NCBI RefSeq assembly: GCF_024623785.1
Contig: NZ_JANKBZ010000009.1
Location: forward strand, 62,001 to 126,000
DNA: 64,000 nt
Reading direction: 5' to 3'
Source of the DNA: Archangium lipolyticum
GTDB lineage: Bacteria > Myxococcota > Myxococcia > Myxococcales > Myxococcaceae
Shown here: positions 1-64,000 of the stretch, piece by piece
Position numbering within the stretch: position 1 is the stretch's first letter
Layout of the letters: each line of letters starts with the position of its first letter
Translations under genes and position numbers: made by a program
The notes under the pieces: model-generated
The model's input: only the letters and a program-made list of their open reading frames with translations
Database searches by the model: none
What the model was told of the DNA's origin: nothing

Positions 1-1
1 C

Positions 2-1126
2 ACCGCGAGGGACCGGTGGATGTGCCTGCTGGCGCTCGGGCTGTACGCGGGCACGAAGATGACGGGGGCCTTCCACCTGTTGATGCTCGGGCCGTGGATC
101 GCCGTGCGGGGAGCGCTGGAGCTGTGGCACGCGCGGGGCGAGCGGGCGAGGCGGGTGGGGGACATGGTGCTGTCGGTGCTCGCGCTGATGGCGGTGGGGT
201 CGTTCAAATACTTCCAGAACCTGTGGAAGACGGGCAACCCGCTGTGGGCCTTCCGGGTGAAGGTGCCGCTGCTGGGCAAGGAGCTGCCGGGGCAGTTCGA
301 TCCCTCCGAGTTCTACGGCTCGCGGCCCGGGGAGAGCCCGCTCTTCTTCGGTGCGCCGGGCGCGTTCGCGAAGCTGCTGCGGAGCTGGTACGTGGAGGTG
401 CCCACCTTCTGGCCGGACGTGCGCACGGGCGGCTTCGGCCCGGTGTTCGCCTACCTGCTGGTGCCGTGTCTGGTGTTGCTGGTGTTGGAGCTGCTGAGCC
501 CGAGGAGCTGGAAGCGCAACCTGCCCATCCTGGGGCTCGCGGTGGTGTCGCTCGCGGTGCAGGCGGCGTGGTGGCCGCGCTTCGTGATGGGCGTGGCCAC
601 GGCGGGGCTGGTGGCGCTGGGCGTGGTACACGGGCAACTGTTGCGAGGGCCGCCGCGGCCGGGTCTGTCGCTGGCCTTCCTGGTGCTCATGGGCGTCACG
701 TTCTGGCAGGGCGCCAGCGCGCAGGTCCGGCAGGTGGACCTGTTCATGTACGCGAGGCACTTCGGCGAGGCATTGCGTGCGAGCCCGCTGAAGCGCTCGG
801 CGTTGCAGGTGGTGGACTGGCTGTGGCCCACCGAGTGGAACCTGCTCAAGGAGCGCGAGCTGAAGGCGGGCGACGTGGTCGTGTATGACCAGTCGGTGGA
901 CTTCCTGTCCGAGTTCTTCACGAGGGATTACCGCACCCGGGTGGAGTACGTGCCGAGCGATGGGGATGTAAGGGATTACCTCGCACGCATCGACGCGTTG
1001 AAGCCGCGCTGGGTGGGAGTGCGGGGGGGCTCGGCGGCGGAGCGGGCCTTGAAGGAGCAACGCGGCGCGCAGTTCCTCTTCGAGGTACCGCGCTCCAGCA
1101 TCGTGCTGTACCGCATGCAGCGGTGA
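2..1126 (+). CDS. Polytopic membrane protein, C-terminal part (5' end outside window)
   Basis: The frame is already open at the first bases of the window, so the N-terminus is missing; the first internal ATG is at 20. About six hydrophobic segments occupy the first two thirds (for example around the LLALGLYAG stretch, FAYLLVPCLVLLVLELL and SLAFLVLMGVTFW). A soluble tail of roughly 130 residues follows. Alternating membrane spans with a C-terminal extracytoplasmic part is the general build of GT39/ArnT-like glycosyltransferases and O-antigen ligase-like proteins, but the N-terminal catalytic motifs that would decide this lie outside the window. The function is therefore left open. The gene ends 60 bp before the next one on the same strand. 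Confidence 0.7.
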   Translation, partial: TARDRWMCLLALGLYAGTKMTGAFHLLMLGPWIAVRGALELWHARGERARRVGDMVLSVLALMAVGSFKYFQNLWKTGNPLWAFRVKVPLLGKELPGQFDPSEFYGSRPGESPLFFGAPGAFAKLLRSWYVEVPTFWPDVRTGGFGPVFAYLLVPCLVLLVLELLSPRSWKRNLPILGLAVVSLAVQAAWWPRFVMGVATAGLVALGVVHGQLLRGPPRPGLSLAFLVLMGVTFWQGASAQVRQVDLFMYARHFGEALRASPLKRSALQVVDWLWPTEWNLLKERELKAGDVVVYDQSVDFLSEFFTRDYRTRVEYVPSDGDVRDYLARIDALKPRWVGVRGGSAAERALKEQRGAQFLFEVPRSSIVLYRMQR

Positions 1127-1186
1127 GACTATACTCAGAGTGAAGAGGCGGGGGCGATCCTCCTCTCACTTTCAGGGGGGCGGTTC

Positions 1187-1426
1187 ATGCGTTGGGGGCT
1201 CGTGCTGGGTATCGCGCTGCTGGTGGGCTCTCTTGGGACCGGGTGCCCGGAGCAGATCTACGGGAGGGAGGGCTACCTGGACGATGCGATGCGCGAGGAC
1301 ATCGAGGAGCAGCACGACGAGCGGCAGCGGGAATTGGGGAAACCGGTTCCGTGTCGTGACGGCAAGCGTCTGGTTCAGATCTGCGACCCTTCGACCGGGA
1401 AGGTGTGTCACTGGGAATGCCAATGA
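1187..1426 (+). CDS. Small lipoprotein, 79 aa
   Basis: A short exported protein: basic N-terminus, hydrophobic stretch and a lipobox ending in Cys20 (LGTGC), so probably a lipid-anchored envelope protein. The mature part is charged (Asp/Glu/Arg rich) and carries three cysteines near the C-terminus in a CxxxxxxVC-HWEC arrangement. A G-rich stretch precedes the ATG. Its stop codon overlaps the ATG of the next gene (ATGA at 1423-1426), so the two are translationally coupled. No known family was recognised. Confidence 0.7.
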   Translation: MRWGLVLGIALLVGSLGTGCPEQIYGREGYLDDAMREDIEEQHDERQRELGKPVPCRDGKRLVQICDPSTGKVCHWECQ

Positions 1427-2313
1427 AGTGGCGCACCATCCTGGGTGTCACCGTGGGGTTGATGCTTCCGCTGGCGTTCATGTTCGACCACTGCGGGGCC
1501 CTGCTGCGGGCACACCACACTCAGAGCATGGCCCGGTGGGACGCGAGGGTCGTTCCAATCCTCCCCGCGGACCAGCGACGCGCGCTGCCGACCTACCGGC
1601 GTTCCTGTGAGAGTCAGAAAGACTGTACTCCCCCATTGGCCTGCGTGAGCTCCGCGTCTGGGGAGCAGAGTGTCTGTATCGACAGCTCATGCATGACGGA
1701 CCTGCAATGCAGGCAGGGCTTTGCCTGCCGGACCCGGCGGTCGTTGGGGGATGATGGCCCGTTGGTGCGCCGGTGCGTTCTCATTGGCGTCCGCAAAGAG
1801 GGACAGCCCTGCTTCGACCATGCGAATCATCAGGAAGAAGCCTGTGAACGAGGACTGCTGTGCGGCGATGGCCATTGTGGCCGTCCCTGCCAGTTGGAAG
1901 TGCCTTCGAGCTGTCCCTCCGGGTTCGTATGCCGGGCGGGGCCGGATGCTCCCTCCTGCCAACCCTTCTGCGAAGGCGGGGATTGCCCCGAGGGCCAGCA
2001 ATGCGTGAGGGAGGACACCGGCGAGGCCCGTTGCATGATCGTTCACGGAGACAACTGCCAGCGCGCACCGTGCGAGGCAGGGCAGCAATGTCAGCTCACG
2101 GGCTACACCCCTGGACCCGAGGCATGGGCCGTCAAGATGGAATGCGTGACGCCTTGTGACGGGACGCGTTCCTGCCCCGAGGGTTCCGTGTGTTTCCTGG
2201 GCGGATGTAAACGGGAGTGCCGGCCGGATGCGCGAGATGTCTGCGGCCCGGGTCGGCAATGCACGGAGTACGTACCCGGTCGTCTCTGGCTTTGCGAGCC
2301 AACCGTTCAGTGA
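1423..2313 (+). CDS. Cys-rich exported protein, 296 aa
   Basis: The N-terminus (MKWRTILGVTVGLMLPLAF) is a signal peptide or signal anchor. The rest is packed with about 30 cysteines in repeated C-x5-7-C-x4-5-C units with Gly, Pro and Asp between them, which resembles EGF/Dickkopf-type disulfide modules common in myxobacterial surface proteins. The start at 1423 is chosen because its ATG overlaps the stop of the upstream lipoprotein gene; an in-frame GTG at 1405 would give six more residues. It is probably an extracellular disulfide-stabilised protein made with the lipoprotein. Its partner and function are unknown. The gene ends 9 bp from a convergent gene. Confidence 0.7.
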   Translation: MKWRTILGVTVGLMLPLAFMFDHCGALLRAHHTQSMARWDARVVPILPADQRRALPTYRRSCESQKDCTPPLACVSSASGEQSVCIDSSCMTDLQCRQGFACRTRRSLGDDGPLVRRCVLIGVRKEGQPCFDHANHQEEACERGLLCGDGHCGRPCQLEVPSSCPSGFVCRAGPDAPSCQPFCEGGDCPEGQQCVREDTGEARCMIVHGDNCQRAPCEAGQQCQLTGYTPGPEAWAVKMECVTPCDGTRSCPEGSVCFLGGCKRECRPDARDVCGPGRQCTEYVPGRLWLCEPTVQ

Positions 2314-2322
2314 GCCAGAGGC

Positions 2323-2739
2323 TCACCCCCGGCGCCGCATGGCGAGGTAGCGCGCGAGGGGTCCCCAGTAGGTGGTGCGCCAGCCCTCGTCGAGCGCCGC
2401 GTACGCCTCCGCCGGCACTCCCACCTGCGTGAAGGTGAGCCGCGTGCCCCTCCCCATGGGCGCCAGCTCGAAGGTGGCGATGGAGTAGTGGTGCTCGGGC
2501 CAGTCCCGGTGCCTCCACGCCTGCACGATGCGCCGCCCGGGCACCAGCGCCAGCGTGTAGCCACTGTTGCGTCCTTCACAGGTGACGAAGGCCCCACCCT
2601 CGCGCGCGTCGATCTCCGCGTCGAACCCGGTGAAGGCGGCATGCTGCCGCGAGTCCAGCAGCGCGTCGTAGATGGCCTCCGGCGCGGCGGACAGCTCCAC
2701 CGAGTGCAGCAGGTTGCGGACTTCGAGGGGCGGACTCAT
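2323..2739 (-). CDS. SRPBCC/AHSA1-family protein, 138 aa
   Basis: Typical small START-like (SRPBCC) domain protein. The N-terminal beta strand with VELSAAPEAIYDALLDS is the usual opening of AHSA1/polyketide-cyclase-like members, and the C-terminal helix follows LDEGWRTTYWGPLARYL. The length of about 140 residues matches a single domain with a hydrophobic ligand cavity. No signal peptide is seen, so it is cytosolic. The family includes Hsp90 co-chaperone-like and ligand-binding proteins, and the substrate cannot be told from sequence. It is divergent from the peptide deformylase gene. Confidence 0.75.
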   Translation of the reverse strand: MSPPLEVRNLLHSVELSAAPEAIYDALLDSRQHAAFTGFDAEIDAREGGAFVTCEGRNSGYTLALVPGRRIVQAWRHRDWPEHHYSIATFELAPMGRGTRLTFTQVGVPAEAYAALDEGWRTTYWGPLARYLAMRRRG

Positions 2740-2791
2740 GGCGCCCGCTTAAGAGCCTATTTCTCCGCCGATGCCAAGCTATCCTCGCGCC

Positions 2792-3394
2792 ATGGTCCTG
2801 AAGATCGTCCAGACGGGAGAGCCGGTGCTGCGCCGCCGCGCCAGAGAGCTCACCTCCGAGGAGATGACGAGCCCCGCCATCGGGCAGCTCATCGCCCTCA
2901 TGCGTGACACCATGCGGGATGCCCCGGGCGTGGGCCTGGCCGCGCCGCAGGTGGGAGTGGACGTGAGGCTCGCGGTCATCGAGGACCGGGCCGAATACCA
3001 GGCGGCCCTTCCGCCCGCGGAGCTGGCCGCGCGCGAGCGCCAGCCCGTGCCCTTCCACGTCCTCATCAACCCGCGGCTCGTGGTGGAGGACCCGACGCCC
3101 GTGGAGTTCCACGAGGGCTGTCTGAGCGTCAGCGGCTTCGCCGCGCTGGTGCGGCGGGCGCGCGCCGTGCGCGTCGAGGCGTTCGACGAGAAGGGCCAGC
3201 CCGTGTCCATCTCGGCACGCGGCTGGTACGCCCGCATCCTCCAGCATGAGATAGACCACCTGGATGGCACGCTCTATATCGACCGGATGGAGCCGCGCAG
3301 CTTCTCCACCCAGGAGAACCACCGCCGCTATTGGGCCTCGCGCACCGTGGACGAGGTGCGTCAGGCCCTTGGACTGAACGAGCCTCGGGGCTGA
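2792..3394 (+). CDS. def: Peptide deformylase
   Basis: Removes the N-formyl group from nascent proteins in the cytosol. All three family motifs are present: [10 protein letters not shown] at residues 46-55, EGCLSV at 108-113 with the metal-ligand Cys110, and HEIDH at 152-156 with two His ligands and the catalytic Glu. Length is 200 aa with a C-terminal extension after the HEIDH helix. The start at 2792 gives the usual MVLKIVQxGxPVLR opening; an in-frame ATG at 2771 would add seven residues without a better ribosome site. An insertion of about 15 residues around position 70-85 lies between motifs 1 and 2. The gene ends 4 bp before the GH5-like gene. Confidence 0.95.
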
Positions 3395-3398
3395 GCAC

Positions 3399-4631
3399 AT
3401 GCGTGCCCCTTTCGCGTTGGCGCTGTTGCTCCTGGTGGTGGCTTGCGGCGAGGACTCCCTCGAGCAGCTCCAGGAGGAGGCCTCGGACTGCCCCGAGGCT
3501 CCGGTGATGCGGCTCGGCCCGGCGCCCTCCGCGGCGGTGGTGCTCAACGCCTACTACCTCCAGGAAGAGGCCACGAGGGATCTGCGGCGCGGCCGCACCG
3601 AGTCTCCCGCCGTGGAGGAGACGCTCGCCAAGGTCGCGGCGCTCGGGGGGTGGGCCGTGCGCACCACGGGCCACAACGACGCGGCCGACAAGCGCGGGGA
3701 CTCCGCCATCCAGGTGGCTCCTTTGGTGTACGACGAGGTGTCCCTGCGCGGGCTGGATCTGGTGCTCACCCGGGCCTCCGCGCATGGGGTGAAGCTCGTC
3801 CTCACGCTGGGCAACTACTGGGATGCCTATGGCGGCACCCGGCGGTACGTGGAGTGGGCGGGGTTACCCTCGCCGGTGGAGGGGGATCCGCGCTTCTTCA
3901 CCGAGCGCCCCGTCATCGAGCACTACAAGGCGCACGTGGCCCGGCTGCTCTCGCGCGTCAACACCTTCGACGGGCTGCGTTATGGCGAGCACCCGGCCGT
4001 GCTGGCCTGGGAGCTGCTCAACGAGCCTCGCGGCAAGGGGTTGGACTCCGAGGGCGTGGCCATGCGGGCCTGGGTGGACGAGGTGGCCGCCGTGGTGAAG
4101 GAGTACGCGCCCGGGCACCTGGTGGGCACGGGTGAGGAGGGCTTCGACGTCTCCCATGGGGGCTACGACGAGCTCTTCTGGCGCGGCACGGGCACCTCCT
4201 TCTTCGAGGGGGGCACCAGCTTCCGCCGCAACACGGCCTCGCCCTTCATCGACTTCGCCAGCGTGCACTTCTACCCGGAGGCCTACGGCGTGAAGCCGGA
4301 CACCACGGCCCGGGCGGGCGCGCACTGGTTCTCCGAGCACGCCGCCATCGCCAGGGATCTCGGCAAGCCGCTGCTCATCGGCGAGTTCGCCCTGCGCAAC
4401 CGGGAGGGCTTCTCCCTCGACGAGCGGCGCGCCCTGTACCGGGGCTGGTTCCGCTGCGCCTGGCGCACCGGGGTGGGTGCGAGTGGCCCCTGGATGTTCG
4501 CCAACGATGCCCGTCCGGATGACTGGGATGACTTCACCTTCTACTACCGCGATGGCTCCGTCCCGGCCGACCCCCGCAACCGCTACGCAGACCTCATCGT
4601 CGAGGCCGCGGGTCTCACCGGGAAGCGGTGA
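3399..4631 (+). CDS. GH5-like glycoside hydrolase lipoprotein (mannanase/cellulase type)
   Basis: 410 aa. A signal peptide with lipobox LVVAC (Cys16) predicts an outer-membrane or periplasmic lipoprotein. The body has the clan GH-A layout: the acid/base Glu in WELLNEP (Glu209), the aromatic strand SVHFYPE near 288-294, and the nucleophile Glu in LLIGEF (Glu329). The VLTLGNYWDAYGG segment near 134-146 resembles the GH5_7 endo-beta-mannanase group, so beta-1,4-mannan is the best substrate guess, with other beta-glucans possible. It begins 4 bp after the deformylase stop, with weak local ribosome-site sequence. Family assignment is firm on the two Glu motifs; substrate is inference. Confidence 0.8.
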   Translation: MRAPFALALLLLVVACGEDSLEQLQEEASDCPEAPVMRLGPAPSAAVVLNAYYLQEEATRDLRRGRTESPAVEETLAKVAALGGWAVRTTGHNDAADKRGDSAIQVAPLVYDEVSLRGLDLVLTRASAHGVKLVLTLGNYWDAYGGTRRYVEWAGLPSPVEGDPRFFTERPVIEHYKAHVARLLSRVNTFDGLRYGEHPAVLAWELLNEPRGKGLDSEGVAMRAWVDEVAAVVKEYAPGHLVGTGEEGFDVSHGGYDELFWRGTGTSFFEGGTSFRRNTASPFIDFASVHFYPEAYGVKPDTTARAGAHWFSEHAAIARDLGKPLLIGEFALRNREGFSLDERRALYRGWFRCAWRTGVGASGPWMFANDARPDDWDDFTFYYRDGSVPADPRNRYADLIVEAAGLTGKR

Positions 4632-4702
4632 AAAAATCCCGCGTAGCTGTCCGTTCCTCTTGCCTATTGTTAAAAAAATAAAGCATTATTCGAGTTGTCA
4701 GG

Positions 4703-4743
4703 AAAGACCGGGATGCCCAGTTTCCCGTAGAGGACCGGTCTTT
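4703..4743 (+). promoter_or_regulatory. 9-bp perfect inverted repeat in an AT-rich leader
   Basis: AAAGACCGG (4703-4711) and CCGGTCTTT (4735-4743) are exact complements around a 23-nt loop that itself contains GGGA/TCCC complementarity. The arm ends 21 bp before the ATG of the hydrolase gene at 4765. The 60 bp upstream is unusually AT-rich for this genome (TTGCCT at 4660, then A/T runs and CATTAT at 4684), so a promoter there is plausible. It may be a leader hairpin or a dimeric repressor site; nothing here decides which. Confidence 0.4.
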
Positions 4744-4764
4744 CATGCAGGGAAGGATGTCGGT

Positions 4765-6129
4765 ATGCGCATTTCAACCAGGGTGTTCGCGTGGCTATGT
4801 GTCGGTGTCATCGGTCTGGGGCTGGAGGCCCGCGCCGATGCAGGTGGGCCGGAGTCCCGGCCCACGGTGAAGCCCCCCGCGCGGACCTGTGGTGAGGAGC
4901 TCGCCGACGAGCAGTGCACGCTGGAGGGCAGCGAGCGCCGGCAGCTGACCGCCGACATCTTCGAGTACAGCTACCACCTGCGGGTGGGGCCCGGGGCGTA
5001 TGACCGCATCACCGTGCACCGCGTGGTGCGCGAGGTGGCGCAGGGCGTGCCGGCGCACACGGACGAGTCTGTCTTCCTGGTGCACGGGGACGTGTGGGGC
5101 TTCCGGGGCGCCTTCCTGGCCAGCGCCGGGAGCGAGGCGGTGCCGCGGCAGCAGTCCTTCGCCATCTTCCTGGCGCAGCAGGGTGTGGATGTGTGGGGCA
5201 TCGACCTGCGCTGGGTGAACGTGCCGGCCAACGCGACGGACTTCTCCTTCATGAAGGACTGGAACCTGGGGTTGCACGCCCGGGATCTGGGCATCGGGCT
5301 GGCGCTGTCGCGATGGGTGAAAGAGGCCAACGCCACCATCAAGGGTGGGAAGACGGTGCTGCTGGGGTGGAGCCGCGGGGCGACGGTCTCCTACGCGTAC
5401 CTGAATGAGGAGGCGAAGCTGTTGCCGGGCAAGCGCCGGGTGAAAGGGTTCATCCCCGTGGACATGGCCTACAAGCTCGCGCCCGGGGACGAGGCGCAGC
5501 GCCAGGCGGCGTGCCAGAGCTACACGACGCTCGCCCAGCAGCAGGCCTCGGGGCACTACGAGGGTGGCGCGACGGGCGCGCTCCTCCAGGCGCTCGGGGC
5601 GGGTGCCATCGCCCAGCCGGACGCGCCCTCGTTCCTGCCGGGGCTCACCTACCGTCAGGCCGCGCTCACGGCGGGCCAGGCCACCTTCGCGCTGCAGAAC
5701 CCGCCTGTCATCCCGGCCTACCACTTCGTCGGTGGCCAGTTCGGCGCGGACGGTCTGCCCACCGGGCCGACCTGGACGCGGGAGCGCTTCTTCTACGACT
5801 TCCTGCTGCAGGCCTCGCCCTACCAGAGCATCGGCGAGCAGGTGGACACCCTGGCGCTGTGGTGCGGCACGCCGGACGTCCCCTATGACGATCACCTGGC
5901 CCAGGTGAAGGTCCCGGTGCTGTACGTGGGGGCCGAGGGGGGCTTCGGTCACTTCGGTACCTACAGCACCTCCCTGCTGGGGAGCACGGACGTCTCCTTC
6001 CTCCAGCAGCAGCGCATGCCGGCGGAGGCCCGCGTGATGGACTACGGGCACGCGGACCTGTTCCTCGCGGACGACGCGAAGGACACGGTGTGGACGCGCA
6101 TCCTCGACTGGATGCACTCCCGCGACTGA
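4765..6129 (+). CDS. Secreted alpha/beta hydrolase, 454 aa
   Basis: Signal peptide at residues 1-25 (MRISTRVFAWLCVGVIGLGL, then ADA), so exported. The alpha/beta-hydrolase fold is indicated by the oxyanion strand VFLVHGD (103-109), nucleophile elbow GWSRG (Ser203) and a C-terminal YGHADLF with the likely catalytic His429. The acid is probably an Asp in the VPVLYVGAEG region or beyond. The start at 4765 has a GGAAGGA ribosome site 7 bp upstream; the frame is open to 4477, but that stretch overlaps the upstream gene and lacks a signal peptide. An esterase, lipase or acyltransferase role is possible; the substrate is unknown. Confidence 0.8.
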   Translation: MRISTRVFAWLCVGVIGLGLEARADAGGPESRPTVKPPARTCGEELADEQCTLEGSERRQLTADIFEYSYHLRVGPGAYDRITVHRVVREVAQGVPAHTDESVFLVHGDVWGFRGAFLASAGSEAVPRQQSFAIFLAQQGVDVWGIDLRWVNVPANATDFSFMKDWNLGLHARDLGIGLALSRWVKEANATIKGGKTVLLGWSRGATVSYAYLNEEAKLLPGKRRVKGFIPVDMAYKLAPGDEAQRQAACQSYTTLAQQQASGHYEGGATGALLQALGAGAIAQPDAPSFLPGLTYRQAALTAGQATFALQNPPVIPAYHFVGGQFGADGLPTGPTWTRERFFYDFLLQASPYQSIGEQVDTLALWCGTPDVPYDDHLAQVKVPVLYVGAEGGFGHFGTYSTSLLGSTDVSFLQQQRMPAEARVMDYGHADLFLADDAKDTVWTRILDWMHSRD

Positions 6130-6141
6130 GGCGCGGGTGGC

Positions 6142-7404
6142 TCAGAGGGACGCCGCGGCCCGCCCGAGTCCCTCGGCCACGGAGGTGAAGGCGTCCCTGG
6201 TGCGCACGCGCTCCTCGCCGAAGCGCTCGGAGTAGAGCCGGCGCACGGCGGGAATCTGCGAGGAGCCGCCGGTGAGGAAGACGGCATCCACCTCGCCCGC
6301 GCCCTCGCAACGCTTCAAGAGTCCCTCGGTCACCGCGCGCAGCTCGGTGAGGAGGGGCTCGCTGGCGGCCTCGAACTCGGCGCGGGTGATGCGCTCGTGC
6401 AGGTGGATGCGGGCCTCCTCGAAGTCGAGGGTGGTCTCCTCCTCCTTGGAGAGCTGCACCTTGGCGGCCTCGATGGCACGGAAGAGCCGGTAGCCGAGGT
6501 TGTCCATGACGAGGTCATACAGGGCCTCGGCCTCGGCGGGCTTGTCGCTGGACTCCTGCATCAGCTCGAGCAGCTCCTGGGTGGACTTCTCGCGGATGAA
6601 GGACATCTCGTGCCAGGAGAGCAGCTTGGCCATGACGTGCTGGGGCACGGGGAGCCGCTTGTCGCTGAAGCCGCGCACCTTGTAGGTGGAGCCGGCGCCG
6701 AAGCGGGGCAGCAGCTTGTGGCGCATGATTTCGGCGTCGAAGCGGTCGCCGCCGATGCGCACGCCGGTGGAGCCCACCACGTCGCCGCGCCGGTCCGGGT
6801 TGCCGCGGCGCGAGGGCCCCAGCCGCATGAGCGTCAGGTCCGTGGTGCCGGCGCCGAAGTCGGCCACCAGCACCAGCTCGTCGCGGGTGAGCTGGGCCTC
6901 GTAGGAGAGCGCGGCGGCGATGGGCTCGATGAGGAACTGGATGTGGGTGAAGCCGGCGATTTCGGCGGCGCGGCGCAGGCGCTGCTCGGCGAGCGCGTCC
7001 GCCTCGGGCTCTGGGGTGAAGACGGCGGGGCGGCCGAGCACGACGGCCTCGGGGGCGCCGCCGGCGTGAGGGGCGGCGGCCTCGCGGACGCGGCGCAGCA
7101 GGAGGGCGACGAGGTCCTCGATGAGCCAGGTGCGGCCGCGAATCTGGGTGGCGCGGAAGGAGGCGCTGTGGAGGAAGGACTTCACGGACTGGATGAAGCG
7201 GCCGGAGTTGTCCTCGAGGTAGCGGGCGATCGCCGGGGCGCCCGTGTAGACCTCGCGTTCATCCTCGGGGAAGAAGATGACGGAGCGATAGAGGCGGGGA
7301 TCGCTGTAGCCGGGGGAGACGGGGAGGACCGTTCCGTCGGGGAGCGCGATGGCCGTATTGCTGGTTCCGAAGTCGAGTCCGCAGGCGCGCATGGGGGGTC
7401 GCAT
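6142..7404 (-). CDS. Hsp70-family actin-like ATPase (YegD type)
   Basis: 420 aa with the Hsp70/actin nucleotide-binding signatures: phosphate 1 loop GLDFGTSNTAIAL (9-21), FLIEPIAAALSYE (157-169), phosphate 2 VADFGAGTTDL (180-190) and adenosine motif LTGGSSQIP (377-385). The protein stops soon after the ATPase domain, so it lacks the DnaK substrate-binding domain and resembles E. coli YegD. No signal peptide is seen. It is monocistronic, convergent with the hydrolase gene. ATG at 7404 or 7392 are both possible. A chaperone-related role is inferred from the family; the client is unknown. Confidence 0.85.
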   Translation of the reverse strand: MRPPMRACGLDFGTSNTAIALPDGTVLPVSPGYSDPRLYRSVIFFPEDEREVYTGAPAIARYLEDNSGRFIQSVKSFLHSASFRATQIRGRTWLIEDLVALLLRRVREAAAPHAGGAPEAVVLGRPAVFTPEPEADALAEQRLRRAAEIAGFTHIQFLIEPIAAALSYEAQLTRDELVLVADFGAGTTDLTLMRLGPSRRGNPDRRGDVVGSTGVRIGGDRFDAEIMRHKLLPRFGAGSTYKVRGFSDKRLPVPQHVMAKLLSWHEMSFIREKSTQELLELMQESSDKPAEAEALYDLVMDNLGYRLFRAIEAAKVQLSKEEETTLDFEEARIHLHERITRAEFEAASEPLLTELRAVTEGLLKRCEGAGEVDAVFLTGGSSQIPAVRRLYSERFGEERVRTRDAFTSVAEGLGRAAASL

Positions 7405-7479
7405 CCTCTACGCGCAAACGATGCGCATGGGTAGAGCGGAGTGCGGAAGGGGAGGGGTATCGGGAGTACCCGGGTCGAG

Positions 7480-7514
7480 CCCTCTCCCTCTGGGAGAGGG
7501 ACGGGGTGAGGGTA
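7480..7514 (+). repeat. Dispersed palindromic repeat, copy 1
   Basis: Core CCCTCTCCCTCTGGGAGAGGG (an inverted repeat) followed by the tail ACGGGGTGAGGGTA. It lies in the intergenic space between the divergent Hsp70-like gene and the gene at 7653. Four more copies are in this window (10154, 10215, 17650, 53883). Confidence 0.85.
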
Positions 7515-7652
7515 TTGGAGTTGGAGCGCTCCCCGGGGCCACTGGAGGGCACGCGGGCACGCGGGCAACGAGCGCCGTCGCCACCGGAAGGGCTGGCATC
7601 CAGGGGACAGGATGCATCTTAGAAGTCGTCCTACGAGAGGACGGGGGAAGTC

Positions 7653-8039
7653 ATGCGAATCGGAGCGAGCGGGTGGCTGGCGGGGATGACCGCGTTGCTC
7701 ATGGCGGCCGTGAGGGAGCCGGTCGAGGCGGCGGATATTCCCCAGGGAGAGTCCGGAGTGCCCGACGCCCCGGCGGAGAGCGCACCGGGCGAGATCTCGG
7801 GCGCGGTGAGGAGTGCGAGCCCGGAGGGTGTACACGTCTCCGTGCGAGGCGCACCGGATGTCCAACTGCGGATGAGGCCGAGGACGATCGTGATGGTGGA
7901 GGGGCAGATGGCCACGGTGGGTGACATCCAGGAGGGCGACAGGGTGCGAGCCTTGTACCGGGACGTGCAGGGCGAGCCCATCGCGATCCTCGTGGAGGTG
8001 ACGGCGCGCGCCCGGCCAGCTCCCGAGGGGGCGAAGTAG
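7653..8039 (+). CDS. Small exported protein, 128 aa
   Basis: The signal peptide ends near AEA/AD at residue 26 (MRIGASGWLAGMTALLMAA start), so it is periplasmic or secreted. The mature part forms a short beta-rich domain (VHVSVRGAPDVQLRM, TIVMVEGQMATVGDIQEGDRVRALY). The GDIQEGDRVRA pattern resembles the small SH3/OB-like barrels found in DUF5666-type periplasmic proteins; this is only a resemblance. A GGGGGA ribosome site precedes the ATG. The gene is isolated: divergent neighbour upstream, convergent neighbour downstream. Confidence 0.65.
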   Translation: MRIGASGWLAGMTALLMAAVREPVEAADIPQGESGVPDAPAESAPGEISGAVRSASPEGVHVSVRGAPDVQLRMRPRTIVMVEGQMATVGDIQEGDRVRALYRDVQGEPIAILVEVTARARPAPEGAK

Positions 8040-8062
8040 GAAGCCCTCCCATCCCGGAGACG

Positions 8063-8953
8063 TCACTTCAGCAACCGGCGCAGGCCGCGAGCCAGCTCCT
8101 CGGCGTGCCAGCGTTGCAGCTCCCTGGCGGTCCGGGCGGCGCGCCCGGCACGCTCCTCGCGCACGCGTTCCAACAAGGTTCGCGCGGCGGTGCGCTCGGT
8201 GGCGGAGCCCTCCGCGGCGAAGCCCTCGAGCAGTCCCAGGCGAACATCCGAGTCGTGCAGCTCGCCCAGCACTTCCTGGAGCGGCACCAGCGCCTCGAGC
8301 AGGGCCTCCATCCTGCGGCGCAGGGCGGGGCGGAAGATCTCCGCCTCATAGCGGAGCTTCTTCACCGTCTTGCGCAGCTCGTGAGCCGTGAGGGCATCCG
8401 GAGCGGCCGAGTAGTCCTCCAGGAGCAGCTCCACCGCGCGCAGGCGGCGGCGGAGCTGCTGGCGGACGCGCTGGCCTCCATAACGTCCGGGCCCGTCCAA
8501 CCGCTTGGCCTCGCGCAGGAGCGCGGGCACCGTCCTGTCCGCCCAGCGGGTCAGCGTGCGGCGCAGCTTCTTCTCCTTCGCGTCGAGCTGGGACTCCACG
8601 CTCGTGCGCAGGGCGAGGAGCCCGGCGCGCTTCGAGGTCTTCTCCTTCCGGGCCGCCTGGGCGAGCCAGGCGCCCTGCACGTGCACGTCGCGCACCTCGC
8701 CGAGCGCGTCCTGGAGCTTCTTCACCTCGCGCTCCAACGGAGCCAGCGCACCCAGGTCGCGGAACACCTTCAGGGCGGCGCGCAGACGCCGGGTGGACAC
8801 GCGCATGTCGTGGACGCCGTCTTCCGTGAGGCGCGTGGCGAGCGTGTCCTCCTCGTGGCGCACGTCGGCGAGCCGGTTGGCGACGATGCGGCGGGCGGCC
8901 TCGGCCAGACGGCTCTCGGGGCCGAGCCCGCGGATGGGCGTGGGACGGGGCAT
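8063..8953 (-). CDS. CHAD-domain protein, 296 aa
   Basis: An all-helical CHAD (conserved histidine alpha-helical domain) protein. The first helical repeat has VHDMRVSTRRLRAALKVF near residues 47-64 and the second has ALTAHELRKTVKKLRYEAEIF, with LHDSDVRLGLLEGF after it. Arg/Lys are heavily enriched, as expected of CHAD domains, which are known to bind inorganic polyphosphate. No CYTH domain is fused to it. It starts 9 bp after the stop of the pyrophosphatase-like gene, so the two are probably one operon acting in polyphosphate/pyrophosphate metabolism (inference from family and context). Confidence 0.85.
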   Translation of the reverse strand: MPRPTPIRGLGPESRLAEAARRIVANRLADVRHEEDTLATRLTEDGVHDMRVSTRRLRAALKVFRDLGALAPLEREVKKLQDALGEVRDVHVQGAWLAQAARKEKTSKRAGLLALRTSVESQLDAKEKKLRRTLTRWADRTVPALLREAKRLDGPGRYGGQRVRQQLRRRLRAVELLLEDYSAAPDALTAHELRKTVKKLRYEAEIFRPALRRRMEALLEALVPLQEVLGELHDSDVRLGLLEGFAAEGSATERTAARTLLERVREERAGRAARTARELQRWHAEELARGLRRLLK

Positions 8954-8962
8954 GGCTCGATT

Positions 8963-9511
8963 CTAACGCCGGGCCCTCTTCTCGAATTCGGTGGCGGCCT
9001 CCCCCACCATCCGCTCGGCGACATCGGGTCCCTCCCAGCCGAGGATCTTCACGTCCTTGTCCGCGAAGGCGACGGCGGCGGTGAAGAAGTGAGCCAGCTC
9101 ATCGCGCTCGCGGCGGGACAGGTCCTTGATGCCACTGAGGTTCTCCGCGCGTGCCGCGATGGTGGGGACGACGAGCAACCGGTCATTGCGTTCCCGGCCA
9201 CCGCCCCGCTTCTTCTTCTGATCCACCTTCAGCACGCCGAGCGCACGGCAGGGGAGCACCACGCCGGGGTAGGTGGACTCGTCCCAGTACACGAGCGCGT
9301 CGAGCGGGTCTCCATCCGGGGCCAGGGTGCTGGGGACGAAGCCCCAGTCGAAGGGGTAGCTGAGTCCGTGCACCAGGGGCTTGGAGACGGTGAAGGCGCC
9401 GAGCTTCGGCTCGTACTTGAGCTTCACCGAGGAGCCGCGGGGTGATTCGACGACGACGTGAAAGGCACCGTCCTTGCCTCGGAGGGGGACGCGGGTGAGG
9501 TCCGTGGTCAT
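8963..9511 (-). CDS. Family I inorganic pyrophosphatase-like protein
   Basis: 182 aa, family I soluble pyrophosphatase fold. YPFDWGFVPST (52-62) corresponds to the YPxxYGFIPxT strand and DGDPLDAL (66-73) fits the family signature D-G-D-P-L-D. Downstream, the usual ED-E-x-x-x-D metal-binding stretch reads VDQKKKRGGGRERND (96-110): Asp97 and Asp110 remain, but the acidic pair is replaced by a basic Lys/Arg/Gly insertion. Activity may therefore be altered. The start at 9511 (MTTDLTRVP) is preferred over the ORF extension to 9547. It precedes the CHAD gene in the same operon. Confidence 0.8.
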   Translation of the reverse strand: MTTDLTRVPLRGKDGAFHVVVESPRGSSVKLKYEPKLGAFTVSKPLVHGLSYPFDWGFVPSTLAPDGDPLDALVYWDESTYPGVVLPCRALGVLKVDQKKKRGGGRERNDRLLVVPTIAARAENLSGIKDLSRRERDELAHFFTAAVAFADKDVKILGWEGPDVAERMVGEAATEFEKRARR

Positions 9512-9592
9512 GCCGTCGAGGCTCGGACGGCGCGCCCCCCGGGACAAGGACTCCGGGAGGCGAGTTTCACCTCGGCAACCTTCGAGGCGGCG

Positions 9593-10069
9593 TCACGGCG
9601 TGGCGGGCGTCAGGAGCGAGCGCCGGGCGGCCCGCGCCGCGCCGAGGCCGCCGAGGGTGTACCAGGCCACGGTGAGGAACGCGGTGGAGCGCTTCGCGCG
9701 GCTGGGACGCTCGCCGAGGCCGAGGTAGGGCGGGAGCACCACGGCTCCGAGCCCCGCGAGCGCGCCGAGGAGCGCGCCCCGCAGGTAGATGCGGCGGGGG
9801 CGGCCCACGGCCACCAGCGCGTAATAGAGGGTGTTGCTCACCAGGTCACCGATGAGGCTCTGGCGGTACAGCGCGCGGCCATGGGCGGGGCGCAGGCCGA
9901 GCCACCGGGAGACCTTCTTCAACGAGCGCATGCCGAGTACGTCCATGCGCGGTGGGTGGTCGAGCACGGCGCGAGCGCCCTGGTGGACGAGCGTGAGGGA
10001 GAGGGCGCCCGCGAAGCCGGGGCCCAGGGACTGGAAGAAGCCGCGAGGCGGGGAGACGAGCTCACTCAT
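9593..10069 (-). CDS. Hypothetical membrane protein, 158 aa
   Basis: Two or three hydrophobic segments (FAGALSLTLVHQGARAVL near the start, LIGDLVSNTLYYALVAVG in the middle, and GALLGALAGLGAVVLPPYLG), plus a final TAFLTVAWYTLGGLG span. Basic loops separate them. No enzymatic motif was seen. It lies 81 bp upstream of the pyrophosphatase-like gene on the same strand and could be the first gene of that operon. The start at ATG 10069 is preferred over a GTG at 10090 because it gives a normal N-terminus. Confidence 0.6.
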   Translation of the reverse strand: MSELVSPPRGFFQSLGPGFAGALSLTLVHQGARAVLDHPPRMDVLGMRSLKKVSRWLGLRPAHGRALYRQSLIGDLVSNTLYYALVAVGRPRRIYLRGALLGALAGLGAVVLPPYLGLGERPSRAKRSTAFLTVAWYTLGGLGAARAARRSLLTPATP

Positions 10070-10153
10070 GGTGCCGCTCAAGCTAGGCACCGGACGTGGC
10101 CGGGTCCCGCCTCCGTGAGCCTGCTCGTCTGGTGGGGGCTCGAGTGGGTACAG

Positions 10154-10187
10154 ACCCTCACCCCGACCCTCTCCCAGAGGGAGAGGG
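10154..10187 (-). repeat. Dispersed palindromic repeat, copy 2 (inverted orientation)
   Basis: Same element as at 7480 but on the minus strand (tail ACCCTCACCCCGA first, then the palindromic core). It faces copy 3 across 27 bp, forming an inverted pair between the genes at 9593 and 10266. Confidence 0.85.
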
Positions 10188-10214
10188 CTGAACCTGGTTC
10201 CACACGGTGGATGT

Positions 10215-10250
10215 CCCCTCTCCCTCTGGGAGAGGGCTAGGGTGAGGGTA
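10215..10250 (+). repeat. Dispersed palindromic repeat, copy 3
   Basis: Core CCCTCTCCCTCTGGGAGAGGG followed by CTAGGGTGAGGGTA, plus orientation, ending 15 bp before the stop codon of the minus-strand GST gene. With copy 2 it could form a long stem. Confidence 0.85.
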
Positions 10251-10265
10251 TTTCCCCCACCGTGC

Positions 10266-10892
10266 TCATCTACTCTCCGGCACCTTCATGCCGCGCTGCA
10301 CCGCCGGGCGAGCCCCCACGGTGTCCAACCAGCGCCGCACGTTGGGCACCGGCTGCAGCATCTCCGGGTAGTACTGCCCCGTGCCCACCAGCCACGGGTA
10401 GGTGGCGATGTCCGCCACCGAGTACTCCGGCGCCAGGAACTCGTGCTGCGCCAGATGCTTGTCCAGCACGCCCAGGATGCGAGCGGACTCCTGCGAGTAG
10501 CGCTCGATGGCGTACGGAATCTGCTCCTTGGCGAAGCGCTTGAAGTGGTTGAGCTGCCCCAGCATCGGGCCCACGCCGCTCATCTGGAACATCAGCCACT
10601 GCACCGCCTCGGTGCGCCCGCGCGGGTCCTTCGGCAGCAGCCTTCCCGTCTTCTCCGCCAGGTAGAGCAGGATGGCGCCGGACTCGAAGACGGAGATCGG
10701 CTTTCCGTCCGGACCCTGGGGGTCCACGATGGCCGGAATCTTGTTGTTGGGGTTGATGGCGAGGAACTCGGGCTTGAACTGGTCGCCCTGGGTGATGTCC
10801 ACCACGTGGACGTTGTAGGGCAGCCCCAGCTCCTCGAGGGCGATGGACACCTTGCGCCCGTTGGGCGTCGTGAATGTGTAGAGGTCGATCAT
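10266..10892 (-). CDS. Glutathione S-transferase, YfcG/YghU (Nu-class) type
   Basis: 208 aa with a thioredoxin-like N-terminal domain and an all-helical C-terminal domain. The opening IDLYTFTTPNGRKVSIALEE carries the TxPNGxKV segment typical of Nu-class bacterial GSTs (YfcG/YghU), which reduce disulfides with glutathione. INPNNKIPAIVD is the cis-Pro loop and FESGAILLYLAEK the glutathione gamma-Glu contact. The start at 10892 is fixed by an ATGA overlap with the stop of the upstream SDR gene, which shows translational coupling. A redox or detoxification role together with the SDR is inferred. Confidence 0.9.
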   Translation of the reverse strand: MIDLYTFTTPNGRKVSIALEELGLPYNVHVVDITQGDQFKPEFLAINPNNKIPAIVDPQGPDGKPISVFESGAILLYLAEKTGRLLPKDPRGRTEAVQWLMFQMSGVGPMLGQLNHFKRFAKEQIPYAIERYSQESARILGVLDKHLAQHEFLAPEYSVADIATYPWLVGTGQYYPEMLQPVPNVRRWLDTVGARPAVQRGMKVPESR

Positions 10893-11752
10893 GCTCCCAC
10901 TCCCGTCAGCTCGGCGCTCTTGCGCCACAGTGTCTCGGCGGCTTCGTCGCTCTGGGCGGCCTTGGACTCCCGGGCCACCTTGCTCTTGATGAAGTACCTG
11001 CCGCTCACGCCCTCCACCTCGGGCGAGGAGGCGAGGAACACCGAGGTGCGGGCGCCGCCCTCGGCGGAGAGCATGAAGGGCGCGACCAGCTTCACCAGGT
11101 GTTTGGTGATGCCCTCGGAGTTGAGACCGAAGCCGGTGCGCACCACGCCCGGGTGCAGGCTGTTGGTGGTCACCTTCGTGCCCTCCAGCCGCCGCTTGAG
11201 GCCGCGGGTGAAGAGGATGTTGGCCAGCTTCGAGTTGCCGTACACCCTCATGCCGCTGTAGCTGCCGCGCTCGGCCTGGAGGTCGTCGAGGAAGCCGAGC
11301 GAGCCCATGCGGTGGCCCTCGGAGGCGACGTTCACCACGCGCGCCGGGCCGCTGGCCTTGAGCACATCCAACAGCAGGTGGGTGAGCAGGAAGTGGGACA
11401 GGTGGTTGGTGGCGAAGGTGGCCTCGAAGCCGTCGGGTGTCACCTTGCGCCGGTCGAGCATGAGGCCCGCGTTGTTGAGCAGGACATCCAGCCGCGAGTA
11501 GCGGGCCTGGAAGTCCTGAGCGAGCTTGCGGACCGAGGCGAGCGAGGTCAGGTCCGCCAGCATCAAATCCAACTTCGCATCGGGGACGGTGCGGCGCACC
11601 TCCGCGAGGGCTGCCTCGCCACGTCCCGGGTCACGTCCCGACAGCACCACGGTGGCACCCTGGCGCGCGAGCGCGCGGGCCGATTCCAGCCCGATACCCG
11701 AGGTGGCTCCGGTGATGAGGCAGACCTTTCCTTGCATGTTTCCCGACGTCAT
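10889..11752 (-). CDS. Short-chain dehydrogenase/reductase
   Basis: 287 aa classical-type SDR. The Rossmann motif TGATSGIG is at 14-21, LLNNAGL follows, the catalytic Tyr-Lys pair is in VYGNSKLANILF, with the Ser in VNVASEGH and HPGVVRTGFG after it. The pattern is that of the retinol dehydrogenase/WW-oxidoreductase-like group (NAD(P)H, lipid or aldehyde substrates). The start at 11752 has GGAGG about 11 bp upstream; 11737 is an alternative. Its stop overlaps the start of the GST gene, so both are expressed together. Confidence 0.9.
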   Translation of the reverse strand: MTSGNMQGKVCLITGATSGIGLESARALARQGATVVLSGRDPGRGEAALAEVRRTVPDAKLDLMLADLTSLASVRKLAQDFQARYSRLDVLLNNAGLMLDRRKVTPDGFEATFATNHLSHFLLTHLLLDVLKASGPARVVNVASEGHRMGSLGFLDDLQAERGSYSGMRVYGNSKLANILFTRGLKRRLEGTKVTTNSLHPGVVRTGFGLNSEGITKHLVKLVAPFMLSAEGGARTSVFLASSPEVEGVSGRYFIKSKVARESKAAQSDEAAETLWRKSAELTGVGA

Positions 11753-11836
11753 CCGGCATGGCCCTCCAGAAAAGAGGGCCATCTATATCCGCCGGGGGGT
11801 CCGCGCGCATGCTGGCGAGCGGACCGGGAGCGGGGG

Positions 11837-12394
11837 TCAGGCGGTGGGCGAGGGACTGCGCTCCTCGCGGATGGAGGTAGGCGCGATTTCCTCGCGGCCC
11901 GTGGCGGCCGAGCCGTACAGGTGGCTCTCGAGGAACCACAGGTCCTGCTCCACCACGCCGAGCACCTGGGTGAGGAGATCCGAGGTGACCGGATCGTTCA
12001 GCTCGTCGCAGCGCTCGATGCCCGCGCGGATGGTGGAGCCATAGGTCGAGACGCGGTCCACGAGGACGCGGACATGGTCGTCGCCGTTGACGGCTGCCAG
12101 GTCGTACTCGTCCAGCTCGCTGTTCTGGGTGGCCAGCCGGATGGTGCCCTGGGCATAGCCTCCGAGGGCTCCGGCGCGCTCGGCGAACTCATCGGCCTGT
12201 TTGCGCACGTGGTCGGCGACCTCGTCGAAGAGCTCGTGGCGGCTGATGAAGTCCCTGCCGCGGATGTTCCAGTGGGCCTGCTTCACCTGCCAGTGCAGGT
12301 CGATGGCGGTGGCCAGACAGGTGTTGAGCAGCTCGATGAGCTCCTCGCGGGCCTCGCGCGGGAGATTGATGTGGCTCGGAAACTTCGTGGTCAT
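11837..12394 (-). CDS. dps: Dps-family ferritin-like DNA-protection protein
   Basis: 185 aa four-helix Dps/ferritin fold. The ferroxidase-centre signature is intact: HWNIRGRDFISRHELFDEV with His41, His53 and Asp57, then DEFAERA with Asp68 and Glu72. Such proteins form dodecamers that oxidise and store iron and shield DNA in starvation or oxidative stress. The N-terminus is short without a Lys-rich DNA-binding tail; the C-terminus is a 20-residue polar tail. The start at 12394 (MTTKFPSHINL) is chosen by homology-like length and a GAGGG ribosome site; the frame is open to 12475. Confidence 0.9.
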   Translation of the reverse strand: MTTKFPSHINLPREAREELIELLNTCLATAIDLHWQVKQAHWNIRGRDFISRHELFDEVADHVRKQADEFAERAGALGGYAQGTIRLATQNSELDEYDLAAVNGDDHVRVLVDRVSTYGSTIRAGIERCDELNDPVTSDLLTQVLGVVEQDLWFLESHLYGSAATGREEIAPTSIREERSPSPTA

Positions 12395-12581
12395 ACGTCC
12401 CTCGTCATGGTTCCGCCCGGCGGGAATCCGTCGGAGGCTTTTCCAGACGGTGGGGACGGCGATGACCCGCGCCAACCCGGGGAGCTACCTCGCCTGGAGG
12501 GGCGGGGGCCGTCAACTGAGGGAGCGACCGTGCAAGCACATGCGCCCTCTGTATGCTCGGCGCTCGTCTCGTCTACCGGGA

Positions 12582-12785
12582 GTGGGGAAACTCCGACGTC
12601 TTCCCAAAGCGGAGCGGGATGCCTTCTCGCTACTCTGGGAGACGCTGGAGCTGCGAGGTGCCCGCGCGCTCTCCGAGGCCGAAGAGCGCGAGTTGAGCAG
12701 GCTCGCGAAGCGGCTCGAGGAACTCATCTATGGACGAAGTTCCGGAATGGGCGTGGCGGTTCTCGGGTGGATGCCGCTGAGGTGA
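12582..12785 (+). CDS. Small helical protein, 67 aa (tentative)
   Basis: A GTG start gives MGKLRRLPKAERDAFSLLWETLELRG..., a charged, helical protein with LSEAEERELSRLAKRLEELIYG in the middle. Codon bias up to about 12733 looks like real coding sequence. The last 17 residues (after YG) read differently, and the next gene begins inside them, so the natural end may be altered. A longer in-frame ATG (12537 region) exists. No family was recognised. Confidence 0.4.
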   Translation: MGKLRRLPKAERDAFSLLWETLELRGARALSEAEERELSRLAKRLEELIYGRSSGMGVAVLGWMPLR

Positions 12786-12922
12786 AACAGGTGGCGGAGA
12801 TCGTCGATCGGCATTTCCAGCCTTGGTACGATGCACTTCACGATCCACGGTCCACATCGGCGCTCGATCGGGCGACGCAGTCCGCTCTCGAAGACATCGA
12901 GAGGCTGCTCGCGAGAGGATGA
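12767..12922 (+). CDS. Small protein, 51 aa, possibly the frameshifted rest of a longer gene
   Basis: From GTG 12767 it reads MDAAEVKQVAEIVDRHFQPWYDALHDP... to a stop at 12920-12922 that overlaps the next ATG (ATGA). In another frame an ATG at 12730 encodes MDEVPEWAWRFSGG and then stops at 12778. Removing one G from the GGG at 12765-12767 would join the two into one continuous 64-residue protein. Either a G insertion has broken the gene, or the small protein truly begins at the weak GTG. No family was recognised. Confidence 0.4.
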   Translation: MDAAEVKQVAEIVDRHFQPWYDALHDPRSTSALDRATQSALEDIERLLARG

Positions 12923-13548
12923 GGATGACGCCCGTACACTCGCTTCCCGGCTTCGAGCGCATGCTCGAGGTGTGCCGGAAGGACGGAATGGCGCTGTATC
13001 AGGAGCCTCCAGATTCTCTCACGCTCGTTATTGGAGAACTCGTGGCGGGACTGCCTTGCGATCCTCTTCTTTCCGCCGTTCTCGCTCGTGTGAACACACT
13101 CGGTCTGCCAGAGGGGTTCTTCCTGCTCCCTGGCAAGGCCGCGGACGGGTTCGACCTGCGGGGGGTCAATGCGGAATGGCGCCGGGATTGGCCCGAGCCC
13201 TTCAGGTCCCTGCTCGTCTTCGCCAAGGAACAGGCGTTGGCCTATTACCTGGCAACCGTTCCCACCCTGGCGGATGAGCAGGGCATACAGCCAGTCGTAT
13301 GGGTCGACACCTACGAGGACCTCTATGCGTTGCCCATCGCATCGAGTGTCGACCGCTTCTTTGACACCTACTCGCGCTCCCTGGAGCGCCAGGTGGAGCG
13401 CCTCAACTTCCCCAGGGATGTGCCGGACCTCATCGCCCGGGACGCGTCCCTGGTGGGAATGATTCGGTCCGGGCGATTCGATTTCCTGATGGAGACCTGT
13501 CAGGAGGCCCACGAATGGGCCGGAAAGGTGCTGGTGGCCAGCACCTGA
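12919..13548 (+). CDS. SMI1/KNR4 (SUKH)-like protein, 209 aa
   Basis: A cytosolic alpha/beta protein without signal peptide. The order GLPEGFFLLPGKAADGFDLRG, a middle WRRDWPEPFRSLLVFAKE strand-turn, and VVWVDTYEDLYALPIASSVDRFFDTY near the end is like SUKH-superfamily proteins, many of which are immunity proteins for contact-dependent toxins. This is a weak family call without a search. The start at 12919 overlaps the stop of the preceding small gene. No toxin gene is visible beside it. G+C is somewhat lower than in flanking genes. Confidence 0.6.
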   Translation: MRMTPVHSLPGFERMLEVCRKDGMALYQEPPDSLTLVIGELVAGLPCDPLLSAVLARVNTLGLPEGFFLLPGKAADGFDLRGVNAEWRRDWPEPFRSLLVFAKEQALAYYLATVPTLADEQGIQPVVWVDTYEDLYALPIASSVDRFFDTYSRSLERQVERLNFPRDVPDLIARDASLVGMIRSGRFDFLMETCQEAHEWAGKVLVAST

Positions 13549-13551
13549 GCG

Positions 13552-14268
13552 CTACGGGTTCGCCGGCTTCGACAGCGCCTCCACCGTCGCGGAGATGACG
13601 GCGGGGCTGCTCAGCATCAGCTGGTGCATGGGCACGAGGAAGGTGCGCTCGGTGGCGCCCGGCAGGCGCGCGCTGTCGGCCGGGACGACCGTGCTGTCGA
13701 GCGGCGTCCAGAAGGAGAAGACCTCGATGTCCCCGAGGGGCTTCTCGCGGCGGTTCAGCTCGCGCAGGAAGTCGCTGTCCGGGCGCATCTGCACCAGCGC
13801 CGGGTCCGACTTCAGGTACGCCGCGCGCGTGCCGTGGTGCGGCCCCGAGATGGAGACGAAGCGCCGCACGCGTCCCTGGCCGCCCAGCTCCTGCATCCAA
13901 TAGCGCGACGACAGCGTGCCCTGGCTGAAGGCCACCACGTCGATGTGCTCGGCGCCCGTGCGCTTGCGCAGTCCCTCCGCCGCGCTGCGCACCTGGTAGG
14001 CCATGACCTCGATGGGCATCTGGCCATTGTTCGGGTGCAGGCGCACCGCGTGGAGCCGCTCCTTCGGCCAGCCCGCCTCCTCGAACGCATCGAGCATCGC
14101 GTAGAACGCACCCGGGGTGTCGTCAGTACCGTGCACGAACAGCACCGGCGCGGGCGGGGGCGTGGATTGCGCCTTCGGCGTGGTGGCACAGCCCGTCAGG
14201 ACGACGAGCAGCGCCAGCACGAGGACCCGGAGTGCGTGCGGAGAGGAATCACGGAGGTGGGAGGACAT
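13552..14268 (-). CDS. Lipase/esterase-like lipoprotein, 238 aa
   Basis: Signal peptide with lipobox LTGC (Cys27). Alpha/beta-hydrolase features: VLFVHGTDDTPGAF near 42-55 with the oxyanion segment, nucleophile in AFSQG (Ser115; the first Gly of the usual GxSxG is Ala, as in class 2/LipA-like lipases), VSISGPHHGT after it, and a C-terminal VPMHQLML with the probable His. The ATG at 14268 fits the signal peptide; the longer open frame overlaps the neighbouring gene. It follows the second lipase gene by 34 bp and is probably co-transcribed with it. Confidence 0.8.
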   Translation of the reverse strand: MSSHLRDSSPHALRVLVLALLVVLTGCATTPKAQSTPPPAPVLFVHGTDDTPGAFYAMLDAFEEAGWPKERLHAVRLHPNNGQMPIEVMAYQVRSAAEGLRKRTGAEHIDVVAFSQGTLSSRYWMQELGGQGRVRRFVSISGPHHGTRAAYLKSDPALVQMRPDSDFLRELNRREKPLGDIEVFSFWTPLDSTVVPADSARLPGATERTFLVPMHQLMLSSPAVISATVEALSKPANP

Positions 14269-14302
14269 GGGGACTCCAGATGGCTGGGGCCCGCTGTGTA
14301 TC

Positions 14303-15439
14303 TCAGGTCTCCAACAGGACGAAATCCACCACGCTGCGCCACAGGCGCTCGAAATGGAGCCGCCGGAAGCCGGAGCCCGAGATGAGCCAGTCCACGTGCG
14401 GCGGCCGGTGCGCCGGTTGGTCGAAGTGGCCGATGGCATCCAGGTGGTCCGCCCGTACCGCCGCCAGCACCCGCCCGTACACCTGCGAGCGCGTGGGCAC
14501 GATGCCGTCACACGCCTGCGGGCCCGGCAGCGCCCCATACGCCTCCACCAGCGCCGCCGTCTGCGCCGGGGTGTGCAGGGGAATCGCCGTGAGGGGCATG
14601 TTCTGCGTGCGCCCGTAGAGGAAGGAGTACACGGTGTGTGTGAGCTGGGCGTATGGATCCAACCCCGCGCTCAGCCGCGTGCGCAGCGAGGGCGGCCGCG
14701 CCTGGGTGATGACGGAGCCATAGCGCACCCCCGGCCGGTCCTGCGTACCCGCGTTGAACAGGTCGATCCCCTCGGGCGTGAGCTGGGGCACGAGCGAGGC
14801 ATCGTTGCCCACGTCTCCCAGGAAGCGCACCAGCTCCTCCCGGCGCTCGGCGGAGAAGTCCCCCAGCAGCTGCTCGAAGAGCTGGTCCAGCAGCGTGGGC
14901 CGGAATCCGAGCTGCTCGTCCCAGCGCGTCAGCAGGCTGCCCAGCCGGAAGGCCACCGTCAGCGGCAGACGGCCGAAGCGCAGCACGTACACGGTGAAGA
15001 GCGACAGCAGTTGCAGCAGCCTCTGCCCGAAGAGCCCCAGGAAGAAGGACGCCAGTGGCGTGCCCGCGTGCGGCGTGGACACCGTCACCACCGTCCTCAC
15101 CCGGCGTGCGAAGAACTCCACTTCCAGTCCCTCGCCCAGCGAGGCACTCGGGCTGACGAAGAGCCGCGAGTCCAGCCCTCCCGTGGAGTGGCCGATGAGG
15201 TGGATGGGGCCGTCGTCGTCCTTCGCGCTGCTGGCCTCGATGGCCTTGTAGAGATCCGCCGCCCGGGTGCGGATGGAGCCGGTCGGGTGCGAGAGCACCT
15301 GGACCACCTCCACCTCCACGCCGCGGCGGGCCATCTCCGCCACGAAGTAGTCGCGCACGTGCCCGAAGTAGAGCAGCTCTCCCAGGTTGGCGAAGCCGAA
15401 GAAGCCGGGGACCAGATAGATGTGGTGCTTCGTCGCCAT
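14303..15439 (-). CDS. Triacylglycerol lipase-like alpha/beta hydrolase, 378 aa
   Basis: Begins MATKHHIYLVPGFFGFANLG, where the PGFFGF loop is the oxyanion region. The nucleophile elbow is GHSTGG (Ser85), followed by VVTVSTPHAGTPLA, a hallmark of family I lipases. A probable catalytic His is in DHLDAIGHFD near the end. There is no signal peptide, so it is cytosolic or exported by another route. A hydrophobic amphipathic stretch (LASFFLGLFGQRLLQLLSLF) after the elbow may be the lid. It is the first gene of the pair with the lipoprotein lipase. Confidence 0.85.
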   Translation of the reverse strand: MATKHHIYLVPGFFGFANLGELLYFGHVRDYFVAEMARRGVEVEVVQVLSHPTGSIRTRAADLYKAIEASSAKDDDGPIHLIGHSTGGLDSRLFVSPSASLGEGLEVEFFARRVRTVVTVSTPHAGTPLASFFLGLFGQRLLQLLSLFTVYVLRFGRLPLTVAFRLGSLLTRWDEQLGFRPTLLDQLFEQLLGDFSAERREELVRFLGDVGNDASLVPQLTPEGIDLFNAGTQDRPGVRYGSVITQARPPSLRTRLSAGLDPYAQLTHTVYSFLYGRTQNMPLTAIPLHTPAQTAALVEAYGALPGPQACDGIVPTRSQVYGRVLAAVRADHLDAIGHFDQPAHRPPHVDWLISGSGFRRLHFERLWRSVVDFVLLET

Positions 15440-15570
15440 CCTCCCAACCTTCCGGGGTCCTGGCCTTCAACTCAAGTCCGACGTGCGTTCACCGTGCGTT
15501 CCGGGCTGTCCGGGTTGACGCCACGTCCCTCCCACGTCACAACGCGGGCTCCCCCTCACCCCAAGGACGC

Positions 15571-17634
15571 TTGCCCGTGCAACGCCTGCTCGCTCTCGGC
15601 TTCCTCCTGGCCCTCCCCGCCGCCGCGGAGGAGGGAATGTGGACATATGACGCGTTTCCAGCCACCGCCGTGAAGGCCAGCCATGGGTTCGAGCCCTCGC
15701 GCGAGTGGTTGGACCATGTGCGGCTGTCCTCCGTGCGGCTGGCTGGCGGGTGCTCGGCCAGCTTCGTGTCGCCGGATGGCCTGGTGATGACCAACCACCA
15801 CTGCATCCGCTCGTGCGTGGAGGACCTGTCCTCCCCGAAGCGGGACTACCTCGCCACCGGCTTCTACGCGAAGGAGCCGAAGGACGAGCTGCGCTGCCCC
15901 AAGGTGGAGGCCAACCAGCTCGTGGAGATGACGGACGTCTCCGCGCGGCTCCAGGGCGCCACCCAGGGGTTGAGCGGCGCGGCCTTCAACACCGCCCTCA
16001 AGGCGGAGATGTCGAAGCTCGAGAGCGAGTGCGCCACCGGGCCGGAGCTGCGCTGCGACGTGGTGACGCTCTTCAACGGCGGCAAGTACCACCTCTACAA
16101 GTACCGCCGCTTCCAGGACGTGCGGCTGGCCTTCGCCCCCGAGTTCTCCATGGCCGCCTTCGGCGGGGACCCGGACAACTTCAACTTCCCGCGTTTCGGC
16201 TTCGACGCCGCCTTCATCCGCGTGTGGGACGCCAACGGCCAGCCCTTGAAGACGGAGCATTTCCTGTCGTGGGCGAAGGAGGGCGCCAGGGAGGGCGACC
16301 TCGTCTTCGTCTCCGGCCACCCGGGCGGCACCGAGCGTCAGAGCACCGTGGCGGAGCTGGAGTTCCAGCGTGACGTGGCGCTGCCCTACACGCTCCTGCA
16401 CCTCTCGGAGATGCGGGGCATGCTGCGCGAGTACGCCTCGGCCTCGCCGGAGCGCTGGCGCACCACGCGCGCGAAGCTGCGCTCGGTGGAGAACGGCTTG
16501 AAGGCCCTGCGTGGCCGGCATCAGGCCCTGGCCGAGCCCTCGCTGCTCGCGGACAAGCGCAAGGCCGAGGCGGACCTGCGCTCGAAGGTGGAGGCGGACC
16601 CGAAGCTGAAGGCCTCCACCTCGGGCGCCTGGGACGCCATCTCCCGCGCGCTCGACGTCTACCGGCCCCTGCTGGCCGAGTACAAGCTGAAGGAGGGTGG
16701 GGATGGCTTCCCGTCCGAGCTGTTCAGCCTCGCGCGGCAGCTGGTGCGCGCGGCGGACGAGCTACCCAAGCCCAACGCGGAGCGGCTGCGCGAGTACACC
16801 GATGGCCAGCTCCCGGCCCTGCGTCAGGGGCTGCTGCGCGAGGCCCCCATCACCCCGGAGCTCGAGGTGGTCACGCTCACCTTCGGCTTCAACAAGCTGC
16901 GCGAGACGCTGGGCGCCGATGACCCCTTCGTGCGTGAGGTGCTCGGACGCGAGGCCCCCGAGGACCTGGCTCGCGCGCTGGTGAAGGGCACGAAGCTCTT
17001 CGACGTGAGGGTGCGCCAGCGTCTGCTCGAGGGGGGGAGGGCCGCGGTGGAGGCGTCGAAGGATCCGATGATCCTCCTGGCTCGCCGGGTGGATGCGCGG
17101 GCGCGCGAGGTGCGCAAGCGCTACGAGGACTCGGTGGAGTCGGTGCTGAAGAAGAACGGCGAGCTGCTCGCGCGGGCCCGGCTGGCCGCCTACGGCACCA
17201 CGGGCTATCCGGACGCCACCTTCACCCTGCGCCTCAGCTACGGCGTGGTGAAGGGCTGGGAGGAGAATGGCCGCACCGTGGGCGCGCTGACGACGTTCGC
17301 CGGGGCCTATGCGCGGCACACGGGCAAGGAGCCCTTCCGGCTGCCGGACTCGTGGCTGAAGGCCCAGGGCAAGGTGCCCGGTGAGACGCCGCTCGACATG
17401 GCCACCACCCACGACATCATCGGCGGCAACTCGGGCTCGCCCATGGTGGACCGCGAGGGCCGTGTGGTCGGGCTCATCTTCGATGGCAACCTGCCGTCAC
17501 TCGGGGGCCGGTACGCGTACGTGCCGGAGACGAACCGCGCGGTGGCGGTGCACGGCGAGGGCCTGCTGCGGGCCCTCGAGCACATCTACGGCGCCCAACG
17601 GTTGGTGAAGGAGATTCGGGCCAACCAGCGCTGA
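15571..17634 (+). CDS. S46-family dipeptidyl-peptidase (DPP7-like)
   Basis: 687 aa exported serine peptidase. After a signal peptide (cleavage near PAAAEEG) comes the EGMWTYDAFP opening of family S46. The triad is visible: His in TNHHC (76-77), Asp in DPDNFNFPR (Asp202) and Ser in GGNSGSP (Ser621). Position Ser+18 is Gly639 in FDGN; in characterised enzymes this position is Gly in DPP7 (hydrophobic P1) and Arg in DPP11 (acidic P1), so DPP7-like specificity is predicted. The start is TTG 15571 with AAGGA upstream, or GTG 15577. It would release dipeptides from prey protein. Confidence 0.92.
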   Translation: MPVQRLLALGFLLALPAAAEEGMWTYDAFPATAVKASHGFEPSREWLDHVRLSSVRLAGGCSASFVSPDGLVMTNHHCIRSCVEDLSSPKRDYLATGFYAKEPKDELRCPKVEANQLVEMTDVSARLQGATQGLSGAAFNTALKAEMSKLESECATGPELRCDVVTLFNGGKYHLYKYRRFQDVRLAFAPEFSMAAFGGDPDNFNFPRFGFDAAFIRVWDANGQPLKTEHFLSWAKEGAREGDLVFVSGHPGGTERQSTVAELEFQRDVALPYTLLHLSEMRGMLREYASASPERWRTTRAKLRSVENGLKALRGRHQALAEPSLLADKRKAEADLRSKVEADPKLKASTSGAWDAISRALDVYRPLLAEYKLKEGGDGFPSELFSLARQLVRAADELPKPNAERLREYTDGQLPALRQGLLREAPITPELEVVTLTFGFNKLRETLGADDPFVREVLGREAPEDLARALVKGTKLFDVRVRQRLLEGGRAAVEASKDPMILLARRVDARAREVRKRYEDSVESVLKKNGELLARARLAAYGTTGYPDATFTLRLSYGVVKGWEENGRTVGALTTFAGAYARHTGKEPFRLPDSWLKAQGKVPGETPLDMATTHDIIGGNSGSPMVDREGRVVGLIFDGNLPSLGGRYAYVPETNRAVAVHGEGLLRALEHIYGAQRLVKEIRANQR

Positions 17635-17649
17635 GCCTTCCTCCCCCGT

Positions 17650-17679
17650 CCCTCTCCCTCCGGGAGAGGGGAGGTGGGG
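17650..17679 (+). repeat. Dispersed palindromic repeat, copy 4 (variant tail)
   Basis: CCCTCTCCCTCCGGGAGAGGG with the shortened tail GAGGTGGGG. It occupies the whole 48-bp space between two convergent genes, where its stem could serve as a two-way terminator. Confidence 0.8.
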
Positions 17680-17682
17680 AGC

Positions 17683-18222
17683 TCAGGCGGCCACCGTGCC
17701 TCCGAGCTTCATCACCCGGCCGGAGATGGCCGTCGGGTTGAGGATGTTGTCGAACATCGGGCTGCTCTTCTCCGCCGCCTTGCGGATCTCCTCCAGCGTG
17801 GCGGCGTCCGCCTCCGTGTCCACCTCCACGGTGTACTGCAGCTCCAAGAAGCCAGGACGCACCTGCGGATCCAGGTTGAGGTAGCCGCGCAAATCAAAGG
17901 GCGCGCTCACCTTGATGCGCAGGTCCCGGTAGTCCAGGCCACGCATCCGCGCCTGTGTCACCCAGCCAATCGTCAGGCACGTGCCCAGCGACGCCAGCAG
18001 CAGCTCCATCGGATCGATGTGCTGATCCTTCCCTCCGAGCGCCGTGGGCTCATCCGTCTCCAGCGTGAAGGAGCGCGCCCGCGTCACCGCCTGGGCGCCA
18101 TCGCGCCACTCCGTCACCGTCTCGAAGCGGCCCTTGCCGGCCTCCGGGTTGGCGGCCACGTGCGTCTTCGTGGCCTGCATGGTGGCGATGTCCAGCGTGC
18201 AGCAGCTTCCCGGGGTCTTCAT
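17683..18222 (-). CDS. OsmC-family protein, 179 aa
   Basis: OsmC/Ohr fold: RDGAQAVTRARSF, GGKDQHIDPMELLLASLGTCLTIGW with Cys82 on the central helix, and a C-terminal half with VEVDTEADAATLEEIRKAAEKSS. In peroxide-reducing members a second Cys sits in a CPV/CPF turn of that last helix; here the turn is SSPMF (153-157), so the second redox Cys is missing. It may be a non-peroxidatic OsmC/YhfA-type protein. An N-terminal CC pair (residues 7-8) is present but is not in a position known to substitute. Start 18222 has CCAGGA upstream. Confidence 0.85.
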   Translation of the reverse strand: MKTPGSCCTLDIATMQATKTHVAANPEAGKGRFETVTEWRDGAQAVTRARSFTLETDEPTALGGKDQHIDPMELLLASLGTCLTIGWVTQARMRGLDYRDLRIKVSAPFDLRGYLNLDPQVRPGFLELQYTVEVDTEADAATLEEIRKAAEKSSPMFDNILNPTAISGRVMKLGGTVAA

Positions 18223-18303
18223 TCCTGGCTCCGTCGTTCGAGTGCGAAGGAGCCCGACGCTAGGGCGGTGCCGTCCGGAGCCGCAAGATGGCCTCCCGTC
18301 CCA

Positions 18304-18690
18304 TCACCGCGCGCGGCGGCCCGGCCCCGGCCCCGCCCAGGCCCAGTACAGGAGGGTTCCCAGTACGCCGGCCCATGGCACGAAGGGCACTCCGGCGAGC
18401 ACTCCCTCCATGCACAGGTGGATGCGGCACTCGGGCCTCTCCAGCGTGGAGCACGCTCCGAGCAGCAGCGGCACGTGGCTGGCGATGTAGCCCGCGCCCA
18501 GTCCGCGCAGCACGTCCCCTCGCACCCACCGGCGCGTCATGACCCGCCACGCCGTGGGCAGCAGCACGAGCGCGGCGAGCGCCGTGAGCGCCAGCTTCGC
18601 GTGCCGCGTCTCGGTGGCCACGTACAGCACGCCCAGCGTCAGCAGCAGGGGCGGCCAGAGCGGCGCGTGTTCGTCCTGGGGCTCGGACAT
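18304..18690 (-). CDS. Small membrane protein, 128 aa
   Basis: Three to four hydrophobic segments: PPLLLTLGVLYVATE, LALTALAALVLLPTAW, GAGYIASHVPLLLGAC and VPWAGVLGTLLYWAWA. Three Cys lie in the loop between the last two (ACSTLERPECRIHLC). No known motif was seen. The start at 18690 (MSEPQDEH) is preferred, with 18708 as the alternative. It is divergent from the cyclase gene across a 295-bp region in which no clear promoter or repeat was picked out. Confidence 0.6.
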   Translation of the reverse strand: MSEPQDEHAPLWPPLLLTLGVLYVATETRHAKLALTALAALVLLPTAWRVMTRRWVRGDVLRGLGAGYIASHVPLLLGACSTLERPECRIHLCMEGVLAGVPFVPWAGVLGTLLYWAWAGPGPGRRAR

Positions 18691-18985
18691 GGGCGGATTC
18701 GCTCTCAACAGTAACAGGGCGACACTCGCACCACGTCCGCTGTCACCTCGCCGACGTCTCCCTACTCCGGAGCCCTTCCGGACATTGTGCGTTGCGTTAC
18801 GGGTGGGTTACTTATCGATGTCAATAGGTGGGATTCAGGCGCGGATGTGGGCGCCTCGTCCCGACCGGGCGGTAGGTGCCCGGGTTTTTTCTCGCTGGCC
18901 CGGCTGGGGGGCGCGGGCAGAACAAGCGAGTGTCGGTGGGGTAACATTCGCTTTCTGTCTGGTTGGGGGGGAAGGAGACGCGTTG

Positions 18986-19600
18986 ATGATGGCGGACGTA
19001 CCGCAACCGGAACCCAGGAAGGTGGCGGCCATCATGTTCACGGACATGGTGGAGCTCAGCCCCGAAGCCCGGCGGGACGAGGCGCTCAACCTCGAACTGC
19101 GCGAGGAGCATGGACGGCTCGTGCGTGGCCTGTTGTCCGGGCACGGAGGTCGCGAGATCAAACAGATGGAGGACGGCTTCCTCGTCGAGTTCGACGAGGC
19201 GCTGCCCGCGGTTTCATGTGCGCTGGAGCTTCAGTCGGCGTTGTGTGCGCGCAACGAGTGTGTGCCGCACGAGCGCCGGGTGGAGTTGCGCATCGGCATC
19301 CACCTGGGCTCGGTGGTGCACCGGGACGGAGACGTCTTCGGCGAGGGCGTCAACCTGGCCGCCCGGCTGGAGGCGCTCGCCCGGCCCGGCAGCCTCTACG
19401 TCAGTGAGTCCGTGGTGCGGCAGGTGGAGCGCCAGGTGCTGGCTCCCGTGGTGCGCCTCGGCCGAAGTGATTTGAAGAACATCCGCCTGCCGGTGTCCGT
19501 CTACCGCATCGATCCTCCCGTGCTCCGGCGGACCCGCCGCGGCTCGTGGATTTCGCGTCTGCGCGGCCTGTTGCCGGGACGGCGCCGCGTGCGGAGCTGA
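18986..19600 (+). CDS. Class III adenylate/guanylate cyclase-domain protein, 204 aa
   Basis: A stand-alone class III nucleotidyl cyclase domain. The first metal Asp is in FTDM (Asp20), the second in KQMEDGFLVEF (Asp63; the usual GDG is EDG), and the transition-state pair is in GEGVNLAARLEALA (Asn123, Arg127). The Lys59 position suits ATP. So the catalytic set looks complete and cAMP is the likely product (inference). A basic tail (LRRTRRGSWISRLRGLLPGRRR) may associate with membrane or DNA. The start at 18986 has GAAGGA upstream; the open frame before it has no ribosome site. Confidence 0.85.
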   Translation: MMADVPQPEPRKVAAIMFTDMVELSPEARRDEALNLELREEHGRLVRGLLSGHGGREIKQMEDGFLVEFDEALPAVSCALELQSALCARNECVPHERRVELRIGIHLGSVVHRDGDVFGEGVNLAARLEALARPGSLYVSESVVRQVERQVLAPVVRLGRSDLKNIRLPVSVYRIDPPVLRRTRRGSWISRLRGLLPGRRRVRS

Positions 19601-19639
19601 GCCTTCCCTCGCGGACCGGGGGCGCTAAGGTGCGCCCCC

Positions 19640-20290
19640 ATGAAAGAGCTCACCCTCGTCGTCGCCTCGAAGAACTACTCCTCCTGGTCGCTGCGGCCCT
19701 ACCTCGCGCTCGCCCACACCGGGCAGCCCTTCCGCGAGGTGGTGGTGCAGCTCGGCCAGGCGGACACCGCCGCGCAGATCGCGAAGTACTCGCCCAGTGG
19801 CCGCGTGCCCGCGCTGCTGCACGGCGAGCTCGTCATCTGGGACTCGCTGGCCATCTGTGAATACCTGGCCGAGCTCTTCCCCCAGGCGCGCTTGTGGCCC
19901 CAGGACGCCGCGGCCCGCGCCATGGCCCGCGCCGTCACCGCGGAGATGCACTCGGGCTTCGCCAACCTGCGCAACCACATGACGATGAACCTCCGCGCCC
20001 GCAAGCCCGGTGCGGGCCGCGCTCCCGGCGTCGCCGAGGACATCGCCCGCATCACCTCGTTGTGGAAGGAGTGCCGCGCGCGTCATGGGCAGGGGGGGCC
20101 CTTCCTCTTCGGCGCCTTCTCCATCGCGGACGCCTTCTACGCGCCCGTCGTCACGCGCTTCGTCACCTATGGCGTGGAGTTGGAGCCGGTGTGCGCCGCC
20201 TACCGCGACGCGGTGCTCGCCCTGCCGGCCCTGAAGGCCTGGACGGAGGCCGCCCGCAGCGAGCCGCCCGTGGCGCGCTACGAGCAGTAG
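19640..20290 (+). CDS. Glutathione S-transferase family protein
   Basis: 216 aa. The N-terminal domain ASKNYSSWSLRPYLAL carries the SxxS pocket of Zeta/YfcF-like GSTs, with SPSGRVPALL as cis-Pro loop and WDSLAICEYLAE as glutathione contact. The C-terminal helical domain has FSIADAFYAPVVTRF. Ser14 would be the catalytic residue activating glutathione. The ATG is 39 bp after the cyclase stop, same strand, and the gene is convergent with the HAD gene. Distinct from the Nu-class GST at 10266. Confidence 0.85.
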   Translation: MKELTLVVASKNYSSWSLRPYLALAHTGQPFREVVVQLGQADTAAQIAKYSPSGRVPALLHGELVIWDSLAICEYLAELFPQARLWPQDAAARAMARAVTAEMHSGFANLRNHMTMNLRARKPGAGRAPGVAEDIARITSLWKECRARHGQGGPFLFGAFSIADAFYAPVVTRFVTYGVELEPVCAAYRDAVLALPALKAWTEAARSEPPVARYEQ

Positions 20291-20294
20291 CGCC

Positions 20295-20900
20295 CTACAA
20301 CCCGAGCGCCTTCAGCTGCGCGTCGAAGGTCTCGGCGGTGGTGAAGAGGTGGCCGCGGAGGCCCAGCGCGTTGGCGGCCTGGACGAACTCGGGCAGGTCG
20401 TCGAAGAAGGCCGCCTCCTGGGGGGCGCACCCGGCCAGGCGCAGCGCCTCCTTGTAGATGCCGGGCTCCGGCTTCACCGAGCCCACCTCGCAGCTGAGCA
20501 CCAGCGCGTCGAAGCGCTCCAGCACCGGCAGCTTCGGCCGCAGGAAGGCCGCGTGCAGCACGTTGGTGTTGGACAGCAGCAACAGCTTCACCCGCCCCAC
20601 CAGCCCCTCCACCCGCGGCAGCACCGCCTCGTGGATGGTGAAGTGGCTGCTCCACAGGGCGTTGAACTCCTCCGCGGGCAGGTCCACTCCCAGCGAGCCG
20701 CACACGTCGCGCCGGATGCCCTCGGCGCCCAGCAGCCCGCGGTTGGCCGCCGTCCAGCCGAGGCCCTCGGCCAGCCGGCGCTCCGCTTCCGCCGGCGACA
20801 GGCCCGCTCTCGCACCCAGCCGGCGGAAGAGCAGCCCGTTGTCGTGGAAGACGAGCACGTTGCCGAGGTCGAGGATGACGGCACGGGGCGGTGTGGTCAT
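20295..20900 (-). CDS. HAD-superfamily hydrolase (YihX-like), 201 aa
   Basis: Motif I is ILDLGNVLV, the DxGxV form used by subfamily IA variant 3 enzymes: the nucleophile is Asp11 while the usual second Asp is Gly. Motif II is LLLSNTN, motif III Lys in GSVKPEPGIY, motif IV FFDDLPEFV. The cap is helical (residues 18-85). Such enzymes dephosphorylate small metabolites such as glucose-1-phosphate; replacement of the acid/base Asp by Gly may lower or change phosphatase activity. Cytosolic, possibly co-transcribed after the chemoreceptor gene (9 bp gap). Confidence 0.85.
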   Translation of the reverse strand: MTTPPRAVILDLGNVLVFHDNGLLFRRLGARAGLSPAEAERRLAEGLGWTAANRGLLGAEGIRRDVCGSLGVDLPAEEFNALWSSHFTIHEAVLPRVEGLVGRVKLLLLSNTNVLHAAFLRPKLPVLERFDALVLSCEVGSVKPEPGIYKEALRLAGCAPQEAAFFDDLPEFVQAANALGLRGHLFTTAETFDAQLKALGL

Positions 20901-20909
20901 GGGTTCCCC

Positions 20910-22805
20910 TTATACCCGATAGCTGCGCGCCACCTTCTGCATCTGCTCGGCGACGTCGCGCAGCGCCTGGGTGACGCGCTGAGAGGCCTGCAGCCCCACC
21001 ATGGTGTCGTGCATCATGGTGGAGAGGTCCGTCATCGCGGTGAAGATCTGCGCGATGCCGGCGTTCTGCTGGCTCACCGCGCTGGCGATCTGCCTCACCG
21101 CGTTCATGTTGTCCTGCACGATGGTGCTCAGCGCCTGGATGCTCTCGCCGCTGCTGCGCGCCTTCATCAGGCCCTGCTCCATGCGCTGCTGGCCCTGCTC
21201 GCTCAGCTCCACCGTCTTGATGATGGACTGGGTGATGTCCTCGAGCAGCGTGCCCACCTCGGCGGTGGAGTGGATGGACTGGTTGGCCAGGGTGCGGATC
21301 TCCTTGGCCACGATGGCGAAGCCCTTGCCGTGCTCGCCCGAGCGCACCGCCTCGATGGCGGCGTTGAGCGCCAGCATGTTGGAGCGGTCCGCCAGGCCCT
21401 TCACCGTCTGGGTGATGCCGCCAATGCGCTGGGCGCGCTCGTTGAGCCGGCCGATCTGCGCGGCCATCTCGTTCACCTGGTCCTGCATCCCCTGGAAGCC
21501 GGTCATGCTCTCCGAGAGCGCGCTGGCGCCGCCCTGGCCCAGCTCCTCGGCCTTCGTGGCCACCTGGAGCACCGCGGTCGCGCGCTCCGAGGCGATCAGG
21601 GACGTCTGTTTGATCTCCTGCGCCGTCACCTGCGTCTCCTGCAGGGCCGCGGCCTGACGGGTGATGTTGTTCTCCTGCTGCTCGGCGGCGCGCGTCAGCT
21701 CGGCCACGGTGTCGGTGAGCACCTGGGTGCCGCGCTGCAGGCTCTGCGCCGTCTCCTTCAGGTTGTCCACCATCTGCACGAAGGAGCGCGCCAGCTCGCC
21801 CACCTCGTCATCCCCGTGCGCCTCCAGCTTCTGGGTGAGGTCTCCCTCCCGCACGATGTGGCGCACCGACTGGTTGAGCCGGGTAATGGGCAGGGCAACG
21901 CCGCGCGCCAGCAGGAAGGCGCACAGCGCGACCACCACCACCGTGGTCAGCACCATGCCCAGCACGGCGAGGCTCAGCTTGTTGACCGAGGCGTAGACAT
22001 CCTCCGGATCCGACAGCGCCACGAAGCGCCAGCCATCCCCCACGTCCGGAATCTCCGGCCCGTTGATGGCCTCGACGGCCACGGGATGGGCCATGCGCTC
22101 GGCGCCCTGGCCGCGTGAGTCGAAGAGCAGCTCGTCCGCCTGGGTGCGCACCTCGAGGGAGAAGCTGTCGTTCTCACGCGCGCGGGCGCGGAGCATGGCG
22201 GCCTTCACCACCTCGCCCACCTGGCCCCAGTCATACGCCGCCAGCAGCACGCCCAGCCGCCGCCCGCCGCGCGACTCCATCACGGGCGCCGCCAGGTGCA
22301 GCACCTGCATGCCGAAGACCGGATCCTCCTGGGTGAGCAGCGCGCTGGTGAAGCGCCCCTCCAGGGCCGCCTTGAACCAGGGCGAGCTCCGCACCGCCTC
22401 CTCCTGGCCCACGAAGGAATCCTTCAGCGGCTCCGTGCTGGCGGAGACGGCCCGGCCGTCCTCGGTGAAGAGCACCAGTCCGGTGAAGGTGGTGTAGCGC
22501 AACTGCAGCCGCGACAGCACCGCATCGCTCTGCCGGTAGCTGCCCGTGAGCAGCGCCTCGCGCAGCAGCGTGTCCTCGGCCCAGCTGCGCACGCTCGTCT
22601 CGCGCTCCGCCAGCGAGGCTTCCACCAGGTCCTTCAGACCCTCGGCCTCGATGCGGAGCATCTCGTGCACCTGCTCCTGCATCATCCTCTGGGTGGCGTT
22701 CGAGCCCAGCAGCGAGGACGCCAACAGGGGAACCACGGCCAGGAGGGTGACGTACAACGTCAGCCGGCCACGCAGCTTCAGGGTGCCGATCAGGGGAAGT
22801 CTCAT
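20910..22805 (-). CDS. Methyl-accepting chemotaxis protein with periplasmic sensor
   Basis: 631 aa. TM1 at about 15-34, a periplasmic Cache-like sensor to about 275, TM2 ([23 protein letters not shown]) at about 277-301, a HAMP domain, then the cytoplasmic signalling domain. The hairpin tip reads [34 protein letters not shown], the conserved CheA/CheW contact. There is no C-terminal CheR/CheB tether pentapeptide (it ends ARSYRV). The ATG at 22805 is chosen; the frame is open to a TTG at 22856. No che genes are beside it, so it is an orphan receptor. The ligand is unknown. Confidence 0.92.
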
Positions 22806-23005
22806 GAATTCGTACGTCCGCGCGGTGGGCTCGCTGGAGACCCCAGTGCCCTCCAACCGGTTTCCATTCCACCTGTACCACGGAGCGCGTCCGATAGGAG
22901 GAGCCCCTCCCGGGTACGTCCAGGTGGGTGTGGTGGTTACTTCGCGCGGACGGCGCCCGGAGCGGGTGAGGAGGCCCCGGACGCCGCGTCTGCCCGTGTG
23001 CCTAC

Positions 23006-23440
23006 CTAGGAGAGCGGAATGCGCTCGGGCAGCTCCCGTTCTGGCACGTTCACGTAGTCGGCGCGCATGTCCAGCATCAGCCGCTGGTGGACGCGGCGGC
23101 TGATCATCTTCCGCAGCCGGCCGAGGAACTCGGGGGGAGCGGCGATGACCAGGCGGTCATACGCATGGTCGTTCAGCCCCCGCTCCAGCCGCTGGGCGAG
23201 CTCACGTGCGAAGCGCTCGTGCTCCAGTTGCTGGCGCGCATCGGGTTCGTTCTCCGGCTGGGGCTTGTGAAGCGTGCCGGCGTTGGGGTTGTCGAATTGG
23301 CCCATCAGCTCCCGGGAGGGCATCCGGCTCTCCTCGTGCTGGAACTCCTCGCGCAGGTCCCACCGCTCCGCCCGCTCGTCCGTCGCGAAGAGTTTGGCCC
23401 GGCTCGAGTTGGCCACCAGAATCCACAGCGCGTCCGCCAT
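23006..23440 (-). CDS. Host attachment family protein, 144 aa
   Basis: Matches the 'protein required for attachment to host cells' family: it opens with [19 protein letters not shown], has a polar middle with [26 protein letters not shown], then [14 protein letters not shown] and a final helix ending [10 protein letters not shown]. The fold resembles the eRF1/baeRF domain. No signal peptide, so cytosolic. The family name comes from an Agrobacterium phenotype; the biochemical role is not established. The gene stands alone between the chemoreceptor and the M20 peptidase. Confidence 0.8.
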
Positions 23441-23583
23441 CGTTCATCCTCCTGGCCTTGAGGTGCGGACCCCCACCGTCCCCGGCAAGCTTCCTTCCCC
23501 CGGAGGGCTCGTGCTGGAGCCCCAGGCGGGCGGGCGCCGGGATACCTTCCCTGGAGCCGGGGGCCTGGCGTATGCCCGGGTTG

Positions 23584-23606
23584 CATCCGGGGATGCACTC
23601 CGGATG
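23584..23606 (+). promoter_or_regulatory. Hairpin next to the ribosome site of the M20 gene
   Basis: CATCCGG (23584-23590) and CCGGATG (23600-23606) are exact complements with a 9-nt loop. The 3' arm abuts the GGGAGG ribosome site (about 23606-23611) of the gene at 23620. It could modulate translation, but short hairpins are common in GC-rich DNA. Confidence 0.3.
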
Positions 23607-23619
23607 GGAGGCCGAGACG

Positions 23620-24783
23620 ATGCGCGAGATGGGTGAAGCGGCGGCCAGCTGGCTGGTGGGCAGGCTGGGGGAGATGGAAGAGGCGCTCGCCGCGCTGGTG
23701 GAGGTCAACTCCTGGACGAACAACGTGGAGGGCGGCCGCAAGGTCGGCGCCCTGCTGCGCGAGCAGCTCGCCCTGCCGGGGCTCGGGGCCGAGGTGGTGC
23801 CCAGCACGCGGTTCGCCGACCACCTGGTGTTCCGCTCGAAGGGGAAGGCGGGGCTGAAGCCGGTGGCGCTGGTGGGCCACCTGGACACCGTATTCCCCCC
23901 GGGCAAATTCGAGGGCTACCGGCAGGACGGGGCGCTGCGGCGCGGCCCCGGCGTGCTGGACATGAAGGGCGGCCTCGTCGTCATCACCTGGGCGCTCAAG
24001 GCGCTCGCGGCGTCGGGCGGGCTGGAGTCGCTGCCCCCGCTGCGGCTGGTGGTGGTGTCGGACGAGGAGGTGGGCTCGCCCGAGGGCGCGGACGTCATCC
24101 GCAAGGCCATCGAGGGCGCGGATGCCTGTCTCGTCTTCGAGTCCGGCCGGGCCGGGGACGCCATCATCACCCGGCGCAAGGGCACCGGCATGGCCACGGC
24201 GGTGGCGCACGGCAAGGCGGCCCACGCGGGCAACAACCACCAGGATGGGGCCAATGCCCTCTGGGCCCTCGCCCGCTTCGTGGACCGGGTGCAGCAGCTC
24301 ACGGACTACCCGCGTGGCATCACCATCAACGTGGGCAAGGTGACGGGGGGCCAGGGGAAGAACACGGTGCCGGACCACGCCGTGGCCGAGGTGGACCTGC
24401 GCTTCTGCACCCGCGCGGACGGCGAGGAGCTGGTGCGGCGCTTCCGCCAGGCGGCGGAGGAGGCGGCATCCGGCGTTCCTGGCACCCGCATCGAGGTGGA
24501 AGGGGGCGTGGCCCGCGAGCCCCTGGAGCGCACCGAGGCCTCCGCGGCGCTGATGGCGGCGTATGGCTCCTGCGCCCATGTCTCCGGGTTGGGCCACGGC
24601 GAGGCGGCCCTGGTGGGGGGCGGCTCGGATGCCAGCACCTCGTCCGCCATGGGGATTCCGTCCATCGACGGGCTCGGTCCTCGCGGCAAGGGCTTCCACA
24701 CGGTGGATGAGTTCATCGAGGTGGACACGCTCATCCCCAAGGCCCAGGCCCTGGCTCGCTACCTCGCCTCGCGGGCGGGATGA
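23620..24783 (+). CDS. M20-family metallopeptidase (carboxypeptidase G2-like)
   Basis: 387 aa zinc amidohydrolase/peptidase. Metal and catalytic residues are recognisable in order: HLDTVFP (His ligand and Asp), LDMKGG (bridging Asp), SDEEVGSPEG (catalytic and metal Glu), FESGR, and GFHTVDEFIE near the end (His ligand). The lid/dimerisation domain lies between GTGMATAVAHGKAAHAG and DLRFCTRADGEE. There is no signal peptide, so it is cytosolic. The arrangement is closest to CPG2/ArgE/DapE-type enzymes that cut an amino acid from an acyl group; the exact substrate is unknown. A GGGAGG site fixes the ATG at 23620. Confidence 0.88.
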   Translation: MREMGEAAASWLVGRLGEMEEALAALVEVNSWTNNVEGGRKVGALLREQLALPGLGAEVVPSTRFADHLVFRSKGKAGLKPVALVGHLDTVFPPGKFEGYRQDGALRRGPGVLDMKGGLVVITWALKALAASGGLESLPPLRLVVVSDEEVGSPEGADVIRKAIEGADACLVFESGRAGDAIITRRKGTGMATAVAHGKAAHAGNNHQDGANALWALARFVDRVQQLTDYPRGITINVGKVTGGQGKNTVPDHAVAEVDLRFCTRADGEELVRRFRQAAEEAASGVPGTRIEVEGGVAREPLERTEASAALMAAYGSCAHVSGLGHGEAALVGGGSDASTSSAMGIPSIDGLGPRGKGFHTVDEFIEVDTLIPKAQALARYLASRAG

Positions 24784-24797
24784 GCGTCTGACACACC

Positions 24798-24824
24798 GGG
24801 CGCGCACCTCGTGTGTGTGCGCCC
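24798..24824 (+). terminator. GC-rich hairpin after the M20 gene
   Basis: GGGCGCGCAC (24798-24807) pairs with GTGTGCGCCC (24815-24824) with one G-T wobble and a 7-nt loop. It lies 15 bp past the stop codon at 24783. No T-run follows, so if it terminates it is not a classical intrinsic terminator. Confidence 0.5.
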
Positions 24825-24897
24825 TTGTGCCACATGACCCGGGTCCAACGCGAGGGGTGCTCCGCAGCGGGCTCTGTTCAAGGTACAACATGGGGTC

Positions 24898-26139
24898 ATG
24901 CGTACCCCCGTCGTGTATGTGGCCGGAATGCTGGCGCTCGCGCTCGCCGCTGGCCCCGCCAGGGCCCAGGAAGGCCTCGGGCTGGATCTCTCCAGCGATT
25001 CGAACGCCCAGAAACCCAACGAGCAGCAGGACTCCGAGGACGCCTCGCTGGACACGGGCAACCTGGGCCTGGACCTGAGCGGGAACACCTCTGGAGTGGA
25101 CCTGCGCTCGCGCTTCGCGTTCCTGGGTGTGGACACGCCGGATCGCGCCGGTGCCGCGGCGTTGAAGCGGTGGCTGGGCTGGTTGCAGCCCGTGGCGTTC
25201 CGCTCCGGTGTGTCGAGGGCCGCCGACGTGGGCGAGTCCCGCGGCCAGCTCGGGGCGGACTACGACTCCGCGCTGCGCTGCGGGGAGGCCTCGTGCTTCG
25301 GGCCGGCCGCCGAGACGCTCGACGCGGACCTGCTCACCACAGCGCGCCTGGCGCAGGAGGACGGGACGTGGACGCTGCGCATGTGGACGTATGACCGGGA
25401 CCGGGGCGCGGTGGAGATGGACGTGGTGACGGGCCGCAAGGCGAACGACAGCAACTTCATCCGCGAGGCCGGCAACGTGCTGTCGAAGCGGCTGACGGGG
25501 CTGGCCCGGCAGCGCGCCCTGTTGAAGGTGTCCAGCAACGTGCCGCAGGCGGTGGTGCGCGTGGGCGAGCGCATGCTGGGCGTGGGCAAGGTGGAGGCGA
25601 GGCTGCCGCCCGGCGAGGTGCAGCTCATCGTGGAGGCCGACGACTACAGCACCTATACGAAGACGCTGACGCTCGCTCCGGGCGCGACGGAGGAGGTGCA
25701 GGTGCGGCTGGAGCTCAACGGCCCCTCGCCGGATGGGCCGCCGTCGGACGCGGTGGCGGTGGTGAAGAAGTCGAGCAAGAAGTCCTCGGGGGGACCCTCC
25801 GTCTTCAGCCGGCCCGCGCTCTACACCACGGTGGTGGGACTGGCGGCGGTGGGCGCGGGCGTGGCGCTCGGGATGAAGGCCCGCGACGCCGCCGCCAAGG
25901 GCGTGGACGGGCAGGGCGTGCAGAACCTCACCCGCGGTGAGTACCTGGCCGCCCGGCAGCAGTCGATGCTCTCCTCGGTGCTCATGGCGGGCGGCGGCGC
26001 GGTGGCCGGCGGCAGCCTGCTGTGGCTCATCATCGTTCCGGCGCGCTCCGAGCCGTCCTCCTCGTCGCTGGCCCCCGTGGCCACCGGGGCGGGCAAGGGA
26101 AGCACGGACCTCCACCTCGTCATTGGCGGGAGCTTCTGA
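24898..26139 (+). CDS. Exported PEGA-domain protein, 413 aa
   Basis: Signal peptide (cleavage near ARAQE, residue 24), then an acidic low-complexity stretch with two GLGLDLS repeats. A central domain spans about 80-205, followed by a PEGA-type beta domain (about 206-270: LLKVSSNVPQAVVRVGERMLGVGKVEARLPPGEVQLIVEA in pieces). Two hydrophobic segments follow (TVVGLAAVGAGVALGMKA and SSVLMAGGGAVAGGSLLWLIIV). PEGA domains are surface-exposed modules often found with kinases in myxobacteria. The MopE-like gene begins 3 bp after its stop, so they are co-transcribed; the kinase gene follows further on. Confidence 0.75.
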   Translation: MRTPVVYVAGMLALALAAGPARAQEGLGLDLSSDSNAQKPNEQQDSEDASLDTGNLGLDLSGNTSGVDLRSRFAFLGVDTPDRAGAAALKRWLGWLQPVAFRSGVSRAADVGESRGQLGADYDSALRCGEASCFGPAAETLDADLLTTARLAQEDGTWTLRMWTYDRDRGAVEMDVVTGRKANDSNFIREAGNVLSKRLTGLARQRALLKVSSNVPQAVVRVGERMLGVGKVEARLPPGEVQLIVEADDYSTYTKTLTLAPGATEEVQVRLELNGPSPDGPPSDAVAVVKKSSKKSSGGPSVFSRPALYTTVVGLAAVGAGVALGMKARDAAAKGVDGQGVQNLTRGEYLAARQQSMLSSVLMAGGGAVAGGSLLWLIIVPARSEPSSSSLAPVATGAGKGSTDLHLVIGGSF

Positions 26140-26141
26140 AC

Positions 26142-27422
26142 ATGAAGTCCTTCTCTTCTCTCCTCTGCTGTCTCCTGCTCGCGGTGTCCGCCGCGGGCTG
26201 TTGGGTGCCGGAGCTGCCGGACGACACCGTCTTCAGCTGCGACACGAACGCCGACTGCGCCGAGGAGGGCGTGGTGTGCATGCCTCGCGCGGGCCTGCGC
26301 GGCTTCTGCTGCAGGGCCGACACGGAGGTGTGCAACGGCGTCGATGACAACTGCAACGGCGTGAAGGACGACCTGTCCGGCGAGCCCTGCTACACCGGCC
26401 CCGAGGGGACGTTGGGCAAGGGCGCGTGCGAGGCCGGCAAGCCCGCCTGCGGCGCCAATGGCCAGGTCATCTGCACGGGCGAGGTCAAGCCCACCTCCGA
26501 GCTGTGCAACGGCAAGGACGACGACTGCGACGGCGTGCCGGACGAGGAGGAGTTCGACCTGCTGACCGACATGGCCAACTGCGGCGAATGCGGCAAGGCC
26601 TGCAACGCCGTGTCCGAGACGTGCGCCAGCGGGGCCTGCCAACGGCGCTCGGAGCTGGATTGCGGCAACGGCGTCGATGATGACGGGGACGGCAACAAGG
26701 ACTGCGCGGACCTGCTCGACTGCGACAAGAAGTCGTGTGGCGCCGCCTGCACCTGCGTCAACGGCAGGCCCGGCGAGGGCGCGTGCGGCGACGGCCAGGA
26801 CAACGACAAGGATGGCGATATCGACTGTGTCGATTTCGACTGCCTGAATCAGTCGTGCGGCACCGGCTGCGTGTGCTCGTCGAGCTACATCAAGACCGAA
26901 ACCGACTGCGGTGACGGCCAGGACAACGACAAGGACGGCAAGATCGACTGCGCGGACACCGTCGACTGCGGCAGCCAGTCGTGCGGTACCAACTGCCAAT
27001 GCCAGGGCGGCAGGGCGGTCGAGACCTCGTGCAGTGACGGCCAGGACAACGACAAGGACGGCAAGGCCGACTGCGCGGACACCGTCGACTGCCCGGAGTT
27101 CACGAACCGTGGCAATGGCACCATGTGCGCGGGTGGCAATGCGGTGGAGGTCGCCTGCTCGGACAAGGCCGACAACGACGGCAATGGCGCCACCGATTGC
27201 ACCTCCGGAAAGGTGGATGCCAACTGCAACAATGGTGTCTGCGGCGCGGGCTGCTCCTTCGTGAGCTGCACCAAGAAGGAGACCGTCTGCAACGACAACC
27301 TGGACAACGACGGAGACACCGGGGTCGATTGCGCGGATTCGGTGGATTGCCCCACCAACGCGGTCTGCCGCAGGCCGAACGGAACCGCGGGCAAGTGCCT
27401 GGCCAACAAGACGTGCGGCTGA
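26142..27422 (+). CDS. MopE-like Cys-rich lipoprotein with Asp/Asn repeats
   Basis: 426 aa. The lipobox SAAGC (Cys20) predicts a surface lipoprotein. MopE-type motifs (NGVDDNCNG, NGKDDDCDGVPDE) follow, then five or more repeats of the form GDGQDNDKDGxxDCxDxxDC separated by SCGxxCxC units. These acidic DxDxDG-like loops are potential calcium sites and the cysteines likely pair. The repeats are also visible at the DNA level as near-identical 20-bp segments. A 12-bp direct repeat (GTGCGGCTGAGG) spans the stop codon at 27413-27424 and recurs at 27427-27438. Likely an adhesin or metal-binding surface protein; exact role unknown. Confidence 0.8.
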   Translation: MKSFSSLLCCLLLAVSAAGCWVPELPDDTVFSCDTNADCAEEGVVCMPRAGLRGFCCRADTEVCNGVDDNCNGVKDDLSGEPCYTGPEGTLGKGACEAGKPACGANGQVICTGEVKPTSELCNGKDDDCDGVPDEEEFDLLTDMANCGECGKACNAVSETCASGACQRRSELDCGNGVDDDGDGNKDCADLLDCDKKSCGAACTCVNGRPGEGACGDGQDNDKDGDIDCVDFDCLNQSCGTGCVCSSSYIKTETDCGDGQDNDKDGKIDCADTVDCGSQSCGTNCQCQGGRAVETSCSDGQDNDKDGKADCADTVDCPEFTNRGNGTMCAGGNAVEVACSDKADNDGNGATDCTSGKVDANCNNGVCGAGCSFVSCTKKETVCNDNLDNDGDTGVDCADSVDCPTNAVCRRPNGTAGKCLANKTCG

Positions 27423-27439
27423 GGATGTGCGGCTGAGGT

Positions 27440-27469
27440 CCACCCGGTAGCAGTTCCTCCTCCGGGTGG
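27440..27469 (+). terminator. Hairpin after the MopE-like gene
   Basis: CCACCCGG (27440-27447) and CCGGGTGG (27462-27469) are perfect complements around 14 nt, 18 bp after the stop codon. A pyrimidine tract (CCTCTTCCC) follows. It is a plausible terminator separating the PEGA/MopE pair from the kinase. Confidence 0.55.
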
Positions 27470-27600
27470 GCCTCTTCCCAGTTCTCGATAACCGCGAGTG
27501 GAAGACAGTCTCCGCTCGCGGGCAGAAGGGTCGTCACCCTGGCGACATTTTGAGCCCGATGGGTTGCCGGGGGCTGAGAGGATGGAAAGGTTTGCCGCCC

Positions 27601-28899
27601 ATGGGCGGCGACGACGTCATCTCGGGCACTGTGCTCTCCAGCGGCATCCGCTCTACCGGAGGTTCAACGGTCGTGGACCGGGAGCTTCAGGAAGGAGAGG
27701 TCCTGGGCAGCTACCAACTGGAGCGCTTGCTGGGCGAGGGCTCCATGGGCCAGGTGTTCCAGGCCCGCCACGTGCGGCTGGGGCGCCAGGTGGCCCTCAA
27801 GGTGCTGCGTCCCGCCTTCGCCCATGACAGCGGCTTCGTGCGGCGCTTCTTCCAGGAGGCGCACGCCGTCAACCGGATCAACCACGAGCACATCGTGGAG
27901 ATCTTCGACTTCGTGGAGGACGCGCGCAGCGGACACGTCTACTGCGTGATGGAGCTGCTGCGCGGGCAGAACCTCTCCTCCTTGGTGAAAGAAGAGCAGC
28001 TTTCCGTGATGCGCATCCGCCGCATCACGGTGCAGGTGTGCGCGGCACTGGGCGCGGCGCACCACCTGGGCGTGGTGCACCGGGACATCAAGCCGGACAA
28101 CCTCTTCATCACCCACAAGAGCGGGCAGGCGGACTTCGTCAAGGTGCTCGACTTCGGGGTGGCCAAGGTGCTCACCGCCGAGAACACCGGCGGCACGCTG
28201 GATGGCACCATCATCGGCACGCCCACGTACATGTCGCCGGAGCAGGCCGCGGGCCTTCCGGTGGACCACCGCGCGGACATCTACGCGGTGGGCGCCGTCC
28301 TCTACGAGATGCTCTCCGGACGGCCTCCCCATCTGGCGTCCAACTTCGGCCAGCTGATGGTGAAGATCATCACCGAGCCGCCCCCAGCGCTGCCCTCGCA
28401 CACGCCCTCGGGAGAGCCGGTGCCGCAGTCGCTGGCGCAGCTCGCCCTGCGCTGCCTGGCCAAGGAGCCCGCGGATCGTCCGCAGTCACTCGCCGAGGTC
28501 ATCACCGTGCTGCTGGCGGACCCGGCGCCGGAGCCCATCGCGGAGGATCGCCGGCCCACCCAGCCGCTGCCCGTCCCCGAGGGGCTGGCCGGTGCGCGGC
28601 GCCGGGGAATGGCGATCGTCGCGGGGGTGCTGGCGGTGAGCCTCGCCGGGTTCGCCCTCTGGGCGCGCGCGGGGCACGTTTCCTCTCCGGACACGGTGGA
28701 GGCGTCCACGCCGGCCGCCCTCGAGCCTTCCCCTGTGGACGAGGCGCGGCTCGACTCGCCCGCGGCCCTCGAGGTGCCACCCGCCCTGGCGGAGCCGCGT
28801 GCTCCACGGGACGCGGCACGAGGGCCCGTGCGCACCAACGTCCACCGCAAGCAGAAGGCAGGAATGCGAGATGATGTCATCGATCCGTTCGCTCTCTGA
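27601..28899 (+). CDS. Hanks-type Ser/Thr protein kinase, 432 aa
   Basis: Complete eukaryotic-like kinase domain: glycine loop LGEGSMGQV (44-52), VALKVL with Lys67, helix C Glu86, catalytic loop HRDIKPDN (160-167), DFGVAK (184-189), the activation segment GTIIGTPTYMSPEQA and DIYAVGAVLYEMLSG. A single membrane span (about 337-357) follows a Pro-rich linker, leaving a short extracytoplasmic tail without PASTA repeats. The start at 27601 has AAAGG upstream; the frame is open to 27466. The last 29 bp overlap the next gene, which suggests coupled expression. Substrates unknown; the TPR-type partner is the best candidate. Confidence 0.92.
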   Translation: MGGDDVISGTVLSSGIRSTGGSTVVDRELQEGEVLGSYQLERLLGEGSMGQVFQARHVRLGRQVALKVLRPAFAHDSGFVRRFFQEAHAVNRINHEHIVEIFDFVEDARSGHVYCVMELLRGQNLSSLVKEEQLSVMRIRRITVQVCAALGAAHHLGVVHRDIKPDNLFITHKSGQADFVKVLDFGVAKVLTAENTGGTLDGTIIGTPTYMSPEQAAGLPVDHRADIYAVGAVLYEMLSGRPPHLASNFGQLMVKIITEPPPALPSHTPSGEPVPQSLAQLALRCLAKEPADRPQSLAEVITVLLADPAPEPIAEDRRPTQPLPVPEGLAGARRRGMAIVAGVLAVSLAGFALWARAGHVSSPDTVEASTPAALEPSPVDEARLDSPAALEVPPALAEPRAPRDAARGPVRTNVHRKQKAGMRDDVIDPFAL

Positions 28900-29563
28900 G
28901 CGCTTCGTGCTGCCGGTGCTGGTGGCCCTGTCGCTCGCCGTCTCGCCCTTGTCCGCGCACGCCGCCGACTTGAACACGGGCGCCGACAAGGAGGCGAAGG
29001 CCCGCGCGATGTTCGCTCAGGGCAACGTCTCCTATGACCTGGCCGAGTTCAACAAGGCCCTGGACGCCTACAGCGAGGCGTACCGGCTGATGCCGCTGCC
29101 GGGCTTCCTCTTCAACATCGCGCAGTGCCACCGGCAGCTGGGCAACCCCGAGCGCGCCGCCTTCTTCTACCGGCGCTACCTGGCTCTCTCGAAGGGGGAG
29201 CCGCGCAACGCCGAGCTGGTCCGGGAGCTGCTCGCGGAGATGGACGCGGCAGCCCGCAACAAGGAGCAGGAGCGGCGCATGGCGCGGGAGGCGACGGCGA
29301 AGGATCAGGCGAAGGCCGCGGCGCTGAAGGCGCAGGCGGAGACGACCGCCGCGCGCCGGGTGCAGGACTCCGAGCGCAAGCGCGTCCTGGTGCCCCGGGC
29401 CTCACCGGCGCAAGCCAGGACGGAGGTGAAGGGCGAGAGCCTGACGAAGAAGTGGTGGGTGTGGGCGGGAGCGGGCGCCGTGGCGCTGATCGCCGGTGGC
29501 ACCATTGCCTACGTGGCCACCGCTCCCCAGCCGCGCTCCACGACCCTGGGCACCGTGCACTAA
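28871..29563 (+). CDS. Exported TPR-like protein with C-terminal anchor, 230 aa
   Basis: Signal peptide with cleavage near SAHAA (about residue 31). A TPR-like helical region follows: ARAMFAQGNVSYDLAEFNKALDAYSEAYRL and PGFLFNIAQCHRQLGNPERAAFFYRRYL are two clear repeats. A long Ala/Lys/Glu coiled coil (about 115-175) leads to a Lys-Trp-rich boundary and one membrane span WVWAGAGAVALIAGGTIAY. This architecture often sits beside Ser/Thr kinases in myxobacteria. The ATG pair at 28871/28874 lies within the kinase gene end, so translation is coupled. Confidence 0.8.
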   Translation: MMSSIRSLSERFVLPVLVALSLAVSPLSAHAADLNTGADKEAKARAMFAQGNVSYDLAEFNKALDAYSEAYRLMPLPGFLFNIAQCHRQLGNPERAAFFYRRYLALSKGEPRNAELVRELLAEMDAAARNKEQERRMAREATAKDQAKAAALKAQAETTAARRVQDSERKRVLVPRASPAQARTEVKGESLTKKWWVWAGAGAVALIAGGTIAYVATAPQPRSTTLGTVH

Positions 29564-29972
29564 TCAGGGTTGTCGGATGCAGGGGGCTGCGGGGGGCCAT
29601 GCCGGTTCCTCTGCTATTCAGGGGCCGGTAATCAACGGAGAGTTTGTGATGGCGTGAGCTGAGTTCGGGCCGGCTTTGTGCCCGACAGCGTGCTCCGCCA
29701 AGTTGGCTATTGGGTTCGAGCCTTAGGCTGGGCGAGCCGGTCTGAAACCACGTCACCATCACGCGTGAGTGTTATTGCTGATTTGTCACGCGCGATTCGT
29801 CACGTTTGAAATGTTCTCGATTCACGCGAATAGGTGCGCTACTGCGTGAAACATTCGTTCCATTGTGTGAACTAGCTCACAGCGCCAAGGCGGGAAAAAC
29901 GGCAGATCGGGGGCAGGCTGGTCATCCGCACTTTGATGAGCGGAGCCGCCAGACTCGTTCCTGGTCTACTAG
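29564..29972. other. 409-bp gene-free leader of the low-GC block
   Basis: The longest gene-free stretch here. G+C falls along it. It contains the palindrome TCACGCGTGA (29759-29768), the inverted repeat TTCACGC (29821-29827)/GCGTGAA (29844-29850), several further TCACG/CGTGA half-sites, and the CRP-type site at 29866. No credible ORF or tRNA was seen. It probably carries the promoter of the genes from 29973 onward. Confidence 0.6.
29866..29881. promoter_or_regulatory. Perfect CRP-type site TGTGA-N6-TCACA
   Basis: Both half-sites match the CRP-family consensus exactly with a 6-bp spacer (ACTAGC). It lies about 92 bp before the ATG at 29973. Ten fixed bases are expected by chance well under once in a 64-kb window. 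Myxobacteria encode several CRP-family regulators; which one might bind is unknown. Confidence 0.55.
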
Positions 29973-31172
29973 ATGACATACAAGCCGAATTTATCCCCAA
30001 GGTTAGCTGCTCGTTCAATCCACATGGGACCCAACGGGTCTCGGGCGGGCCTCTGCTCCGTTACGCACTTGCTCGGTGTGAGCCTCTGCCTTCTCTTGCT
30101 TCCGCTGACAGGAGTAGCTGGTTCTGCTTCCCTGAAAAGACTTGATCTCCCCGAAAATGAGAGTATTGCCGAGGTAAACGGGCAACAAGTTTCCTTGGAG
30201 CGGTTCAATGCTCTCTGGGCCATCAATGCCAAATTGCATCGTTTGGAAGATGGTCGTGTCCCGGATTCTCGGGCCGTTGAGTTGAAGATAAATATTGCCG
30301 AGCAACTCATCGATGAAGTGTTGATCGAGCAGGCTGCGGAGCAGGCTCAAGTTTTTGTTGAGCCGCATCAAGTGGATGCTGCCCTTGATGCATACAAGGA
30401 ACGTTTCCCAAATTCCGAGGCCTTCGAGAAGCACGTGGGTGCTCTTCCGTTGGGGTTGAGCGAGTTGCGCCGGAAACTCAGGTTGGAACAACTTCGCGAG
30501 CGCTTGTTGTCATTGGGGGATGTACCCTCTCCGTCTGACCGACACCTCCGTTTCTTCTACGAAAATCACCTCGAACGTTTCCGTGCACCCTCGACCATTG
30601 CCGCGTTGGAGATCTTCCTCAAGGTCGAGTCGGATACGTCTACCGAGGCGGTTCGTGCGAAGCGCCAGAAGGCCGAGGAGTTGCGCCGACAGGCATTGCA
30701 GTCAGATGCTTCGTTTGAGGAACTGGCAAAGAAAAAGTTGGAGGGCGTAGAAGCTTCGAGCAGTGGAATTCTGAAGGTCTTGAAGCCGCATGACGTCGCC
30801 CCTGAATCGTGGTTGGCGCTTGCCGGAATGAGACCGGGAACGATATCGCCGGTCGTCAGGACGGAAAAAGGGTTCCACGTATTCAAACTTGTCTCTCAAG
30901 GCCCTTCGTCTATTCCGCCTTTCGAGGACATAAAGCCCGTGGTCGCAGTGGAGATGAAGTCCTTTGGACGAGAACTCCGTCGTTCTGTCTTCCTGAAGCA
31001 ACTGCGTGCGAATGCCATCATCGTCAATGTACTGGCGGAACGTTACGCACTGCAGCAAGGCGACGGCTCCAGAGGTAGCGCTGGCATTCGGCATGATGGT
31101 CTTGAACCTCAGTCACCCAGATCCTCGCCCCAGCCAGTGCTTGAGATTGACGCTTCGACCCGTCCTCGCTGA
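29973..31172 (+). CDS. SurA/PpiC-like peptidyl-prolyl isomerase, 399 aa
   Basis: A hydrophobic signal segment (LGVSLCLLLLPLTGVAGSA) sends it to the periplasm. Residues about 60-205 form a SurA-N-like helical chaperone region opening with IAEVNGQQVSLERFNALW. Residues about 208-310 are a parvulin domain, ending with the conserved RPGTISPVVRTEKGFHVFKLV. It likely folds or escorts exported proteins, and the giant protein encoded 24 bp downstream is the obvious client. ATG 29973 or 30024 are both possible; neither has a strong ribosome site. G+C and third-position GC are clearly below those of the flanking genes. Confidence 0.85.
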   Translation: MTYKPNLSPRLAARSIHMGPNGSRAGLCSVTHLLGVSLCLLLLPLTGVAGSASLKRLDLPENESIAEVNGQQVSLERFNALWAINAKLHRLEDGRVPDSRAVELKINIAEQLIDEVLIEQAAEQAQVFVEPHQVDAALDAYKERFPNSEAFEKHVGALPLGLSELRRKLRLEQLRERLLSLGDVPSPSDRHLRFFYENHLERFRAPSTIAALEIFLKVESDTSTEAVRAKRQKAEELRRQALQSDASFEELAKKKLEGVEASSSGILKVLKPHDVAPESWLALAGMRPGTISPVVRTEKGFHVFKLVSQGPSSIPPFEDIKPVVAVEMKSFGRELRRSVFLKQLRANAIIVNVLAERYALQQGDGSRGSAGIRHDGLEPQSPRSSPQPVLEIDASTRPR

Positions 31173-31195
31173 CGGCCTTTTTCAGGAATACAACC

Positions 31196-34100
31196 TTGAA
31201 CTCCGCCGTATTAATCGTAGTGTCTCTTCTCGCGTTTGGTCCCGAGCCAACCACGGGTGATGGAATCAATCTGAGCGCCGGGAGCACCACGTATCTCGGA
31301 AAAATTCTTGCCAAGACAAGCCATAGGGAGTCTGTTTTTGCGGCTGGATACAAGCCGATGTTGGGCAACTGCCGTCGCATCAGCTTCGTGGCAGGCCAGC
31401 TGGTGAATATTTCTCCTTACAGCAACGATCCTAGAGCGCCTACTTCCGATACCAGCATCGTCTTTCCGGACGGGCAATGCCCCATCAATAGCCAAGGCTA
31501 TAATTTCAGATTCTACCCGCGATCGCTTCGTGATCTAGGTTCGCACGTCGTTGAATGCACCTTCGGCTATGTGTCGGCCAATTCCTCGTGTTCTCCATGC
31601 TTCAGCTCATGCATCACTGAGTACAATACTACACGTAGGATGGAGTACGGGGCCGACAATATCGCTCCCTGGGCAGAACCAAAGACATTGCCTAATTCGC
31701 CAGCCTGGAATTCTTTTGTTTCCTTCCAGGCAAATGCCTATGATGGCGATGGGGGGCCTATGTCCTATCGGTGGTTTATCGTTTCCCGTCCGCCCCAGGC
31801 CACGGCATCCCTGAGCAATGCATCGACCGAATCCCCGACTCTTTCTCTTGGTAGCGAGCGGGACATCGGGACATGGAGGTTCCTGCTGGAGGTGGATGAC
31901 GACGAAGGACAGATGAGCAGTTTCCCCTTCCAATTCACCGTCCCCAACGTTCCGCCGAACTTCGAAATCAACGGTCCCCTTGAGGTGGTAGTGAATAAAG
32001 CCATTGGGCTCGGCAGCAGCAGGACCACTGACGACGACGGGGGCAATCTCTCCTTCGTCTGGGACATTCTACAAACCCCGGTACGCTCGTCGCAGCAACC
32101 GCAGAACAATTACTCTACCGCCTACAATATCTCCATTCCGACGACGAAGGCCGATATTGGCGATTGGGTGTTCCGCCTCACTGCTACGGACAATGAGGGG
32201 GCCCAGGTCTCGAAGACCGTCACGGTCAAGGTGGTGAATGCCAAGCCACGCATTGTATTCAGTGGTCCCGCTGAGATCGATGTTGGCCAAGATTTGCTGG
32301 TCTCGACGACAATACTCCATGATGACGACGGTGGCGATCTCACATTCAAGTGGGAGGTGGTCCAGGAACCTGGCTCTACGGGTCTGCCGCTTCCATATGC
32401 TGTCTCAACAACGTCGTTGATGAGCAAGCCTTCACTTTCGACGTCTGGCACATGGATCTTCCGTCTGACTGCAACGGATGACGAGGGAGATTCCGTGCAG
32501 GGGGAGTTCAAGGTTCTGGTTGATGGGCTTCCTTGGGCGTACGTGGAAAGCGATGGAGATGACCATTCCCACCCAGAAGAGCCGCTGGTTGTCAGTCAGG
32601 CCGATTACTTGCTGCTCTATGGTTGGTTCAATGATCCGGACTCACCATGTACAGATAGGCCGAATCGTTGTCATAGGACGGATGGGCGGTCCGTTTCAAT
32701 ATCCCAGGGAATCGTAAGATACCAATGGAACATCATCGAAATCCCCGGGAGTGTGAGAAACGACATGGGCCACTACGCGCTGGGTCCTGTTCATGAGTCA
32801 TTTTTTGGCGTGGCGGATGATGGTCCCAACCTCGATTTCGGCTTCCTCAACATTCCTGTAGGACTGTGGGGACTCGAACTGCGCGTCTGGGATGCAGAAG
32901 GCAATGAGGCCAACTACCCAATCTATATCAATGTTCAATGGGAGCCAGTTCCTCCGCATGCCTCGTTCTACTCGTCTTTGATTTCTTCCGGCGAGCGGGC
33001 AACAACGTCGCTGTCCGGCGTGCTTCCGGTAGGTGTCTCGTTCTACGCTCACCAGAGCTATGACCCAGATAATGTGAATCCGGGTTCGGGAATCATTCGC
33101 TACAGATGGCAAGCGATTCCTCCCACCCCGGGTTGCAGTGTTCCCACATTTCCGGAGTGGCAGATGGAGGTTGTCCTCTATCCAGTAGGAACAGTCGTTC
33201 CTCCGGCGTGCCAAGGGCGTTGGCGCATGCGCCTCACGGTGGACGACGATGATCGAGTGACGAATAGCGCCACCTATGAATCCTCTTTCTCTATTGGAAA
33301 CTGCAGCGGAAAGGTTTGCCTCGATACTCCTCGGCAGATAGCTCCCGCAGTGTTGTCCCTGGCGGGCACGGGTGGGGTGCTGATTGGTTATCACATCGAC
33401 TCGGCTCTATATGACGAGACGGTTTTGGGGCTGGGCGTGTACGCGAAGTTGGATGTTTTCAGCGAAGATGATTCCCTCAATCCGGTCTACAGCTCACTGA
33501 GCGGTCCTGCTACGCAGTCGAGCCGAGGTCAGTCCCTGCTATTCTATTGGAATGGTCTTACCCAGTCTGGAGTGAGGGTACAAGAGGGGAAGTACTTCCA
33601 CATCAAGGTGTCTCTCCTGGATTCCAATTCCAATATCCTGAGCTCTCAAAGCGAGTATCGCGCAATTACGTCGGAGCCGATGAGGGTTGTCTTCAACGAA
33701 ACGACTACCAAGTATGTAGACTATTTAACGCCTGACGCCGTCTCCTTTACGCTTACTGGGGCGCAGAGTCCGGTGGATTCCTACCAAGGGACGCTGCGCG
33801 ACTCGGCTGGTAAGGTGGTGGCCATCTTTTCGGCTCCGGCATCAGCTACCACCATGGCGATCAAATACTCAGTTCCAGGAATTTATACGCTCGAACTCTC
33901 GGCCATTCGCGGCACGTCTGTTATCGCCTTGGGTTCCCACCCTGTGGTTTTCTATGAGCTCAGGATCACGATCCCTGGGATGGGTTCCTCCTCTGATTGG
34001 GAGTTGCTCGTCAACAACGACGACGACAATTTGAACGAATTGTCAGACTTTGATGATGCTTTCATCTACGGTGACGACGAAGTCAGGCAGATGTTCGTGG

Positions 34101-35737
34101 ATTTCAGTCCTTCGACGCTCGGCGGCACGCTGATGCTGGAGCATAGCCTGGGGGCCGGAGCCTTGAAGGCCTGGACAACGCTTTCAAAGGCCACGGAGGC
34201 TCCGTTGCCCAAGACGTGGAATTTCCCAGGGAGAGACACGGGCTGGCAGGAGTACGGCTATCCTTTGTATTTTGAGGCGCTCAAAGAAGCCAAGGGTGAG
34301 TTGCGGTTGCGATTCACCACGACGGACGGGACCTCGCTTCCGGAGGTCAAGTTGGGACTGAGTTCGGTATTGCTCGAGGCGGTCCAGGACACGGATAACG
34401 ATCATATCGTCGAGGATGAAGATACCGTACTTCGTAGCGTGCGTGCTGGCCGTTGGGATAATGCTTTCGACTCGGCGACATTCAATGTGAAGAATGGCAT
34501 GGACCCGGACCACTTCGTCGACCTTGACCCCTCGCGCTTCTATCTGCGGGCCCGGGGGCCCGGTCTTGATGTCGACTCCAGTAGGATCGATACTCTACCC
34601 ATCGATTTCAACACGAGTGTCCAGACGGTCGTCTATGACAGCTCTAGTCAGATGCGGATTCCAGAGAGTAGTGTCAACTCGTCCACGATGGTGTCTCGTT
34701 CCCTGTTACTGACGGGACCGGATATCGAAAGCATTCCCCGGACGGATACAGACGATGGGTTCCCAGCACATGACGGTATCAGCAGGGTGGTCGCCGACGG
34801 CTGGCCTGGGGATAGGACATGGGCTGCTCCCATCGATGGTCATCTGGAACTCTATTACAATACAGCAAGGAGTGCCGGAATACTGAGATGGCGTCTTCCG
34901 GTTTGTGGAGAGGCTCGAAGGAAGGTTCCGCTCCGAGTCCACGTGTTCCTGGAACCGTTCGAGGATGTGGGCATTGATGCTGATGGAAACCCGAGTACGT
35001 CCGACATAGTTGGTGATCGGAATGGCAGGTTCGACTATGCCGACACGAACGGGAATGGACAGCACGACCTCGGAGAGCGGAGCGAGCCGTACGTCGACCT
35101 GAGTGATCCCATGACTGATGGGCTTGCTCACTCGGGTGACGACCCCGTTGTGCACAGTGCACGAGGGCCACTCACGCCTATCAATGAAGTCTGGCGTGAG
35201 CTACGTCAGACGGACAGTCTTTGGTCACCCGCTTGTATCAAGACTGAAGTGGTAGGTGGTACGATCCTGGTCGAGGACGCCCCCTTGTCGTACAGTGGCA
35301 CCAACATTCTTGTGGATGGAGTGATTACTGAATCCGACATCAAAGCCCTCTATCAGGCATACAACGAAAGCATGACGGAGGATGTGATCGATGTTTTCTA
35401 TGGGACGCAGATGTACTATTCGGGCCCTGCTTCCGGCCTTGCCTTTCCTCCGTACTATCAGGCGCCTGCCTTGCATGGAGAGAAGCTGTTTACGATCATC
35501 CAGAGTAATCTTCCGACATACGCAATCCTCGCCCATGAGCTAGCTCACCTGCTTACCAACACAGGTGACTCCGCTGGAGTTCAGACATTCTTCTACCCGA
35601 ACAACACGGGGCTTGATCCGCTCACGACGGTCAGCGGCGGCCGGCGCATACCCGAGTGGGTGGCAATCGAGGCCCGTTCACCACGTCCCTCGGGGGATTT
35701 GAATGCCCGAGGCAACCGGCAGCTCAAGGCGTACTAG
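31196..35737 (+). CDS. 1513-aa secreted multi-PKD protein with C-terminal HELAH motif
   Basis: Starts at TTG (CAGGA upstream) with a short signal peptide (MNSAVLIVVSLLAFG). From about 150 to 700 there are five Ig-like PKD-type repeats, recognisable by FRLTATDxEGxxV and SxRTxDDDGGxLxFxW motifs. Unassigned beta-rich domains follow, then acidic calcium-loop-like stretches (DTDNDHIVEDED; DTNGNGQHDLGE). Near the end is HELAHLL (1447-1451), a zincin HExxH motif, followed by a short tail ending NRQLKAY. A third zinc ligand is not evident, so protease activity is uncertain. Low-GC codon use is shared with both neighbours. Likely a secreted or surface protein served by the upstream foldase. Confidence 0.75.
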   Translation: MNSAVLIVVSLLAFGPEPTTGDGINLSAGSTTYLGKILAKTSHRESVFAAGYKPMLGNCRRISFVAGQLVNISPYSNDPRAPTSDTSIVFPDGQCPINSQGYNFRFYPRSLRDLGSHVVECTFGYVSANSSCSPCFSSCITEYNTTRRMEYGADNIAPWAEPKTLPNSPAWNSFVSFQANAYDGDGGPMSYRWFIVSRPPQATASLSNASTESPTLSLGSERDIGTWRFLLEVDDDEGQMSSFPFQFTVPNVPPNFEINGPLEVVVNKAIGLGSSRTTDDDGGNLSFVWDILQTPVRSSQQPQNNYSTAYNISIPTTKADIGDWVFRLTATDNEGAQVSKTVTVKVVNAKPRIVFSGPAEIDVGQDLLVSTTILHDDDGGDLTFKWEVVQEPGSTGLPLPYAVSTTSLMSKPSLSTSGTWIFRLTATDDEGDSVQGEFKVLVDGLPWAYVESDGDDHSHPEEPLVVSQADYLLLYGWFNDPDSPCTDRPNRCHRTDGRSVSISQGIVRYQWNIIEIPGSVRNDMGHYALGPVHESFFGVADDGPNLDFGFLNIPVGLWGLELRVWDAEGNEANYPIYINVQWEPVPPHASFYSSLISSGERATTSLSGVLPVGVSFYAHQSYDPDNVNPGSGIIRYRWQAIPPTPGCSVPTFPEWQMEVVLYPVGTVVPPACQGRWRMRLTVDDDDRVTNSATYESSFSIGNCSGKVCLDTPRQIAPAVLSLAGTGGVLIGYHIDSALYDETVLGLGVYAKLDVFSEDDSLNPVYSSLSGPATQSSRGQSLLFYWNGLTQSGVRVQEGKYFHIKVSLLDSNSNILSSQSEYRAITSEPMRVVFNETTTKYVDYLTPDAVSFTLTGAQSPVDSYQGTLRDSAGKVVAIFSAPASATTMAIKYSVPGIYTLELSAIRGTSVIALGSHPVVFYELRITIPGMGSSSDWELLVNNDDDNLNELSDFDDAFIYGDDEVRQMFVDFSPSTLGGTLMLEHSLGAGALKAWTTLSKATEAPLPKTWNFPGRDTGWQEYGYPLYFEALKEAKGELRLRFTTTDGTSLPEVKLGLSSVLLEAVQDTDNDHIVEDEDTVLRSVRAGRWDNAFDSATFNVKNGMDPDHFVDLDPSRFYLRARGPGLDVDSSRIDTLPIDFNTSVQTVVYDSSSQMRIPESSVNSSTMVSRSLLLTGPDIESIPRTDTDDGFPAHDGISRVVADGWPGDRTWAAPIDGHLELYYNTARSAGILRWRLPVCGEARRKVPLRVHVFLEPFEDVGIDADGNPSTSDIVGDRNGRFDYADTNGNGQHDLGERSEPYVDLSDPMTDGLAHSGDDPVVHSARGPLTPINEVWRELRQTDSLWSPACIKTEVVGGTILVEDAPLSYSGTNILVDGVITESDIKALYQAYNESMTEDVIDVFYGTQMYYSGPASGLAFPPYYQAPALHGEKLFTIIQSNLPTYAILAHELAHLLTNTGDSAGVQTFFYPNNTGLDPLTTVSGGRRIPEWVAIEARSPRPSGDLNARGNRQLKAY

Positions 35738-35751
35738 GAGCACTGGAATCC

Positions 35752-36441
35752 ATGCGAACTCATGTCATTGTCATCATGGGGCTGCTATTCGTTGCTCCGT
35801 TGTCTCGAGCGGCAGTGCCTCCCCCTGAGCAGGCTGTCGAGCAGCTCCTTCATGCCAGCCATGGCATCAACGAGCTGTCGGGTAAGGAGATTTTGGAAAC
35901 GTGGGAGGAGGTACGCCGCAACCCCAAACCCTATCTTCCATTCTTGAGGGCGCGGCTCACACTGGAGAGCATCGAAGCCGCGAAGGAGCCGGAGCGGCTT
36001 CGAGATATCCTGGGTGCGACCGGTCTCCTTCTGCGCCTGGGCGGGAACGAGGAGAGAGAGTACCTGGCGGCGAGGCTGAAGGAACTGCACCGAAAGCGGG
36101 ATGAGCTGTCGGCACAGGTGAAGGTGCGGGCTCATTCCCTGGGGGCGTCCATCGCCCGCGACGATGAGTCCTTCAGAACTCAGGTCTGGCACCGGGGACG
36201 GCTCATCCAGGTGGAGAACGCTATCTTGAGGGGGTTCGCTGAGGAGAGGGACTCACGGTTGCGCGATACGCTCCTACCGCGGCTGGAGCAGGATGCGGAT
36301 ATGCGTGACAGGTACATTGAGTACTTCGAGGTCACGGCCCGTCAGGATCCAGTCGTTCGGGCTCGATTGAAGAAAATGCTGGCGGCTCCGGGCTCTCCGG
36401 TGACAGAGAAGCGCTTGCGGCGTTTCTTCGAAGCCAATTGA
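35752..36441 (+). CDS. Small exported helical protein, 229 aa
   Basis: Signal peptide MRTHVIVIMGLLFVAPLSRA with probable cleavage before AVPPPEQ. The mature protein is helical and charged, with stacked amphipathic helices (for example LSGKEILETWEEVRRNPKPYLPFLRARL and DPVVRARLKKMLAAPGS in pieces) that resemble HEAT-like repeats. The ATG is 15 bp after the stop of the giant gene, with a TAGGAG site, so it is in the same operon. It could be a periplasmic partner of the secreted protein or the foldase. No family was recognised. Confidence 0.65.
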   Translation: MRTHVIVIMGLLFVAPLSRAAVPPPEQAVEQLLHASHGINELSGKEILETWEEVRRNPKPYLPFLRARLTLESIEAAKEPERLRDILGATGLLLRLGGNEEREYLAARLKELHRKRDELSAQVKVRAHSLGASIARDDESFRTQVWHRGRLIQVENAILRGFAEERDSRLRDTLLPRLEQDADMRDRYIEYFEVTARQDPVVRARLKKMLAAPGSPVTEKRLRRFFEAN

Positions 36442-36506
36442 CGGGTAGTTCGTCTCTCTCATCCCCTGCGTTCAACGGCCGGGGGTGATGTGGTCGGTTG
36501 GAGCAC

Positions 36507-37058
36507 TCAAGCCGGGCTCTCCCGGGGCCCGCGCTGCTGGGCCAGCAGCAGCGCGGCCGTGTGGCCCATGCGGGTGCTGAAGCTGTCGGCGTCGTGGAAG
36601 GTGAGCCGCACGTCACCCAGCTGCAGCTGCATGCCGGACTCCATCGGCGTGGGCTCGCCGGGCCGCAGCAGCTTGCCGCCGAGCGTCGCCGGCCCTCCCT
36701 GGGCCAGGGCCTCCACCGTCCAGCTTCCCTCCGGCAGCGGGCGCAGCACCAGGTGCTCGCGCGACACGGTGGCGTCGTTGATGACGAACACGTTGTGCGA
36801 GGCGCGCCCCAGCGACAGCACGTCCCTCCCGCTCGTCCCGAGGGCCAGCTCGAAGCACATGGCATCCCCCGAGGGCAGACAGTCGCGTAGATCCGACGTG
36901 GGCAGCCGCGTGGTGCCGTGGTTCTGCTCGCTGTTCTCCGGCACGTTCCACACGCCCGCCTCCCACACCAACCAGCAGTGAGGATAGCGAACGCGGAATT
37001 TCTCCTTGAGTGCTAGGTGCTGCCGCACGAGCAGCGAGAGCAGCAGGGAACGCGCCAT
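36507..37058 (-). CDS. FHA-domain protein, 183 aa
   Basis: The C-terminal half is an FHA phosphothreonine-binding domain: LSLGRASHNVFVINDATVSREHLVL contains the Gly-Arg (84-85), Ser87, Asp95, and SRxH (99-102) positions of the phosphopeptide loop, in pieces within residues 81-105. The N-terminal 60 residues (MARSLLLSLLVRQHLALKEKF) are hydrophobic then polar, and have no known motif. It would read Ser/Thr kinase output in the cytosol. The ATG at 37058 is preferred over the frame extension to 37247. It is divergent from the giant lipoprotein gene and convergent with the low-GC block. Confidence 0.85.
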   Translation of the reverse strand: MARSLLLSLLVRQHLALKEKFRVRYPHCWLVWEAGVWNVPENSEQNHGTTRLPTSDLRDCLPSGDAMCFELALGTSGRDVLSLGRASHNVFVINDATVSREHLVLRPLPEGSWTVEALAQGGPATLGGKLLRPGEPTPMESGMQLQLGDVRLTFHDADSFSTRMGHTAALLLAQQRGPRESPA

Positions 37059-37307
37059 GGGGAACAACCAATCATCTTCGGGGCGTGATCGCCACTGCTT
37101 CGTGAGCCGCGAGTCACGGGGTTGTCGACGAGTGCGCGTTTGAGAGGGAGCCGCGCCAGCGAGCGGGCATCCAGCCGATCGGTCCGGATTTTCCACCTGC
37201 TTCACCTCCGGCGTAAGGTGTCGCTCAAATGTTTCAGTGGGCTTCACACTCCTGTCACACGGAAGGAGCCCACTGCCCCTGGTCCAACCTCAACCCCCAG
37301 GAACCGC

Positions 37308-40300
37308 ATGCGCAACAACCCCCGCCATCTCCTGGCACTCCTCGGCACAGGATTGCTCCTGCTGACCGCTTGCCCCTCGTCCGATGAGCAGTGCGGCAAC
37401 GGCCGCGTCGAGGGCAAGGAGCAATGTGACGACGGCAACACCGTCGATGACGACAGCTGTACCAACCGGTGTACGACCGTCGATCACCAGGCCACCTGCG
37501 GCAACCGGGAGGTGGAGGTGGGCGAGGCGTGCGACGACGGCAACTCCATCAACGGGGATGGATGCCAGAACGACTGCAGCCTCACGCCGCCGGAGCAGGA
37601 GACGCTGGCCGTCTGTGGCAACAAGGTCCGGGAGATCTCCGAGGCCTGTGACGACGGCAACAAGGAGGACGGGGACGGGTGCGACAACAACTGTGAGATT
37701 TCCCGGCCCGCGCAGGAGCAGTGCGCCGCGCCGGCGAGCCTGCCGCAGCCGGAGGCCGGGGCCACCTGCAAGGTGATCGCCGGGACGGGCGGTGCGCGCC
37801 TCTACATAGGCGTGGTGCTGCTGGACGGCAAGACGCTCAATGGGGGCCAGGTGCTGGTGGATGCCCAGGGCATCATCACGTGCGCGGCGTGCGACTGCTC
37901 GGCGGAGGCCGGTGCGGCCGAGGCGACGAAGATCTCCTGCCCCGCGGGTGTCATCTCGCCGGGTCTCATCAACGCGCACGAGCACATGAACTTCCAGAAG
38001 GCGCCGGACCCGGGCCGTGAGGAGCGCTTCGAGCACCGCCACGACTGGCGCAAGGGCAACGATGGTCACAAGGCGGTCGATCAGGGCAGGAGCGCGGTGG
38101 ATGACGCCCAGCGCTGGGCCGAGCTGCGCCAGGTGATGGCCGGTACCACGTCGAGCGCCGGAGCGGGCGGACAGGCGGGCCTTGTGCGCGATCTGGCCGC
38201 CTATGGCACGGACAAGGCCAGCCAGGAGGGTCTGCATGAGATGAACGTGAACTTCCAGACCTTCCCGTTCAACGACGACGACAAGGGCGAGGAGCTCGAG
38301 AGCGGGTGCGGCTATCCGTCCATCGACACGCCGAACGACATCCCGGGGCTCTCGGCCTACATGCCGCACGTGGCCGAGGGCATCGAGGAGTCGGCGCGCA
38401 ACGAGTTCCGCTGCCTCTCCGGCCAGGGCGCCGGCAGCCAGGATCTGGTGACGGGGCGTACGGCCATCGTCCAGGGCATTGGCCTCACGGCGGCGGAGAT
38501 CGGCAAGATTGCCGAGCGCGGCGCGAGCCTCGTCTGGTCGCCGCGCAGCAACGTGTCCCTGTACGGCGACACGGCCATGGTCACCGCGTACAAGCAGATG
38601 GGCGTGAACATCGCGCTGGGCACGGACTGGCTGCAGTCGGGCTCCATGAACATGCTGCGCGAGCTGAGGTGCGCGGACTACCTCAACCAGGTGCACTACT
38701 CGAAGACGTTCACCGACGAGCAGCTGTGGCGCATGGCCACCGCGGGCGCCGCGGACGCGACGGACACCTGGGAGAAGGTGGGCCGCATCGCTCCGGGCAA
38801 GGTGGCGGACCTGGCCATCTTCCGGTTGAACGCCAACGCGTTCTCTCCGCACCGCGCCGTCATCACCGCGAAGCCGGAGGACGTGGCCCTCACCGTGCGC
38901 GGCGGCAAGCCCCTCTACGGTGACCAGTCCCTGGTGACCGAGCTGACCAAGGGTGAGACGAAGGCCTGTGAAGTGGTGGACGTGTGCGGCGCCGCCAAGG
39001 CGGCGTGCGTGGAGTCCGATACGGGCAAGACCTTCGCCGCCCTGAAGGAAGCCAACGCCACCTCCTACGCGCTTTTCTTCTGTGGCGACCAGCCCCAGAA
39101 CGAGCCCACCTGCGCCCCGCAGCGCACCGCCTCCACTCCGGTGGCGGCCTCGGTGAATGGCTCCAACACCTACAGCGGCACGCGCCGGCTCGCCGACTTC
39201 GATGGTGACGGCATCGCCAACGCGCAGGACAACTGCTCCATCGTCTTCAACCCCATCCGCCCGATGGACAACGGCAAGCAGGCGGACACCGACAACGATG
39301 GCATGGGTGATGCCTGCGACCCGTGCCCGCTCGATGCCAACAGCACGACCTGCAAGGCCGCCAACCCGGCCGACAGGGATGGCGACGGCATCGCCAGCCC
39401 CGCCGACAACTGCCCGGCCATGGCCAACAAGGACCAGGCGGACTCGGATGGTGATGGCAGGGGCGATGCGTGCGACCTCTGCGCCGCGAAGAATCCCGGC
39501 GACACGGTCTGCCCGGTCTCCATCTACGACATCAAGAAGCCGGTGAATGGTCTCCGCCCGTTCGTGGGCTACCCGGTCACCATCGCCAACGCGATGGTGA
39601 CGGGCACGGCCGGTAGCAGTGGCTTCTTCATCCAGGTGGTGGACGAGGAGCGGACCGCCGGTCCGGACTGGTCCGGCATCTTCGTCTTCGGTTCCTCTTC
39701 CTCCTCCGGCCGCAAGGTCGGGGAGCGGATCACCGTCACCTCGGCCGTGGTGGATGACTACTTCGGTCAGATCGAGCTCACCGACGCCACCGTCGTTTCC
39801 CAGAACACCACCGCTACTCCGGTGCCCGTCTCCGTCACTCCCGCCGAGGTGCGGACGGGTGGCTCGCGGGCCGAGGCGCTCGAGGGCGTCCTGGTGGAGC
39901 TCACCGATGTCTTCGTGACGAAGCACGAGCCCACCCCGGGCTCGGGCGATAGCACCACCACCAACGAGTACGTCGTCGACATCAAGGCGGGTACGGATGG
40001 CGAGACCGTGGGCGTGCGCGTGGATGACCTCATGTACAAGCCCTCGGCGCTTCCAGCGGTGGGCACGGAGTACCACCGGTTGCGTGGCCTGCTGAACCTG
40101 CGCAACGGCAACTCCAAGGTGGAGCCGCGCAACTCGGGTGACTTCCTGGCGCCCGCGCCGCCGCTCGCCTCCCTCGGTCCCTCGGGCCTGTTCTCCCGTG
40201 TGGACTCCGCGTGCGAGACCGATGGGTGCCAGGCCATCGGTGGGCCGCTCCTGGTGACGCTGTCCGAGAAGTACGCCGAGGATGTCACGGTCACCATCAC

Positions 40301-41966
40301 CTCCGCCGATTCGTCCAAGCTGGACATCGCCAACGGCGGCAAGGTGGTCATCCCCGCCGGAGAGACCAGCGCCGAGGTGAAGCTCATCCCCAGGGCCCAG
40401 GCCGCCAGCGTGAAGCTGACCGCCACGCTGCGGGCCTCGAGCGTGGAGACTACGGTGCGGGTGCTGGGTACCAACGAGCAGCCCACGCTCACGAAGCTCA
40501 CGCCCGACACCGTCTACGTCGGGCAGGGCGGAGACGTGACGCTCACCGCCTGGGTGGACATCCCGGCTCCCGAGGGCACCACCATCGCCTTCAGCGTGCC
40601 GGCGGAGATTGGCACGGTGGATGCGACGGCGGTCTTCGGACTCAACGCCACCACGGCCACCTTCGTCTTCAAGGCCGCCGCTTCGCCCACCGTCACCACG
40701 GCGGAGATCGTGGCCACGCTGGGCAGCAGCACCGCGAAGGCGACGGTCAACATCGACCCCGATCCTCCGGAGATCGCCAGCCTCACCCCGGTGGGCCCGC
40801 TGAGCCTCGTGCGTGGCACCACCCAGGAGTTCACGGTGACGCTGAGCAAGGCGGGGAAGGGAGACACCCCGGTGAACATCTCGGCGGCGCCCGATGTGGC
40901 GGGCGCGGCTTTCGGGACGGTGCCTGCCGCCACGGTGACGGTGCCTAAGGGGCAGACCTCGGAGAAGTTCGTCTTCACCGCCACCAAGGGGCTGAGCGCG
41001 GACACCGTCATCGGGAACGTCACCGCGCGGCTCGGCGTGAAGCAGTTCTCCACTCGCGTCACGGTGCGCCCGTCGTTCCCCATGCCCGCTACCATCACCC
41101 CGGCCGACGTCCGGTTGCTGCCGGGTGCCACGCAGGTCTACACCGTGACGCTCGACAAGCCGGCCGAGAAGGATGGCCTCGTCATCAACTTCACCCTGGA
41201 GCCGGCCGCCGGGCTGGGCTCGCTCTCCCAGGCGAAGACGACCATCCCCGAGGGAGCCACCTCTGCACAGGTGACGTTCACCGCGGGTGGGTCGTTCAAG
41301 GTGGGCAAGGTGGTGGCTTCCAATCCCTACGGCAACTCGGTCTCGGCCAACGTGGCGGTCACGCCGAAGATCGTCATCAGTGAGATCTCCGCGCGTGGTC
41401 CCACGGACCCCAACAGCACCACCTTCAACACGAACGAGTATGTTGAGCTCTACAACCCGACGGACACCGCCGTGGACCTGAGTGGCTGGAAGGTCCAGTA
41501 CAAGCCCGCCACCAACACCACGGGCTACTCGAGTACGGCTGTCATTCAGGACGGAAAGAGCATCCCCGCCCACGGCTACTTCCTGGTGGCCAACAAGGAC
41601 TACGTGGGAGAGGTCACGGCGGACGCGCAGTACGGCTTCGACATGTCGGCCTCGGCGACGGGCGGTGGCCACGTCCGTATCGGGCCCGGCCTGATGGGCA
41701 CCGGTATCGAGGACCTGTACGCCGTCGACAAGATCGGCTACGGCACCGCCAACTCGCCCGAGGGCTCCGCGGCTCCGGCCCATCCCTCGGCGGGTGGCAG
41801 CCTCGAGCGCAAGGCTCTCGCGACCTCGGACAGCGCCTCGATGGCCATCAACGGCGCCGACGAGAAGAAGGGCAACGGCCACGACACCGACAACAACTCG
41901 ACGGACTGGGTGACCCGCGCCATCCGCGATCCGCAGAACTCGTCGAGCCCGGCCGAGAAGCCGTAA
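37308..41966 (+). CDS. 1552-aa mosaic lipoprotein with amidohydrolase-like domain
   Basis: Lipobox LLTAC (Cys22). Then three Cys-rich C-DDGNxxxxDGC repeats (DUF4215-like, about 28-125); an amidohydrolase-like domain (about 150-560) with HEH (224-226), His354 in PHVAEG and Asp440 in GTDW; thrombospondin type 3-like calcium repeats (about 630-735); a DUF5689/OB-like part; several Ig-like Big repeats (about 960-1345); and a C-terminal lamin-tail domain with VISEISARG and [11 protein letters not shown]. At the third His ligand position (the HG motif before LTAAEI) there is Gln389, so metal binding may be changed. The start has CAGGA upstream. An outer-surface enzyme or former enzyme used as adhesin is inferred. 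Confidence 0.82.
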
Positions 41967-42061
41967 TCCGGGCCGGTGCAGTCCTCACGCCCTCCGCGTC
42001 ACCCATTCCAGGTGCCGCGGGGGGCGTCGTCGTTTTCGGGGAGACGAGGAGCGTGTGCCCC

Positions 42062-42700
42062 TCAGGTCTTCGTGGTGATGCCGTCCGCCGCCAGCCGCTC
42101 CAGCGTCGTGAGCATGGGGTCGTACGACACGGAGTCACGGAACAGGTTCTGGTTCAGCAGCGCGCCCATGAAACTGCCGAAGATGGTGTGCGCGGTGACG
42201 TGCGCATCCATGTCCGTGCGGAACTCCTTCGTCTTCGTCTGCCCGTAGCGGATGATGTTCTCCAGCGCCGCCACGTAGATGCCCAGCTTCTCCCGGATGG
42301 CCTCGGCCACCCGGTCGTTCGTGTACGCCGACTCCGCCGACACCATCGCGAAGAAGATGCCGTACTCGCGGTGGTAGCGCAGGAACTGCAGCGTCCGCTC
42401 GTAGAAGCCCTCGAACTGCTCGCGGGCCGACATCTTGCGCAGTTGGCCGAGGATCTCCTCGAACTCCTTGAGGTAGCGCTCGTGCAGCTCCTCGATGGTG
42501 GCCAGCAGCAGGTCCTCCTTCGTCGGAAAGTGCCAGTAGAGCGCCCCGGGCGTCATCCGGATGGCCTTGGCCAGCTCGGCCATCGTCGTCGCGAGGATTC
42601 CGCGACGCGCGAACAGCATGATGGCCGCCTCCATGATTTCCAATCGCGTCCGAGCCGCGCGCTCCTGCTTGATCTCCCGCTTCGCCGCTTCCTTCCGCAT
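42062..42700 (-). CDS. TetR-family transcriptional regulator, 212 aa
   Basis: N-terminal helix-turn-helix (about 18-64): RLEIMEAAIMLFARRGILATTMAELAKAIRMTPGALYWHFPTKEDLL, given here in outline, is the standard TetR DNA-binding domain. The ligand domain begins at EELHERYLKEF and has a C-terminal helix pair with HTIFGSFMGALLNQNLF. The N-terminal 16 residues are strongly basic. It probably represses itself and a neighbour; the metallophosphoesterase gene lies 22 bp upstream in the same direction, so that gene may be in the same transcript. The ligand is unknown. Confidence 0.9.
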   Translation of the reverse strand: MRKEAAKREIKQERAARTRLEIMEAAIMLFARRGILATTMAELAKAIRMTPGALYWHFPTKEDLLLATIEELHERYLKEFEEILGQLRKMSAREQFEGFYERTLQFLRYHREYGIFFAMVSAESAYTNDRVAEAIREKLGIYVAALENIIRYGQTKTKEFRTDMDAHVTAHTIFGSFMGALLNQNLFRDSVSYDPMLTTLERLAADGITTKT

Positions 42701-42722
42701 TTACGTCCGTATCCTACCCACC

Positions 42723-43913
42723 TCAGGCGAGCAGCGTCACCTTGACGATCTCCGGAGGTGCCGCCACGCGCAGCGGCGGGCCCCAGAAGCCCGTTCCCCG
42801 GCTCACGTACAGGTGGCTGTCTCCCTCGCGGAACAATCCGGCGGGGTGCTCCCAGATGGCGGACACCACCAGGTTGAAGGGGAAGAACTGTCCTCCATGC
42901 GTGTGTCCGGAGAGCTGCAGTCCCATGCCCGCCTTCTGCGCGAGCTCGCGCCAGCCGCTCGGCTGATGCGCCAGCAGCACCGCCGCGCGTGACGGGTCCC
43001 TCCCCGCCGTGGCCGCCGCCAGGTCATAGCTGCGCGCGCGCGGATAGCCCGAGCGCTGCGCTCCCCAGTCATCCACTCCCACCAGGTCGAACGAGGCGCC
43101 CGGCTCGCCGATGGGCACGTGGCGGTTGCGCAGCACCGTCATCCCCATGCGCGTGAGCGCCTCGGTCCACTCCTCGTCTCCCGAGTAGTACTCGTGGTTG
43201 CCCGTGCAGAAGTACGTGCCGTACCTCGAGCGCAGGTTCCTCAGCGCCCCCGCCGCGAAGCCCAGCTCCTCCACGCTGCCGTCCACCAGGTCCCCGGTGA
43301 TGCACACCAGGTCTCCCTTCAACCCGTTGGTCTGCGCCACCACCGCGTCCATGAAGCGGCGCTGGATGAGGGGACCGACGTGCACGTCACTCAGCTGGAC
43401 GATGGTGAAGCCGTCCAGCGCCTTGGGCAGCCCGGGCAGCCGCACCGCCACCTCGTTCACCACCGGTGGCGTGAAGGCGCGCCACACGCCGTAGCTGGCC
43501 ATGCCTCCGGTGGCCGCCAGCGCCGCCCCCGCGCTCGCCCGCGCGAGGAACTGCCGCCGCTCCTCGGACACGGGGGCCGGCTCCACCTTCCCCGCCCGCC
43601 GCCGCTCCAGCCACCCGGAGAGCTTGCGCACGCCTCCCAGCGACAGCACCGCCAGCAGCAGGTAGGTGGCCGTCCCCATCCAGTACCAGCCCAGGTTGGC
43701 GAAGGCGAACGTCGGCGTCGAGGGGAAGAAGTGCGTCAGCACCCGCGAGCCGAGGATCGCCGAGGCCAGCACCGCCATCACCCCCACGCCGGCCCGGCGC
43801 CAGGCGCGGTGCGCCGCCGTGTCACGGAAGAGACGCCGGTAGAGGTAGATGTGGCCGGACACCACCACCAGTGACAGCATGCCGAAGAAGATGACGAAGC
43901 GCAGCGGAACCAT
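42723..43913 (-). CDS. Membrane metallophosphoesterase (YaeI-like), 396 aa
   Basis: Three N-terminal membrane spans (FVIFFGMLSLVVVSGHIYL, VGVMAVLASAILGSRVL, GWYWMGTATYLLLAVLSLGG) precede a linker with RRQFLARASAGAALAA, a twin-arginine-like segment. The phosphoesterase domain follows with SDVHVG, GDLVDG, GNHEYYSG, a later His-containing LLAHQP, and GHTHGG. These are the five metal-binding blocks of the calcineurin-like family. YaeI-type members hydrolyse UDP-2,3-diacylglucosamine or related phosphodiesters; the substrate here is unknown. The active site should face the periplasm if the RR segment acts as a translocation signal. Confidence 0.9.
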   Translation of the reverse strand: MVPLRFVIFFGMLSLVVVSGHIYLYRRLFRDTAAHRAWRRAGVGVMAVLASAILGSRVLTHFFPSTPTFAFANLGWYWMGTATYLLLAVLSLGGVRKLSGWLERRRAGKVEPAPVSEERRQFLARASAGAALAATGGMASYGVWRAFTPPVVNEVAVRLPGLPKALDGFTIVQLSDVHVGPLIQRRFMDAVVAQTNGLKGDLVCITGDLVDGSVEELGFAAGALRNLRSRYGTYFCTGNHEYYSGDEEWTEALTRMGMTVLRNRHVPIGEPGASFDLVGVDDWGAQRSGYPRARSYDLAAATAGRDPSRAAVLLAHQPSGWRELAQKAGMGLQLSGHTHGGQFFPFNLVVSAIWEHPAGLFREGDSHLYVSRGTGFWGPPLRVAAPPEIVKVTLLA

Positions 43914-43982
43914 GGGGCCTTGGATACTCGGCGCTCCATGCGCCGCAACCCCATCGTATGTGAAGAAGCGTGAAGCCGCGCC

Positions 43983-44888
43983 TCACCCCACGAGCGACCG
44001 CAGCGTCTCCGGCAGCTCGGGGTGCTGGAAGCGGTAGCCGGACTCCAGCGCGAGCCTGGGCAGCACCCGCTGGCCTCCCAGCACCACCCGGGACATCTCC
44101 CCGAACGCCACCTTCAGCGCCAGCGAGGGCACCGGCAGCACGGCCGGCCGGCCCAGCGCCGCTCCCAGCGCCCGGGTGAAGTCCGCGTTCGTCACCGGCT
44201 CCGGCGCCGTCACGTTCATCGGCCCGCGCAGCTCCTCCTGCTCCAGCGCGAAGAGCAGCATCCCGAGCGTGTCGTCACGGTGCACCCAGCTCATGTACTG
44301 CCGTCCCGAGCCCATGCGCCCGCCCACGCCCAGGCGGAAGACGGGCAGCATCTGCTTCATCGCGCCGCCCTCCGGGTGCAGCACCACGCCGATGCGTGGC
44401 ACCACCGTGCGGATGCCCGCCGTGTCCGCCTCCAGCGCCTCGGCCTCCCAGGCCCGGCACACCCTCGCGAGGAAGTCGTCCCCCAGCGAGCTGCTCTCCG
44501 TGAGTGGCTCCGCGCCCCGCTCGTCTCCGTAGACGCCGATGGCCGAGGCGGACACGAAGTGCCGCACCGTGCCCGCCGCCTTCATGGCCTCCACCAGCAG
44601 CCGCGTGCCCACCACGCGGCTGTCGTGGATGCGCTGGCGTGCGCTCTCCGTCCAACGTTGCGCCACCGGCTCGCCCGCCAGGTGCACCACCGCCTCGGCG
44701 CCTCCCAGTGCTTCCGGCGACAGCGGCGTGACCGCGTCGTAGAAGGAGCCGCTCACCCCCTCCGGCAGCCGCGCCAGCGCGCGCTTCACGTCCCGCGCGA
44801 GCACGTGCACCGTGTGGCCCTTCTCCAACAGCCGCCGCACGAGGTGGGGGCCGATGAAGCCGCTCGCCCCGGTGAGCGCCACCTTCAC
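43983..44888 (-). CDS. TIGR01777-family sugar epimerase-like protein
   Basis: 301 aa extended SDR. The N-terminal NAD(P) motif is TGASGFIGPHLVRRL (6-20); VVHLAGEPVAQRWTESARQRIHDSRV is typical of the SulA/YfcH (TIGR01777) group; VSASAIGVYGDE holds the active-site region and a C-terminal domain ends with GYRFQHPELPETLRSL. The family is predicted nucleotide-sugar epimerases without firmly known substrate. Its ATG overlaps the stop of the upstream gene (44885-44888), so expression is coupled to it and possibly to the light operator beyond. Confidence 0.88.
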   Translation of the reverse strand: MKVALTGASGFIGPHLVRRLLEKGHTVHVLARDVKRALARLPEGVSGSFYDAVTPLSPEALGGAEAVVHLAGEPVAQRWTESARQRIHDSRVVGTRLLVEAMKAAGTVRHFVSASAIGVYGDERGAEPLTESSSLGDDFLARVCRAWEAEALEADTAGIRTVVPRIGVVLHPEGGAMKQMLPVFRLGVGGRMGSGRQYMSWVHRDDTLGMLLFALEQEELRGPMNVTAPEPVTNADFTRALGAALGRPAVLPVPSLALKVAFGEMSRVVLGGQRVLPRLALESGYRFQHPELPETLRSLVG

Positions 44889-45439
44889 GGGTGTGCCTCC
44901 TGGGGAATCTCCCGGCCGAGCAGGGTGCTGAGCGCTTGGAAGAAGGTCTCCCGCTCCTGTTCATTCATACGGCCGGAGTATCGGTACACCACGGTGCCCG
45001 CGCCATCCATCAGCAGCACCGAGGATGTCTTCGTCGGCAGGTTCCACGGTGCCACGCCGAGCGTTCCCTTGAGGTCCACGAGAATGGGAATGCCCCACTT
45101 CTTCTCCTCCTCCCTCACGTGAGAGAGGGCGATTCCCCTCGCGGGGAAGAAGTCGAAGGACTCGAGATTGGCCACCGCCACCACCCACGCGGCGTCCAGC
45201 AAGCCGAGCGCCTGCCCCCGCGAGAAGAGGGCATCCTTGAGGCTTCCGTTGAGTGTCGTGGAGTGGCGATCCTCATAGAAGAGAATGACGGGTTTTCCCC
45301 GCCACCGCGACAGCGCCACTTCCTTTCCATCCGAACCCCGCAAGGTTGCGTCCATCGGTCCCGTCCGGGTCGTGGTGGCGAGCGCGGGGCTCGTGGCCAA
45401 CAGGGCGATCGTCAGCATGCCAGCTATCCGTGTGGTCAT
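44885..45439 (-). CDS. Exported thioredoxin-fold protein (YtfJ-like), 184 aa
   Basis: Signal peptide MTTRIAGMLTIALLATSPALA, so periplasmic. The domain resembles peroxiredoxin/YtfJ-type thioredoxin folds: LRGSDGKEVALSRWRGKPVILFYEDR, a partner strand with GIPILVDLKGTLG and a C-terminal VLLMDGAGTVVYRYSG. The redox CxxC is absent (YEDRHST at the place of the active site), so it is not a classical disulfide reductase. The start at 45439 has GGAG 6 bp upstream. It is the first gene of the divergent pair, and the five-repeat CarH-type operator begins 11 bp upstream of its ATG. Confidence 0.75.
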   Translation of the reverse strand: MTTRIAGMLTIALLATSPALATTTRTGPMDATLRGSDGKEVALSRWRGKPVILFYEDRHSTTLNGSLKDALFSRGQALGLLDAAWVVAVANLESFDFFPARGIALSHVREEEKKWGIPILVDLKGTLGVAPWNLPTKTSSVLLMDGAGTVVYRYSGRMNEQERETFFQALSTLLGREIPQEAHP

Positions 45440-45449
45440 TGGAAACTCC

Positions 45450-45504
45450 GTGGACAAACCTTGGACATACCTTGAACATAACCTTGACAAGGGCTGGACA
45501 CAAA
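45450..45504. promoter_or_regulatory. CarH/CarA operator: five tandem 11-bp repeats
   Basis: ACA triplets occur at 45454, 45465, 45476, 45487 and 45498, exactly 11 bp apart, each preceded at -3 by T. All five units thus fit T-n-n-A-C-A, the half-site pattern described for tandem-repeat CarH operators. The units are GTGGACAAACC, TTGGACATACC, TTGAACATAAC, CTTGACAAGGG and CTGGACACAAA. A degenerate sixth unit (TTGGAAACTCC) precedes them at 45439. With carA and carH at the end of the same operon, binding by these repressors is strongly indicated (inference). Confidence 0.85.
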
Positions 45505-45512
45505 GATTACTT
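45484..45512 (+). promoter_or_regulatory. Predicted crt operon promoter inside the operator
   Basis: TTGACA at 45484-45489 is a perfect sigma-70 -35 box and lies in operator repeat 4. Seventeen bp later is TTACTT (45507-45512), a weak -10. A start near 45518 would leave a leader of about 33 nt to the crtE ATG at 45552. Repressor bound to the repeats would block polymerase directly, as known for the Myxococcus carB promoter. Confidence 0.65.
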
Positions 45513-45551
45513 CCAGGGTCGAAGGTACCCATCGCCCTGGAGGACAGCTGT

Positions 45552-46637
45552 ATGGGCCCCACGCCGTTCATCGCCGCTCAGCCCATGCCCGCTCCCTCGG
45601 TGGAGCAGGCGTGGCTGAAGCTGGTGCAGGCCCAGGTGCAGGGGTCCCTGGTGGAACTGCTCGAGCTGCCCGATGAGGCCGGGTTGGACATTCGTTGGAC
45701 AGAAGCCCTTGGCCACGTCCGCGAGTTCGTGTTGCGCCCCTCGCGGCGGCTGCGTCCGGCGTTGCTGCTGGCCGGCTACTGCCTGGCACGGGGCTCGGCG
45801 GCGGCACCGGCGGGGCTGTGGCGCTTCGCGGCGGGGCTGGAGCTGCTGCACACCTGCCAGGTCATCCACGACGACGTGACGGAGGAGGCGGTGCTGCGGC
45901 GCGGAGGCCTGGCCATGCACTTCCTGCTGGCTCCGGGCCGCATCGGGCAGGATCTGGCGGTGGTGGTGGGGGATCATCTCTTCGCCCGCGCGCTGGAGAC
46001 GATGCTGAGCGCGTCGCTGCCGGGCGCGGCGCAGGCCACGCAGTACTGCCTGCGCCTGTGCCGCTACACGGCGGTGGGGCAGTACGCGGCCCTGGAGCGC
46101 GGAGGCGTGTCGCCGGCCGACACGAGCGTGCGTCAGGCCCTGCGCGCGGTGCGCCTGAAGACGATGCGACAGGGCTTCTGCTCTCCGCTGGTGGGCGGGG
46201 CGATGCTGGCCGGCGCGGACGATGCGCTGCGGCTGCGGCTGGCGCGCGTGGGTTGCGACGTGGCGCTGGCCTGGCAGTTGCGAGAGGAGCTGATCGGCCT
46301 CTTCGGAGATGGTCGTGGCTCCGGCCGGGGCACGTCCTGCGACTTCACCCTGGGCCGGCGTACATTCCCGCTGGTGGCGGCCTGCTCGCGGGCCAGCCCG
46401 GAGGTTCGCCGGGAACTGGTGGCGCTGTGGGCGCTGCCCCCCGAGGCCAAGGATGACGCGGCGCTCGCGCGGGCGCGCCGGTTGGTGGAGGAGGCCGGGG
46501 GCCGGGTGGCCACGGAGCGCCTGGTGGCACGGGCCTCACGTGGCGCGGTGCGGGCGCTCGCGGCGCTGCCCAACCCCAATGGCCTGAGGGATTTGCTGCA
46601 GGCGCTCGTCGGCCAGTTGACCCACCGGATGGAATGA
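45552..46637 (+). CDS. crtE: Geranylgeranyl diphosphate synthase-like prenyltransferase
   Basis: 361 aa, first gene of the carotenoid operon, expected to make the C20 precursor GGPP. RPSRRLRPALLL (62-73) is the conserved substrate-binding segment. The first Asp-rich motif reads HDDVTEE (DD at 107-108, Glu111 where Asp is usual). The second is degenerate: REELIGLFGDG (244-254) instead of DDxxD, followed by the usual LGRRTFPLV. So metal binding in the second site departs from the family norm. GGAGGA lies 8 bp before the ATG at 45552. The GTG of the desaturase gene follows 13 bp after the stop. Confidence 0.88.
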   Translation: MGPTPFIAAQPMPAPSVEQAWLKLVQAQVQGSLVELLELPDEAGLDIRWTEALGHVREFVLRPSRRLRPALLLAGYCLARGSAAAPAGLWRFAAGLELLHTCQVIHDDVTEEAVLRRGGLAMHFLLAPGRIGQDLAVVVGDHLFARALETMLSASLPGAAQATQYCLRLCRYTAVGQYAALERGGVSPADTSVRQALRAVRLKTMRQGFCSPLVGGAMLAGADDALRLRLARVGCDVALAWQLREELIGLFGDGRGSGRGTSCDFTLGRRTFPLVAACSRASPEVRRELVALWALPPEAKDDAALARARRLVEEAGGRVATERLVARASRGAVRALAALPNPNGLRDLLQALVGQLTHRME

Positions 46638-46650
46638 GAGGAGAAGCACC

Positions 46651-48195
46651 GTGAGCAGCGGCAAGCGACAGGCGGTGGTGGTGGGCGCGGGAGTGGGGGG
46701 ACTCGCCGCGGCGGCGCGGCTGGCCCACCAGGGGTTCGACGTCCACCTCTTCGAGAAGACGGACGGCCCCGGTGGCCGCTGCAACCGGCTCCAGGTGGAC
46801 GGCTTCACCTGGGACATCGGTCCCACCATCGTGCTCATGCCCGAGGTGTTCCAGGAGACGTTCGCCGCGCTCGGCCGGCGCCTGGAGGACTACCTCACGC
46901 TGCTGCGGTGCGATCCCAACTACCGCATCCACTACCGCGACGGCTCGGCCATCACCTTCACCTCCGAGCTGTGCACCATGGGGCAGGAGCTGGAGCGGAT
47001 AGAGCCGGGCAGCTACGCGCGCTACCTCGCCTTCCTCGCGCAGGGCCGCACCCAGTACCGCACCAGCCTGGACCACCTGGTGGGCCGCAACTATTCGGGC
47101 ATCAGCGACTACTTCGCGCCCTCGGTGCTCAAGAAGATCTTCCAGGTGCGCGCCCACCGCCGCATGTACGCGGACGTCAGCCGCTTCTTCCAGGACGAGC
47201 GGCTGCGCGCGGCGATGACCTTCCAGACGATGTACCTCGGGGTGTCGCCCTTCGCGTCGCCCGCGGTGTACGGGCTGTTGCCCTTCACCGAGCTGGGGGT
47301 GGGCGTGTGGTTCCCCAAGGGCGGGCTCTACGCCATTCCGCTCGCGCTGGAGAAGGTGGCGCGCGAGGAGGGCGTGCGGCTGCACTACGGCACGCCGGTG
47401 AAGCGCATCCTCACCGAGGGCTCGCGCGCCACGGGCGTGGAGCTCGAGAGCGGCGAGGTGGTGAAGGCGGACGTGGTGCTCTGTAATGCGGATCTCCCCT
47501 ACGCGTACGAGAAGCTGTTGGATCCGGGCGTCACCCGGCTCAAGCGCGCGGAGAAGCTGCGCTTCACCTCCAGTGGCTACATGCTCTACCTGGGACTTCG
47601 CCGGCGCTATGACGGGTTGCACCACCACAACGTCGTTTTCGGCCACGACTACAAGGGCTCGTTCGAGGACCTCTTCGAGCGCTTCCGCGTGCCCGAGGAT
47701 CCGAGCTTCTACGTGAATGCTCCGGCGCATACGGATCCGAGCCTGGCGCCTCCGGGCAAGGATGCCCTGTACGTCCTGGTGCCGGTGCCCCATCAGCACC
47801 CGGGCCTGGACTGGAAGGTGGAGGGCCCGAAGGTGCGCGCGAAGGTGCTGCGGCGCCTGGCGGAGCTGGGCTACCCGGAGCTGGAGCGGGACATCGAGGT
47901 GGAGCGTGTGTTCACGCCCGACGACTGGGCCTTCACCTTCAACCTGGCCCGGGGGAGCGCGTTCGGGCTGGCTCAAAACTTTATGCAGATTGGCCCCTTC
48001 CGACCCTCCAACCAGGATGCGCGGGTGCGGAACCTGTTCTTCGTGGGGGCCTCCACCCAGCCGGGGACCGGACTTCCCACGGTGCTCATCTCCGCGAGGC
48101 TGGTGGTGGAGCGTATCCTGGCCTGGTCGGGTGTGACGGATGTGGTGAAGGAGCCCCGGGGAGCCGGGCGCGGAGCAATCGAGGAGGCGGCATGA
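46651..48195 (+). CDS. crtI: Phytoene desaturase
   Basis: 514 aa FAD-dependent CrtI. The dinucleotide-binding motif is VVGAGVGGLAAAARL (10-24) with FEKTDGPGGRC after it; the C-terminal FAD contact is NLFFVGASTQPGTGLPTVL. It desaturates phytoene stepwise at the membrane. By position (crtE-crtI-crtB) it corresponds to crtIa of the Myxococcus carB operon; the second Myxococcus desaturase, crtIb (carC), is encoded elsewhere in that genome and is not seen here. GTG start with GAGGAGAAG upstream. Its stop overlaps the crtB ATG. Confidence 0.92.
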   Translation: MSSGKRQAVVVGAGVGGLAAAARLAHQGFDVHLFEKTDGPGGRCNRLQVDGFTWDIGPTIVLMPEVFQETFAALGRRLEDYLTLLRCDPNYRIHYRDGSAITFTSELCTMGQELERIEPGSYARYLAFLAQGRTQYRTSLDHLVGRNYSGISDYFAPSVLKKIFQVRAHRRMYADVSRFFQDERLRAAMTFQTMYLGVSPFASPAVYGLLPFTELGVGVWFPKGGLYAIPLALEKVAREEGVRLHYGTPVKRILTEGSRATGVELESGEVVKADVVLCNADLPYAYEKLLDPGVTRLKRAEKLRFTSSGYMLYLGLRRRYDGLHHHNVVFGHDYKGSFEDLFERFRVPEDPSFYVNAPAHTDPSLAPPGKDALYVLVPVPHQHPGLDWKVEGPKVRAKVLRRLAELGYPELERDIEVERVFTPDDWAFTFNLARGSAFGLAQNFMQIGPFRPSNQDARVRNLFFVGASTQPGTGLPTVLISARLVVERILAWSGVTDVVKEPRGAGRGAIEEAA

Positions 48196-49217
48196 AGGCG
48201 CATGACAACACCCTGGTGGCACGTGGTTACGAGATGGCGGAGCGCGTGACTCGCAATCACGCCAAGAGCTTCTTCTTCGCCTCGTTCATGCTCTTCGGCA
48301 TGCGGCGCAAGGCGGCCTTCGCGCTCTACGCGTACTGCCGGCGGCTGGATGACATGGTGGACGTGGCGGACGGGGCGGACCACGGCGCGGTGCCCGAGGG
48401 GTTGGGCGAGCGGCTGGTGCGCGCGCGCCGCGCGGTGGCCGAGCTCTTCCTGGAGACGCCGGAGCTGGCCGATCCACGCATGCCGCCGCCCGCCACGCGT
48501 GCCAGCGGTGGCGAGGGCCCGTGGGATGCGGCGGAGCTGGCCGCGCTGGTGGACTGCATCCGCCGCTTCCGCGTCCCCGAGCAGCCCATGCAGGACCTCA
48601 TCTCCGGCATGGAGATGGACCTGACGAAGCGCCGCTACGACAGCTGGGCGGAGCTGGACCTGTACTGCTACCGGGTGGCGGGCGTGGTGGGGCTGATGAT
48701 GGCGCCGATGCTGGGCTGCTCGGACGAGTGGGCGCTCGGGCCGGCGGCGGATCTGGGCCGCGCCATGCAGCTCACCAACATCCTCCGGGACGTGAAGGAG
48801 GACCTGGACCGCGACCGCGTCTACCTGCCGCTGGACGAGCTGGCCGCCTTCGAGCTGACGGTGGACGACCTGCGCCGGGGCGTGGTGGACGACCGCTGGC
48901 GCGGCTTCATGCGCTTCCAGATCGAACGGGCGCGCGCCTACTACGCGAGGGCGGCGGCGGGCATCCCCGCGCTCACCGGCTTCGGCTGCCAGCGCATGGT
49001 GAAGCTGATGGGCTCCATCTACGGGGACATCCTGCGCGTCATCGAGCAGAACGACTACGACGTCTTCAAGGGGCGGCTCTCGGTGCCGGGCTCGCGCAAG
49101 CTGGCGCTGGCCACCTCCATCCTCGTGCGGCCCTCGTCGGTGCTGCCCGCCCCACCGACTCCTGAAGTGAAGGTGCCGCTGCTGCCCACCGGCATCACCC
49201 CGGGAGTCAGTCCATGA
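48192..49217 (+). CDS. crtB: Phytoene synthase
   Basis: 341 aa squalene/phytoene synthase family enzyme, condensing two GGPP to phytoene. Motifs: YCRRLDDMVD (first Asp-rich site, Asp53-Asp57), YCYRVAGVVG, and QLTNILRDVKEDLDRDRVYLP (second Asp-rich site). A loop with PPPATRASGGEGP (about 97-110) is longer than in most CrtB proteins. A C-terminal Pro-rich tail of about 25 residues follows the last helix. ATGA overlaps link it to crtI before and the HMG-CoA reductase gene after. Confidence 0.94.
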   Translation: MKAHDNTLVARGYEMAERVTRNHAKSFFFASFMLFGMRRKAAFALYAYCRRLDDMVDVADGADHGAVPEGLGERLVRARRAVAELFLETPELADPRMPPPATRASGGEGPWDAAELAALVDCIRRFRVPEQPMQDLISGMEMDLTKRRYDSWAELDLYCYRVAGVVGLMMAPMLGCSDEWALGPAADLGRAMQLTNILRDVKEDLDRDRVYLPLDELAAFELTVDDLRRGVVDDRWRGFMRFQIERARAYYARAAAGIPALTGFGCQRMVKLMGSIYGDILRVIEQNDYDVFKGRLSVPGSRKLALATSILVRPSSVLPAPPTPEVKVPLLPTGITPGVSP

Positions 49218-50536
49218 GCGACGACAAGATACAGAAGCTGAAGGTGCGGCGCTCCTCGCGGCTGTCGGGCTTCTACCGTCAGTCGCCGGAGAGCCGCCGC
49301 ACCCGGCTGGTGGAGTCGCGCTGGCTGGAGCCGGAGGATGCCGAGGCGTGCGCGGGCCTGGGCGGTTTCGACGAGGCCTGCGCGGACGCCATGGTGGAGA
49401 ACGTCATCGGCCTGCACGGCCTGCCGCTGGGCCTGGCGCTCAACTTCGTGGTGAACGGGCAGGACCGGCTGGTGCCCATGTCGGTGGAGGAGCCCTCCAT
49501 CATCGCCGCGGCCAGCTACGCCGCGCGCCTGTGCGCCGAGGGCGGCGGCTTCACCGTGACGGCGGATGAGCCCATCACCACCGCGCAGGTGCAGCTGCTG
49601 GACGTGCCCTCGCTGGCCGAGGCGGAGACGGTGCTGCGCACGCGGGCGCCCGAGCTGTTGGCCGAGGCCAATGGCCTGCTGGGGGCCATGTGCGCCCGGG
49701 GTGGAGGGGCGCGCGAGCTGGAGGTGCGCGTGCTGGACGCCACCACGCTCGTCGTCCACCTGCACGTGGACACCCGCGATGCCATGGGGGCCAACCTCGT
49801 CAACGGGCTGGCCGAGAAGATGGCACCTCGGCTCGCGGCCCTCACGCGAAGCCGGGCGGGGCTGAAGATCCTCACCAACCTGGCGGATCGCCGGAAGGTG
49901 TACGTGCGGACACGGGTTCCGGCGGCGGCGCTGGCCTTCGAGGGCTTCCCCGATGGCCAGGCGGTGCGGGATGCCATCCTGGAGGCGCACCTCTTCGCGG
50001 AGTTGGATCCGTACCGGGCCGTCACCCACAACAAGGGGGTGATGAACGGGGTGGACGCGGTGCTGGTGGCGTGCGGCAACGACTGGCGCGCGGTGGAGGC
50101 GGGAGCGCACGCGTACGCGGCCCGCTCGGGCGTGTACCGGCCACTCACGTCGTGGAGGAAGGGGCCCGAGGGCGAGCTGGAGGGGCAGCTGGTGATGCCG
50201 CTGGCCACCTCGACGGTGGGCGGAGCGGCGCGCACGCATCCGGGCGTGCGGCGGGCGCTGAAGCTGGCCTGCGTGAAGAGCGCGGTGGACCTGGCGTGCG
50301 TGGCGGCGGCGGCGGGACTGGCCACCAACCTGTCGGCCCTCAAGGCGCTGTCCACCGAGGGCATCCAGAAGGGACACATGGCGCTGCACGCGCGGCGCGT
50401 GGCGGCGGAGGTGGGGGCGGAGGGAGAGCTGGTGGAGATCGTCGCCGAGCGGCTGGCGCGCGAGCGCGTCTACCGGCCGGAGCGTGCGCGGGAGATCCTC
50501 GCCGAGGAGGTACGTCGGAAGGGGGCTTCGCGATGA
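49214..50536 (+). CDS. mvaA: HMG-CoA reductase, class II-like
   Basis: 440 aa enzyme that makes mevalonate from HMG-CoA, the committed step of the mevalonate route to isoprenoids. Family motifs: ENVIGLHGLPLGLALN (62-77), VEEPSIIAA with the catalytic Glu (92), DAMGANLVN (189-197), THNKGVMNG (271-279, catalytic Lys274) and KGHMALHAR with the C-terminal His388. Length and lack of membrane domain match class II bacterial enzymes such as Pseudomonas MvaA. It is locked into the operon by ATGA overlaps on both sides, so precursor supply is co-expressed with carotenoid synthesis. The Myxococcus carB operon as known to me has no such gene at this place. Confidence 0.92.
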   Translation: MSDDKIQKLKVRRSSRLSGFYRQSPESRRTRLVESRWLEPEDAEACAGLGGFDEACADAMVENVIGLHGLPLGLALNFVVNGQDRLVPMSVEEPSIIAAASYAARLCAEGGGFTVTADEPITTAQVQLLDVPSLAEAETVLRTRAPELLAEANGLLGAMCARGGGARELEVRVLDATTLVVHLHVDTRDAMGANLVNGLAEKMAPRLAALTRSRAGLKILTNLADRRKVYVRTRVPAAALAFEGFPDGQAVRDAILEAHLFAELDPYRAVTHNKGVMNGVDAVLVACGNDWRAVEAGAHAYAARSGVYRPLTSWRKGPEGELEGQLVMPLATSTVGGAARTHPGVRRALKLACVKSAVDLACVAAAAGLATNLSALKALSTEGIQKGHMALHARRVAAEVGAEGELVEIVAERLARERVYRPERAREILAEEVRRKGASR

Positions 50537-51990
50537 AGACGATGCGTGTCGCGGTGGTGGGCGGCGGAATCGGAGGGCTGACGGCCGCCGGGCTCCTGGC
50601 GAAGGAGGGCCACGACGTCACGCTCTTCGAGGGAGGCCCTACCCTCGGGGGAAAGGCGCAGTGCGTGAAGGCGGACGGGCTCGTGTTCGACACCGGGCCC
50701 ACGCTGCTCACGCTGCCGGAGGTGGTGAAGGGGCTGTTCGAGCGGCTGGGCGCGGCGGAGCTGCTGCCGCCCGTGACGGAGCTGGAGCCGCAGTGCACCT
50801 ACCGCTTCGCGGACGGGTGCGGCTTCGTGGCGTACAAGGACCTCGAGCGCACCGCGGAGAGCGCGGGCGGGCTGCGCCCGAGCGAGCGGCACGGGGTGCA
50901 TGGCTTCTATGAGGAGGCGGAGGCCATCTGGCGCGCCGCGGGCGAGCCATACCTGGAGGCCCCCTTCGAGGGCATGGCGGGCTTCATGGCGCGCGTGGCC
51001 CGGCGGGGCGTGGTGGCGATGGCCCGGGGCATGAGGCTGGCGACGTTGGACGATCTGGCGCGGGCGCACTTCAAGACGGACCACATGCGGCAGTTCGTGG
51101 GCCGCTTCGCCACGTACGCGGGGGCGTCGCCCTACGAGGTGAGCGCGGCGTATGCCCTCATCCCGCATATCGAGCGCGCGTACGGCGTGCACCACATGCG
51201 GGGAGGGATCGGCGCGCTGGTGGATGCGCTCGGGGCGGCGGTGAAGCGCCAGGGGGTGAAGGTGCATCTCCAGACGCGAGCCCGCTACACGCGCGATGCG
51301 CGGGGCTACCGGGTGGGGCCCGAGGGAGGCGAGGAGTACTTCGACTCGGTGGTGGTGAACGCGGACCCGCTGGACAAGTTGGGGCGGGGGAGCGAGCCGC
51401 TGTCGCTGTCGGGCTACGTGCTGCTGCTGGAGGTGGACGGCCGTCCGGCGCTTCCGCACCACACCGTGCTCTTCAGCCGCGACTACCGCCGCGAGTTCGA
51501 CGAGCTCTTCGGTGGCCAGCTGGCCAATGACCCGACGGTGTACTTCTGCAACCCCTCGGCGACGGACCCGACGATGGCGCCCCCCGACAAGACGGGCCTC
51601 TTCGTCATGGTGAACGCTCCGGCGCTGCCGCGCGAGCCGGGCGCCAGTGAGCGGGCGGCGGCCGCGTGGGAGCTGCAGGCCGAGCGGGTGAAGGCGCAGA
51701 TGTTCGACAAGCTGTTGCAGCACTACCCGGAGCTGCGGGGACGCATGCGGGTGGTGGGGCAGCGCACGCCGGTGGACCTGGCGGCGCTGGGTGCCCCGGG
51801 TGGCTCCATCTACGGCTTCCTGCCGCACGGGAAGTTCGGTCCCTTCCGCCGGCCGCGCATCCGGGGCTGCTCGCCGGGGCTCTTCTTCGCGGGCGGAGGC
51901 ACGCATCCGGGAGGCGGGGTGCCGCTGGTGATGCTCTCGGGCCGCTTCGCCGCGGAGATGGCGTCCGCGCACCTGCGGAGGAGCGCATGA
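50533..51990 (+). CDS. crtD: Carotenoid 3,4-desaturase-type oxidoreductase
   Basis: 485 aa CrtI-family flavoprotein with VVGGGIGGLTAAGLL (8-22), FEGGPTLGGKAQ and the C-terminal GLFFAGGGTHPGGGVPLVMLSGR. The HPGGGVP ending is the form typical of CrtD (hydroxyneurosporene/methoxyneurosporene desaturase), and the neighbouring crtC supports the assignment. It would insert the C-3,4 double bond after CrtC hydration. ATG 50533 overlaps the stop of the reductase gene. Assignment as crtD rather than a second crtI rests on the motif and context. Confidence 0.85.
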   Translation: MKTMRVAVVGGGIGGLTAAGLLAKEGHDVTLFEGGPTLGGKAQCVKADGLVFDTGPTLLTLPEVVKGLFERLGAAELLPPVTELEPQCTYRFADGCGFVAYKDLERTAESAGGLRPSERHGVHGFYEEAEAIWRAAGEPYLEAPFEGMAGFMARVARRGVVAMARGMRLATLDDLARAHFKTDHMRQFVGRFATYAGASPYEVSAAYALIPHIERAYGVHHMRGGIGALVDALGAAVKRQGVKVHLQTRARYTRDARGYRVGPEGGEEYFDSVVVNADPLDKLGRGSEPLSLSGYVLLLEVDGRPALPHHTVLFSRDYRREFDELFGGQLANDPTVYFCNPSATDPTMAPPDKTGLFVMVNAPALPREPGASERAAAAWELQAERVKAQMFDKLLQHYPELRGRMRVVGQRTPVDLAALGAPGGSIYGFLPHGKFGPFRRPRIRGCSPGLFFAGGGTHPGGGVPLVMLSGRFAAEMASAHLRRSA

Positions 51991-52964
51991 GGCTGTTGGA
52001 CTCTTCATCGGCTCCGCCGAGGCGCTCGCATGGGTATGGCTGGCTGGATGCATTGCCGGCACTGCCGGACACGTCGGGGGCCTACCGCTGGTTCTACGCG
52101 GACGTGACGGCGGGCGAGTACAGCGCGGTGTTCATCTTCATGGTGGGCTCGCTCTTCTCCGCGCGCTACTCGGCGGGAGTGAAGCGTGGGGCCCTGCCGC
52201 TCGAGCACAGCGCGGTGAACTTCGCGCTCTATCACCAGGGCCGGCGCCAGTGCTGGGTGTTGAGCGAGTACCCGGAGGCCTCGGTGCGGCACGAGGGCCG
52301 GGCGCTGCGCATCGGCCGCTCGCTGCTGGAGTACGCGCTGGACGGCACGGTGCGCCTGGAGGTGGACGAGCGGTGCGCGCCTTTCGGCAGGGCGGTGCGG
52401 GCCAGCCTTGTGTTGGAGCCCCAGGTGCCGGCGGCGGAGGAGTTGCAACTGGTGCCGGGATTGCCGCACTACTGGAGGGCCCTGGCGCTCCGGGCGAAGG
52501 CACGGCTGGAGGTGGCCTCGGACGGCGTGGTGTCGGAGGGCCTGGGCTACCACGACAGCAACCACGGCGCGGAGCTGCTGGGCGCGAGGCTGCCGGGGTG
52601 GCACTGGGCGCGCGTGCACGGGCCGGAGGAGACGGTGGTGGACTACCACCTGCCGGGCGGAGTGGCGCCGCTGCGGGTGTCGGCGGGCGCGATGGGGACG
52701 AAGTCCGAGCGCAGGCCCCTGCTGGCCGAGGCGCGGCCGACGAGCCTGACGGGCTGGGGCCTGCGGGTGCCGGCGCAACTGCATGCGGGCAACACGGTGG
52801 TGGGCGTGCCGAAGCTGCTGGAGTCCTCGCCCTTCTACGCCCGGGTGGAGGCGCGGAGGAACGGGCTGGACGTGATGGGGGAGGTGGCGGACTTCCGCCG
52901 CTTCCACTCGCCCTACATCCGCTGGATGGCGCACTTCCGCACGCGCGTGGAGCGTGGGACATGA
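51987..52964 (+). CDS. crtC: Carotenoid 1,2-hydratase
   Basis: 325 aa CrtC-family protein (hydroxyneurosporene synthase/AttH-like lipocalin-type fold). Recognisable segments: GAYRWFYADVTAGEYSAVFIFMVGS near the start, GLGYHDSNHG (about 184-193; conserved Asp and His) and LPGWHWARVHGPEETVVDYHLPGG, in pieces. It adds water across the terminal double bond of the acyclic end, giving the 1-hydroxyl later glycosylated. No N-terminal signal is seen. ATGA overlaps tie it to crtD and to the glycosyltransferase gene. Confidence 0.9.
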   Translation: MRLLDSSSAPPRRSHGYGWLDALPALPDTSGAYRWFYADVTAGEYSAVFIFMVGSLFSARYSAGVKRGALPLEHSAVNFALYHQGRRQCWVLSEYPEASVRHEGRALRIGRSLLEYALDGTVRLEVDERCAPFGRAVRASLVLEPQVPAAEELQLVPGLPHYWRALALRAKARLEVASDGVVSEGLGYHDSNHGAELLGARLPGWHWARVHGPEETVVDYHLPGGVAPLRVSAGAMGTKSERRPLLAEARPTSLTGWGLRVPAQLHAGNTVVGVPKLLESSPFYARVEARRNGLDVMGEVADFRRFHSPYIRWMAHFRTRVERGT

Positions 52965-54100
52965 ACCCGCTGGTGGTGCTGGGCCTGGGCTGGACGGTGC
53001 TGGCCGGGGGCTTCAGCGCGGTGGCGCTGGGGCGGTTGTTGCGGCGGCGGCGCCCGGTGGAGCCCACGCGGGTACCGGTGCTGTTGCTGCGCCCGGTGGA
53101 CGAGCCCACGGCGCGGGAGCTGGAGAACCTGTCGCGGCCCATCGACTACGCGGGGCCGCTGGAGCACGTGGTGCTGTCGCCGAGGGAGCCGCGTCTGCCC
53201 GAGGGCGTGAGGTGGCTGCGGAGCGACCCGTCGACGCCGAACCGGAAGGTGGGCCACGTGCTGTTCGCGCTGGAGACGCTGCCGAGGGAGGGACGGGTGG
53301 TGTTGGTGGTGGACGCGGACGTGGCGGTGACGGGGGCGCTGGTGGAGGGCCTGGCATCACCGGTGGCGGCGGGGGCGGCGCTGAGCACGGCGGTGCCGAC
53401 GCCGGTGGGCGAGGCTGGCCTGGCGGACCGGGCGGTGGCGGGGCTGCTGAGACGTACACACCACAGCTTCCGGGCGTTGCACGTGATGAGCGCGGGAGCG
53501 AAGTCGGTGTGCGGCAAGGCGCTGGGGCTGAGCGAGCGGGCGATGGAGGAGCTGGCGGGGCTGGCGGACCACATCGGGGAGGACCTGGAGCTGTCGAAGC
53601 GGTTGCACGCGCGGGGGCTGGACGTGGAGCTGTGCGAGGTGCCGGCGGTGGTGCCATTGGCATCGGGCACATGGAGCGCGGCGCTGGCGCGCTTCACGAG
53701 GTGGATGCAGGTGCTGGAGAGTCACCGGCCGGGCCTCTATCCGACGGTGCCGCTGCTCTTCACGCCGACGTGGCCGTTGCTGGTGCTGGGAGCACTGATG
53801 GGTTCTCTGTGGCTGGCGATGGCGGTAGGGGGTCTGCTGTGCGTGAGAACCCTGTTGTCCTGGCGTCTGACGGTGCTCAGCACCCCTCTCCCCCTGGGAG
53901 AGGGACGGGGTGAGGGTATAGGCCCCCCCGTGCACCACGTGGCACTGGACTGGCTGTTGGGCGAAGCGCTGTTGCTGAGCGCCTTTCTGCATTCCCTCGT
54001 GCACCCGCCGCGGGTGACGTGGAGGGGGCGCACCTACGCGTTGCACACGGGGGGACGCATGTCACCGGTGTGGACGGAGCTGAGTGGAGGCCGGGGATGA
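52961..54100 (+). CDS. Membrane glycosyltransferase of the carotenoid operon (family 2-like)
   Basis: 379 aa. An N-terminal span (VVLGLGWTVLAGGFSAVAL) is followed by a GT2-type catalytic domain with VVDADVAV (Asp118, Asp120), HIGEDLEL (Glu207-Asp208) and RFTRW (244-248), the set seen in ceramide glucosyltransferase/HpnI-like enzymes. Two C-terminal membrane regions follow. Between them, residues about 306-322 are encoded by a copy of the dispersed palindromic repeat (53883-53918). It most likely glycosylates the 1-hydroxy-carotenoid, consistent with myxobacterial carotenoid glycosides. It corresponds to 'orf6' of the Myxococcus carB operon. Confidence 0.82.
   Translation: MNPLVVLGLGWTVLAGGFSAVALGRLLRRRRPVEPTRVPVLLLRPVDEPTARELENLSRPIDYAGPLEHVVLSPREPRLPEGVRWLRSDPSTPNRKVGHVLFALETLPREGRVVLVVDADVAVTGALVEGLASPVAAGAALSTAVPTPVGEAGLADRAVAGLLRRTHHSFRALHVMSAGAKSVCGKALGLSERAMEELAGLADHIGEDLELSKRLHARGLDVELCEVPAVVPLASGTWSAALARFTRWMQVLESHRPGLYPTVPLLFTPTWPLLVLGALMGSLWLAMAVGGLLCVRTLLSWRLTVLSTPLPLGEGRGEGIGPPVHHVALDWLLGEALLLSAFLHSLVHPPRVTWRGRTYALHTGGRMSPVWTELSGGRG
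53883..53918 (+). repeat. Dispersed palindromic repeat, copy 5, within a coding region
   Basis: CCCCTCTCCCCCTGGGAGAGGG plus ACGGGGTGAGGGTA, the same element as the intergenic copies at 7480 and 10215. Here it is read in frame as a Gly/Glu/Arg/Pro-rich peptide (TPLPLGEGRGEGIG) in the loop between two membrane regions of the glycosyltransferase. Confidence 0.9.
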
Positions 54101-54486
54101 CCTACGGACGCTTCCTGGGATTGTTCGTCGTGCTGCCCATCCTCTTCCTGCTGGTGCGCTACCGGCGGACGCTGACGTGGAGAGGGCTGGCGCCGATGGG
54201 GATACTGCTGGTGGTGGTGTACGCGGCGACGTCGCCGTGGGACAACCTGGCGGTGAAGTGGGGGCTGTGGGGCTTCGACCCGGAGCGCATCTGGGGAATC
54301 AAGCTGGGCTACCTGCCGCTGGAGGAGTACCTCTTCTTCGGGCTGCAGACGTTGCTGGTGGGGCTCTGGGCGCGCGAGCGGCTGCGCCGGGTGCTGGAAG
54401 AGGCCCCCGCGGAGGAGAAGAAGGAGCCGGCCGGATCCACGAAGGCCCGCGAGCCGAGGCTGGACGCGGAGGAGGTGGCGTCATGA
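54097..54486 (+). CDS. crtYc: Lycopene cyclase subunit CrtYc
   Basis: 129 aa, three membrane spans. It belongs to the heterodimeric CrtYc/CrtYd-type cyclases that close a beta-ionone ring at one carotenoid end. The conserved LPLEEYLFFGLQTLLVG segment (about 73-89) carries the PxE(E) residues thought to be catalytic. The C-terminus is a charged tail (KKEPAGSTKAREPRLDAEE). ATGA overlaps occur at both ends, with the glycosyltransferase and crtYd genes, giving co-translation of the two subunits. Confidence 0.9.
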   Translation: MTYGRFLGLFVVLPILFLLVRYRRTLTWRGLAPMGILLVVVYAATSPWDNLAVKWGLWGFDPERIWGIKLGYLPLEEYLFFGLQTLLVGLWARERLRRVLEEAPAEEKKEPAGSTKAREPRLDAEEVAS

Positions 54487-54830
54487 TGGAGTCGCGCTGG
54501 GCGTACCTCATCCACCTGATGGCGTGGGCGGTGCCCTTCATCGTGTTGCAGCTGGGGCTGCTGGTGCACCACTTCCGGGGCCGCTCGTGGGCGGTGCTGA
54601 AGGCGGTGTTGCCTCCGGCGCTGGTGGTGGGCACGTACCTGGTGGTGGCGGATCACCTGGCCATCCGCGTGGGCATCTGGAACTTCGGCGAGGGAAAGCA
54701 CCTGGGCGTGTACGTGGCGGGGGTGCCGCTGGAGGAGATCCTCTTCTTCCTGCTGACGAGCGTGATGGTGTCCCTGGGGTTGACGCTCTTCACTGCGCTC
54801 CTCTCGCGGCGGGAGGCGCGTGTGCCGTGA
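54483..54830 (+). CDS. crtYd: Lycopene cyclase subunit CrtYd
   Basis: 115 aa, three membrane spans and the partner motif VPLEEILFFLLTSVMVS (about 79-95), homologous to the PLEEYLFF segment of CrtYc. WNFGEGKHLGVYVAGVP precedes it. Together the two subunits form the functional cyclase in Myxococcus. Two adjacent ATGs (54483 and 54486) are possible starts; the first overlaps the crtYc stop. Its stop overlaps the GTG of the acyltransferase gene. Confidence 0.9.
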   Translation: MMESRWAYLIHLMAWAVPFIVLQLGLLVHHFRGRSWAVLKAVLPPALVVGTYLVVADHLAIRVGIWNFGEGKHLGVYVAGVPLEEILFFLLTSVMVSLGLTLFTALLSRREARVP

Positions 54831-55510
54831 TTCGCGCGGCGAAGGGCGGACTCCTCGGGTGGGTGCTCGATGGCTACGTCGGGTGGAAGTTCCGCTCGGC
54901 GTTCCGTGGCCTGTGGGTGCGCGGAGGGCTGCCGGGAGGGGAGGGCTCGCGCCTGGTGTACGCCAACCATTGCAACTGGTGGGACGGCTTCGTGCTGCAC
55001 CAGGTGGGGAAGGCGGCGGGGTGGGACGCGTACTGCGTCATGGAGGAGCACAACCTGGAGCGCTACCGTTTCCTGTCCCGGCTGGGGGCGTTCAGCATCC
55101 GCCGGGGCGAGTGGGCCTCGTCGCTGGAGACGCTGCGGTACGCGGGCCAGTTGTTGCGTGGACCCCGGGCGGCGGTGTGCCTGTTTCCGGAGGGGGAGCT
55201 GAGGCCCTTCGGGGTGCTGCCGCTGCGGCTGGAGCGCGGGGTGGAGCTGCTGGCGCGGGTGGGGAAGGTGGAGTGCGTACCGCTCGCCATCCGCTATGCC
55301 TTCTTCGAGCACGAGCGGCCGGACGTGCTGGTGGAGGTGGGGACGCCGCACGCGGCGGGGTCGCTGTCGCGCTTCCAGGCGGAGCTGGAGGGGGCGGTGC
55401 GGCGGCTGGCGGAGGCGACGAGCCTGGAGGGCTTCACGCGGGTGGTGTCCGGGGGCATGGGGGTGGCGGAGCGTTGGGACGTGGTGCGGGGGAGGGCGCC
55501 TTCGGCATGA
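54827..55510 (+). CDS. PlsC-like acyltransferase of the carotenoid operon
   Basis: 227 aa lysophospholipid-acyltransferase-like domain. The catalytic HX4D is NHCNWWD (His48, Asp53) and the acceptor motif is LFPEGELRP (Pro121-Gly123). FSIRRGE (about 89-95) is block II. No membrane span is obvious, so it is probably peripheral. In context it would esterify the carotenoid glycoside with a fatty acid, consistent with myxobacterial carotenoid glycoside esters; it matches 'orf9' of the Myxococcus operon. It starts at GTG overlapping the crtYd stop, and its own stop overlaps the carA ATG. Confidence 0.85.
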   Translation: MIRAAKGGLLGWVLDGYVGWKFRSAFRGLWVRGGLPGGEGSRLVYANHCNWWDGFVLHQVGKAAGWDAYCVMEEHNLERYRFLSRLGAFSIRRGEWASSLETLRYAGQLLRGPRAAVCLFPEGELRPFGVLPLRLERGVELLARVGKVECVPLAIRYAFFEHERPDVLVEVGTPHAAGSLSRFQAELEGAVRRLAEATSLEGFTRVVSGGMGVAERWDVVRGRAPSA

Positions 55511-56367
55511 CGCTGCGCATCCGGACCATCGCCCGGCTGACGGGCATCCGCGAGGCCACGCTGCGGGCCTGGGAGCGGCGCTATGGCTTCCCGCGCCCCC
55601 ACCGCAACGAGAGCAACTACCGGGTGTACTCGCGCGACGAGGTGGAGAACATCCGCCGGGTGGCGAAGCTCATCTCCGAGGGCCTGGCGGTGAGCGAGGC
55701 GATCGCCCAGGTGCGGACGACGCCGGTGGGCGAGCTGCCGGTGGGTGAGCGGCTGGAGGAGCGCTTCTGGTCGGCGGTGATGATGCTGGACGGGGACGAG
55801 GCGGACCGGGTGCTGGGCGAGGCGCGGGCCACGATGGACGCGCAGGCCTACTGTGACTCCTTCCTCATGCCGCTGCTGCGGGAGATGGGGATGCGGCTGG
55901 ACATCGCGCGGGAGCACATGGCCTCGGCGCTCATCCGCCAGCGGCTGCGCGCCCTGCTGCTGGCCGAGGACTCGCGCCCGGAGGGCCCCCGGGTGCTGCT
56001 GGCCTGTCCGGAGCGGGACATGCACGAGGGCGGACTGCTGGCGCTGGGACTGCACTTGAAGCGGAAGGGCTGGAGGGTGACGCTGCTGGGGGCGGATACG
56101 CCGGCGGAGGCGTTGCGCTCGGCCTGCCAGCAGGTGCACCCGGATCTGGTGGCGCTCTCCTGCGTGCGGAGGAGGGAGCCAGGGGAGCTGCAACAGGTGC
56201 TGAGCGCCTCGGTCGAGGCGTGTGCTCCGACGCTGGTGGTGGTAGGAGGGCCGGGCGCGCGTGAGCACCTGAAGGCCATCTTCAGCGCGGGGGCGCAGTA
56301 CGCCGAGACCGCGGAGGAGCTGGTGCTCCTCTGGCAGCAGGCGCGCGGCGAGTCGAACCGTACCTGA
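55507..56367 (+). CDS. carA: MerR/B12-domain repressor CarA
   Basis: 286 aa. The N-terminal MerR winged helix (about 4-70) has IRTIARLTGIREATLRAWERRYG and NYRVYSRDEVENIRR. A helical bundle (about 85-150) and a cobalamin-binding Rossmann domain (about 160-283) follow, with DMHEGG (171-176) fitting the D-x-H-x-x-G B12 motif. The photosensory W-x9-EH motif of CarH is not present: the corresponding place reads MGMRLDIAREH, lacking the Trp. This fits Myxococcus CarA, which represses the operon without needing B12. The target would be the operator at 45450-45504 (autoregulation). Confidence 0.93.
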   Translation: MTLRIRTIARLTGIREATLRAWERRYGFPRPHRNESNYRVYSRDEVENIRRVAKLISEGLAVSEAIAQVRTTPVGELPVGERLEERFWSAVMMLDGDEADRVLGEARATMDAQAYCDSFLMPLLREMGMRLDIAREHMASALIRQRLRALLLAEDSRPEGPRVLLACPERDMHEGGLLALGLHLKRKGWRVTLLGADTPAEALRSACQQVHPDLVALSCVRRREPGELQQVLSASVEACAPTLVVVGGPGAREHLKAIFSAGAQYAETAEELVLLWQQARGESNRT

Positions 56368-56398
56368 GACAAGAGGGTGCGGAGGGGTAGGGGAAGCC

Positions 56399-57289
56399 AT
56401 GGCCGAGCGCACCTACAGAATCCATGTCGCCGCCGAGCTGTCCGGGGTGAGGGTAGAGCTCATCCGGGCCTGGGAGCGGCGCTACGGTGTGCTGGCGCCG
56501 AGGCGCACGCCCTCGGGCTACCGGGTGTACACGGACCGGGACGTGGCGCTGCTGCGGCGGCTCAAGCAACTCACCGAGGAGGGGGTGTCCATCAGCGAGG
56601 CGGCGACGATGTTGCCGCAGTTGCTGAGGGAGATGGACGCGGCGCGGCCCGCCGTGGAGCCAGACTCCTCGAGCGTGCGGGCGTGGATGGACGATGCGCT
56701 CGCGGCGGCGGAGGCGCTGGACCAGGCGCGGATCTCGGCGGTGCTGGACGAGGTGCTGGCGGCGCTGTCGCCGCTGAGGGCGTATGACGAGGTGCTGGTG
56801 CCCCTGCAGCGGGAGGTGGGGGAGCGCTGGCATGAGGGCACGTTCTCGGTGGGGCAGGAGCACCTGGTGACGCAGGAGGTGCGCGCACGGCTCATCGGCC
56901 TGCTGCACGCGGCACCGGGCCAGGGGAACCGGCGCGTGGTGCTGGCGTGCTTTCCGACGGAGGAGCACGAGATTGGACTGTTGGGCGCGGCGCTGAGGCT
57001 CCGGCACGCGGGGATGTCGGTGACGCTGTTGGGGCAGCGGACGCCAGCGGCGGAGGTGGGGCGGGTGGCGCACGCGCTGAAGGCGGAGCTCGTGGGGCTG
57101 TCGGCGGTGACGGACGAGGGGGCCCGGGTGTTCGAGGACACGCTGTCCCGAATCCTGGAGGGCATTCCCCAGGGGACGCCGGTCTGGGTGGGGGGTCCTG
57201 GGGCGCTGTTGCACCGCGAGGTGGGCGAGCGGCTGGGGGTGCACGTCTTCGAGAGCGGGGACGACTGGGCGCGGCTGCTGGGCGCGTGA
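56399..57289 (+). CDS. carH: B12-dependent photoreceptor repressor CarH
   Basis: 296 aa with MerR helix-turn-helix (about 4-70), four-helix bundle and B12-binding domain. The light-sensing motif W-x9-EH is complete (Trp144, Glu154, His155), and the lower-ligand motif E-x-H-x-x-G is EEHEIG (His190). In characterised CarH proteins adenosylcobalamin drives a dark tetramer that binds tandem 11-bp repeats, and light breaks it. All needed residues are here, so direct light control of the crt operon is predicted. The gene starts 31 bp after carA, the only sizeable gap after crtI, with GGAGGGG upstream. Confidence 0.94.
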   Translation: MAERTYRIHVAAELSGVRVELIRAWERRYGVLAPRRTPSGYRVYTDRDVALLRRLKQLTEEGVSISEAATMLPQLLREMDAARPAVEPDSSSVRAWMDDALAAAEALDQARISAVLDEVLAALSPLRAYDEVLVPLQREVGERWHEGTFSVGQEHLVTQEVRARLIGLLHAAPGQGNRRVVLACFPTEEHEIGLLGAALRLRHAGMSVTLLGQRTPAAEVGRVAHALKAELVGLSAVTDEGARVFEDTLSRILEGIPQGTPVWVGGPGALLHREVGERLGVHVFESGDDWARLLGA

Positions 57290-57308
57290 GCCCCGCGGGC
57301 CGGGCGCC

Positions 57309-58868
<1,560 letters not shown>

Positions 58869-58965
58869 TCGGGGCTCCAGGGGGGCCGGGGGCTTCCGTG
58901 TCCACCCCGTCCCGAACTGTACCCGCGAATGGGCGAGTCTGGCGCCAGGTGCTTCCCGGAGGTGC

Positions 58966-60879
58966 TCAGCCCTCCTTGGGGGCCGAGGCGACGGCGGCGA
59001 ACCGGTCCCCGTACGGCGGCACCTCGCGGTAGTCGATGCGGGCCACGATGACCTGCGGCCGGCGCTCCTCGTCCGCGCGCCGGAGCACCTCGGGCAGCAG
59101 CCGCGCGAGCTGGCCCGGCCGTGTCACCTCGTAGGCTCGCGCCCCGAGCGACTCGGAGAACTTCACCAGGTCCGGGTCCCCCAGGCTGAAGAAGGCGTCG
59201 TCCAGCGCGTACTCGCCCTTCGCCTGCGAGTGCTCTCCGTGATTCACCATCCCCAGGTAGTTGTCATTGAGGACGAGGTACACGGCGCCCACCTGGTAGC
59301 GCACCGCGGTGACGAGCTCCGTCCCATTCATCAGGAACGAGCCATCTCCCGTGAGCGCGATGGCCGTGTTCTCCGGGCGGCCCACCTTCCCGCCGATGAC
59401 CGCGCCCATCGACCAGCCCATGGAAGACAGGCCGCAGGGATAGAAGACGCGCGCGGGCGGGGCGATGCGCAGGCAGTGCGTGGCCCAGCCGGTGCAGTTG
59501 CCCATGTCCACGTACAGGTCCGTGTTCCCGCGCAGGTGCGGGTTGAGCTCCGCCATGACGTGCTGGGGCTTGAGCGGGCCGTCCTCGGGCAGCACCGCCG
59601 CCGCCGCCCGGTGGGCGAGGTTCAGCTCGTTGAGGTGCTGCCGGCGCTCGCGCACCAGCGCCTCGCTGCCCGGCGCGGAGCCGTGGCCGAACTCCACCAG
59701 GCCTCCCACCACCGAGCTCACGTCCGCGACGATGGGCAGGTTCACCTGGAGGAACTGGCCGATGACGGACGGGGTGGCGTCCACCTGGATGACGGTGCTC
59801 GCCATCTGGAAGAGCGAGGAGAAGCTCTTGCTGGCCCACTCCCCCAGGCGGCTGCCCAGCACCATCAGCACGTCCACGCCCTCGCGCAGGTACTGCTCGG
59901 CGCGCTTGCTGCCGGCGATGCCCAGCACGCCCAGCGACAGCGCATCCTCCTCGGAGAAGAGCCCCTTGCCGCGCAGGCTGGTGGCCACGGGCAGGCAGTA
60001 GCGGCGCACGAAGGCGGTGAACTCCGCGCCCCGGCCCTCCAGCGCCTCGCGCGCGCCCGAGCCCAGGTACAGCAGGGGCCGCTTCGCCTGGCGCAGCAGC
60101 TCGAAGGCCGTGTACACCTCGGAGGCCGGCGCCGCGGACAGCGTGCCCTTCCACGCGCCCGGCGCCGTGGGCACGCTCACCTTCTCCAGCTTCTGCCGGG
60201 CGATGTTGGTGGGCACGCTCAGGTGCACCGCCCCGTACGGCACCGCCTGCGCCGTCTTCAGCGCCCGCTCCAGCAGCCGGGGGAAGCTCTTCGCGTCCAC
60301 GATGGTGCTGCTCGAGGCCGTGCAGTGCCGGAACATCTCCGCCGTGTTGATGCCGCCCTCGTCGGTGCTCTCCTGGATGGCGGCCAGGCCGAAGCGCTCG
60401 GTGGACACCTGTCCGCTGAGGGTCAGCACCGGCACCTGATCCAGGTGCGCCGAGGCCACGCCCGTCATCGCGTTGGTGGCCCCGGGGCCGGCCGTCACCG
60501 CGCACACGCCCAGCTTGCCGGTGGCGCGCGCGTACCCGTCCGCCATGAAGGCCGTGCCGCCCTCGTGGCTGCCGATGATGAAGCGGATGCGCGACTGGCG
60601 GCGCAGCGCCTGCACCAGGGGCGCGATGTTGCCTCCGGGGATGCCGAACACCGTGTCCACCCGCTCCGCCTCCAGGTGCGCCAGCAGGGCCTCCACCACC
60701 GTCACGTCCTCCAGCGTCCGGAAGGAGCGCAGCCGCGCCGGGGCCGCCGGCTCCTGCGGGCGGGTCTGCGGCTCGGCCGGGGTCACCCCTTCCCTCGTGG
60801 GAGGGAGGAACAGCGCGGGGGCGGACTCACCGCGGCTCAGAGGACTCGACGTGACCTTGGCGAGGGCGGGCTGGGACAC
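58966..60879 (-). CDS. ThDP-dependent enzyme, acetolactate synthase-like
   Basis: 637 aa. A polar Pro/Ala-rich extension of about 58 residues precedes the PYR domain (TVVEALLAHLEAERVDTVFGIPGGN), whose catalytic Glu106 is in SHEGGTAFMADGYAR. The central domain binds FAD or its remnant, and the PP domain has LTGDGSFLMN followed by NDNYLGMV, the GDG-x(~27)-N ThDP motif. No regulatory-subunit gene is adjacent, so it is probably not the housekeeping IlvB; a catabolic or specialised 2-oxoacid carboligase or decarboxylase is possible. GGGGAG precedes the ATG. Divergent from the STAS-like gene. Confidence 0.85.
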   Translation of the reverse strand: MSQPALAKVTSSPLSRGESAPALFLPPTREGVTPAEPQTRPQEPAAPARLRSFRTLEDVTVVEALLAHLEAERVDTVFGIPGGNIAPLVQALRRQSRIRFIIGSHEGGTAFMADGYARATGKLGVCAVTAGPGATNAMTGVASAHLDQVPVLTLSGQVSTERFGLAAIQESTDEGGINTAEMFRHCTASSSTIVDAKSFPRLLERALKTAQAVPYGAVHLSVPTNIARQKLEKVSVPTAPGAWKGTLSAAPASEVYTAFELLRQAKRPLLYLGSGAREALEGRGAEFTAFVRRYCLPVATSLRGKGLFSEEDALSLGVLGIAGSKRAEQYLREGVDVLMVLGSRLGEWASKSFSSLFQMASTVIQVDATPSVIGQFLQVNLPIVADVSSVVGGLVEFGHGSAPGSEALVRERRQHLNELNLAHRAAAAVLPEDGPLKPQHVMAELNPHLRGNTDLYVDMGNCTGWATHCLRIAPPARVFYPCGLSSMGWSMGAVIGGKVGRPENTAIALTGDGSFLMNGTELVTAVRYQVGAVYLVLNDNYLGMVNHGEHSQAKGEYALDDAFFSLGDPDLVKFSESLGARAYEVTRPGQLARLLPEVLRRADEERRPQVIVARIDYREVPPYGDRFAAVASAPKEG

Positions 60880-61055
60880 AGGCTCCCCTTTCTTCTGTGA
60901 GGAATGCGTGCGCGCGGCGCGGTGTGCCGGGCCAACGATGTCGCACGATGTACCTCAGTTCCCTTCCTTTTGGAACAGCTAAATCAAATTTTTTCAGACA
61001 CGACGGATGGGAGATGTGGTAGGGGGCGCGCGCTACCCGACACAGGGAGGAGAGG

Positions 61056-61553
61056 ATGTCCGTCCCACGGAACTTCGTCACGGAGTACGGCTTTCGGGTT
61101 CACGCTCCCGGGTTCATCACCCCGGAGGACGCGAGTGCCTGGCTGGAGGACCTGAAGCTCCAGGTGGAAGCCCGGGAGGGGAGGCCCTTCGGGCTGCTGG
61201 TGGACTCGAGGACGCAGAGGGCCAACCCGGTGGCGACCCAGGAGCTCATCCAGGAGTCGATGGTGTGGTTGCGCGACCATGGGATGGAGCGCTCCGCGGT
61301 GGTGTTGGACAGCACCGTGACGCTGCTCCAGGTCCTCGGTCTGGCGAAGGCCACGGGCGTGTACGTCCATGAGCGGTACGTGGACTCGCTGAAGGATCCG
61401 GACTGGGAGGCGAGGGCGCTGGATTGGATCCTCCGGGCCATCGAGCCGGCCGAGAACGGGGAGGGTGCTCACTCCACGGGCGCGGTGCGCGGAGTGCCGA
61501 GCAGTTGCAGCGTGCGCATCGCGACATCCACGAGCGTCTGCGCACACGGGTAG
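61056..61553 (+). CDS. STAS-like (SpoIIAA-type) protein, 165 aa
   Basis: A cytosolic alpha/beta protein with TEYGFRVHAPGFITPEDASAWLEDL, then GLLVDSRTQRANPVATQELIQESMVWL and a strand-helix RSAVVLDSTVTLLQVLGLAK. The order resembles STAS/SpoIIAA-like domains of unknown role found often in myxobacteria. A strong GGAGGAGAGG site precedes the ATG. The last 28 residues (after IEPAENG) are low complexity and overlap the convergent small gene by 85 bp, so the natural C-terminus may have been extended. Confidence 0.7.
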   Translation: MSVPRNFVTEYGFRVHAPGFITPEDASAWLEDLKLQVEAREGRPFGLLVDSRTQRANPVATQELIQESMVWLRDHGMERSAVVLDSTVTLLQVLGLAKATGVYVHERYVDSLKDPDWEARALDWILRAIEPAENGEGAHSTGAVRGVPSSCSVRIATSTSVCAHG

Positions 61554-61699
61554 CATCCCCCGCCGCAGCATAGGGGCCACTCGCCCTCGGGCTCTCGCAG
61601 GAGCGGGTACACGCATCCTCGGTAGGAGAGGGGCAGCCCGAGCTCGTCACACGCCTGGCGGAGCGCGTCCTGCACACGGGGGTCTCTCACGTCGGTCAC
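61469..61699 (-). CDS. Small Cys-rich protein, 76 aa (tentative)
   Basis: Reads VTDVRDPRVQDALRQACDELGL..., then RGCVYPLLREPEGEWPLCCGGGCYPCAQTLVDVAMRTLQLLG. The CC-GGG-CYPC cluster with an upstream Cys suggests a metal- or Fe-S-binding fold, and the helix after it looks natural. GTG 61699 is the most plausible start, though no good ribosome site is visible. The gene lies tail to tail with the STAS-like gene and shares its last 85 bp with it. No family was recognised. Confidence 0.5.
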   Translation of the reverse strand: MTDVRDPRVQDALRQACDELGLPLSYRGCVYPLLREPEGEWPLCCGGGCYPCAQTLVDVAMRTLQLLGTPRTAPVE

Positions 61700-61836
61700 C
61701 TGGAGGTTGTAACCGCTCGGCTCCCGGCTCGCCGCGCGGGGATGGAGATGCCTGGCGAGGGACCGGGCATCCGATGACCCGGTGACGCAGGGGCTCGGGT
61801 TAGCCTGTGGGCTCCATCTCGCCCGGGAGTCGCTCG

Positions 61837-63174
61837 ATGACGTTGTACCGCCGTGCCGTTCTCTGCTTGTTGCTCGCGCTGAATGTGGCTTGTGCCACGG
61901 CGCGCCCCGGTGCAACGGAGACGCGGGTGGTCCGGTTGCCGAGTGGTTCCGAGCAGCTCGCCCTGCGCGAGTCCTGGCTCGCCAGGCGCCATGAGCTGCT
62001 CCTGCCGATGATGCGCCGCCACGGTGTGGGCATGTGGATCATCGTGAACGAGGAGTTCCATGACGATCCGCTCACCCCCTGTGTCGCACCGCCGCGTCCC
62101 TACATGGGGAATCGGGACCTCTTCGTCTTCATCGACGCGGGCGAGCAGGGGTTGAAGAAGTACGCGCTGACGGACTACGTGGAGGAGAACGTCGCGCGCT
62201 TCTTCGAGTCGCTGGATGCGGGTGGGCAGCAGGAGGCGCTGGCCGTGCTCTACAAGCAGTACCGGCCGAAGACGATCGCGCTGGGCATCGGCGGCAAGCG
62301 TGGGGTGACACGCAGCCTGACGCGGGACTCGTACACGTTCCTCGTGGAGTCGCTGGGGTCCGAGGCGGAGGCGCGCTTCATGAGCGCGGCGCCCCTCATC
62401 GAGGAGTACCTGGACACGCGCCTCCCGGAGGAGCTGGAGCACTACCGGGCGATGGTGGTTCTCACGGAGGAGCTGGTACGGCGGGCGCTCTCCGCCGAAG
62501 TGGTGAAGCCGGGCGTCACGCGGGTGGGGGACGTACGCCGCTGGTTGTATGACGAGCTGTGGCGGCTGGGCCTGGTGACCTGGTTCCAACCGGATCTGCG
62601 CGTGCAGCGCAGGGGGCAGGGCAATGGGTCCTCGAGGGGATTTCTCGCGGTGGCCCGGGAGGACGTGCTCATCCAGCGGGGCGACCTGCTGCACGTGGAC
62701 TTCGGCCTCAGCTTCCTGGGTCTGCACACCGACTGGCAGAAGATGGCGTACGTGCTGCGCGAGGGCGAGAGGGACGCCCCCGAGGGGCTGAAGCGGGCGC
62801 TGGCGAACACGAACGTGCTCCAGGACGCGCTGGTGAGGCTCTCGCGTCCGGGGCGCTCGTCCGCCGAGGTGTACGAGGCGGTGATGGCCGAGATGAAGCA
62901 GAAGGGGATTCAGGCGCAGGTGTACTCGCACCCGTTGGGCAATCAGGGTCATGCATTGGGGGCGTCCATCGACTTCCGCTCGGCCAGCCGGAAGCAGGAG
63001 CCCAAGCCGCTGCGGGAGGGCTCGTACATCGCCATCGAGCTCAACACGCGCACCGCGGTGCCCGAGTGGGATGGCCAGGAGGTCTACGCGATGGAGGAGG
63101 ATCCCGCGTACCTCACCCGCGAGGGCTGGCGCTTCTTCGTGCCTCGGCAGGAGGCGTACTACCTCATTCCGTAG
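61837..63174 (+). CDS. M24-family (Xaa-Pro aminopeptidase-like) lipoprotein
   Basis: 445 aa. The signal peptide ends in lipobox NVAC (Cys19), unusual for M24 enzymes, which are mostly cytosolic. An N-terminal creatinase-like domain (about 40-190) is followed by the pita-bread domain. Metal ligands are recognisable: VDFG and HTDWQ (two Asp), SHPLGNQGHALG (His), AIELNT (Glu) and a late Glu in QEVYAMEED. It likely cuts N-terminal residues before proline in the periplasm or on the cell surface. A GGGAG site supports the ATG at 61837; the frame is open to 61807. Confidence 0.85.
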   Translation: MTLYRRAVLCLLLALNVACATARPGATETRVVRLPSGSEQLALRESWLARRHELLLPMMRRHGVGMWIIVNEEFHDDPLTPCVAPPRPYMGNRDLFVFIDAGEQGLKKYALTDYVEENVARFFESLDAGGQQEALAVLYKQYRPKTIALGIGGKRGVTRSLTRDSYTFLVESLGSEAEARFMSAAPLIEEYLDTRLPEELEHYRAMVVLTEELVRRALSAEVVKPGVTRVGDVRRWLYDELWRLGLVTWFQPDLRVQRRGQGNGSSRGFLAVAREDVLIQRGDLLHVDFGLSFLGLHTDWQKMAYVLREGERDAPEGLKRALANTNVLQDALVRLSRPGRSSAEVYEAVMAEMKQKGIQAQVYSHPLGNQGHALGASIDFRSASRKQEPKPLREGSYIAIELNTRTAVPEWDGQEVYAMEEDPAYLTREGWRFFVPRQEAYYLIP

Positions 63175-63320
63175 GCCGTGGTTCGTGACGTGCAATCCAC
63201 CCCCCTCCGGGAGTGTTCAGTACGCGTAACGGCCTGTACTCCAGGGCATGGCGCACGCTCTCCCGCTCACCCGATGTGGCCTCTTGTGCCGTGCGCGGGT
63301 CCAGGCGCGGGAGGTTTCAC

Positions 63321-64000
63321 ATGCGACGACTTGTGGCGGTACTGGTGGCCCTGAGCCTGGTGGGATGCGGCGATGACCCGCCCCCGGCGACGGGCCGATT
63401 TGGTGAGGTGACGAGCGCGGTGGTGGTGGTCAACCCGGTCATCAATCAGGGCTCCACCACGACGCTGGTGCCGGGCTCCGCGCGCTCGGGGGTTGAGTTC
63501 AAGGCGGCCGACCTCGAGCCGGTGAGGACGGATTCCACGGGGCTGGCGGTGGTGGAGGACCTGCCCACGGGCACGGTGCAGCTGGACTTCGATCCCGGCA
63601 CGTACTCCTTCCAGGTGGCGCAGGAGAAGGAGCTCTATGACGTGGTGCTGTCGTACCGGGATGGGACGGTGCAGCCCCTGTTCCCGCCCGTGCGCTACCC
63701 CCTTGGGGGCGCGGTGGTGGAGGTGGAGCCGGGGGGCAACATCGCCCAGGCGGCGGCCAGCGACAACACCATCATCGTGCTGAAGCCGGGCAACTACCCG
63801 GGCAACTTCGACCTGCGCGCCGCGGGCGTGCTCATCTTCGGCGCCTGGTCTCCCACGGAGGGGCCGCTGTCCATCATCGACGGCAACGTCACGGTGCTCG
63901 GCGGCAGCAACCGGATGCGCGGCGTGAAGATCAACGGCCGGCTGACGAGCAACGCCAACGGCCTCTCGGTGGCGTTCTCGGACATCGCGAGCGCCACCAT
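63321..64000 (+). CDS. Lipoprotein with beta-helix-like repeats (3' end outside window)
   Basis: ATG 63321 with GGGAGG 7 bp upstream starts MRRLVAVLVALSLVGCGDD, a signal peptide with lipobox LVGC (Cys16). The frame stays open to the end of the window (226 codons read). The first 120 residues contain small beta repeats (AVVVVNPVINQGSTTTLVPG). From about 135 on, short strands with INGxL/IDGNVTVLGGSNRMRGVKING patterns suggest a right-handed parallel beta helix (pectate-lyase-like fold). A surface-anchored carbohydrate-binding or -cleaving protein is possible; the catalytic part is not in view. Confidence 0.75.
   Translation, partial: MRRLVAVLVALSLVGCGDDPPPATGRFGEVTSAVVVVNPVINQGSTTTLVPGSARSGVEFKAADLEPVRTDSTGLAVVEDLPTGTVQLDFDPGTYSFQVAQEKELYDVVLSYRDGTVQPLFPPVRYPLGGAVVEVEPGGNIAQAAASDNTIIVLKPGNYPGNFDLRAAGVLIFGAWSPTEGPLSIIDGNVTVLGGSNRMRGVKINGRLTSNANGLSVAFSDIASAT

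Follow-up and report, generated by a model that had tools for sequence, protein, structure and literature searches.

What kind of regulatory element is the phased array of TnnACA units in front of crtE at 45447-45501, and is anything about it new? We are confident that this segment of the window (the whole 64,000-nucleotide stretch of Archangium DNA analyzed here) is the predicted CarA/CarH operator of P_crt, the promoter of the light-induced carotenoid operon, in Archangium. The array, its place on a likely promoter, its conservation among relatives, and the carA-carH pair are all seen here. Operators of this kind are already known and in print; the unusual part is that five of five repeats are full. 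The array and the gene that borders it are as follows.

45451-45456, plus strand: repeat 1 core TGGACA (11-mer 45447-45457), aligned with unit 1 of relatives.
45462-45467, plus strand: repeat 2 core TGGACA (11-mer 45458-45468), aligned with relatives.
45473-45478, plus strand: repeat 3 core TGAACA (11-mer 45469-45479), aligned with relatives.
45484-45489, plus strand: repeat 4 core TTGACA, the -35 element of P_crt (11-mer 45480-45490), placed by alignment.
45495-45500, plus strand: repeat 5 core TGGACA, in the -35/-10 spacer (11-mer 45491-45501), aligned with relatives.
44885-45439, minus strand: divergent gene, distantly AhpC-TSA/redoxin-like, its start codon 12 positions from repeat 1.

A preliminary description of this DNA had reported five TnnACA units 11 bp apart with TTGACA as unit 4, and the letters agree with it at every position: ACA stands at 45454, 45465, 45476, 45487, and 45498, with T three bases before each, and the TnnACA core is complete in all five repeats. 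It had also placed a degenerate unit ahead of these at 45439. A TGGAAA with three of the four contact bases is indeed present at 45440, but its contact bases are not conserved. The sixth unit at 45439/45440 was rejected on this ground; the divergent gene has its GGAG and ATG at the same place.

The divergent gene (minus strand, its ATG ending at 45439) and crtE (ATG at 45552) have their start codons 112 bp apart, and within this gap we placed the remaining promoter element.

45508-45513, plus strand: probable -10 element TACTTC, 18 bp from TTGACA, aligned with TACCTC of M. xanthus.

TACCTC is the -10 element of the M. xanthus promoter (PMC8156234); the P_crt counterpart is weak and probable, its position taken only from the M. 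xanthus alignment. Judging by the usual distance from a -10 element, transcription would start at about 45520. Numbered from 45520, the five 11-mers cover -73 to -19, and if that start is right, they would fit the M. xanthus CarA footprint, which covers -70 to -19 (PMC8156234).

Downstream lies a cluster whose members were assigned by profile and structure matches.

45552-46637, plus strand: crtE, polyprenyl synthetase family, first gene of the carotenoid cluster (PF00348, 3.4e-28).
46651-48195, plus strand: crtI-type phytoene desaturase (PF01593, 3e-43), the specific name taken from M. xanthus synteny.
48192-49217, plus strand: crtB, phytoene synthase (PF00494, 3.6e-72).
49214-50536, plus strand: HMG-CoA reductase within the cluster (PF00368, 5.1e-94).
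55507-56367, plus strand: carA, MerR DNA-binding domain plus B12-binding domain without Wx9EH (2jml, 2.6e-31).
56399-57289, plus strand: carH, MerR domain plus B12-binding domain with the Wx9EH motif WHEGTFSVGQEH (CarH 5c8d, 1.6e-30).

The structures matched are the DNA-binding domain of M. xanthus CarA (2jml; PMC8156234) and T. thermophilus CarH (5c8d; PMC9304148). The order crtE, crtI, crtB, HMG-CoA reductase, further genes, carA, carH is that of the published Cystobacterineae cluster, and an HMG-CoA reductase within it has been reported for two Archangium species (PMC9304148). The operator lies directly upstream of crtE in a cluster ending with carA-carH, the arrangement that marks P_crt in Cystobacterineae. 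Both regulators of the window carry RxWERRY, while Wx9EH is found in CarH and is absent from CarA; the same division of Wx9EH held in 18/18 genomes compared, with one CarA (G037) reading RxWERRH. CarA as a query found no relative among viral contigs.

The CrtE encoded in this cluster is itself altered. Its Asp-rich motifs are changed in all six Archangium genomes compared (DDVAD to DDVTE or similar, QLRDD to QLREE or similar) and are largely lost in the four genomes (G031-G034) of g6, a genus whose name is itself presumptive and which has one CarH-like and no CarA-like match, as published for Cystobacter/Melittangium (PMC9304148). The altered crtE frames stay open, with dN/dS of 0.14-0.59 in nine pairs tested. 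All ten genomes have a second CrtE-like gene elsewhere, and the Asp motifs are intact in the copy checked (G000:C3:118246-119289). The operon CrtE is perhaps now a noncatalytic subunit. Its best NCBIfam match is the family 2 encapsulin cargo polyprenyl transferase (5.1e-39, 134 bits against a cut-off of 450).

We then compared the DNA upstream of crtE in relatives. crtE was found in 84 of 96 family genomes, and 83 upstream regions were counted, with G047 (crtE fragments), second crtE copies, and the 12 genomes without a crtE match left out. TTGACA is unit 4 of a five-unit, 11-bp register in 65 of the 83, under a scoring that gave a bonus to that register; at least three units are full in 57 of these 65. 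With D for a full unit and d for one that is not, the patterns were DdDDd (39), DDDDd (8), ddDDd (7), dDDDd (5), and DDDDD (2), plus DdDDD, DDdDd, dDDDD, and dddDD once each. Of the other 18 regions, 12 carry two or more full units phased at 11 bp with no TTGACA in unit 4, and six (G046, G049, G087, G089, G091, and G094) have one full unit or none, a level that the best-register search can reach by chance. The preliminary reading of a CarH/CarA operator over the crtE -35 box is borne out by this conserved register and by the carA-carH pair that ends the same cluster.

Conservation is uneven along the array. At the contact columns of units 3-5, the genus-weighted majority is at least 0.90, except at the last base of unit 5; at those of units 1 and 2, it is lower, from 0.50 to 0.99. 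Unit 5 has G as its final base in 60 of the 65 aligned relatives; it is thus usually imperfect, and the full unit 5 of the window is the exception. In the two named records compared, our patterns agree with the published ones, which are DR1-dr2-DR3-DR4-dr5 for M. xanthus (L143, the same as G078) and dr1-dr2-DR3-DR4-dr5 for A. violaceum (PMC9304148). In genera g3 and g26 (L085-L092, L095, L098, L100, and L101), the best CarA match has about 34-41% identity to that of the window; their loci mostly keep 11-bp phased TnnACA upstream of crtE, with no TTGACA in unit 4. Since these deeper relatives mostly keep phased units, the array may predate the carA-carH pair.

The design matches published operators closely. 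Perez-Castano et al. (2022) described five 11-bp repeats with TTGACA within repeat 4 in the CarH-bearing Cystobacterineae that they analyzed; whether full or imperfect, five repeats are usual in the suborder (PMC9304148). A literature search by title and abstract opening, with subscription papers outside its reach, gave no account of such an operator besides PMC9304148 and PMC8156234. Like P_crt/PB of M. xanthus, the window has five 11-bp repeats with TTGACA in repeat 4, a -10 element of the TAC(C/T)TC type 18 bp away, crtE as the first gene, and carA-carH as the last. It differs from the M. xanthus operator in having five full repeats and no perfect AAGGTTn6AACCTT. P_crt of Cystobacter fuscus (dr1-DR2-DR3-DR4-dr5), footprinted with the CarH dimer, has the same register, -35 overlap, and repeat number; C. 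fuscus differs in having no CarA and in its imperfect repeats 1 and 5 (PMC9304148). Thermus thermophilus (three repeats) and Bacillus megaterium (four) share 11-bp TnnACA repeats over a promoter element, with tetrameric CarH and fewer repeats than the window (PMC9304148, PMC8156234).

The preliminary description had given the Myxococcus carB operator as palindromic, an outdated account superseded in PMC9304148. A palindromic operator was rejected for the window, as AAGGTTn6AACCTT is absent from it. Of the 83 upstream stretches, 28 have the perfect palindrome, and they belong to just two genera, g5 (15) and g19 (13).

The array may also serve the gene on its other side. Under this extension, the array would repress the 44885-45439 gene as well, and light would induce both genes; we regard it as a tentative candidate. 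It starts from the observation that the redoxin-like gene is a conserved neighbor of crtE, present at 30/30 long genome loci, 25/25 named loci (the two sets overlap), and 15/17 further crtE loci (some also named), where it is missing at G095 and at G050, the latter cut by a contig end. No such gene lies beside the second crtE copy of this genome. The start of the divergent protein resembles a signal peptide by eye, and the window copy has no cysteine. All 15 family members examined had weak Pfam matches to AhpC-TSA and YtfJ (best 2.7e-4 and 3.4e-4; 0.053 and 0.009 for the protein of the window itself). The only thioredoxin-family matches of its profile against the PDB were two at E values of 0.27-0.28, and an AlphaFold2 model from 15 sequences reached a mean pLDDT of 43 and was set aside.

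The spacing of this gene also favors the extension. In 33 of 39 loci, the divergent frame has an ATG at a distance of 11-17 positions from repeat 1, and its promoter would therefore share DNA with the operator if the gene starts there and the promoter is not within crtE. The exceptions are all four g6 genomes, G080, and G041, in which no ATG has such spacing. On the reverse strand, a TTG and a TAT separated by a 17-bp spacing fall within the array and spacer in 58 of 65 regions, but this promoter was chosen after the conserved columns had been seen and matches the sigma-70 hexamers at about three of six bases each. Its conservation is not independent evidence, because the choice was post hoc and the bases are shared with the operator. 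There is a published parallel in Sorangium: both pairs of genes there are responsive to light and B12, and a single CarH site is proposed to act on their two divergent promoters (PMC9304148). The divergent partner itself is not mentioned in the main-text passages of PMC9304148 and PMC8156234 around "divergent" and "upstream" (the best 12 of 16 places in one set and all five in the other). More speculative still is the broader version, in which most of the family would have a bidirectional operator, the CarA/CarH array switching a divergent, probably secreted redoxin-like gene too; here, the G-to-A change that completes repeat 5 would alter its candidate reverse -35 from TTGCGT to TTGTGT.

How would a five-repeat operator be occupied? 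Binding, dimer formation, and the light response have been demonstrated by others in relatives, and we infer the same behavior for the Archangium strain. Cystobacter CarH is a dimer, and its footprints are those of two dimers bound cooperatively to four of the five repeats, in one of two overlapping registers that each cover the -35 box (PMC9304148). In M. xanthus, CarA binds the same DNA similarly to CarH (PMC9304148), and the two are repressors of one operator (PMC8156234, PMC9304148). By analogy, two dimers would bind the window operator in either of two registers, and these light-sensing, B12-using repressors would shut off the carotenoid genes in the dark. In CarH, light would cleave the cobalt-carbon bond of the bound B12; CarA would be removed by an antirepressor that light induces (CarS in M. 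xanthus). We assume this CarS step for the Archangium strain, because carQRS was not found by an NrsF-family search of the genome. The only match of that search sits in an ECF operon, downstream of which no acidic, CarS-sized frame was seen; this ECF/NrsF-type anti-sigma pair (L159, 1477-2861, minus strand) was not accepted as carQRS. A CarF-family desaturase gene is present in the genome.

With a full TnnACA core in every repeat, both registers are predicted to be near ideal, and we predict repression that is tighter, or achieved with less repressor, than in Archangium operators in which ACG ends unit 1, 2, or 5. Any such effect may be small, since PMC9304148 stresses the plasticity of these operators.

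The preliminary description had gone further, treating five units as a surplus to be shared by CarA and CarH or by two tetramers. That both proteins use the same operator stands, although it was already published for M. xanthus (PMC8156234, PMC9304148). The surplus is not supported, as Cystobacter CarH is dimeric and two of its dimers cover four of five repeats (PMC9304148). It is improbable that five full repeats seat CarA and CarH dimers, or two tetramers, simultaneously. carA and carH are both present, and both products act on one operator in M. xanthus (PMC8156234), but five repeats amount to two dimers plus one spare, and the sixth unit is not conserved. The larger Cystobacter complex needs just two CarH dimers, and its two registers overlap (PMC9304148). 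At three or four repeats per tetramer, two tetramers would presumably require six to eight. CarA and CarH could occupy four repeats as a mixed pair.

The array is also rare. In 200 first-order Markov copies of the window, the longest 11-bp TnnACA run was one unit in 168 copies, two units in 32, and never three, and a five-unit run is far beyond chance. On both strands, the window has only one other such run, a TGGACA pair at 45685-45701 within crtE, its units 11 bp apart and out of phase with the operator; it is probably due to chance or codon usage, because a pair arises in 32 of the 200 simulated windows. In the 12.59-Mb genome, the three-unit pattern matched at this site only (three overlapping matches, against two for the backwards control pattern), and a search for a wider CarH regulon found no other array of three full units. 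Across six Archangium genomes, the eight three-unit matches fall in four genomes, every one at crtE. Two genomes, this one (G000) and G006 of the same genus, have the five-unit pattern, whether the search covers the 96 genomes of the family or 195 of the phylum; its backwards control matched once, in G085, in either search. That control match among 96 genomes shows that the pattern can arise otherwise, but with the register conserved in 65 of 83 crtE upstream regions and three units in phase in 0/200 simulated windows, the chance that the array is accidental or a neutral tandem duplication is negligible.

Within Archangium, the number of full units varies: two in G002 and in A. violaceum Cb vi76 (G004), three in Archangium lansinium (G003), four in G005, and five in G000 and G006. 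At contact positions, the six operators are alike except that units 1, 2, and 5 can end in either A or G. G000 and G006 differ at 0/20 contact positions and at 3/30 other array positions. They group together in a midpoint-rooted CarA tree (98/96), with G005 among the rest (98/95). The recognition-helix regions of CarA and CarH are identical in all six genomes, including the WERRYG region, and do not covary with the number of full repeats; other residues of the DNA-binding domain vary a little. As the operators differ by A/G at unit ends while the recognition helices stay the same, the five-full state is a small cis change in a conserved design.

The published operator design is found here outside the species listed in PMC9304148, and the census now covers 83 crtE upstream regions. 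The listed species have two or three full repeats (PMC9304148); what is new is five full repeats in this Archangium genome, and the counts 2, 2, 3, 4, 5, and 5 are a natural tuning series. The all-consensus operator, this series, and a possible second gene are modest additions. If the divergent redoxin-like gene is co-regulated, it would be an unrecognized member of the light and singlet-oxygen response. With recognition-helix regions of CarA and CarH identical across six Archangium genomes, the worth of each repeat would be measurable without designed mutants.
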